A DNA stretch of 32,036 bases, taken from Spirochaetales bacterium (GTDB lineage Bacteria; Spirochaetota; Spirochaetia; UBA9216). The stretch's first letter is position 1, and each line of letters starts with the position of its first letter. Shown here in pieces: positions 1 to 32,036 of the stretch. The stretch covers positions 1 to 32,036 of the forward strand of contig JAISRN010000027.1 of assembly GCA_031273605.1 (NCBI GenBank). Direction: 5' to 3'. The notes under the pieces are model-generated. The model worked only from the letters and a program-made list of their open reading frames with translations. It did no database searches and was not told where the DNA came from. The position numbers and the translations under genes were made by a program.

Positions 1-111
1 CCCCTTCTGGATCAGGCGGCCCTCAGGCTGCTCCGAAGCCTTTTCCCCCTGCCCCTAAGCCCCGCCTCTCCGAGGGAGGTGGAGGTCTCCATCACCTACA
101 CCCTCCGGTAA
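1..111 (+). CDS. TonB-family C-terminal domain protein, 3' end only
   Basis: The window opens inside a plus-strand reading frame that runs 36 codons to a TAA at 109-111. The visible tail starts with PLLDQAALRLLRSLFPLPLS and ends VSITYTLR. The pattern LD.AALR..RS.FP.P followed by a basic/acidic beta strand ending in a hydrophobic-Arg terminus is typical of TonB C-terminal domains, which contact outer-membrane receptors and transmit energy from an ExbB/ExbD complex. The N-terminal membrane anchor, proline-rich spacer and start lie outside the window. The identification rests on about 36 residues, so another periplasmic protein with a TonB-like C-terminus is possible. No terminator hairpin with a T-run follows the stop. 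Confidence 0.6.
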   Translation, partial: PLLDQAALRLLRSLFPLPLSPASPREVEVSITYTLR

Positions 112-149
112 GAGCCGCCCTAAAGGAGCCCCCAAACAAGAAAAAATAT

Positions 150-357
150 TTAACCACGGACAGCACGGACGCCACAGACTTTTGCTTTGATATTCAGAAT
201 TTTTAGCCGCAAATGTCCAAAGAGCGACGGTCGAATACGTTTTTGTCCCAAAGCGCTTTTTTGACTCCCTTCTTCGACTGAGCAAGCACAATGGGTTTGC
301 GATTCGGCATTCGCGGTTTTTCTTAGTCCGTGAATCCTGTCCGTGTGGTCCGTGATT
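150..357. repeat. Intergenic element bounded by inverted CCACGGAC repeats (copy 1)
   Basis: The left end (152-178) reads AACCACGGAC, then GCACGGAC, then CCACAGAC. The right end (about 325-357) read on the other strand gives AATCACGGAC, CACACGGAC and TTCACGGAC. The element therefore has imperfect terminal inverted repeats, each built from two or three CACGGAC units spaced 9-11 nt apart, around an AT-richer core of about 145 nt. A second copy of the same ends lies on the other side of rnhB. No transposase is present. It could be a non-autonomous mobile element (MITE/REP-like), or a degenerate tandem-repeat island. Confidence 0.55.
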
Positions 358-446
358 GATCGCTCGGCAGAACTCCGGTATACTTTGACCATTCGTCTAT
401 TCGGGGTGTTGATCTGACCAGACCAACCCCCAAGAAGCAAATGCGG

Positions 447-510
447 CTACCGGTTGTTATTCGTGGTTACGGGGTCAGGTGACTGCCCCAGGTCCAACAG
501 CAACCGGTAG
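447..510. repeat. Inverted repeat able to form a long hairpin
   Basis: CTACCGGTTG at 447-456 is matched perfectly by CAACCGGTAG at 501-510, giving a 10-bp stem around a 44-nt interior. The interior itself contains GGGG (471-474) facing CCCC (486-489). There is no T-run directly after either arm, so it does not look like an intrinsic terminator. It may be a structured RNA or a repeat element, or may be fortuitous. Function unknown. Confidence 0.4.
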
Positions 511-646
511 TTGTTCTTCCGAACTCCTACAGTATACCGGATAACCGCATGGTTTTATCATAGCTCCGTGGTTATCTTAAATTTGAAAAGGGCTGCCGCC
601 GGGAAGGGGATGGTAAAAACAAAGACGATAGGATAGCATATCCCTT

Positions 647-1285
647 GTGATCAGTGGTTATCCAAAATTGGGAATGGCTGAAGAGTACGCCCCGGGGCTT
701 GACCCTTCCCAGGTATGCGGGATCGATGAGGCGGGACGGGGACCCCTGGCCGGGCCGGTAACCGCCGGCTGCGTGATCCTAGGGCCGGACTTCCCCGTCG
801 GGGGGCTTAAGGATTCCAAAAAGCTCACCCCCGCCCGGCGGGAGGCCCTAAGCCGGGACATCTTAAACCATGCCCTGGCCTGGGGCCTGGGCTGGGCGTG
901 GCCCCATGAAATTGACGCCCTTAACATTCACCGGGCCAGCCTCCTGGCCATGAGCCGGGCCTATCAGCAAATGGGCAAAAAACCCCTCCTGGCCCTGGTG
1001 GACGGAAAATTTACCCCTTCCCTGGACTGCCCTGCCCGGGCGGTGGTTTCGGGGGACAACCTGATTCCCGCCATAATGGCCGCCTCCATCCTGGCAAAGA
1101 CCGCCCGGGACCGGTGGATGATCCGCTATTCCTGGATTGAGGGGGCCTACGGCTACGACAGGCATAAGGGCTACCCCACCCCGGAACACGCCCGAATCTG
1201 CCGGGAACTAGGCCCCTCCCCTATCAGCCGCCTGAGTTTCCGGGTTCCCGGAGAGAAGGACCCGCCCCGCCGGCGGACAGGATAA
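647..1285 (+). CDS. rnhB: Ribonuclease HII
   Basis: Endonuclease that cleaves the RNA strand of RNA/DNA hybrids and incises at single ribonucleotides misincorporated in DNA. The 212-residue length is normal. The family signature GIDEAGRGPLAGPV lies at residues 25-38, giving the catalytic Asp27-Glu28. It is followed by SKKLTPARRE (57-66), the VDG strand with the third acidic residue (Asp119), and ASILAKTARD (146-155) with the last Asp. The start shown is GTG at 647. An ATG at 674, closer to the conserved core, is an alternative, and neither has a strong Shine-Dalgarno sequence, so the first nine residues are uncertain. The C-terminus ends in a short basic tail (PPRRRTG). The gene stands alone between two CCACGGAC-bounded repeat elements. 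The other RNase H class, rnhA, is at 10828-11292. Confidence 0.95.
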   Translation: MISGYPKLGMAEEYAPGLDPSQVCGIDEAGRGPLAGPVTAGCVILGPDFPVGGLKDSKKLTPARREALSRDILNHALAWGLGWAWPHEIDALNIHRASLLAMSRAYQQMGKKPLLALVDGKFTPSLDCPARAVVSGDNLIPAIMAASILAKTARDRWMIRYSWIEGAYGYDRHKGYPTPEHARICRELGPSPISRLSFRVPGEKDPPRRRTG

Positions 1286-1296
1286 ACGCATAGGAA

Positions 1297-1525
1297 TTTT
1301 TAACCACGGACAAAAGCGGGAATTTTGAACAAAGAGTCCGTGCTGTCCATAAGGAAGCTTGGTTTAATCGAGGTCGACTTTTTCCCTTTTTGGGGGAAAA
1401 AGTGGTCCATTTTCCTCTTTTTTGTTTCTATGCGTTTAGCCGCTCTGTGCCGGGGTTGGTTGATTAATTCTTGTCCATGGACCTGTCCGTGTTCCCGTCC
1501 GTGTCGTCCGTGGTTATCCTTTTTT
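1297..1525. repeat. Intergenic element bounded by inverted CCACGGAC repeats (copy 2)
   Basis: The left end TTTTTAACCACGGAC (1297-1311) is mirrored by the right end GTCCGTGGTTATCC (1506-1519) followed by a T-run. Inside the right end, GTCCGTG recurs at 1485-1491, 1497-1503 and 1506-1512, and another copy sits at 1335-1341 near the left end. A palindrome GTCCATGGAC (1473-1482) adds a diverged unit. The ends match those of the element upstream of rnhB, but the cores differ. The pair suggests a dispersed repeat family in this genome. No coding gene is credible here. Confidence 0.55.
1377..1403. other. Perfect 10-bp hairpin inside the repeat element
   Basis: ACTTTTTCCC at 1377-1386 pairs exactly with GGGAAAAAGT at 1394-1403 across a 7-nt loop. 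Downstream on the plus strand the sequence is pyrimidine-rich and reaches a run of T about 10 nt later (1416-1424). It could act as a weak terminator for rnhB, whose stop is about 90 nt upstream. The spacing is not canonical, so this is a structure call rather than a functional one. Confidence 0.35.
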
Positions 1526-1572
1526 CCACCTTCCACCTTGGTGGTCCGAGGCGCCCCTGGGAATAAGGGGAA

Positions 1573-1836
1573 TCATTCGTCCCTCTCCCGGCGGGGCCGT
1601 CCGGGCTTGCGGCTTTTCTTCATAAATTCCACCGCCTGGGTGAATTCTTCCAAAAAAACATCCAGGTCCTCGTCAAAGACAATGATGGAATGACGCTCAA
1701 AACCCACTTCGCCCTGCTTTTTGCTCTCCACCATGTTTAAAAAAAGGTCCCCCGTCCGGTTTTCTTTAATATTAAAAAAGTAAGTCCGTTTACCCACGGA
1801 AGCCTTGGAAGAAAAAACTTCACCTCTGATTCCCAT
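1573..1836 (-). CDS. PUR-domain (DUF3276) nucleic-acid-binding protein
   Basis: An 87-residue protein opening GIRGEVFSSKASVGKRTYFF and continuing with NIKENRTGDLFLNMVESKK and a FDEDLDVFLEEF helix. This is the compact bacterial PUR-alpha-like fold (DUF3276): a beta strand with GKRTYFFD/N-K-E, a strand ending in TESKK, then a helix. In Borrelia the equivalent protein (BpuR) binds DNA and RNA and affects expression, and this family is widespread in spirochaetes and Bacteroidetes. The ATG at 1836 is preceded by AGCGGGGAA. A sigma70-type promoter lies about 70 nt upstream (1911-1939). The C-terminal tail (KKSRKPGRPRRERDE) is strongly basic and contains GRPRR, reminiscent of an AT-hook core. The gene diverges from the kinase gene at 2021. 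Confidence 0.8.
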   Translation of the reverse strand: MGIRGEVFSSKASVGKRTYFFNIKENRTGDLFLNMVESKKQGEVGFERHSIIVFDEDLDVFLEEFTQAVEFMKKSRKPGRPRRERDE

Positions 1837-1910
1837 ATTTCCCCGCTTATCTGTAGACAGTTAGGGCCGTTCCAAAATATCGGTCTTTGAAACCGCCTTT
1901 AGTCTCCTTG

Positions 1911-1939
1911 ATTATACTGAAAGCCGGGGAAAAGGCAAG
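1911..1939 (-). promoter_or_regulatory. Sigma70-type promoter for the PUR-domain gene
   Basis: On the minus strand a -35 TTGCCT (1939-1934) is followed by a 17-nt spacer and a perfect -10 TATAAT (1916-1911). Transcription would begin near 1904, leaving a leader of about 68 nt before the ATG at 1836. Confidence 0.6.
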
Positions 1940-1954
1940 GGTTCGCCAAGGCGT

Positions 1955-1983
1955 TGATTTTTGCCCCAAAATACCCTATCCTA
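1955..1983 (+). promoter_or_regulatory. Sigma70-type promoter for the cytidylate-kinase-like gene
   Basis: On the plus strand a -35 TTGATT (1955-1960), a 17-nt spacer and a -10 TATCCT (1978-1983) lie about 37 nt before the ATG at 2021. The -35 box is only 15 nt from the -35 box of the divergent PUR-gene promoter, so a regulator bound between them would affect both genes. Confidence 0.5.
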
Positions 1984-2020
1984 GTGATCACGGGCGGACT
2001 CTAAGGGAAAGAGGATAGAA

Positions 2021-2659
2021 ATGCAAAAAACAATTATTACCATAAGCCGGGAGTTTGGCAGCGGGGGAAAAACCATCGGCCGCATGGCCGCGGAAAAGCT
2101 CAACTTTGCCTATTACGATAAGGAGCTTATCAGGCAGGTTGCCGAAGAGACCGGGCTGCATGAAAAATTCGTTGAGCAGGAGGGGGAGTATGCCTCGGGC
2201 AAATCCCTTCTTTCCTTTGTTTTGTCGGCCTGGGACCCTAACGGGAGTCTCATGGGGCCGGGAATGTCCCTGGACGATTACCTATGGGCAAGCCAAAAAA
2301 AAGTAATCCTCAGCCTGGCCGATAAGGGGCCCTGCGTTATCGTGGGACGGTGCGCGGAATACATTCTGCGGGATCGCCGGGACTGCCTTGACGTTTTTAT
2401 CCATGCCCCCCTTCCGGCCAGGGTCGAGCGGGTTTCCCGCTACCTTAGGGAACATCCCCCCCGGGAGGGAAGCGGTTTTTCCGGAGAAACCCAGCCGGAA
2501 AAAATTCTGGAAGAGCGGGATCAGCGGCGGAGGGTTTACTACAAGTACTTTACCGGCCGGGAGTGGGGAATGGCCCAAAACTACCATCTCTGCCTGGACT
2601 CAGCGGAGGTGGGGCCTGAAAAATGCGTTGATATTATTATTAATCTGGCCCGGAGCTAA
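2021..2659 (+). CDS. Cytidylate-kinase-like family protein
   Basis: A 212-residue P-loop kinase of the cytidylate-kinase-like family (the family often annotated cmk2 / AAA_26), distinct from canonical Cmk. The N-terminus TIITISREFGSGGKTIGRMA carries the ISREFGSGG(K)xIG signature with the phosphate-binding loop at residues 13-18. LNFAYYDKELI follows at the substrate-binding strand, then CVIVGRCAEYIL, which is also typical of the family. FIHAPLPARVERV and a basic DQRRRVYYKYFTG segment suit the lid region. The true substrate is not established for most members. The start has a good ribosome binding site (AAAGAGGA). The gene converges on the histidine kinase gene with a 6-nt gap, too short for a separate terminator. 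Confidence 0.85.
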   Translation: MQKTIITISREFGSGGKTIGRMAAEKLNFAYYDKELIRQVAEETGLHEKFVEQEGEYASGKSLLSFVLSAWDPNGSLMGPGMSLDDYLWASQKKVILSLADKGPCVIVGRCAEYILRDRRDCLDVFIHAPLPARVERVSRYLREHPPREGSGFSGETQPEKILEERDQRRRVYYKYFTGREWGMAQNYHLCLDSAEVGPEKCVDIIINLARS

Positions 2660-2665
2660 AAACCC

Positions 2666-5488
2666 CTAAGCGGAAGTGGGAAGGTATATCCGCAGCCTGT
2701 TCATAAGGTCTTCCATGTCCAGGGGCTTTCCTATGTGGCCGTTCATGCCCACTTCCAGGCATTTTTCCACATCCTCCCGGAAAACATTGGCGGTCATGGC
2801 AATGATGGGCACGGGATTGGCGGCCTGAATCTGCTTTTCCCAACTGCGGATCATTTTAGTGGCGTCGTAGCCGTTTAACTCAGGCATCTGAATATCCATT
2901 AAAATAAGATCGTATTTATGTTGATTTTCCTGAAAGAGGCGGACCGCTTCCAGGCCGTTGGCCGCGCAGTCAATAAGAATGCCGGTGCCTTCCAAAATTG
3001 AGATGACGATTTCCCGGTTAATTTCCACATCTTCGGCCAGAAGTATCCACTTGCCTTCAAAGTTATCCTGGGGCAGTTTTACCTGATTGCCGGCCACAGG
3101 GGGCTCATAGGCGGCCTCGCCCAGGCATTGATTAACCACATCGGTAATGGCCGAAGGAAAGATGGGCTTGGGCAGAAACTTATCCACCCCCGCCTTTCGG
3201 GCGTCGTCTTCGATGGCGGTCCATTCGGTTGAGGAGATCATGATAACCACGGATTTTTGCTTTCCCTTTCCGTCGGGCCCTTCCGCCTGGGCGCTCCCTT
3301 TAATCCGCTGGGAGAGTTCAATGCCGTTCATTCCGGGCATCTTCCAGTCCACAAAATAAATATCAAAATGTCCGCACTGATCGATGTACTCCAGGGCCTC
3401 CTCGCCGCCGGAGGCAATCTCACATTCAAAACCCAAATGCTCGCTTAAATCCTGAAAATACTCAAGAATTTCCGGAGAGTCGTCCACCACTAAAATCCGC
3501 AAGTTTTTCCAGTTAACCCCGGGGGAAAGGAGGCTTTCCCGGGGGCCCTCGACCTTTTTTAGTTTTACCGTAAAGGTAAAAACGGAGCCCTTTCCCAACT
3601 CCGATTCAACCCAGATGGTTCCCTGCATCATTTCGATAATGCGCTTAGAGATGGCAAGCCCCAGGCCGGTGCCCCCGTAACGGCGGGATGTGGAACTTTC
3701 CGCCTGCTCAAAAGATTTAAAAAGCCGCCCCTTCTGCTCTTTGCTAAGGCCGATGCCTGAATCGGTAACGCTTAAGCGCAGGGTGCAGATGTCATCGGGG
3801 CTGATGTCCTCAAGTTTAGCATCCATGGTGATGCTGCCCTCTTCGGGGGTAAATTTAACGGCATTGGCCAGAAGGTTGGTAAGCACCTGGGCCAGCCGCT
3901 GATCGTCTCCGCAAAAGCTGCCGGGGATGCGCTTGTCAATCCGGACGGAAAAGTTTTGCTTTTTCTCTTCAACCCGGAAATTAATAACGTTAACCACCTT
4001 GCGGAGCATCTTTTCAAAGTTAAACTCGTCAAAAGACAGCTCAAACCGGTTGGCCTCGATTTTGGACATATCCAAAATATCGTTAATTACCCCCAGCAGG
4101 TGGACCGAGGCTTCCTCAATCTTTCCCAGGCAGTATTCCTTTTTATCTATGTCGCCGGAGGCTTTCCCAATGGCAATCATGCCGATAATGGCGTTCATGG
4201 GGGTGCGCATCTCATGGCTCATGTTGGCCAAAAATTCGCTCTTGGCCCGGCTGGCCTTTTCCGCCTGGTCCCTGGCGGCGTCCCTTTCCCTTTCGCGGAT
4301 GTCCCGGATAACCGCCCCGGCAATGACCGAGGAAACGGTGCGGACCAACTGCTGGTCGCTCTCCGTCCAGACCCGGGGATTGGGGCACTCCTCCACGCTT
4401 AACACCGCCCAAAACCGGCCGTCCACGTAAAGGGGGGCCATCATAAAAGATTTAACCCCCAGGCGCTGCATAACCGAAAAGCGGGAATCCAGGGAGGTAT
4501 CGCCGCAGGAGATGATAGGGATGCCGCCCCCGGAGGGCTGGGTATCGGGAAACCCTTCGATAAGGCGGCTCAGTCCTTCTTCCGGGGGAAGGGGCGCGTC
4601 CTCCTCGGAGGTCCAGGCATAGATCTCCCGGCCCGCCTGGGAATCCGGACCGGCAACGGCGATAAGAAGCCGGGTTGCCTTAAGAAACTCTCCGGTTATT
4701 CGGAGGGCGTTTTGGATGAGGGAGGAAGTTTCCCCCGCGGCAATAAAACTGGCGGCCAGCCGGGACATCAGTTCCTGCTGGTTAAAGCGGATGGAAAGAA
4801 TCTTTTCCCGCCGCCGGTAATGAAAGAAGATGAAAAAACCGGAGCCGATCAGAAAAACCAGGGACACGATCAAAAGCCGGGAGAGGATGGCCCCCTGATT
4901 GCGGGTGGCCACCAGTTCGGTATCCATAATATCCACCCCGGCAATAAAGGACACCCTGCCGTAGCTGTCCCGAATGGGGGCGAAGGCCGAAATGAGTCCT
5001 TCCCAGCCGATGGAGTAGTCCCCTAGGTCGGTGCAGTAGGCCTGGCCGGTTTGGTAAACGGACAGGGGGCCCGCCTCCATTTCCATGGGGTCCAGGGTAA
5101 GATCGTAGGAGTCTTCGGTAAGGTCGTTGTCGATAATCGGCTGAAGTTTAAGGTCGTCGGTAACGTAGTAATAATAGGCAAACTCAAGATTAAAATCCCG
5201 GCTAAACTGGATAAGCCTGGTTTTTAGGATGCCGTACAGGGGCTTTTCCATATCCTCGGGGGTTCTCAACTGGGCCAGTTCCTCCGGCCGCATAAGGCTG
5301 GCCGCGGAACGGCAGTCCGAAAGAAGCCTTTTGCGAAGAACGTCAACGTAGTAAGCGGAAATCGTCCGGGTTACCAGGCTGGTGTAAATCGAAACAACAC
5401 TAACAAACAACGCCATAAGGACAAAGGTGCCCAGGGAAATGTTGTCGAGAATTTTCTTGGCAATCCGCTTGCTTGTTACCTCTGCCAC
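2666..5488 (-). CDS. Hybrid sensor histidine kinase with two receiver domains
   Basis: A 940-residue membrane kinase. Transmembrane helices at about 17-39 and 201-223 flank a roughly 160-residue extracytoplasmic sensor (dCache/PDC-like in size, no recognised ligand). A GAF-like segment covers about 240-395. The HisKA box is [13 protein letters not shown] with phospho-acceptor His425. The HATPase domain has the N box around Asn542, DSGIG at 576-580 and [10 protein letters not shown] at 605-614. Receiver 1 (about 663-785) has Asp669/670, phospho-acceptor Asp714 and Lys774. Receiver 2 (about 813-935) has Glu819/Asp820, Asp865 in LMDIQMP, and Lys921. No Hpt domain is present, so phosphotransfer must leave through a separate protein. 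GTG start at 5488 has AGGA upstream. No cognate regulator gene is adjacent; signal and output are unknown. Confidence 0.93.
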
Positions 5489-5506
5489 CCTTTCATCCTG
5501 CCCTTT

Positions 5507-5512
5507 AGTATA
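5507..5512 (-). promoter_or_regulatory. Possible -10 element for the hybrid kinase gene
   Basis: On the minus strand TATACT, preceded by GGG, lies 19 nt before the GTG start in the 56-nt gap after the SH3 lipoprotein gene. The -35 region is poor (around TGGATC), so the promoter would be weak or activator-dependent. The gene may also be read through from upstream. Confidence 0.3.
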
Positions 5513-5544
5513 CCCAAATTGCGGAGAATGATCCAGCCATAACT

Positions 5545-5937
5545 TTAAGGCTGCCGGACGGCCTGCCGAGCCTCTTCCCGGGAAGAAAAAATTTCCAGAT
5601 AGCCTCCAAAAACCCAGCCGGAAAGCCCGTCATAATTAACCTGATACCAGTAACCGGTCCGGCCTTCGATCTCCTCCGGCTGGGCGCCCCGGTTAAAGAT
5701 CTCCACCACGTATCCCTGCCACAGGGAGGCCAAAGCCGGGGCGCTTTGGGAAGGGGACTGGCGCAGCCGCAGGGGAGAGGAAAGCACCACCCCCCAGCTT
5801 GCCCGGAGGTTGACGGCCGGCGTAGGGGGCAGGGTGATAACGGGAAAGGCCTCGGGCTTAACCCGGCTGCAGGCGGCCTGAAAGACCAGGAAGGCCCCCA
5901 AAAGGCAGCCGGCGGTTCTAAAAAAAATCTTTTTCAC
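5545..5937 (-). CDS. SH3-domain lipoprotein
   Basis: A 130-residue protein with a lipoprotein signal: basic KK start, hydrophobic run, then FQAAC with the lipidated Cys at residue 23. Gln at -3 is unusual for a classical lipobox but spirochaetes tolerate relaxed ones. Residues about 48-118 form a bacterial SH3 (SH3_3-like) domain with [20 protein letters not shown], a central strand VVEIFNR, and [19 protein letters not shown], the last being the typical W-V-x-G-x-Y/L end. Such domains bind peptidoglycan or protein ligands in the periplasm. The start is GTG in a GTGA overlap with the uvrB stop, so it is probably translated by coupling. Its link to uvrB and htrA is positional only. Confidence 0.8.
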
Positions 5938-7919
5938 AACTTCCCCTGAAGTTTTAGAATCTCATCCCGGACCACCGCGGCCCGCTCATACTCCATGTCC
6001 TTGGCTAAGGACAGCATCTCCTCCTCCAGAGCCTTGATAAGCTGCTTTTTCTCCCTGGGGATGAGAACATTGTAGGAATTTTTCAGCACCTCCAGGGTAA
6101 CCCCTTCAGCCTTTTGCTTTTCTTCTTTTTGACGAACCAGGATGTCCGCCACCGCCTTTTTTATGGTAACCGGGGTGATCCCCATGGCCCTATTGTGGGC
6201 CTCCTGAAGGCTCCGGCGGCGGTTGGTTTCGTCGATGGCCTCCTCCATAGCCGCGGACATCCGGTCGGCATAGAGAATCACCAGGCCGTTAACGTTTCGC
6301 GCCGCCCGGCCAATGGTTTGAATGAGGCTGGTGGCGGAACGCAAAAATCCAATTTTGTCGGCGTCTAAAATGGCGATCAGCGAAACCTCCGGCAGGTCCA
6401 GCCCTTCCCGGAGCAGGTTGATTCCAATGAGGACATCGATCTTTCCGGCCCGGAGATTTTTGAGAATCTCCACCCGCTCAATGGTTTCCACCTCGGAATG
6501 AAGGTACTGCACCGACAGCCCCATGGCCAAATAAAAGTTGGCCAGTTCCTCCGCCATGCGTTTGGTAAGGGTGGTGATAAGAACCCGCTCCCCCTGGGCA
6601 ATGCGGCCCTGAATTTCTTTGTACAAATCTTCGATCTGGCCCTCGGTGGGACGAACCGACAGGAGGGGGTCCAGAAGGCCCGTGGGCCGGATGAGCTGCT
6701 CCACCACCCCTTCGGCCTTTTCCATTTCCCCCGGCCCCGGAGTGGCGGAAACATAGAGCGCCCTGGGCATGAGGGCCTCAAATTCGCCGAAATAGAGGGG
6801 CCGGTTGTCCAGCGCCGAGGGCAGGCGGAACCCGTAGTTCACCAGGTTCTGCTTCCTGGCCCGGTCGCCGTTATACATGCCCCCAATCTGGGGCAGGGTA
6901 ACATGGGATTCATCAATGATCGTTAAAAAATCATCGGGGAAATAATCAATGAGCACCGCCGGCCGCTGCCCCTCCGCCCGGTTGCTTAAAGGGCGGGAGT
7001 AGTTTTCAATTCCGGGGCAGTAGCCCATTTCTTCAAGCATTTCCAGATCGTACTCCGTCCGGCCCTTAAGCCTTTGGGCCTCCACCAGCTTGCCCTCCCC
7101 TTCAAACCGGGCTAAGGTTTGGTCCAGCTCTTCCCGAATACGGAGGAGGGCCGCTTTCACCTGCTCCTGGGGCATGATGAAGTGCTTTGCGGGATACAGG
7201 GTTAGGGAATCCCCTTCCTCCAGGGTGTCTCCGGTTAAGGGGTTGATCCGGCGGATCCTCTCCACCTCATCAAAGCCGAATTCAATCCGGAAGGCGTCTT
7301 TCATGTAGGCCGGCTGAATTTCCAGCACCCCCCCCTTAACCCGGAATTTTCCCCGTTCTAAAACCGCGTCGTTGCGCTCATACTGGAGGGTGATGAGTTT
7401 AGAGGTAAGCCGGCCAATGGGAACAGAATCCCCTCTGGCAAGGCTTAGGCGCATTTCCTGAAAAAATTCCGGGCTGCCCAAACCATAGATGCAGGAAACC
7501 GTGGCCACCACGATCACATCCCGGCGTTCCATGAGGGCCTCGGTAGTCGCCAGGCGCATCCGGTCAATCTCATCGTTAATTGAGGAGTCCTTTTCGATAT
7601 AGAGATCCCGGGAGGGAACGTAGGCTTCCGGCTGATAGTAATCGTAATAGGAAACAAAGTACTCCACCGCGTTCTCAGGAAAAAAATCCAGAAATTCCCG
7701 GTAAAGCTGGGCGGCCAGAGTCTTGTTGTGGGAAATGATGAGGGTGGGAAGCTGAAGCTCCTCAATGAGTTTGGCCATGGTGAAGGTTTTCCCCGAACCG
7801 GTGACTCCCTTTAAAACCAGATGCTTCTTGCCTTCCTTAAAGCCCTTGGAAAGCCCCGCAATGGCTTTCCCCTGATCCCCCGCGGGTTGAAAGCCGGCGT
7901 GTACGGTAAACCGGGCCAC
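5934..7919 (-). CDS. uvrB: UvrABC excinuclease subunit B
   Basis: Damage-verification helicase of nucleotide excision repair, which receives the lesion from UvrA and recruits UvrC. The 661-residue length is normal. Walker A is GVTGSGKTFT (38-47). The damage-probing beta-hairpin region is VSYYDYYQPEAYVP. SCIYGLGSP, LFLTIIDESHVTLPQ-type Walker B (FLTIIDESH), the helicase motifs LREGLDLPEVSLI and QTIGRAARN, and the C-terminal UVR domain (LIKALEEEMLSLAKDMEYERAA, UvrC contact) are all present. The GTG start directly abuts the htrA stop (TAG then GTG), and the stop overlaps the next start by 4 nt. No LexA-like box was recognised upstream; expression would follow htrA. Confidence 0.98.
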   Translation of the reverse strand: MARFTVHAGFQPAGDQGKAIAGLSKGFKEGKKHLVLKGVTGSGKTFTMAKLIEELQLPTLIISHNKTLAAQLYREFLDFFPENAVEYFVSYYDYYQPEAYVPSRDLYIEKDSSINDEIDRMRLATTEALMERRDVIVVATVSCIYGLGSPEFFQEMRLSLARGDSVPIGRLTSKLITLQYERNDAVLERGKFRVKGGVLEIQPAYMKDAFRIEFGFDEVERIRRINPLTGDTLEEGDSLTLYPAKHFIMPQEQVKAALLRIREELDQTLARFEGEGKLVEAQRLKGRTEYDLEMLEEMGYCPGIENYSRPLSNRAEGQRPAVLIDYFPDDFLTIIDESHVTLPQIGGMYNGDRARKQNLVNYGFRLPSALDNRPLYFGEFEALMPRALYVSATPGPGEMEKAEGVVEQLIRPTGLLDPLLSVRPTEGQIEDLYKEIQGRIAQGERVLITTLTKRMAEELANFYLAMGLSVQYLHSEVETIERVEILKNLRAGKIDVLIGINLLREGLDLPEVSLIAILDADKIGFLRSATSLIQTIGRAARNVNGLVILYADRMSAAMEEAIDETNRRRSLQEAHNRAMGITPVTIKKAVADILVRQKEEKQKAEGVTLEVLKNSYNVLIPREKKQLIKALEEEMLSLAKDMEYERAAVVRDEILKLQGKL

Positions 7920-9161
7920 CTAGAACCCCGATCCTTCCGGCCGCTCGGCAAGCTCCACCTCCAGGGTGAGCTCCTGCGCCCGGCCCCCCAGACTGCCTGT
8001 CCGGACAAGCCGAACCTGGGCTTTGTCCCCGGGGCGGGAGTTTTGCAGCACGCTGAACAGGTCGGAAAGGCTTGCCACCCGGCGGTCGTTAATGGCCGTG
8101 ATGATGTCCCCCCCCAGGTAGAAGGTGTTGCGGCCGTACCGGACCGGGCTTTGCAGGTTGCCCCCCCGGATTCCCCCCTTCTCCGCCCGGCCGCCGGGGG
8201 TTACCCGGGAAACTAAAAGGCCTGCGGAAACCGGAAGCCGGGCATGGCGGACAATGTTGGCGTCCAGTTGAACCGGCTCAATGTCAATCCAGCCCCGGAT
8301 CACCATGCCGTGATCGATGAGTTCCGGCACCACCCGCCGGGCGGTATCCACCGGAACGGCAAAACCAATCCCCACGGAACCGCCGGAGGGGGAGTAGATC
8401 ATGGTGTTGATCCCTATCATCTCCCCCCGGGTGTTGAGGAGGGGACCCCCGGAATTGCCCGGATTGATGGAAGCGTCGGTTTGAATCATGTCGTTAATTA
8501 TGAGGTTGTCCTGGGTTCGCACGGGGCGGCCCATCCCTGAGATGACCCCCACCGTGAGGGTCCGGTCGTAGCCGAAGGGGTTGCCAATGGCTAAAACCTT
8601 TTGTCCCACCTGGAGGAGGGAGGAAGTCCCCAGGGAAATGGTGTGGAGGGCCTTTTCTCCGGGATCAAATTTAACCACCGCCAGATCGTTTTCCCGGTCC
8701 TTCCCGATAACCTCCCCAGGATACTGGGCGCCGTCGTAAAGGGTTACGTAAACCCGGTAGGCGTCCCGGACAACGTGATCGTTGGTAAGGATGTAACCCC
8801 GCACGTCGATGATGCTGCCCGAACCGGAGCCCCCCTCGGAGGGAACCGGTTCCAGAAACCAGTTAAAGGCCAGGGTTTCGGTGGTGATATTAACCACCGC
8901 TTCGTTGGTGTTGCGGTAAACCGCAATGTTGAGGGCTTCGTCGTTTCCCGGCGCATAATCCCCGGAGGAGACGGGAATCATCCTTTCCGCCGGAGAGTCG
9001 GTCTGCAAAAGGTACTCCTCCGGAGGGGCGGCGGAAGTTTCCCCCCCCGGCGTTTCCGTCTCAGGGGTCCGGAAGAATCCCACCAGGTAGGCCAGGGTAA
9101 AACCGGAAACCAGCACAACAAGGATAATCAGCAGAACCTGGGCGCGGCTATATAAACGCAT
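7920..9161 (-). CDS. htrA: HtrA/DegP-family periplasmic serine protease
   Basis: A membrane-anchored quality-control protease. Residues 8-29 form a single N-terminal transmembrane segment. A Pro/Glu-rich linker leads to a trypsin-like domain (about 75-275) with the catalytic triad His129 (TNDHVV), Asp159 (ENDLAVV) and Ser237 (NPGNSGGPLL). One PDZ domain occupies about 290-405, so the layout is DegS-like (one TM, one PDZ) in 413 residues. The ATG at 9161 is preceded by AAGGAAGAG. It is the first gene of an htrA-uvrB-SH3 lipoprotein run with no gaps. Whether it acts as a general protease or as a regulatory site-1 protease cannot be told from sequence; no anti-sigma/sigmaE pair is in view. Confidence 0.95.
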   Translation of the reverse strand: MRLYSRAQVLLIILVVLVSGFTLAYLVGFFRTPETETPGGETSAAPPEEYLLQTDSPAERMIPVSSGDYAPGNDEALNIAVYRNTNEAVVNITTETLAFNWFLEPVPSEGGSGSGSIIDVRGYILTNDHVVRDAYRVYVTLYDGAQYPGEVIGKDRENDLAVVKFDPGEKALHTISLGTSSLLQVGQKVLAIGNPFGYDRTLTVGVISGMGRPVRTQDNLIINDMIQTDASINPGNSGGPLLNTRGEMIGINTMIYSPSGGSVGIGFAVPVDTARRVVPELIDHGMVIRGWIDIEPVQLDANIVRHARLPVSAGLLVSRVTPGGRAEKGGIRGGNLQSPVRYGRNTFYLGGDIITAINDRRVASLSDLFSVLQNSRPGDKAQVRLVRTGSLGGRAQELTLEVELAERPEGSGF

Positions 9162-9193
9162 CTCTTCCTTAACTCCCTCCGCTCTTATCTTAG

Positions 9194-9210
9194 ATCACTT
9201 TTAAAGTGAT
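9194..9210. promoter_or_regulatory. Palindrome between comM and htrA
   Basis: ATCACTTT and AAAGTGAT form a perfect 8+8 palindrome around a single T in the 66-nt gap upstream of htrA. It resembles a protein-binding operator more than a terminator, because no T-run follows on the minus strand. It is too short and AT-rich to be stable as an RNA hairpin. Function is inferred only from symmetry and position. Confidence 0.35.
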
Positions 9211-9227
9211 GGGAAGGGTTGACAGGG

Positions 9228-10787
9228 CTATCCGTACTGCCAGAAAAAATCCCCATCCCCGTAGCGGCGGTACTGGAGGGCCTCCAGGAGATGATGCCGG
9301 CCAATCCTCTCTTCCCCCTCCAGATCGGCCAGGGACCGGCTTAGTTTTTGAAGGGAGTCCACCGCCCGGGAGGAAAGGCCCAACTGCCCGATGGCCTTGG
9401 CAAGGACGGCCTTTTCCGGCGGCTCCAGGGAGCAGTAGAGACTAAGCTGCCGGGAAGTGAGGCGGCTGTTCCTGGGGGGCGGTCCGGCCCCTTCCCCCTC
9501 TCCGGTATAGCGCCGGGCTTGAAACTCCCGGGCCTGGCGGATCCGCCGGGCCGCCTGGGCCGAAGATTCCCCCGGCCCTTTGGCGTAGTCCCCGGAGTCC
9601 AGGGGCCGGACCGGCAGGCGCATATCGATGCGATCCATCAAGGCCCCCCCCAACTGCCGCCAGTACCGCCGGACCTCCTGGGGGCTGCAGATGCAAACCC
9701 CCTTCTCCTTGCCCAGGTTGCCGCAGGGACAGGGGTTGGCCGCCAGGATAAGCTGAAATTCCGCGGGGAAAAAACAGTTTCCATCCGCCCGGACCAGGTT
9801 GACCCGGCCGGTCTCCAGGGGTTCCCGAAGGTTTTGCAGAAGGTCCCGGTGGAACTCCGGGGCCTCATCCAGGAAGAGAACCCCCCTATGGGCCAGGGAG
9901 ACCTCCCCGGGCAGCAGGGGGCGGCCTCCCCCGATGATGCCCTCCCGGGATGCGGAGTGATGGGGGCTGCGGAATACCGGTTGGGTGATAAGCCCCGAAT
10001 GCTCCGGCAGCAGCCCCGCCAGGGAGTGAATTCGGGTTACCTCCAGGGACTCCCGGGGGCTTAGAGGGGGGAGGATCCCCGCCAGACTCCGGGCCGACAT
10101 GGTTTTGCCGCTTCCCGGAGGACCAAAAAGGATCAGGTGATGCCCCCCCAGGGCGGCCACTTCCAGGGCACGTTTGAGTTCCTCCTGCCCCCGGATGGCG
10201 GCAAAGTCCTCAAAATCCTCAGGAAGTTCCGGCGGGGCCTCTCCCCGGGGGGCGGCCCGGTCCCCCCCGTCCCGGGGATCAAGGAGGCGGGTCCCGATCC
10301 GGGGCAGTTCGGAGAGCCGCCGGATGGCAAAGATCCGGGCCTGCCGGACCGCCCGGGCTTCCTCCAGGTTGGCCCAGGGCACCAGAAAATCCCTAACCCC
10401 CAGCCCGGCGGCCCCGGCCACCGCGGAAAGAACTCCGCTCACCCCCCGGCAATCCCCTCCCAGGGTCAGCTCCCCCATAACCAGAAGGGGGGAATCCTGC
10501 CGGAAGGCCACCTGCCCTCCCGCGGCCAGGACCCCTAAGGCCATGGGGAGATCAAAGCCCGCCCCTTCCTTCCGCCGCCCCGCGGGGGCCAGGTTAATGA
10601 GTATCCTCCCTCCGGGAAGCTCAAAACCGGAGTTCCGAATCGCCGTTTTGATTCGTTCCCGGGCCTCCTTCACCGCGCTGTCGGGCAGCCCCACCACATC
10701 CAGGCCGGGAATTCCCCGGCGGATATCCACCTCCACCGAAACCAGATAACCCTCGTAACCCTGGGGAGCAAAAGCCAGTAAAGCCAT
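9228..10787 (-). CDS. comM: YifB/ComM-family Mg-chelatase-like AAA+ ATPase
   Basis: A 519-residue member of the ComM/YifB family. ComM is a hexameric helicase that promotes branch migration during recombination of transformed DNA; many non-competent bacteria also carry it. The N-terminal ChlI-like domain begins MALLAFAPQGYEG and includes GLPDSAVKEARERI and ILINLAPAGRRKEG. Walker A is GPPGSGKT (222-229) and Walker B LFLDEAPEF (about 304-312). NPCPCG and a C-terminal Mg-chelatase-type domain with SSRAVDSLQKLSRSLADLEG follow. The ATG at 10787 is chosen because TAAGGAGGG stands just before it. An in-frame upstream extension to 10880 would overlap rnhA and lacks such a site. The gene follows rnhA after 40 nt. 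Confidence 0.93.
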   Translation of the reverse strand: MALLAFAPQGYEGYLVSVEVDIRRGIPGLDVVGLPDSAVKEARERIKTAIRNSGFELPGGRILINLAPAGRRKEGAGFDLPMALGVLAAGGQVAFRQDSPLLVMGELTLGGDCRGVSGVLSAVAGAAGLGVRDFLVPWANLEEARAVRQARIFAIRRLSELPRIGTRLLDPRDGGDRAAPRGEAPPELPEDFEDFAAIRGQEELKRALEVAALGGHHLILFGPPGSGKTMSARSLAGILPPLSPRESLEVTRIHSLAGLLPEHSGLITQPVFRSPHHSASREGIIGGGRPLLPGEVSLAHRGVLFLDEAPEFHRDLLQNLREPLETGRVNLVRADGNCFFPAEFQLILAANPCPCGNLGKEKGVCICSPQEVRRYWRQLGGALMDRIDMRLPVRPLDSGDYAKGPGESSAQAARRIRQAREFQARRYTGEGEGAGPPPRNSRLTSRQLSLYCSLEPPEKAVLAKAIGQLGLSSRAVDSLQKLSRSLADLEGEERIGRHHLLEALQYRRYGDGDFFWQYG

Positions 10788-10827
10788 ACTTCCCTCCTTA
10801 CCCTTAAGGACCATCAAAAGAGGAAAG

Positions 10828-11292
10828 TTACTTTCGATATTTGGCGTATTCCTGCTGTACCAGGGCGTCGCAGGCTTCATTGTGGGGGTTTCCCCCGTGG
10901 CCCTTAACCCAATGCCAGCGGGGGCGGACCTGGTTTTGAAGCCCCCAAAGCTCCTCCCAGAGGTCCCGGTTTTTTACCGGTTTGCCCTCCTTGGTTTTCC
11001 AGCCGTTTTTGAGCCAGCGGTCAATCCAACTGCCGATGCCGTTTTTCACGTACTGGGAATCCGTAAAAAGCTCCACCCCGGAGAAGGTCCCCCGGGAAAC
11101 GGCGGTGAGGGCCCGGATGACCGCGGTAAGCTCCATCCGGTTGTTAGTAGTAGCCTCCTCCCCCCCGGAGGCTGAAAGGGGCGGTTTTTCCCGGGGAAAA
11201 ATGATGAGGTAGGCCCACGCCCCTGGGCCGGGGTTTCCCAGGCAGCCTCCGTCGGTATAAATTTGAACCGATGTAAACAATTTTTCGTCCAT
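10828..11292 (-). CDS. rnhA: Ribonuclease HI
   Basis: Degrades the RNA strand of RNA/DNA hybrids. The 154-residue length matches the E. coli enzyme. The DEDD catalytic set is visible: Asp14 in YTDGGCLGNPG, Glu54 in NNRMELTAVI, Asp78 in LFTDSQYVKNGI, and Asp142 in NEACDAL. The basic-protrusion segment WLKNGWKTKEGKPVKNRDLW and the conserved HWVKGHGGNPHNE loop are present. It heads the block rnhA-comM, separated from the flagellar operon by a 101-nt gap containing a hairpin. The window thus has both type 1 and type 2 RNases H, as most bacteria do. Confidence 0.97.
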   Translation of the reverse strand: MDEKLFTSVQIYTDGGCLGNPGPGAWAYLIIFPREKPPLSASGGEEATTNNRMELTAVIRALTAVSRGTFSGVELFTDSQYVKNGIGSWIDRWLKNGWKTKEGKPVKNRDLWEELWGLQNQVRPRWHWVKGHGGNPHNEACDALVQQEYAKYRK

Positions 11293-11355
11293 AAGCCTTA
11301 AGTTTTTCTCCGGTACACCGAAAATAGGGAAAGGGAACGATAGTTTCCTGTTAAG

Positions 11356-11395
11356 AACGGTATGCGCTAATACGTCCAGGCATACCGTTTTTTTT
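11356..11395. terminator. Hairpin at the end of the flagellar operon
   Basis: AACGGTATGC (11356-11365) pairs perfectly with GCATACCGTT (11380-11389) over a 14-nt loop, directly downstream of the last gene of the flagellar operon. The T-run (11388-11395) follows the stem on the plus strand. For the minus-strand operon the stem is instead preceded by an A-run that overlaps the last stop codon, and is followed by CTTAAC. It may end minus-strand transcripts without a strong U-tract, protect the mRNA 3' end, or stop antisense transcription. Confidence 0.5.
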
Positions 11396-11981
11396 ATTGT
11401 CCCAGGGACAGGATCATTTCCACCTCGCTTAAGGACAACTTGAGCCCCAGGGCAATTTCATCGGGTTTTTTCCCCTCCCGGTTCATCTGAAGGACCTTTT
11501 CCTTGGTCGTCTGTTCCCGGCCCTGGACGGGAAGGGGCCGGGAGTAAACCGGCGGGGAGGGTTCCCTGATTTTTCGGCGGAAGCCGACGGAGGCCGGGGG
11601 GGGCGGGACTGAAGAGACCGGAGACGCCGGGAAAGGGGCTTCGCCGGGGGGGGACTCCTCTACCCGGCGGATCTTGAGAGACAGGGGGGACGAAGTTTGT
11701 TCAGCGCTGCGGAGAAACTTTTCCCCTTCCTTTTGCAGGAGAAGGATTCGCTTATCCCCCTCTTCCAAAAGGCCGTAGAGCTTGCCGATCCGGTCCTCAA
11801 TGAGGTTAATGTTGCGATCCGTGGTTTGGTTAAGCTCGGTGATCACCCTGTCCACCTCCGATTCAAGCTCGGAAAGGATGTGATCGGGCCGGAGGAATCT
11901 ATCGATCCTCCGGCGCAGCAAAAGGTAGATGAGGCACAGGAGGATAATATCCAGGCCTAGGATGATCGCGGCCAGTTTCAT
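11394..11981 (-). CDS. Membrane-anchored coiled-coil protein with SwrB-like C-terminal domain
   Basis: A 195-residue protein with four parts: an N-terminal transmembrane helix (about 4-22), a charged coiled-coil region (about 33-95, with heptad-like ELESEVDRVITELNQ), a Pro/Ser-rich linker (105-150), and a C-terminal helical segment with KVLQMNREGKKPDEIALGLK followed by LSLSEVEMILSLGQ. The last part matches the HTH-like pattern G-K-x-x-DEIA-x-x-L-x-x-S-x-x-EVE-x-IL found in SwrB/YlxL-type proteins (DUF6115) and in the proteobacterial DUF2802 group. In Bacillus, swrB follows sigD at the end of the fla/che operon and promotes flagellar basal-body maturation; this gene also sits near the operon end downstream of fliA. 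Homology is inferred from architecture and position. The start has AGGA overlapping the preceding stop. Confidence 0.7.
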   Translation of the reverse strand: MKLAAIILGLDIILLCLIYLLLRRRIDRFLRPDHILSELESEVDRVITELNQTTDRNINLIEDRIGKLYGLLEEGDKRILLLQKEGEKFLRSAEQTSSPLSLKIRRVEESPPGEAPFPASPVSSVPPPPASVGFRRKIREPSPPVYSRPLPVQGREQTTKEKVLQMNREGKKPDEIALGLKLSLSEVEMILSLGQ

Positions 11982-11983
11982 CT

Positions 11984-12307
11984 TTATCCTGTAATGTCCA
12001 GATGACGCCCCAGGTCCGGATCTTCGATGTTCTCCCTATCTTCCCTGTCCTCCGCTTCCGGCGGATGGGGGCGGTGTTTGGGTTCCTGCCCGCCGGGACC
12101 GGCTCCCTCCTCCCCCACCGAATTGAGATCGGACTCCGTTTTTTCGGTTTCGTTGATGTGGGTGTCCCGCTGTTCCGCCTGGCGTACCGCCGCGAGGAAC
12201 TGCTGGGATTGCAGAAGGGAGGCGGAATTTTTTTCCACCGCCTGTTCCTTGCCCGCCTGATTAAGCTGGGTAAAGAGGGTCTGCATTTCGATAGGACGAA
12301 TTGACAT
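11984..12307 (-). CDS. Small conserved-type flagellar-operon protein ending in GRHLDITG
   Basis: A 107-residue soluble protein without signal peptide or membrane helix. It begins MSIRPIEMQTLFTQLNQ, a probable amphipathic helix, and continues with Gln/Glu/Ala-rich helical sequence to about residue 55. A disordered, very acidic and His/Pro-containing middle follows, and the sequence closes with DPDLGRHLDITG. The ordered first 20 residues and the compact hydrophobic/charged C-terminus, joined by low-complexity sequence, suggest a protein with two binding ends. I recall similar small proteins with an IRP/LQ start and an LDI end beside DUF342 and SwrB-like genes in Firmicutes and spirochaete flagellar operons, but cannot check it here. 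Function unknown. It is 3 nt after the DUF342 gene and 2 nt before the SwrB-like gene. Confidence 0.7.
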   Translation of the reverse strand: MSIRPIEMQTLFTQLNQAGKEQAVEKNSASLLQSQQFLAAVRQAEQRDTHINETEKTESDLNSVGEEGAGPGGQEPKHRPHPPEAEDREDRENIEDPDLGRHLDITG

Positions 12308-12310
12308 AGT

Positions 12311-14275
12311 TTACTCCCCCGCCTCCATGCCCTTGGGCTTTCTTGAAGCCATATCCTCTTTCATCTCCTCGTACTTAACCGGGGTAATGTCATGGTTGTC
12401 ATTGATCAGGGTAATGGCCCTAAACTCGGTGCGAACTTTTAAGGAAGCATCTTTAATGATAACCTTAACTCCCGGATAAATCCGGGAAGAAGCGGAAACT
12501 TTGCCCGCTACTAAAAGGGAGCTCATGTGTTCCCGCAGTTCCTCCTGCTCCCGCTCCAATTCCTCCTTGCTCCCGGTGAGCTCCGCCTTTTTTTCCTGAA
12601 GCTCCCCGTAGTAGCCTTCTTTGTCTTCCGGCAGACCCCCCTTAGCCTTCTTGAGGCTTTCCAGGGTGGCCAGGTTGCGTTCGATATCCTCCAGGTCGTT
12701 TCTGAGTTCCTGCAGGGCCTCTTCAAGCTCGACCATGCGGCTGGAACTCTTAGGATCGTAGCCCACTTCAATGATGGTTTCCGATCCCGTGGGGGAGCCA
12801 AAGGTCTTGGCCCGGACCTCCTCGGTAGCCCGGAGGCGGCCCCCCACGATGGTGGCCCTCTTGCCTTCGGAGATGATCATTTTATTGGAATCCACGTTGG
12901 AGTTGATGATTCCATCGGAGGCAAAAACAATTTCCCCCGCAACAATGTTGGAGTTTTCGATAAATTTAGCCCAGACTCCCTTGGCGGCCCGGATGGCCCC
13001 TTCGGTTTTGCCGTTGATACCCTGCCTAACGATGATATCCCCCTCGGAATCCAGGTCCGCCTTGCCCACGTTGCCCTCAACCTCGATGTTCCCCGCGGCC
13101 TTAACCTTAAAGCCGTCGGCCACGCTCCCCTTAACGATAACGGTTCCCAGGAACACCACATTGCCCCCGGATTTGAGATTAACATCCCCTTCCACCACGT
13201 AAATGGGTTCGACATTGATCCTGTCCCCGTCCATGATCACCTGGCCGTTGATTTCGGCCACCGCGGTGGCGCCGTTCTCGGCGAGCCGGACATTCCTGCC
13301 CACTTCAAACTTAATGTCCGTTCCGGCCCGGGTGGGCAGGAGTTTGCCCAAAACGGTACGCCCCGGAGTTCCCTCGTCCGGGGGAATCTTCTTGGCCAGA
13401 ACCTGCCCCTCCACGACGTTAAGGATGAAGTTCATCTCTTTAAAATCCACCCGGCCGTTCCGTTCCTTGAGCTCCTTGGTGTGGCGGTCCAGTTCAAAAT
13501 TGTAGGTAATCCTCGCGTTTTTCCCCGGAACGGGGGAGGTTCCCTTGGCAACGCAGACGGGGGTGTTATAAACAGGCATATTTTCCAAGTCCAGCAGCAG
13601 GTCTTCATTGATGCCGTGGATCACCCCGTTGGCCTTGAGGAGGCCGAGGATGGCCGGGGCCGCCAGATCCGAGCCCCCCGGTCCGGGGGGGGCAATCACC
13701 ACGAAGGCGGACATCTCGTTGTCCCGGATATCCACGGAAAGCATGGAATCGTTTAAGGGGTTATGCTCAAAATTACCCACCCAAACCGATTCGCCGTCGG
13801 CCAGGCGGACGATCTTCTTTACCAGGTTCCGGTCAAAATCGGTGATCCCCCGTTTTTCCAGGCTTTCCAGGGCCATTTTTTCGGTAACCCGGCGGCCGTT
13901 GCCCTCCGGGGGAAAAACCTTGAGCATGACCCCCTCCGGGGCCAGGCGGACAAAGACCTGTCCGTCCATGTCCACCGGGGTTTCCACATCCTCAAATTCC
14001 GAATCCGCCTCTGCGCCGGTTCCTTCCTGCTGCGGGGCGGCGGCCTTTGCCTCGTAGGCCAGGATCTTAACCGGTTTTTTGCCCATCCCAAAGACGCCCC
14101 TGGCGCCCTGTTCAATTAGCTCGTACTCGATCTTGCGGAGGGGCAGGCCCAATTCAATAGTGGCCTGGGCTAGGGCATCCTCAATGGTGGCGCCCTCCAC
14201 CGTTACCGACGAGCGGGTACGCTCATCCTCCGCCTTTTGCCGCATAAAACTGCGGATTTCCGCCAGTTCGATCAT
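12311..14275 (-). CDS. Jag_N-DUF342 (FapA-like) protein
   Basis: A 654-residue protein combining three regions. Residues about 20-73 are a Jag_N-type domain (VTVEGATIEDALAQATIELG and GARGVFGMGKKPVKI), the domain found at the N-terminus of KhpB/Jag. Residues about 100-500 are DUF342/FapA, ending in a right-handed beta-helix-like series of short strands and turns (NVEPIYVVEGDVNLKSGGNV, GNIEVEGNVG, GDIIVRQGINGK). Residues about 513-590 are a charged coiled coil, then a final beta segment. FapA of Vibrio vulnificus affects flagellation, and DUF342 genes often sit in flagellar operons. The protein is cytoplasmic by sequence. A ribosome binding site (AAGGGG) overlaps the fliA stop codon 8 nt upstream. 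Biochemical role unknown; polymer or scaffold formation is plausible. Confidence 0.88.
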   Translation of the reverse strand: MIELAEIRSFMRQKAEDERTRSSVTVEGATIEDALAQATIELGLPLRKIEYELIEQGARGVFGMGKKPVKILAYEAKAAAPQQEGTGAEADSEFEDVETPVDMDGQVFVRLAPEGVMLKVFPPEGNGRRVTEKMALESLEKRGITDFDRNLVKKIVRLADGESVWVGNFEHNPLNDSMLSVDIRDNEMSAFVVIAPPGPGGSDLAAPAILGLLKANGVIHGINEDLLLDLENMPVYNTPVCVAKGTSPVPGKNARITYNFELDRHTKELKERNGRVDFKEMNFILNVVEGQVLAKKIPPDEGTPGRTVLGKLLPTRAGTDIKFEVGRNVRLAENGATAVAEINGQVIMDGDRINVEPIYVVEGDVNLKSGGNVVFLGTVIVKGSVADGFKVKAAGNIEVEGNVGKADLDSEGDIIVRQGINGKTEGAIRAAKGVWAKFIENSNIVAGEIVFASDGIINSNVDSNKMIISEGKRATIVGGRLRATEEVRAKTFGSPTGSETIIEVGYDPKSSSRMVELEEALQELRNDLEDIERNLATLESLKKAKGGLPEDKEGYYGELQEKKAELTGSKEELEREQEELREHMSSLLVAGKVSASSRIYPGVKVIIKDASLKVRTEFRAITLINDNHDITPVKYEEMKEDMASRKPKGMEAGE

Positions 14276-14283
14276 GGTTCCCC

Positions 14284-15072
14284 TTAGAGGATTCCCCTCT
14301 TTAAGTTACTGAGCTTGGTCCGCAGATGCAGGATGGCCTTGGTATGAAGCTGAGAAACCCGGGACTCCGTAACCTCTAAAATCTGTCCAATTTCTTTCAG
14401 GGTAAGGTCTTCGTAGTAGTACAAAACTAAAACTTTTTTTTCTTTTTCAGGAAGGTCGCTGATGGCCTTAACGATAACCCGCTTGATTTCCTCTTTTTCC
14501 ACGATGGTATCGGGATTCAGGCTCTGGGGGGACTCAATGGAATCCACAATGGAAACTTTATCGTTGTCTTCCCCGGAATACCAAACGTCATGGAGGGACA
14601 AAATGGCGGTGCCGGAAATGCGCAGCAGGGTTTTTTGGTAGTCCTCCAGGCTGACGTTAAGTTTAGCGGCTACCTCCAGGTCCGAGGCGGTGCGGCCCAG
14701 GGAAGACTCCAGGGCGCTTACGGTTTCTTCGATCTCCTTGGCCTTTTGCCTGACGGACCGGGGAACCCAATCGACGGAACGCAGTTCGTCAAAAATGGCG
14801 CCCCGGATCCGGGTAACGGCATAGGTTTTAAATTTTACATTTTTATCGGGATCAAATTTATCAATGGCGTCAAAAAGGCCGAAGATGCCGTAGCCCACCA
14901 GATCGTCAAATTCCACGTTGTGGGGCATTCCTACCGCCACCTTTCCGGCTACGTACTTTACGAGGGGAGCGTATTGCTTAATGAAGGCATCCCGCACTTT
15001 CGGGTCCTTGTTTTTTTTGTAGTCGTTCCAGAGGTCCTGTTCGTTTTTACCGTCTATGAACCCGTCTCCCAT
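14284..15072 (-). CDS. fliA: Flagellar sigma factor sigma28 (FliA/WhiG type)
   Basis: A 262-residue group 3 sigma factor directing transcription of late flagellar and chemotaxis genes. Region 2 (about 30-100) contains [37 protein letters not shown] and [28 protein letters not shown], which is diagnostic for FliA/SigD/WhiG. Region 3 includes [20 protein letters not shown]. Region 4 (about 205-255) has [20 protein letters not shown] and a helix-turn-helix ending [17 protein letters not shown]. The ATG at 15072 is preceded by AGGAAGG. It lies 10 nt after an unknown membrane-protein gene and 8 nt before the DUF342 gene. No FlgM gene was seen in this window. Confidence 0.97.
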
Positions 15073-15082
15073 ACTAGCCTTC

Positions 15083-15760
15083 CTAATCTTTTTTCAACAT
15101 GGTTTGGATTGCCATTGCGGCTTCATCCGGATGATGCTCTCCCCCCAAAAGATCAATGGTAACCTTTTTGGGGGCTTGGGGAGAAGCGCCGGAGGAGGCG
15201 CCCCCGTTAAAAGCCCCTTCTAAAACCCCCAGGTCCTCATCCCCCTCCTCTTCGTCCAGGGTTTCCAATTCCTCCTCGTCTTCGGGTTCCAGTTCCGCCC
15301 CGGAAGAATCCCCCGGAATGGCGGCGCCGACAGGGGGCACGCCGGCCGGCCGGTCAGCCTGAGGGGCGGCGGGGGCCCGGGCAGGGGCGTCTTCCCCGGC
15401 GTCCTCCAGTTCATCCGCAAGCTCATCTTCCAGTTCGCCCTCCCCTTCCCCGTCCAGAACAATATTGATTCTTTCCCCCGCCGGCGGGCCGGCCGGGCCA
15501 TCGCCCATGAAGATCTGATCCGGATCCTCCGAATCTTCCCCGGCCTCCGGCTCCCCGGGGGAGTCAAAAAGCTCAGGAAGGAATCGCCGGCAGACAAAAT
15601 AGGCGCCGTTAAAGAGGGCCGCCATAGCCAGGGCGGAACAGAGGCCGCGAAAGAACAGGCCCCCCGGGGTAACATCATGAAAAAGGCCCAGCACAAAGGA
15701 GAAAATAAAGGCCCCCGCGGCGATGAAGGCTGTTATCCTAATTTTAATCAAATTCCCCAC
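15083..15760 (-). CDS. Unknown two-helix membrane protein with long acidic tail
   Basis: Not recognised as a named family. After a short basic N-terminus two hydrophobic helices are predicted (from about [20 protein letters not shown] to [17 protein letters not shown]), so both ends are likely cytoplasmic. About 120 residues follow that are extremely Asp/Glu/Pro/Ala-rich and probably disordered (for example [16 protein letters not shown]). The C-terminus is again ordered: [29 protein letters not shown] chose GTG at 15760, with AAAGGGG upstream; a TTG at 15805 is possible but lacks a ribosome binding site. The gene is between flhG and fliA, 10 nt before fliA. The conserved-looking tail could be a binding peptide for a flagellar partner, but nothing proves this. 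Confidence 0.7.
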
Positions 15761-15855
15761 CCATTTCCCCTTTAATAGCTTAGGATAAAAACGCCGGTCC
15801 GTCAAGCCGGGTTTTATCAGCAGCGGCCATCCCCAGGGATAACCACAGGGTCTTC

Positions 15856-16722
15856 CTAAAGCCGCCCGAAAAGGCGCTTAATAAAACGGTTAAGGCCGCT
15901 CCCCTCCGAAAATTCCGATTTTTCCAGCCGGTTGGCAATGTCGGTGATGCAAATGGAAGCCTTGGAGGAGGGATTATCCGCCAAAAAGGGTTTCTGCTTG
16001 ATCACCGCCGCGGAAACCGCAGGATCGTCGTACACGTAGCCCAGGTAATCCACCTTGATATTTAAAAATTGATTGGCAATGGCAATAACCCGTTCCGAAA
16101 CTTTTTTCCCCTGGGTAACGCTCTTAACCCGGTTTACAATGAGCTTGAGGTTTAAATCCTTGGCGTCCATCTCGGTGGCAATGATCTTAACGATGCCGTA
16201 CGCGTCGGTAATGGCGGTGGGTTCCGGGGTGGTAACGATGATCACGTCATCCGCGGCGGCCACAAAGGCCAGCACGTTGCTGGAGACCCCCGCGGAGGTG
16301 TCGATGATAATAATATCCGCCGAGGAAAGCTCCGAAAGTTCGCTGATAAACCACTTCCGTTCTTCCTCTTCGAGGTTGGCAATCTTAAAAAATCCGGAGG
16401 CCCCGGCGACGATGCTTATGCCGTAGCTGGTTTCAATGATAATTTCCTTCATGGTTTTTTGACGGCGGATAATATGATAAAGGTTATACTTGGGGATGAC
16501 CCCTAGGATAACATTGACGTTGGCCAGTCCAAGATCCGCATCCAAAACGATAACCTTCTTGCCCAGTTTGGCATAGGCAATCGCCAGGTTGATGGACAGG
16601 TTGGTTTTGCCCACCCCGCCCTTTCCGCTGGAAACACTGATGATTCTGGTTTTTTGCTGCTTAGTTTCCCCTGAAGGTTTGCGATCCTTCATAATTTCCC
16701 TTAGTCCGTCTGCTTGGTCCAT
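15856..16722 (-). CDS. flhG: Flagellar number regulator FlhG (YlxH, MinD-like ATPase)
   Basis: A 288-residue deviant-Walker-A ATPase of the MinD/ParA family. The N-terminal DQADGLR (residues 2-8) fits the DQAxxLR motif that stimulates FlhF GTPase. The P-loop is SGKGGVGKTNLSIN (32-45) with the signature Lys34 and Lys39/Thr40. VIVLDADLGLANVNVILG is the switch I/A-prime region, and IIIIDTSAGVSSNVLAFV the Walker B/switch II. The C-terminal KRLFGRL is basic and amphipathic, similar to membrane-targeting tails of this family. FlhG with FlhF sets the number and site of flagella, which in spirochaetes means periplasmic flagella at the cell poles. The start overlaps the flhF 3' end by 22 nt and has GGAGAAGGG upstream. 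Confidence 0.95.
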   Translation of the reverse strand: MDQADGLREIMKDRKPSGETKQQKTRIISVSSGKGGVGKTNLSINLAIAYAKLGKKVIVLDADLGLANVNVILGVIPKYNLYHIIRRQKTMKEIIIETSYGISIVAGASGFFKIANLEEEERKWFISELSELSSADIIIIDTSAGVSSNVLAFVAAADDVIIVTTPEPTAITDAYGIVKIIATEMDAKDLNLKLIVNRVKSVTQGKKVSERVIAIANQFLNIKVDYLGYVYDDPAVSAAVIKQKPFLADNPSSKASICITDIANRLEKSEFSEGSGLNRFIKRLFGRL

Positions 16723-17972
16723 TCTTTGCCCTTCTCCAAATAGTTTTCGCCTCTCAGCTTTTCGATATTGATCGTAAAGTTTTCCAGATTCTTAATGAGC
16801 CGGATCTTCGTGGCCGGCTCCATGTCCCAGGGGACTCCCTGCCCAAAGGTAATGTAGGCCAGGGGTTTGCCTGTTTCCGCTAAAACGCTTATGATGTTTC
16901 CGATCCTTTGGGTTTCATCCAGCTTGGTAAGGATCACCGCGGCGTAACCAAAGGACTCATACTCCCGCAGAATATCCCGCATGTCCGAAGCCTTGGTGGA
17001 GGCGCTGATGAGCAAAAAATACTCCGCCCGGCTTCCCAGGGGGGAAAGGATCTCCCGCATGTGGGCTATGTTAAGATAGTCCCGGGGGCTGCGGCCGGTG
17101 GTGTCCACCAGGATCCAGTCCGCGGCGGCAAAAAGGTCCGCCTTTTCTTTAAGCTCCTCCCGGCTTTTGGCCTGGGCCAGGGGAATTTCCAGAATGTTGG
17201 CGCAGCTTTCTAACTGCTCAACCCCCATGATCCGGTAGTAATCGGTGGTTATCAGGCGCACCTCTTTGGGGCCCGTTTGATCTTCTTCTTTTTTTATGCG
17301 CCCCGCAAGTTTAGCGATGGTGGTGGTTTTGCCTACTCCGGTGGGGCCGAGAAAAACCAGCCGCCGGGGGCCTTCTCCCTTATCGGGGTAAATTTTTATT
17401 TTATCGCAGAGATACTTAACCGTCTGCTCCTGAACCGCGGCAAAATCCTCCAGGGCGGAAAGGGGCAGTTCGTCCTTAAGCCTGGCGGTAAGCTCCCGGA
17501 TAAGGGGCAGGGAAAAATCATTCTGGGCCAGGAGGTCTTCGATTTTAACCAGATGGGGATGCCCCTCTTCTTTGGGGCGGCTCTCCTGACGGGATACGGT
17601 TTCCCGGATCTCCTTAAGCTCCTTAAGCACCCGGTGAATTCCCGGCTCCGTGGGGGGGGGCGGTTCGCCGGCCTGCCCCCCCGGGGGGACCCCCTGGGTC
17701 GGCCGGGGCGCCGGGGTTTCGGAGGGCCGGGCCGCCAGGGCCGCGGCGGCGATGATCCGGTTTTTCTCCTCCTCCAGCCGCATTTGCTTTTGGTGGCTTT
17801 TTTCGTCCGAGACGTAGCCGGAAACCTCCACCCCCTCCCTGGCAAAGAGGCCCAGAAAACCTCCGGTCCGGATAGTCCGGTAACTTATGATGGTATACTC
17901 AGGACCGTACTTGTCCTTAATTTTTTGCTTAACATCCAGATAGCTCAAGCCCTGCTCGCTAAAGTACTGCAT
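16701..17972 (-). CDS. flhF: Flagellar SRP-like GTPase FlhF
   Basis: A 423-residue SRP-type GTPase that positions the flagellar basal body. The N-terminal B domain (1-110) begins MQYFSEQGLSYLDVKQKIKD with YGPEYTIISYRTIRTGGFLG and becomes Pro-rich at about 83-110. The N domain follows, then the G domain with G1 LGPTGVGKTTTIAKL (208-222), the SRP-family TTDYYRIMGVEQL segment, G3 DTTGRSP (290-296), and G4 TKLD (349-352). The C-terminal ITFGQGVPWDMEPAT motif is typical of FlhF/FtsY/Ffh. FlhF and FlhG are neighbours and translationally overlapping. The stop of flhA is 3 nt upstream. Together with FlhG this defines polar placement. Confidence 0.96.
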   Translation of the reverse strand: MQYFSEQGLSYLDVKQKIKDKYGPEYTIISYRTIRTGGFLGLFAREGVEVSGYVSDEKSHQKQMRLEEEKNRIIAAAALAARPSETPAPRPTQGVPPGGQAGEPPPPTEPGIHRVLKELKEIRETVSRQESRPKEEGHPHLVKIEDLLAQNDFSLPLIRELTARLKDELPLSALEDFAAVQEQTVKYLCDKIKIYPDKGEGPRRLVFLGPTGVGKTTTIAKLAGRIKKEEDQTGPKEVRLITTDYYRIMGVEQLESCANILEIPLAQAKSREELKEKADLFAAADWILVDTTGRSPRDYLNIAHMREILSPLGSRAEYFLLISASTKASDMRDILREYESFGYAAVILTKLDETQRIGNIISVLAETGKPLAYITFGQGVPWDMEPATKIRLIKNLENFTINIEKLRGENYLEKGKEWTKQTD

Positions 17973-17975
17973 CTT

Positions 17976-20105
17976 TTACCTTCTTCCTCCGGCAGCCGCC
18001 GTTTCCTCCTCCACAGGGGCGGTTTGTTCCGGGTTTATCTCCCCCAGCCTCTCCACCTTAAAGGCAGGATCAATTTCCGGAACCGAAATAACCGCCGTCT
18101 CGGGGAGCTCCCGGCGGATGGCGTTCCTGACCAAAACCCGGGCGGGCTCGGAGGTAAGGATAAGTCCGGTGTAACCCTGATTTTGCCCCGCCCTGATCAT
18201 GTTGGCCGCCAGATTAAGCCAGCGCCGCTGCAGCTCCGGGGCCAGGGCCGCCACCGGGCCGGCGGCGGTATCCACCCGGGAATCAATGATCTCCTGCTCC
18301 AGGGCGGGGTTAAGGGTCCACACGTGGAGAACCTTGTTTTCGTCCGCCAGGGCAAGGCAGATCTCCCGGCTTAAAACCTGCCGGACCTTTTCTACCAAAA
18401 AGGTGGTATCCCGGGAAACCGGCGCGTAATCCGCCACGGCCTCCAGGATGGTAACGATGTTTCTGATGGAAACCTGTTCCTGCAAAAGCCTCTGCATGAT
18501 CTTGAGCACTTCCCCTAAGCTTAAGGTTTTCAGCACCTCATCCACCACGGAGGCGTAATCGGATTTGAGGGCGTCCAAAATCCGCTGCATTTCCACCCGG
18601 CCCAGCAGTTCATGGGCGTGGCTCTTGATAACCTCGGTAAGGTGGGTGGCGATAACCGACTGGTTGTCCACGATGGTAAACCCCGCCCGCTCCGCCCGGT
18701 CGCGGTACTCCTCGGTGATCCACTTGGCGGGAAGTCCAAAGGCGGGGTCCGTGGTTTTCTCCCCCGGAATTTCATCCGCCAAACCTCCGGGATTAATGGC
18801 CAGGTAATGACCCATCCGGATGATTCCCGTACCCATTTCCACGTTTCTGATCTTGATGCAGTACTGAACGGCTTCCAGGCGCATATTGTCGATGATCCGG
18901 ATTCGGGGAACCACCAGGCCCAGTTCCAGGGCTGTTTCCCGGCGAATCCGGGTGATCCGGTCCAGAAGTTCCGAAGACTGATCCTTGTCTACCAGGGGAA
19001 TGAGGCCGTACCCCAGCTCCAGAGAAATGGGATCCGGGGGCGCCACCGGGGAGAGTTCCGGGGAGGCGGAGACCGCGGCGGACTTGGTTTTTTCTTTTTC
19101 GGTCTGCACCGCCGCCTGCTTTTTCCGGCTTAAGAGGTAGGCGGAAAAGCCCACAAGAATTCCCAGGGGACCCAGGAGATACCAGGGAAAACCGGGAACA
19201 AAGGCCAAAAGGAAAAGAAAGATCGCCGCAATCCAGTATATCCGGCTGTCCCGGGTAAACTGTTCGGAAATGTCCCGGCCGAAGGTTCCGTCGGAAACCG
19301 CCCGGGTAACGATGAGACCGGTGGCGGTAGAAACCAAAAGGGAGGGGAACTGGGTGATAAGGCCGTCCCCTATGGTAAGGCTGATGTAGTTGCTGATCGC
19401 GGAGGAAGCTGATTCGCCGTGGATAGTAACCCCCACGATAAATCCCCCCACCATGTTAATCAGGGTAATAAAAATCCCTACCTTGACATTGCCTGAGATG
19501 AACTTGCTGGCTCCGTCCATGGAGCCGTAAAAATCGCTTTCCTTTTGCAGGTCCCGCTTGCGCTGCCGGGATTCCTCCTCGGTAATGGCGCCGGAACTGT
19601 ACTCCTGCTCTATGGCCATTTGTTTAACCGGCAGGGAATCCAGGGTAAACCGGGCGGCCACTTCCGCGACCCGGGTGGCCCCCTTGGTGATCACCACAAA
19701 CTGAACCGCGATAATGATGATAAAGATGATAAGGCCGATAACCATGCCTTCCGTTCCCCCGGCGCCCACCACAAAGCTGCCGAAGGCCCGGACCATCTGG
19801 CCGTTAAAGGCCGCCCCCCGGGACAAAATAAGCCGGGTTGAAGAGATGTTTAAGGCCAGGCCGAAAACCGTGGAAACCAAAAGCAGGGTGGGAAAAACAG
19901 AAAAATCAAGAACCCGCCGGGTGTAGAGGACAATGAGGATAATCAGCAGGCTTAGCCCCAGGTTAAAGATCATGAAAAAATCCAGCAGCCAGGCGGGAAG
20001 GGGGATGATCATCATCATCACAATAACGATGACGCCCACCGCCACCAGGGCTTCGGATTTATCGCTTAAGAGAATCTTTCGGATGGATCCGGCAATGTCA
20101 GACAA
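17976..20105 (-). CDS. flhA: Flagellar export gate protein FlhA
   Basis: A 709-residue core component of the flagellar type III export gate. The N-terminal half contains about eight hydrophobic segments, starting with ALVAVGVIVIVMMMIIPLP and ALNISSTRLILSRG. The FHIPEP loop is represented by TRVAEVAARFTLDSLPVKQM and DFYGSMDGASKFISGNVKVG, with the essential charged residues in the expected places. GDGLITQFPSLLVSTATGLIVTR precedes the last helices. The cytoplasmic domain (from about 345) begins after a short Lys/Ala/Ser/Pro linker and forms the chaperone-substrate docking ring. Length and order match spirochaete FlhA. It follows flhB by 25 nt and precedes flhF by 3 nt. Confidence 0.98.
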   Translation of the reverse strand: MSDIAGSIRKILLSDKSEALVAVGVIVIVMMMIIPLPAWLLDFFMIFNLGLSLLIILIVLYTRRVLDFSVFPTLLLVSTVFGLALNISSTRLILSRGAAFNGQMVRAFGSFVVGAGGTEGMVIGLIIFIIIIAVQFVVITKGATRVAEVAARFTLDSLPVKQMAIEQEYSSGAITEEESRQRKRDLQKESDFYGSMDGASKFISGNVKVGIFITLINMVGGFIVGVTIHGESASSAISNYISLTIGDGLITQFPSLLVSTATGLIVTRAVSDGTFGRDISEQFTRDSRIYWIAAIFLFLLAFVPGFPWYLLGPLGILVGFSAYLLSRKKQAAVQTEKEKTKSAAVSASPELSPVAPPDPISLELGYGLIPLVDKDQSSELLDRITRIRRETALELGLVVPRIRIIDNMRLEAVQYCIKIRNVEMGTGIIRMGHYLAINPGGLADEIPGEKTTDPAFGLPAKWITEEYRDRAERAGFTIVDNQSVIATHLTEVIKSHAHELLGRVEMQRILDALKSDYASVVDEVLKTLSLGEVLKIMQRLLQEQVSIRNIVTILEAVADYAPVSRDTTFLVEKVRQVLSREICLALADENKVLHVWTLNPALEQEIIDSRVDTAAGPVAALAPELQRRWLNLAANMIRAGQNQGYTGLILTSEPARVLVRNAIRRELPETAVISVPEIDPAFKVERLGEINPEQTAPVEEETAAAGGRR

Positions 20106-20130
20106 GGTAAAACTCCTTTAAGGCGGCGGT

Positions 20131-21324
20131 TTAAACCGCCGCGGTATTCACGCCCCGCATTTCATAAACCCGCTTAATGATCAAAATCATGGCCTGGTAG
20201 AATTTTTCAGGGATAACCTCTCCGATATCCACCTCCGCATAAAGGGCCCGGGCCAGGGGTTTATCCTCGATAACGGGAATATCGTAACCCAGGGCGGTCC
20301 GGCGAATCCGCAGGGCTATTTCGTCCTGGCCCTTGGCGATAACCATGGGGGCGGCCATGGACAGGGAATTGTAGCGCATGGCCACGGCATAATGGGTGGG
20401 GTTGGTAATGACCACGTCCGCCTGGGGAAGGTTTTTCCACATGTTGCTGGTCAGCAGGGACATCATCCTTTCCTTAAGGCGGTTTTTTACCAGGGGGTCC
20501 CCTTCGGACTGCTTGCGCTCCTCCTTAACCTCCTGGCGGCTCATTTTTAAGGACTCCCGGTACTGCCGCCGGGCAAACCAGTAGTCCGCCAGGGCAAAGA
20601 TGAGCATGAGGATCGCCGCCTGAAGCATGATCCGGAAGGTAAGCCCCCCCACCAGGCTGATGGCGGCCTGAAAAGTCTGATTAACCAGCCCCAGGATATC
20701 CACAAGCCGTCCGGTAATATTAATGTAGGCCACGATGCCGATGATGATGACCTTAACCAGGGACTTGGCAAAGTTAAAGGCCGCCTCGGAAGAGACAAAG
20801 GAACGGGAAAACCACTTTCCGAACCGGGGAACAATCCGGTTTAAGTCCGGGGTGATGGTTTTCGTGGTAAAGAGAAAGCCCACCTGAATCAGATTCCCCG
20901 CCAGGGCCGCCACAAAGGCCGCTATGGCCAGGGGGCCGACTATCCTCAGAAAAAACGTTAAAAACGCCTGGGCGGCCAGGCTTGAACGGCTCACATCCAT
21001 TTCCGCAGAACGGCTCAAAAAAAACTGCATCATATCCGTAAGGCCGGCCAGCATAAACCGGCCCCCCAGGGCAAAGGCCAGCACTGCAAAGAGCAGCACC
21101 ACCGCGGAGGTAATGTCCTGGGATTTTGCCACCCGGCCTTCCTCCCGGGCCTTGCGGATCTTTTGCTCCGTGGGCTCTTCGGTTCGGCCCTCATCTTCGG
21201 CGGCAAACCACTGGAGGTGAATAAAGAAGTCCGGCGCCGGGGCTCTCTCCGGACCGGCCCCCAGGGGCTGCCGAAGAACCGGAAAATCCCCTTCCGGGGG
21301 CGGACCCAGCCAGGTTAATTTCAT
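20131..21324 (-). CDS. flhB: Flagellar export gate/switch protein FlhB
   Basis: A 397-residue export component that switches substrate specificity when the hook is complete. Four transmembrane segments lie between about 70 and 250. The autocleavage site NPTH is at residues 308-311, in VVITNPTHYAVAMRYN, with the following FlhB-C fragment ending DIGEVIPEKFYQAM. The conserved start of the family, LQWFAAEDEGRTEEPTEQKI, only begins at residue 37, so about 35 Pro/Gly-containing residues precede it. The ATG overlaps the fliR stop by 4 nt (ATGA), with GGGAGGCGG upstream, which supports the long form. FliK, at the right edge, is the expected partner for the specificity switch. Confidence 0.97.
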   Translation of the reverse strand: MKLTWLGPPPEGDFPVLRQPLGAGPERAPAPDFFIHLQWFAAEDEGRTEEPTEQKIRKAREEGRVAKSQDITSAVVLLFAVLAFALGGRFMLAGLTDMMQFFLSRSAEMDVSRSSLAAQAFLTFFLRIVGPLAIAAFVAALAGNLIQVGFLFTTKTITPDLNRIVPRFGKWFSRSFVSSEAAFNFAKSLVKVIIIGIVAYINITGRLVDILGLVNQTFQAAISLVGGLTFRIMLQAAILMLIFALADYWFARRQYRESLKMSRQEVKEERKQSEGDPLVKNRLKERMMSLLTSNMWKNLPQADVVITNPTHYAVAMRYNSLSMAAPMVIAKGQDEIALRIRRTALGYDIPVIEDKPLARALYAEVDIGEVIPEKFYQAMILIIKRVYEMRGVNTAAV

Positions 21325-22112
21325 GGGCCGCCTCCCGCCGGAGTCATGAGCCGGAGCAGATGGGTAAAACTAAAGTCGATAATCCGGCCAAAGCTCTCCA
21401 TCAAGAGGGGAATCATCAAAAACAACAGCAAAAAGCCGATAAAGATATTAATGGGAAAGCTAATCATAAGAAGGTTCATCTGAGGCGCGGCTTTGGCCAG
21501 AAGCCCCATGGAAGCGGAAACCAGAAAGAGGGTTCCCAAAATGGGCAGGGAGATGAGGAGGGCCTGGGAAAAAAGCTCTCCGATGCTGCGGAGGAGGGTA
21601 TCAAAAAGGAGCTCCCGCCTTAGAAAGAAATCGTAGGGCCTGATGGTTTCAAAGGAACGCTGGATTCCCGCAAAAAATAACTGATGAAAACCCCTCCCGG
21701 TTAAAAAGACATACATGGCCATCAGGTTGAAGAGAAGGCCCACCAGGGGCAGTTCAACTTGGCTTAGGGGATCAAAGATCTGGGAAGCGGCAAAACCCAT
21801 CTGCAGGGCAAAGAACTGCCCCGCCAGTTGAAAGGCCGCGTAATAAACCTGAAGGAGAAAACCCAAAATAAGGCCGATTAAAATCTCGCAGACCACAAAC
21901 CCGACGTACATAAGGGCCGTGTCCGGAACAACGTAGCCCCGGGCCGCCTCCCCGGGCAGAATGAGGACGGCGGTTAACAGGCTTAAAGCCACCTTGGCCA
22001 TGGCAGGAACCGCCTCGGTGGAGAAGAGGGGCGCGGAAAAGATCAGGGCCGCTATCCGGGCAAAAATGAGGAAAAAAACGTGGGACATCAGCACCAGGTA
22101 ATCCAAACTCAT
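21321..22112 (-). CDS. fliR: Flagellar export gate protein FliR
   Basis: A 263-residue membrane protein of the FliPQR export gate, with the usual hydrophobic pattern: ARIAALIFSAPLFSTEAVPAMAK near the N-terminus, VVCEILIGLILGFLLQVYYAAFQLAG, and the C-terminal helices LLMISFPINIFIGFLLLFL. In the assembled gate one FliR joins five FliP and four FliQ subunits in the central pore. The ATG at 22112 overlaps the fliQ stop by 4 nt and the stop overlaps flhB by 4 nt, so fliQ, fliR and flhB are almost certainly translated together. Family length is about 255-265. Confidence 0.97.
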   Translation of the reverse strand: MSLDYLVLMSHVFFLIFARIAALIFSAPLFSTEAVPAMAKVALSLLTAVLILPGEAARGYVVPDTALMYVGFVVCEILIGLILGFLLQVYYAAFQLAGQFFALQMGFAASQIFDPLSQVELPLVGLLFNLMAMYVFLTGRGFHQLFFAGIQRSFETIRPYDFFLRRELLFDTLLRSIGELFSQALLISLPILGTLFLVSASMGLLAKAAPQMNLLMISFPINIFIGFLLLFLMIPLLMESFGRIIDFSFTHLLRLMTPAGGGP

Positions 22113-22378
22113 CCAATCATCTCCGGTATCGCTTCAAACAGGCGAATGGTGTATTCCCGGATCGTGGTAAGCATCCATTCGCCGAAAAAGATCAGGGTAA
22201 TAAAAATGGCCGCCATTTTGGGAACAAAGGTTAGGGTTTGTTCCTGAATGGAAGTAGTGGCCTGAAAAATTGAAATGAACAAGCCCACTATCATGCTTAC
22301 CAAAAGAGTGGGGGCCGACAGGATAAGCACCTGGAGAATCCCCGATCGCATTAAATCTACCGCTGTTCCGATGGTCAT
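22109..22378 (-). CDS. fliQ: Flagellar export gate protein FliQ
   Basis: An 89-residue, two-helix membrane protein: VLILSAPTLLVSMIVGLFIS and a second helix IFITLIFFGEWMLTTIREYT, with the family-typical FQATTSIQEQTLTFVPK loop between them. It is normal length. Four copies wrap the FliP/FliR core of the export gate. The gene starts 11 nt after fliP and its stop overlaps fliR by 4 nt. Confidence 0.97.
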   Translation of the reverse strand: MTIGTAVDLMRSGILQVLILSAPTLLVSMIVGLFISIFQATTSIQEQTLTFVPKMAAIFITLIFFGEWMLTTIREYTIRLFEAIPEMIG

Positions 22379-22389
22379 TATCCTAAGTC

Positions 22390-23190
22390 CTACCTAAAAC
22401 TAAAAATTAACTGCTGGGTAATGAGAGTCCAGCCGTCTACCAGCACAAACAGCAAAAGTTTAAAGGGCATGGAGATCATCGCCGGGGGCAGCATGATCAT
22501 CCCCATGGACATAAGCACCGAAGCCACCACCATATCAATAATAATAAAAGGAATAAACAGCATGATTCCGATTTTAAAGGCCACGGTTAATTCCGCAAGG
22601 ACAAAGGCCGGAATCAGAACGTAGGTGGGAACATCCGCGGCGGTTTGGGGCCGGGAGAGGCCGGCCATCCGCATAAAGAGCAGGATGGAACTCTGATCCC
22701 GGGAAAGCTGCCTGAACATGAAGCCCCGGACGGGCCTTTCCACCTCGCTATACATCTGTTGAAAATCCATCTCCCCCGCGGAGAAGGGCCTGAAGGCATT
22801 GGTGTAAATGTCGGAAAAAACCGGCCACATGATAAACAGGGTTAAAAAGAGGGCTATCCCCATAAGGACGGTGGTCGGCGGCACCTGTTGAAGGGAAAGG
22901 GCCTGGCGGATAAAGTTAAACACCACGGAAATCCGCAGGAAGCAGGTAACCAGAAGAATCAGGGAAGGGGAAAGGGTGATCACCGAAAGGAGAATCAAAA
23001 GCTGCAGGGAGAGGGCCACCTCCCGGTTGCTCTCCGGTTCCCTGATGCCCAGTTCAATAAAGGGCATCCGCTCCAGGATGGCCTGGGGGCCCGCCGGGGG
23101 AGGGGGCTCCGCCGTTTGGGCATGGAGAGAGAAGGCTTCTGTCAGCAACAAAAGCCCTGCGAGCAACCCCCTGGCAAATAGTCCTTTCAT
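22390..23190 (-). CDS. fliP: Flagellar export gate protein FliP
   Basis: A 266-residue protein with a cleavable-looking signal peptide (MKGLFARGLLAGLLLLTEAF, cleavage near HAQTA), which is typical of FliP. It has the family signatures LSLQLLILLSVITLSPSLIL, TCFLRISVVFNFIRQAL, and the C-terminal IMLFIPFIIIDMVVASVLMS followed by MGMIMLPPAMISMPFKLLLF. Five copies form the export gate pore. The 73-nt leader between fliO and fliP is unusually long for this operon and contains two GGGCCC blocks. The start has a run of G (TGGGGGG) as ribosome binding site. Confidence 0.97.
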   Translation of the reverse strand: MKGLFARGLLAGLLLLTEAFSLHAQTAEPPPPAGPQAILERMPFIELGIREPESNREVALSLQLLILLSVITLSPSLILLVTCFLRISVVFNFIRQALSLQQVPPTTVLMGIALFLTLFIMWPVFSDIYTNAFRPFSAGEMDFQQMYSEVERPVRGFMFRQLSRDQSSILLFMRMAGLSRPQTAADVPTYVLIPAFVLAELTVAFKIGIMLFIPFIIIDMVVASVLMSMGMIMLPPAMISMPFKLLLFVLVDGWTLITQQLIFSFR

Positions 23191-23263
23191 TTTCCCCCCA
23201 GTTTTGTGTATTAAAAAACCTTGGGCCCCCCAATTTTCACCTTCAGGGCCCTGTTTTAAAAAT

Positions 23264-23914
23264 CTACATTTTTTTCAACCTATCCCGCTGGCGGGACAAA
23301 AAATCCTTGTTTTTGGTCATGGTTTTTTCGATTCCCCCCCCGCCGGGGCCGCCGCCCTTCCGGTTGAGGACCCGGTTTAACCAGTCCTGAAAGCTGGTCC
23401 CCGGAGGAACCGGGGAGGCGGTGGAAAACAGAAAATGCAGCTCGTCCAGGGAATCCTTATCGTCGATCCGGGCCACCAGGTTGACGGCGCTTTCCCCCGC
23501 CCCCACCAGGAGAATTTCCCGGCCCACCTCCACCAGGTGCAGGGTCCGTCCGGGGCTTAAGACACAGGAACCCCGGACCTTAATAAGCTCGCTGTTTCCC
23601 GGCGAGGGACCGGCGGCTTTTTTTAAGAGCCTAAAGACGGCGTAGATCACCGCCAAAACCAGGAGAAAGATGAGGATCATCCGGATAACGTCCCAGGGGG
23701 TTATGAGGCCCGGCGCCGGGGGAGCTTCGGTTTCGGGGGCTTCGGGGAAGGTGATGCTTTCTTCGCTCTGAAACAGCTCCGCCGGGGAGGGGGCTTCCGG
23801 GGCCTGCTCCTGGGCGGCAAGAAAAGCCCCCCCGCCTAGGGCAGGGCCAAGGCCCGCGAGGAGGGCAAGACAAAGGAAACGATAAATTAATTTAACAAGA
23901 TGCGGTTTTTTCAC
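23264..23914 (-). CDS. fliO: Flagellar biosynthesis protein FliO (FliZ)
   Basis: A 216-residue protein in the position where spirochaetes carry fliO/fliZ. It has an N-terminal signal-like hydrophobic segment (residues about 8-33), a Pro/Glu-rich periplasmic stretch, a second hydrophobic helix (WDVIRMILIFLLVLAVIYAV), then a cytoplasmic FliO domain with SELIKVRGSCVLSPGRTLHL, VEVGREILLVGAGESAVNLV and a final basic tail. FliO helps FliP to assemble. The GTG start at 23914 is chosen for its AAAGGAGG ribosome binding site. An in-frame upstream extension to 23998 has no such site and would cross two hairpins. FliO family members are poorly conserved, so position adds much of the confidence. Confidence 0.9.
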   Translation of the reverse strand: MKKPHLVKLIYRFLCLALLAGLGPALGGGAFLAAQEQAPEAPSPAELFQSEESITFPEAPETEAPPAPGLITPWDVIRMILIFLLVLAVIYAVFRLLKKAAGPSPGNSELIKVRGSCVLSPGRTLHLVEVGREILLVGAGESAVNLVARIDDKDSLDELHFLFSTASPVPPGTSFQDWLNRVLNRKGGGPGGGGIEKTMTKNKDFLSRQRDRLKKM

Positions 23915-23945
23915 ATCCCCTCCTTTTGCGAAAAACAATTTCTCC

Positions 23946-24004
23946 CCGCCGACAGCCCTAACGCTTGCCCCCGGCGGAAATTTTTTAGGAGTTCCCAAAC
24001 TCCT
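23946..24004 (-). other. Two hairpins in the fliY-fliO gap
   Basis: The 112-nt gap holds AGGAGTT/AACTCCT (23987-24004, 4-nt loop, perfect 7-bp stem) followed in the direction of the operon by CCGCCG/CGGCGG (23946-23977, 20-nt loop). Neither has a proper U-tract on the minus strand. They may be mRNA processing or stability elements that tune fliO onwards relative to fliM-fliY. On the plus strand the first stem is followed by a T-rich run. Confidence 0.35.
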
Positions 24005-24026
24005 TCAATTTTTCCGGCTTACAGCC

Positions 24027-25169
24027 TCAAGAGTAATCCGCCACCCTATCCATGGGCGAAACAATCTCCGTAACCCGGACGCCGAAATTCTCATCAATAA
24101 CCACCACTTCGCCCTTGGCAATGAGTTTGTGGTTTACCAGAATATCCACCGGTTCACCGGCAAGTTTGTCCAATTCAATAATCGTGCCTTCCCCCATCCC
24201 CAGAATATCCTTGATGAGCCTCTTGGTCCGGCCCAACTCAACGGTCATCTCCATGTAAACATCCATGAGAAGGCTGATGTTGCCGTGATCCCCCGTGGGG
24301 CTCTGGGGGTTGAGGCCGGGAAACTGAACCGGCTGAACATTTTGATAGCCCTGCCCTCCCTGGGGCATTTGACCGTAGCCCTGGTTCATGGGCGCTCCCA
24401 TGCCGGGGGCCATCATTCCCGGCATGGCGGGCCCCGGAGAAGGTCCCATGCCCCCTCCAAAGCCTCCGAGGGACTCCAGGCCGCCCATGTCCTTGGGGGC
24501 CGCCGCCTGCGGGGGGGCCACCAGTTGTTTAACCAGGTTAAGGTCAAAGAGCTCGGTAAGAACCCCCGGCGGCTTGTCATCCACGGTTATGTCGTACTGC
24601 ACCCGGACAAAGCTTGAGGGGGTAAAGGAAAAGGAATCCGAAGAGAGCATCCGGGTTTCCCCGAAGGAAGGCATGATGGTAAGCCCGGCCTTGTCGCCAA
24701 AGGTAGTCGAGGCCGTCCCTACCAGGGTGTTCCCCGCCTCTCCCAGGGCCGACAGGGCCGCCTCGCTTAGGTCCACATCCTCCATGCCCATCATAAGGCC
24801 CGCCATATCCTTGGCCAGATCGGAGCTTAACAGGTAACTGTGCTTGCCGGAAATTCCATCCTGAAAATCCGCGCTGATCTCCACCACTTCGCCGGGCATA
24901 GCCCGGCCAATTCCCCCGTTATCGATGGTGTCTATCTGGGGATTAACCAGTTCCACCGTGTCATTTAAGAGGTTATTAAGATTAGAAGAATAGGAAGGCA
25001 TCATCCCCCGGATAAGACCCAGGAAGGCCTGCTTTTCCTGGGGGGTGAGACCGCCGCCACCGCCGCCGGAAGAGGCCCGGGGAGGTTCCGGAGCAGGGCC
25101 CAAATCCATTCCGCCGCCGCCTTGGAGCAGGGCGTCAATTTCATCCTGGGACAGGGAACCGTCACTCAT
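24027..25169 (-). CDS. fliY: Flagellar motor switch protein FliY (FliN with CheC-like N-terminus)
   Basis: A 380-residue switch-complex protein. The N-terminus LSQDEIDALLQGGGG repeats the CheY-P-binding type peptide also seen in FliM. Residues about 45-215 are CheC/FliY-like, with one S-x3-E-x2-N motif (Ser140, Glu144, Asn147) of the CheY-P phosphatase type. Residues about 225-290 form a Gly/Met/Pro/Gln-rich flexible linker. Residues about 296-372 are the SpoA/FliN domain with LMDVYMEMTVELGRTKRLIK and VVIDENFGVRVTEIV, which builds the C-ring base. It replaces short FliN, as in other spirochaetes and Bacillus. The start overlaps the fliM stop by one base (TAATG). Phosphatase activity is inference. 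Confidence 0.95.
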   Translation of the reverse strand: MSDGSLSQDEIDALLQGGGGMDLGPAPEPPRASSGGGGGGLTPQEKQAFLGLIRGMMPSYSSNLNNLLNDTVELVNPQIDTIDNGGIGRAMPGEVVEISADFQDGISGKHSYLLSSDLAKDMAGLMMGMEDVDLSEAALSALGEAGNTLVGTASTTFGDKAGLTIMPSFGETRMLSSDSFSFTPSSFVRVQYDITVDDKPPGVLTELFDLNLVKQLVAPPQAAAPKDMGGLESLGGFGGGMGPSPGPAMPGMMAPGMGAPMNQGYGQMPQGGQGYQNVQPVQFPGLNPQSPTGDHGNISLLMDVYMEMTVELGRTKRLIKDILGMGEGTIIELDKLAGEPVDILVNHKLIAKGEVVVIDENFGVRVTEIVSPMDRVADYS

Positions 25170-26194
25170 TATTCTTCTCCTTCTACGGCCAGTTCTTCAA
25201 ACTCTTCTTTATTGACATCTTCCAGTTTGCTGGTAATCTGAATGGCCACTTTATTGCCCACCACTCCGGGGCGGCAGAGAAACTTAGGCCGGCTGCCCAC
25301 CTTAACTACCATGTTATCGGTAATCCGGGTATTGGGAAGCCGGATCGTGTCCCCCCGCTGAAGGGCCAGAACATCCTTAACCTGAAGATTCATCGAACCT
25401 ATTTCAGCCATTACCATAACGTCAATAGAGGCCAGCCGTTCTTTGAGGGTATTCAGGTTTTCCGTGGTACCAGAACTACGCACCGAGGAGTACATATACT
25501 GGGCGGAGAGTTTGGAAATGATGGGTTCGATGGTTAGGTAGGGAATACAGAAGTTAATCATTCCCTCCACCTCTCCCACCTTGGTTTCCATGGTAACCAG
25601 CACCACCATGTCGTTGGGGGGTACGATCTGGGCAAACTGGGGGTTGGTTTCAATCTGTCCCAGCCGGGGCCGCAGATCGATCACTTGGCTCCAGGCCTCC
25701 CGGAGGTTGCCCAGAATCCTCACGATGATCCCCTCCATAACCTGGGATTCAATGTCCGAAAGGTCCCGGGTGATTTTTGTCCCCTCCCCCTGCCCGCCAA
25801 AGAGCCGGTCGATGATGGAGAAGGTGATGGAAGGATCGATCTCTAAAACCGCCGAGCCCTTTAGGGGATCCATGTTAATGATCCCCAGGGTGGTGGGGTT
25901 GGGAATGGAACGGATAAATTCCTCGTAGGTAAGCTGATCCACCGAAGCCACGTGAACCTGCACCAAAGACCGGAGCTGAGCGGAAAGGGCCGTGGTGGTA
26001 AGCCGGGCAAAGGTCTCGTGCATGATGGAAATAGTCCGGATCTGCTCTTTAGAGAACTTATCCGGGCGCTTAAAATCATAAATCTTGATCTTGCGCTGAT
26101 CCGCCGCATGGGAGACTTCTTCGGTTTCAATATCCCCGGTAGAAATGGCCGTTAAAAGCTGATCAATTTCGTCCTGGGAAAGTACTTCATTCAT
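25169..26194 (-). CDS. fliM: Flagellar motor switch protein FliM
   Basis: A 341-residue switch protein. The N-terminal VLSQDEIDQLLTAI is the CheY-P-binding segment. The central FliM domain (about 45-235) includes IMHETFARLTTTALSAQLRS, the GGQGEGTK loop that contacts FliG, and the ANLPPNDMVV-type strand (IVPPNDMVVLVTMETK). The C-terminal SpoA domain (about 255-330) reads ASIDVMVMAEIGSMNLQVKD then VLALQRGDTIRLPNTRI. Normal length. It lies 21 nt downstream of fliL, and its stop overlaps fliY. Confidence 0.98.
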   Translation of the reverse strand: MNEVLSQDEIDQLLTAISTGDIETEEVSHAADQRKIKIYDFKRPDKFSKEQIRTISIMHETFARLTTTALSAQLRSLVQVHVASVDQLTYEEFIRSIPNPTTLGIINMDPLKGSAVLEIDPSITFSIIDRLFGGQGEGTKITRDLSDIESQVMEGIIVRILGNLREAWSQVIDLRPRLGQIETNPQFAQIVPPNDMVVLVTMETKVGEVEGMINFCIPYLTIEPIISKLSAQYMYSSVRSSGTTENLNTLKERLASIDVMVMAEIGSMNLQVKDVLALQRGDTIRLPNTRITDNMVVKVGSRPKFLCRPGVVGNKVAIQITSKLEDVNKEEFEELAVEGEE

Positions 26195-26215
26195 CCGTGC
26201 TTCCGTTGGTTCAAA

Positions 26216-26773
26216 TTAAAAATCGTAAACGTTATACTGCCTAAAAACTATCTGCTGCACCGCATTGCCGATGGTGAGGAGCCGGTTTAACTGCTCCTGA
26301 AGCTCCTGCTTTACCACCGCCTCGTTATTGGGGGAAAGCTCCTCCCGGGTTTTGCGGCTAAAGTACTGCCTAACCAGGTCAAAGAGCTGATTCTCCCGCC
26401 GGACCAGCTCCCCCTGAATGGCCTTGCTGCCGGATTCGTAACCCAGGCGAATCTCCACGATAACCGTCGCCGGGGGCTGGTCCGCCGTGCGGGACCGGAT
26501 CTCCGGGATGGAGTACCAGTCGTAGGCCGGCGTTTTGGCCACCAGAACATCCGATGCGTTTGCCTGGGTCAGCCCCGTGGTTCCCCGGTTGAGAATCTTC
26601 ATGGTAAAAAAGACCACCGTTACGATAAAAATAACGGCGGCCAGGATTATGGCCACCCATTTGAGAATCTTGGGAAGCAGGCTTTTTAGGGCTGAGGATT
26701 TGCCTCCTGTTTCGACTTCCGCACCGCCGCCGCCTCCGGCATCCCCATCGTCATAAATATCGTCATCACCCAT
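26216..26773 (-). CDS. fliL: Flagellar basal body-associated protein FliL
   Basis: A 185-residue single-pass inner-membrane protein that sits with the stator. An acidic/Gly-rich cytoplasmic N-terminus (DDDIYDDGDAGGGGGAEVE) leads into a transmembrane helix at about 36-57 (WVAIILAAVIFIVTVVFFTM). The periplasmic FliL domain includes ATVIVEIRLGYESG and ends EQLNRLLTIGNAVQQIVFRQ with an aromatic C-terminus (YNVYDF). In spirochaetes FliL influences periplasmic flagella orientation. A 104-nt AT-rich gap separates it from motB, one of the longest in this operon and possibly carrying a promoter. AGGAG stands before the ATG. Confidence 0.94.
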   Translation of the reverse strand: MGDDDIYDDGDAGGGGGAEVETGGKSSALKSLLPKILKWVAIILAAVIFIVTVVFFTMKILNRGTTGLTQANASDVLVAKTPAYDWYSIPEIRSRTADQPPATVIVEIRLGYESGSKAIQGELVRRENQLFDLVRQYFSRKTREELSPNNEAVVKQELQEQLNRLLTIGNAVQQIVFRQYNVYDF

Positions 26774-26824
26774 GAAACCGGTCTCCTACTCAAAGCCGGG
26801 GTAAAGAGAAACTACCCCCTAGTA

Positions 26825-26830
26825 ATTCTA
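26825..26830 (-). promoter_or_regulatory. Possible internal -10 element upstream of fliL
   Basis: On the minus strand TAGAAT sits in a strongly AT-rich 104-nt motB-fliL gap within an otherwise GC-rich operon. No convincing -35 is found at 16-18 nt; the upstream sequence is A-rich. It could be a weak internal promoter for fliL and the genes after it. Confidence 0.25.
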
Positions 26831-26877
26831 CCAAAGTTTTTTGTTTTTGCCTACTAAGTAAAAAAAATTTCCATTTT

Positions 26878-27612
26878 TTAGAGATTGCCCTCCGTAATAA
26901 TGACAATGTCCACCCGGCGGTTGTAGGCCCGGCCCTCCGGGGTATCGTTGGAAACCAGGGGCATGGTATCGGCAAACCCCGCCACCTGAAAGTTGTTTTC
27001 CTCCACCCCGAATTCCGACAAATAATGGAGCACATTGATGGACCGCTGGGCGGAAAGCTCCCAATTGCTGGGCCAGGGGCCTGCCGGATCGGTGCCGATG
27101 TTGTCGGTATGGCCTTCGATCCGGTATTTTAGCCCCGGATCTTCCTGGGTCATCCCTATCAAAAGGGAAGAAACCTTTTGCAGGGTTTCCCGAACCGCAT
27201 CAATGTTAACCTCCGCCGAAGCCGGGGCGAACAGCACATCCGCGGCAAAACTAATCACCAGGCCCCGCTCGTCCTGGGTAATTCGCACCATCCGGGACCG
27301 GGATTCCGTCTGAAAAAGGCTCACCGCCCGCTGCCGGGCGGAGTCCAAGGCCCGGCCCCGCTGCATGGAAGGGAGGGACTCAATGGTGTTTCCCAATTCC
27401 GCCAACTGCCCCACTTCCAGGGTGTTGCCCCCGCCGAACATCCCCAAGCCGGAAAAGGCCGAAAGGATCAGGTTCATTTTGTAGCCCTCGGTGGTAGCAT
27501 CGGTATACATAAGCACAAAGAAGGTGAGCAGGAGAGTTACCATGTCTCCGTATGTATTGAGCCACTCCTGGAGGGCCGGACAGGCTTTTTCTTTTTTGGG
27601 CGGTTCAGCCAT
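26878..27612 (-). CDS. motB: Flagellar stator protein MotB
   Basis: A 244-residue stator subunit. The single transmembrane helix begins at the family motif WLNTYGDMVTLLLTFFVLMY, with the ion-binding Asp23. The periplasmic OmpA-like domain (about 125-240) carries YRIEGHTDNIGTDP, WELSAQRSINVLHYL, and GRAYNRRVDIVI, which binds peptidoglycan. The plug region lies between. It follows motA by 8 nt. Ion specificity (proton or sodium) cannot be assigned with certainty from these residues, but the composition fits proton-driven MotB. Confidence 0.97.
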   Translation of the reverse strand: MAEPPKKEKACPALQEWLNTYGDMVTLLLTFFVLMYTDATTEGYKMNLILSAFSGLGMFGGGNTLEVGQLAELGNTIESLPSMQRGRALDSARQRAVSLFQTESRSRMVRITQDERGLVISFAADVLFAPASAEVNIDAVRETLQKVSSLLIGMTQEDPGLKYRIEGHTDNIGTDPAGPWPSNWELSAQRSINVLHYLSEFGVEENNFQVAGFADTMPLVSNDTPEGRAYNRRVDIVIITEGNL

Positions 27613-27620
27613 AATGCCTC

Positions 27621-28406
27621 CTATTCGGAACTGCCGATTTCGGCCCTGATGCCCTCCCGCTTAGAGGGCGCCAGGTAAGACAAGAGTTTGGATTCCAAAA
27701 TCCGGGGGTTGTCCCCGGACTGTATCGAAAGAATCCCCTCGATGACAATTTCCAGAACCAGGGTTTCTTCCGCATCCCGGTCTTCCAGCTTAAACTTGAT
27801 GGGGGTTAAAAAGAAGTTGGAAAGCAGGGACCCATACAAGGTGGTAATCAGGGCTAAGGCCATACCGCTTCCTAAGGAGGCCGAGTCGGACAGGTTGGCT
27901 AACATCGCGATAAGCCCCACCAGGGTTCCTATCATTCCGTAGGCCGGGCCCATGCTGGACCAGTTTCCGAAGAAGGTGATCATTTCCCCGTGCCGGGACT
28001 GGAGTTGGTTGAGCTCCGTGTAGAGCATGGTTTTGATGACCTCCGGATCGGTGCCGTCAACGACAAACTGGATGCCCTTTTTCATAAACTCGTTTTCCAG
28101 GGCTTCCAGTTCATCTTCCAGGGCCAGAAGCCCTTCCCGCCGGGCTTTTTCGGAAAACCGGACCAGAACGCCGATGATCTTTTCAACCGAGAAGGACTGG
28201 GTGTTGATGACCTTTTTAACCACGGTTCCGATTTTGGACAACCGGGAAAGGGGGCTGCCTATCATCATCGCGGCAAAGGAGCCGCCGATAACCATGGCCA
28301 GGGAGGGAAGGTCGGCAAAAATGACAAGCCCCCCGCCCCCCTGGGCCATTGACCACACCACCAGGAAAATACCTGCGACAAAACCAATTATTGTGGAAAG
28401 ATCCAT
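27621..28406 (-). CDS. motA: Flagellar stator protein MotA
   Basis: A 261-residue four-helix stator subunit. It starts STIIGFVAGIFLVVWSMAQG and includes the GGSFAAMMIG helix, the cytoplasmic loop with conserved charged residues (VRFSEKARREGLLALEDELE) that contacts FliG, and the C-terminal helices SMGPAYGMIGTLVGLIAML and GMALALITTLYGSLLSNFFL, with the expected prolines. Pairs with MotB in a 5:2 stator. The gene starts 9 nt after flbD. Confidence 0.98.
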   Translation of the reverse strand: MDLSTIIGFVAGIFLVVWSMAQGGGGLVIFADLPSLAMVIGGSFAAMMIGSPLSRLSKIGTVVKKVINTQSFSVEKIIGVLVRFSEKARREGLLALEDELEALENEFMKKGIQFVVDGTDPEVIKTMLYTELNQLQSRHGEMITFFGNWSSMGPAYGMIGTLVGLIAMLANLSDSASLGSGMALALITTLYGSLLSNFFLTPIKFKLEDRDAEETLVLEIVIEGILSIQSGDNPRILESKLLSYLAPSKREGIRAEIGSSE

Positions 28407-28415
28407 CTGCGTCCC

Positions 28416-28613
28416 CTACAATTCGTTCTTAAAGGCTCCGATGAGCTTGCGGTAATCCACGATACTATTAAAAATAGACTGGTAGTCCTCGCGGACTACT
28501 AGCCTTTTACCGGAGAGCATGATCAGGGTTATGTCGGGATTCGCCTCGATATACTCGATTTGATGGGGATTGACATAATAGGCATCCCCGTTCAGTTTGC
28601 TTACTTTAATCAT
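28416..28613 (-). CDS. flbD: Flagellar protein FlbD
   Basis: A 65-residue protein of the short FlbD family (not the Caulobacter regulator of the same name). The start MIKVSKLNGDAYYVNPHQIE is diagnostic, followed by YIEANPDITLIMLSGKRLVV and a C-terminal helix. It is regularly found between flgE and motA in spirochaetes and Firmicutes; its function is not established. It follows flgE by 41 nt. Confidence 0.93.
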   Translation of the reverse strand: MIKVSKLNGDAYYVNPHQIEYIEANPDITLIMLSGKRLVVREDYQSIFNSIVDYRKLIGAFKNEL

Positions 28614-28654
28614 AGCCGCTTGATTTCATGTCCTCCCCTATTTATCCTTTATGC

Positions 28655-30052
28655 CTAGCGCTTAAGGGTCAAAAGTTCCTGAAGCAGGGTGTCCGCCGTT
28701 TGAATGGTCCGGGAATTAGCCTGAAAACCCCGCTGGGTAACGATCATATCGGTAAACTGGGCGGCCAGATCCACGTTGCTCATCTCCAGGGTGCCGGGCC
28801 GGATTTTACCCTTCCCCGCCACCCCCACCGGGCCGATATTGGCGGTACCGGAGTTGTTGGATTCCACGTAGGTATTTTCCCCCGCCTTGTCCAGGCCCCC
28901 CGCGTTGGTAAAACTGGCCAGGGCCACCTGGCCCAGGTAGCGGTTGGAACCGTTGGAATACACCCCGGTAATCACCCCGTTCTGGTCGATCTTAAAACTT
29001 TCCATGTAGCCCATGGTGTAGCCGTTTTGTTCCACCGCCTTGGTGGAAGACCTTTCGGCAAACTGGGTTACCGCGTTAACCGCGGCCCCCACTTCCCCTA
29101 GGTTAATGCTAAACTCCTGCCTGACCGGCTCCCCCGCGGGACCGGGAGTAGCGCCTAACACGTCAAAGCCCACCTGAAGCTGCAAGAGCCCTTCGGCGGC
29201 GGCGTCCCCCAGGGAATCCACCGCGGATTCCAGCACCCCTAAATTGCTGAAGTTAATCGTAAAGGTATTGTTGTCCGCCACGTTGGCCTCCCCAACGTCT
29301 ACGCTGACATTGGTGGCCTCTTCCAGTTCTCCGTCCACCGTAACCGTTCCCACCCAGGAGTTGGGCGCGGCGGGGTCCTGGGACTTGGTAAACTCTATCC
29401 GCAGGGTATGGAGGTTGCCGAAGGTGTCGTAGATATCCTTGTCCAGAGTCCAGGTTCCTGCGGCAATGTCCGCCGCTCCGGCGTCCGGGGCAATGGGGGT
29501 GGTGCGCTTGTCCAGATTGCAGGCCAGGTTAACCTCGGTTGTGGCGGCGGCGGGATCCTTGGAGCCCACGGGGATGATCAGGTCTCCCACATCCGCGGCG
29601 TTGTTGATGAGGGTCCGGCCCTCCACCGTTTCGGCCATCCAGCCCTGAACCTTCATGCCGTTGGCGGGGTTCACCAAAAGCCCGTCTTCATCCAGGGCGA
29701 AAGCCCCCGCCCGGGTATAGTACTGCTGGTTGCCCGCGTTAAGGATAAAAAAACCATCCCCCGCAATGGCCAGGTCCGTCATAACTCCGGTGGTTTGGAA
29801 AGAACCCTGGGTATGAATCGTATCAATGGAGGCCACCATCATGCCCAGGCCCACCTGCTGGGGGTTTACCCCCCCCAATTCATCGGTGGGACGGGCGGCG
29901 CCGGCCAGGGTTTGGCTTATCATATCCTGAAAGTTGACCCTGCCCAATTTAAAACCCGTGGTGTTGACGTTGGCGATGTTGTTGCCGATGACATCCATCC
30001 TGGTTTGATGATTCTGCAAGCCGGAAACACCGGCGTATAGACTCCGCATCAT
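28655..30052 (-). CDS. flgE: Flagellar hook protein FlgE
   Basis: A 465-residue hook protein. The N-terminal rod domain reads [20 protein letters not shown] then [20 protein letters not shown]. The D0/Dc C-terminal helix is [20 protein letters not shown] ending [13 protein letters not shown]. The middle D1/D2 region contains Lys165 and Cys178 (in NLACNLDK), the same numbers as the lysinoalanine cross-linking pair described for Treponema denticola FlgE, followed by Asn179. This makes a covalently cross-linked hook likely. The start overlaps the flgD stop by 4 nt. Confidence 0.97.
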
Positions 30053-30504
30053 AGAGCAGATTCCTCCTTGTTGGCAATGCTCATCACATTATTAAAATCG
30101 TAGTAGCTGCCGTTGACAAAAAGCTGAAGCACCTCTTGGCCTATGACCTCTTCCACAGTTCCGGTAACCGTCCGCTCTCCCTGGAGGATAGTAACCTCCC
30201 GGCCTAAAAGACTTACCGCCTGGCTCCGTGAAAAGGCCCCCGACAGCTTGGCAAATTCCTGGCTCATCCCGGTAATCTGCTGAAGGCTGGAAAACTGGGC
30301 CAACTGGGCGATAAATTCCCGGTCATTCATGGGATTAGCGGGGTCCTGGTTGCTAAGCTGGGTGGTGAGGAGTTTGATAAAATCCGCCTGGTCCAGGCTG
30401 TTCTTGTTCATCTGAACATTCCTCAGTTTTAACTCTTCGTTGTACTGAAGGTTTTGCCGGGTTAGGGCCGGCAGATCCTCCACCCTAAAAAGGGAATCGC
30501 TCAT
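30049..30504 (-). CDS. flgD: Flagellar hook-capping protein FlgD
   Basis: A 151-residue hook-cap scaffold. The conserved N-terminal region [20 protein letters not shown] then [20 protein letters not shown] is clear. A short C-terminal part with [20 protein letters not shown] follows. The size is that of the short spirochaete/Bacillus type without a full FLN/tudor pair. I start it at ATG 30504 because GGAGAGGAG lies upstream; an in-frame extension to 30567 would overlap fliK. It lies 14 nt after fliK and its stop overlaps flgE by 4 nt. Confidence 0.93.
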
Positions 30505-30518
30505 TTTTATCTCCTCTC

Positions 30519-32036
30519 CTAGGCCAACAGATTGATCACCCGATCCCGGGAATCGTAGGGGCCCCAAAACCGGTTTCCCGGCGCCGAAGACCCGGGGGCG
30601 GGCCCATCGAAGGCCCCCTCCTGGTTGTCGCCGGAGGAAGACAGATCGCTCCGGTCCTGCCCCCCCTCTTCCACCGCCACCTCCAACCGGGCGGAACCAA
30701 AGCCCTGTTCCTGAAAAGCCCGGACAAGGTCGGCCAGGTTGTCCTTTAGCATATCTTCCACATTCCTATTTTCGACCAGAATCCTGCCCACTATATGATT
30801 TTCATCGAGATTGAGGCGAATCCGTACCCGCCCCAGGAATTCCGGCTTGAGTACCAGGCGAATTTCCCCCTGGCCATGATCCCTGAGGATGATCCCCGAC
30901 TGCTTCACGATAAGGGGAATCCCCTCATCCCGGAAGAGCCGGGACAGCTCCCCCGTTTCGCTCCGGGGGGCCGGAGTTCCGGCTTCCCCGGTTTTTCCCG
31001 GGCCGGGGGCCCTCAAAAGGCCCTCTCCGGCCTCCGGGGAGGGGGATTTTCCCCCGGCCGCCGGACCGGGATCGCCCCCGGTGAAGGAGGCCCGGTTTTC
31101 CCCGGCTTTGTCCCCCCGGTCTTGGGGGGTTTTGGCCCGGAGGGTGCGCCGGTCTTCTATAACAATGACCGGCCCCCGGTCCTCCGGCTCCCCGGCCTTT
31201 TCGGCAGGGGCCTTTTCTCCGAAACCCTCCGGCTTGTCCCCGGGGACCGGAGAGTTTTTAAGGGCTTTTTGATCCGGCCGGCCCGTCAGGGAAAGGGCCA
31301 GCTCTTGAACCGCCGGGGCCGGGGCGTCCCCCTCCGGGATTTGTCCGGAGGCCCCTTCCTCCGCCGCCGGGGCTTCTCCGCGGACCGTCGGGGATTCGGC
31401 GGCCAGGGGAATCAAGCCCTCCGGGTCCGGGGAGGGGGCGTCCTTTCCGGCGGAAAGGCTCTCGTCCCAGGGGGTAAAAAGGGCATAGCCCCCCTTGCCC
31501 CGGAGCTTTCCCGGAGTTTCTGTTCCGGAAATCCCGGGAGTCCCCTTTTTCCCCAAAGTCCCCGGCGGCTTTTCTAAAGCATGGGGGGCGGGGATTTCTC
31601 CGGTTTTGGCGGCCCCCAGGAGTTCCCCCCCGGAGAGGTTCGGGGTCGGCTTCGTTTCGCCCTCCTTTGAAGGGGCTTCCCCGGTGGCCTCCTTAAGGGC
31701 GCCCTCCCTTTGAAGCTCCCCCCGGGGTTTCCCCGGCTTTTCGGGTCTTTCCCCCGGAGAAGGGGCGCCGGGGGCCTCCGCCGGGGCCTGGGAGGTGGCC
31801 GAAGTTTGGCCCTGGGCCGGCCCCTGAACCGAAGCCGGGGTTTGGGCCTGGGCTTGCGCCGCAGCCGGAGCTTGCGCCGGGGCTGGGGTTTGGGCCTGGG
31901 CTTGGGCTTGGGCCGGCGGCCGGGAAAATTCTTCCCGGGGAAGGCGGTTCAGCAGATCCTGAAAGCCCGTTCCGGGAGAAGGATTGGGGAAAATTCCCTG
32001 AAAAGCGCCTTCCCCCGGGGAGGTTTGAACCCTGGG
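30519..32036 (-). CDS. fliK: Flagellar hook-length control protein FliK, 5' end outside the window
   Basis: The minus-strand frame ending at 30519 stays open without a stop to the right edge, giving at least 505 residues with the N-terminus missing. Most is low-complexity Pro/Gly/Glu/Ala/Lys sequence, as expected for the flexible molecular-ruler part of FliK, including an Ala-Gln repeat at about 31785-31919. The C-terminal Flg_hook domain (about 30620-30920) is clear: GEIRLVLKPEFLGRVRIRLN followed by LDENHIVGRILVENRNVEDM and LVRAFQEQGF. FliK measures hook length and switches FlhB from hook to filament export. A TTG near 31556 is not a real start because coding sequence continues upstream. Confidence 0.9.
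   Translation of the reverse strand, partial: PRVQTSPGEGAFQGIFPNPSPGTGFQDLLNRLPREEFSRPPAQAQAQAQTPAPAQAPAAAQAQAQTPASVQGPAQGQTSATSQAPAEAPGAPSPGERPEKPGKPRGELQREGALKEATGEAPSKEGETKPTPNLSGGELLGAAKTGEIPAPHALEKPPGTLGKKGTPGISGTETPGKLRGKGGYALFTPWDESLSAGKDAPSPDPEGLIPLAAESPTVRGEAPAAEEGASGQIPEGDAPAPAVQELALSLTGRPDQKALKNSPVPGDKPEGFGEKAPAEKAGEPEDRGPVIVIEDRRTLRAKTPQDRGDKAGENRASFTGGDPGPAAGGKSPSPEAGEGLLRAPGPGKTGEAGTPAPRSETGELSRLFRDEGIPLIVKQSGIILRDHGQGEIRLVLKPEFLGRVRIRLNLDENHIVGRILVENRNVEDMLKDNLADLVRAFQEQGFGSARLEVAVEEGGQDRSDLSSSGDNQEGAFDGPAPGSSAPGNRFWGPYDSRDRVINLLA
31785..31919 (-). repeat. Ala-Gln/Pro low-complexity repeat within fliK
   Basis: Read on the minus strand this part encodes repeated Ala-Gln dipeptides interrupted by TP, AP and SV (AQAQAQAQTPAPAQAPAAAQ and onwards). 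At DNA level it is a run of related 6-mers (GCCCAA, GCCCAG, GCGCAA). Such repeats can change in number by slippage, which would alter FliK length. Confidence 0.7.

Follow-up and report, generated by a model that had tools for sequence, protein, structure and literature searches.

The 32,036-nt stretch of spirochaete DNA analysed here, which we call the window, contains a flagellar operon ending in three tightly packed genes behind the flagellar sigma factor, and it raises the question of what the last of these genes contributes to flagellar assembly. All genes of the operon lie on the minus strand. Profile matches over cut-off identified flhA, encoding the export gate protein (17976..20105, TIGR01398), and flhF, encoding an SRP-type GTPase (16701..17972, with TIGR03499 matching at 17094-17972). 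flhG, encoding a MinD-like ATPase (15856..16722), was assigned by profile match and gene order, and fliA, encoding the sigma-28 factor (FliA/WhiG; 14284..15072), by profile matches. Between them lies a candidate FlgV (bb0268) gene (15083..15805), proposed from hydropathy, position and a comparison with another locus (L246) made by eye, not by profile; its product has two hydrophobic segments (peaks 2.33 and 1.62) with an arginine in or before the second, a long polar tail and a C-terminal peptide. After fliA come, at a distance of 8 nt, fapA (DUF342; 12311..14275, 654 aa), 3 nt further a small gene (11984..12307, 107 aa) and, after another 2 nt, the last gene (11394..11981, 195 aa). The initial annotation had described this packing and had named the first product a Jag_N-DUF342 protein; both were borne out, the latter by Pfam, which placed an N-terminal Jag_N (1e-13), FapA_N (2e-47) and FapA (2e-69) over cut-off. 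Scans for consensus promoters and terminators returned sites no more numerous than in shuffled sequence. Right behind the stop codon of the last gene, at 11356-11390, is a perfect 10-bp inverted repeat (AACGGTATGC / GCATACCGTT) with a T-run on the plus-strand side, away from the operon side.

The gene order itself is not new. The sections of Zamba-Campero et al. (2024; PMC11607428) on which we draw describe a sub-module of sigma-28, FapA, YjfB and "TM + HTH" genes beside FlgV in many phyla, with the genes and order of the window in both spirochaetes and Firmicutes, so that the window, with its FlgV candidate on the other side of fliA, is an ordinary instance. The paper assigns no function to the last protein, here called TM+HTH, and is silent on SwrB and, in those sections, on FipA. 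YjfB is their name for the small protein and rests on that paper; no Pfam match to the YjfB family was obtained for the small proteins of the window or of eight relatives, and the window protein had no Pfam family at E<=1. Its ends, PIxxQTLF near the start and DPDLGRHLDITG at the end, with GRHLDITG as the C-terminus, enclose a charged, variable middle, and among relatives both ends are conserved as PIDLQ and DPDLGxxIDISG. A pattern scan for the fliA motif named loci from many phyla. Close to fliA, the small-protein profile also has matches in Armatimonadota, KSB1, Deferribacteres and Gemmatimonadetes (L042 651-968, L056 5904-6230, L074 6729-7049, L125 4035-4388), all of which end in I-D-[IL]-x-V. 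Two more FapA_N proteins are encoded outside the flagellar operon (G000:C126 787-1302 and G000:C133 6330-6863, in frames of 540 and 996 aa), and most relatives have 4-8 FapA_N matches per genome.

Conservation was assessed in 60 spirochaete relatives, window genome included. A search with the window protein found TM+HTH in 48/60, a profile added one more (G042), and FlhA was found in 49/60. The two proteins occurred together in 48/60 genomes and were both absent from 10/60; the two discordant genomes were G017, with FlhA only, and G059, an incomplete genome with TM+HTH only. TM+HTH tracks flagella in spirochaetes. Furthermore, 28 relatives have loci that span the stretch, and every one of them keeps fapA, the small gene and TM+HTH in the same order and strand, so the arrangement is not due to chance, and the co-inheritance predicted by the initial annotation was also seen across phyla. 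Tight packing and near-universal co-occurrence in spirochaetes would suit a machine built around FapA with its Jag_N domain, the small protein and TM+HTH serving only as its membrane tether. We consider this improbable, since TM+HTH is retained in L263, which lacks FapA, the small gene and FlhG, and in many Bacillales that have only sigD followed by TM+HTH; the three genes share an order but, contrary to the three-gene module first proposed, they are not an obligate trio.

Reduced operons extend this picture. In G042 only flhF-fliA-TM+HTH is left of the operon, FlhG, FapA and the small gene being absent from it. Two genomes of 1.0-1.2 Mb (G025 and G047) have flhA-flhF-flhG-flgV-fapA-small-TM+HTH with no fliA in the operon, flgV and one of the small genes having been identified by eye. 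TM+HTH is therefore dependent on neither sigma-28 nor FapA, and in the sigma-28-less loci L246 and L247 it stays with flhF. The reduced module flhF-fliA-TM+HTH, with a TM+HTH of 105 aa, is a trait of one spirochaete genus (L263 2679-7986, and L260); the sister genome G017 has lost TM+HTH as well. The 10 FlhA-less genomes mostly keep FlhF-like proteins and have no TM+HTH, indicating that the presence of TM+HTH goes with the flagellum and not simply with FlhF. These FlhF-like GTPases, some of them with FlhG, occur in genomes without FlhA, TM+HTH or FapA, with one weak exception (L255-L259, L261, L262, L264 and L265, in G054, G014, G023, G009, G008, G039, G035, G034 and G046), which hints at a role of FlhF outside flagella.

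What kind of protein is TM+HTH? Hydropathy of the window protein shows a single strong hydrophobic segment from residue 4 with positive charge behind it. In the AlphaFold2 model, helices at 2-29 (membrane) and 32-96 (coil) and a disordered stretch at 97-158 are followed by a C-terminal helix-turn-helix (HTH) of helices 159-168, 173-180 and 184-194, modelled with a pLDDT of about 95. This domain (residues 159-195, coding positions 11397..11507) is common to the C-termini of DUF6115, DUF2802/FipA and SpiroCoCo proteins. In the window protein it matched NCBIfam SpiroCoCo_C (NF047515) with E=1e-7, DUF6115 (PF19610) with E=4e-4 and 21.1 bits, under the 27-bit cut-off, and DUF2802 (PF10975) with 13 bits, under the curated cut-off of 33.5 bits; TM+HTH of the relative L263 reached 26.6 bits with DUF6115. 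SpiroCoCo proteins share the C-terminal helix pair but differ in being coiled-coil proteins of about 1,000 aa that are encoded elsewhere. In the window genome, a SpiroCoCo-like coiled coil with this helix pair is encoded by a 1110-aa frame beside grpE (L031 1492-3342; G000:C37 around 9100, minus strand), which is the best match of this genome to DUF2802 (2.6e-6) and DUF6115 (28 bits, over cut-off); the DUF2802 search ranked it first and the window TM+HTH fifth.

An HTH on a membrane helix suggests a membrane-tethered transcription factor that would bind DNA near flagellar genes and couple membrane or assembly state to transcription, and the best PDB sequence matches of the domain include the HTHs of RcsB, NarL and resolvase. 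The third helix of ordinary HTHs is the one that reads DNA. Here it is acidic and hydrophobic in the spirochaete proteins (mean charge -1.8), in their Bacillota counterparts and in FipA (-0.8 and -1.05 in these two groups), as compared with +1.4 in LuxR and +1 in sigma region 4, making protein binding more likely than DNA binding. FipA moreover works via FlhF (PMC11620751), and fla/che transcript levels are unaffected by SwrB (PMC4526659), which together leave a role in transcription very improbable.

The initial annotation had likened the last protein to SwrB of Bacillus subtilis, and this comparison was supported. As in TM+HTH, SwrB and the DUF6115 proteins of related Bacillales have one N-terminal membrane helix, a cytoplasmic part and an HTH end. 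At the level of full-length family profiles, the spirochaete and Bacillota SwrB-position proteins matched with 99.2% probability over 158 columns, so a DUF6115 relationship holds for the families, though the window protein alone falls below the Pfam cut-off. Bacillota loci were examined in two sets, 30 phylum-wide and 30 Bacillales-wide. In 59/60, TM+HTH is immediately preceded on its own strand by fliA/sigD, fapA or the small gene, so the order shared across phyla is real, if already known from the published module. The order flhA, flhF, (flhG), fliA, (fapA), (small), TM+HTH was seen in 31/32 loci of which 13-18 kb were examined, and the spirochaete small-protein profile found counterparts in 20/30 and 14/30 loci of the two sets. 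In B. subtilis it is swrB that directly follows sigD, as TM+HTH does in many Bacillales. Spirochaete TM+HTH likewise closes the sigma-28 operon, with two genes between it and fliA. By position and sequence, TM+HTH matches the DUF6115 proteins of the SwrB position in Bacillota. The B. subtilis genome, included as a control, was among the DUF6115 matches, its SwrB not being identified by name there; no NCBIfam SwrB model matched ten Bacillota proteins tested, and these are therefore not nameable as SwrB by profile. Several Bacillota proteins beside fliA-fapA match both DUF2802 and DUF6115 at one C-terminus. Our literature search found no mention of DUF6115.

The initial annotation missed a second resemblance, to gammaproteobacterial FipA, although this gives the best hint at a mechanism. 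FipA (DUF2802) requires its membrane helix and binds FlhF through G110 and L129 (V. parahaemolyticus numbering), with E126 invariant; its gene follows an flhA-flhF-flhG-fliA-che operon, and its discoverers report that Bacillus and spirochetes lack it (PMC11620751). Its architecture of membrane helix, coil and C-terminal DUF2802-like helix pair is present in TM+HTH, judged by hydropathy and the AlphaFold2 model, and one N-terminal membrane helix followed by positive charge is common to the spirochaete (30/30 by hydropathy and charge bias), Bacillota and FipA proteins. Like the TM+HTH gene, that of FipA closes the flhA-flhF-flhG-fliA region, and FipA occurs with FlhF; it differs in that its gene comes after the che genes, adjoining cheW (the upstream neighbour in 8/10 tested), and in bringing FlhF to the cell pole of polar flagellates.

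A family search gathered the gammaproteobacterial FipA set, of which 22 sequences were aligned. Full-length profiles matched with 97.4% probability between Bacillota proteins and FipA and with 95.3% over 94 columns between spirochaete proteins and FipA, and two domain profiles, A1 and A2, matched each other at 97.3% over 43 columns, ungapped. Controls against the same profiles gave 4-92% for LuxR HTHs, 55-92% for Rpn tails and at most 15% for sigma region 4, the Rpn nuclease tails, chosen as decoys for sharing the helix-pair motif, scoring near FipA in some comparisons. When a gamma-only FipA profile was run against 9,148 ORFs, ranks 1-89 were all TM+HTH members, membership having been set with the spirochaete and Bacillota profiles, and the best spirochaete E was 8e-10; this set was partly gathered via DUF2802 or DUF6115 searches, the spirochaete proteins not being so gathered. 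Spirochaete proteins scored a median of 22 bits with this profile, compared with at most 7.7 bits for decoys and 8.0 bits for full shuffles. By part, the C-terminal 62 residues contributed a median of 12.6 bits and the membrane helix plus coil 12.2 bits, a share that may be partly compositional. The likeness is weak when the HTH is compared alone: in 56 gamma genomes the HTH-only profile A1 (41 residues) found FipA, but LuxR HTHs scored equally, and short-domain E-values were therefore not counted as proof. The C-tails of transposase- and nuclease-like proteins have a helix pair, "G-x4-IA..TGLS..EI", so alike that it is easily confused with the HTH domain (L034, L036, L168, L170-L172, L215). 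A comparison of the FipA domain with solved structures gave no good match.

The residues that FipA needs for FlhF binding sit in the third HTH helix and in the turn preceding the second, and they align without gaps to TM+HTH. A glycine and a glutamate separated by 15 intervening residues occur in 29/30 spirochaete, 37/38 Bacillota and 22/22 FipA proteins, an identical spacing, and most relatives have the leucine. The window protein keeps G170 and E186 and has M189 at the position of this leucine, which is found in 28/29 spirochaete proteins. As the HTH profile by itself does not tell FipA from LuxR, the case for homology rests on domain, topology, residue spacing and operon context in combination, which make it likely, though not proven, that TM+HTH is distantly homologous to FipA. 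The addition made here is that FipA of gammaproteobacteria appears to belong to one family with spirochaete TM+HTH and the proteins at the SwrB position in Bacillota. In the literature searched we found no paper treating SwrB and FipA together; the idea may stand in the published peer review of PMC11620751.

By analogy with FipA, we infer that TM+HTH binds FlhF and has a licensing role: it would be a membrane-anchored, probably oligomeric early-assembly adaptor whose HTH docks FlhF and licenses basal bodies, a reading to which we give a probability of roughly 50%. The N-terminal helix would anchor the protein, the coil would probably self-associate, and the long flexible linker would present an HTH turned from DNA binding to protein binding. 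The surface round G170, E186 and M189 could then dock FlhF, or the nascent basal body, at the membrane, forming a platform that holds the young basal body until its maturation is licensed. Such a step could also account for the pre-hook stall of basal bodies upon SwrB loss, and FapA and the small protein may be accessory parts of it. This adaptor is supported by what the analysis showed: the order of the genes, their inheritance along with flagella, their place beside flhF, the relationship to the SwrB-position proteins, the predicted fold and the matched residues. Against it stand the scores of the window protein under the DUF6115 and DUF2802 cut-offs, the inseparability of the HTH alone from LuxR, the closeness of the Rpn control and the retention of FlhF without TM+HTH in most of the ten FlhA-less spirochaetes.

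Evidence from B. subtilis also points elsewhere. SwrB is needed for hook assembly and export activation there, in the only organism for which this role is known, and its suppressors point to FliP and FliG (PMC4526659); basal bodies are mobilised by loss of SwrB and not by loss of FlhF (PMC12153297). The literature we found names no direct partner of the SwrB cytoplasmic domain. The protein might thus be a SwrB-like activator of the export gate. Its cytoplasmic domain would turn on type III export by way of FliP, FliG or the C-ring, FlhF would take no direct part, and the likeness to FipA would reflect shared ancestry with changed partners; that spirochaete TM+HTH follows FlhA rather than FlhF agrees with this. 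We nevertheless think it unlikely, though a serious contender, because all three groups conserve the residues that FipA needs for FlhF binding, and because FlhF is in the same operon in 31/32 loci from Bacillota and is retained where FlhG has been lost.

The FlhF-docking adaptor leads to a broader and more tentative proposal, which could well be correct, that SwrB, FipA and spirochaete TM+HTH are members of a single ancient family, in which a repurposed HTH tethered to the membrane serves as an adaptor for FlhF. If this is true, the known members have been given separate names and described as missing from one another's phyla, and one FlhF-dependent licensing step would be common to peritrichous, polar and periplasmic flagella. 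A 2025 review calls the landmarking of FlhF/FlhG-dependent placement outside monotrichous bacteria unclear (PMC12826062). If SwrB and the spirochaete protein are relatives of FipA, the placement landmark and the partner of SwrB would become one question, that of HTH-FlhF binding, for which the relevant residues are already known from FipA.
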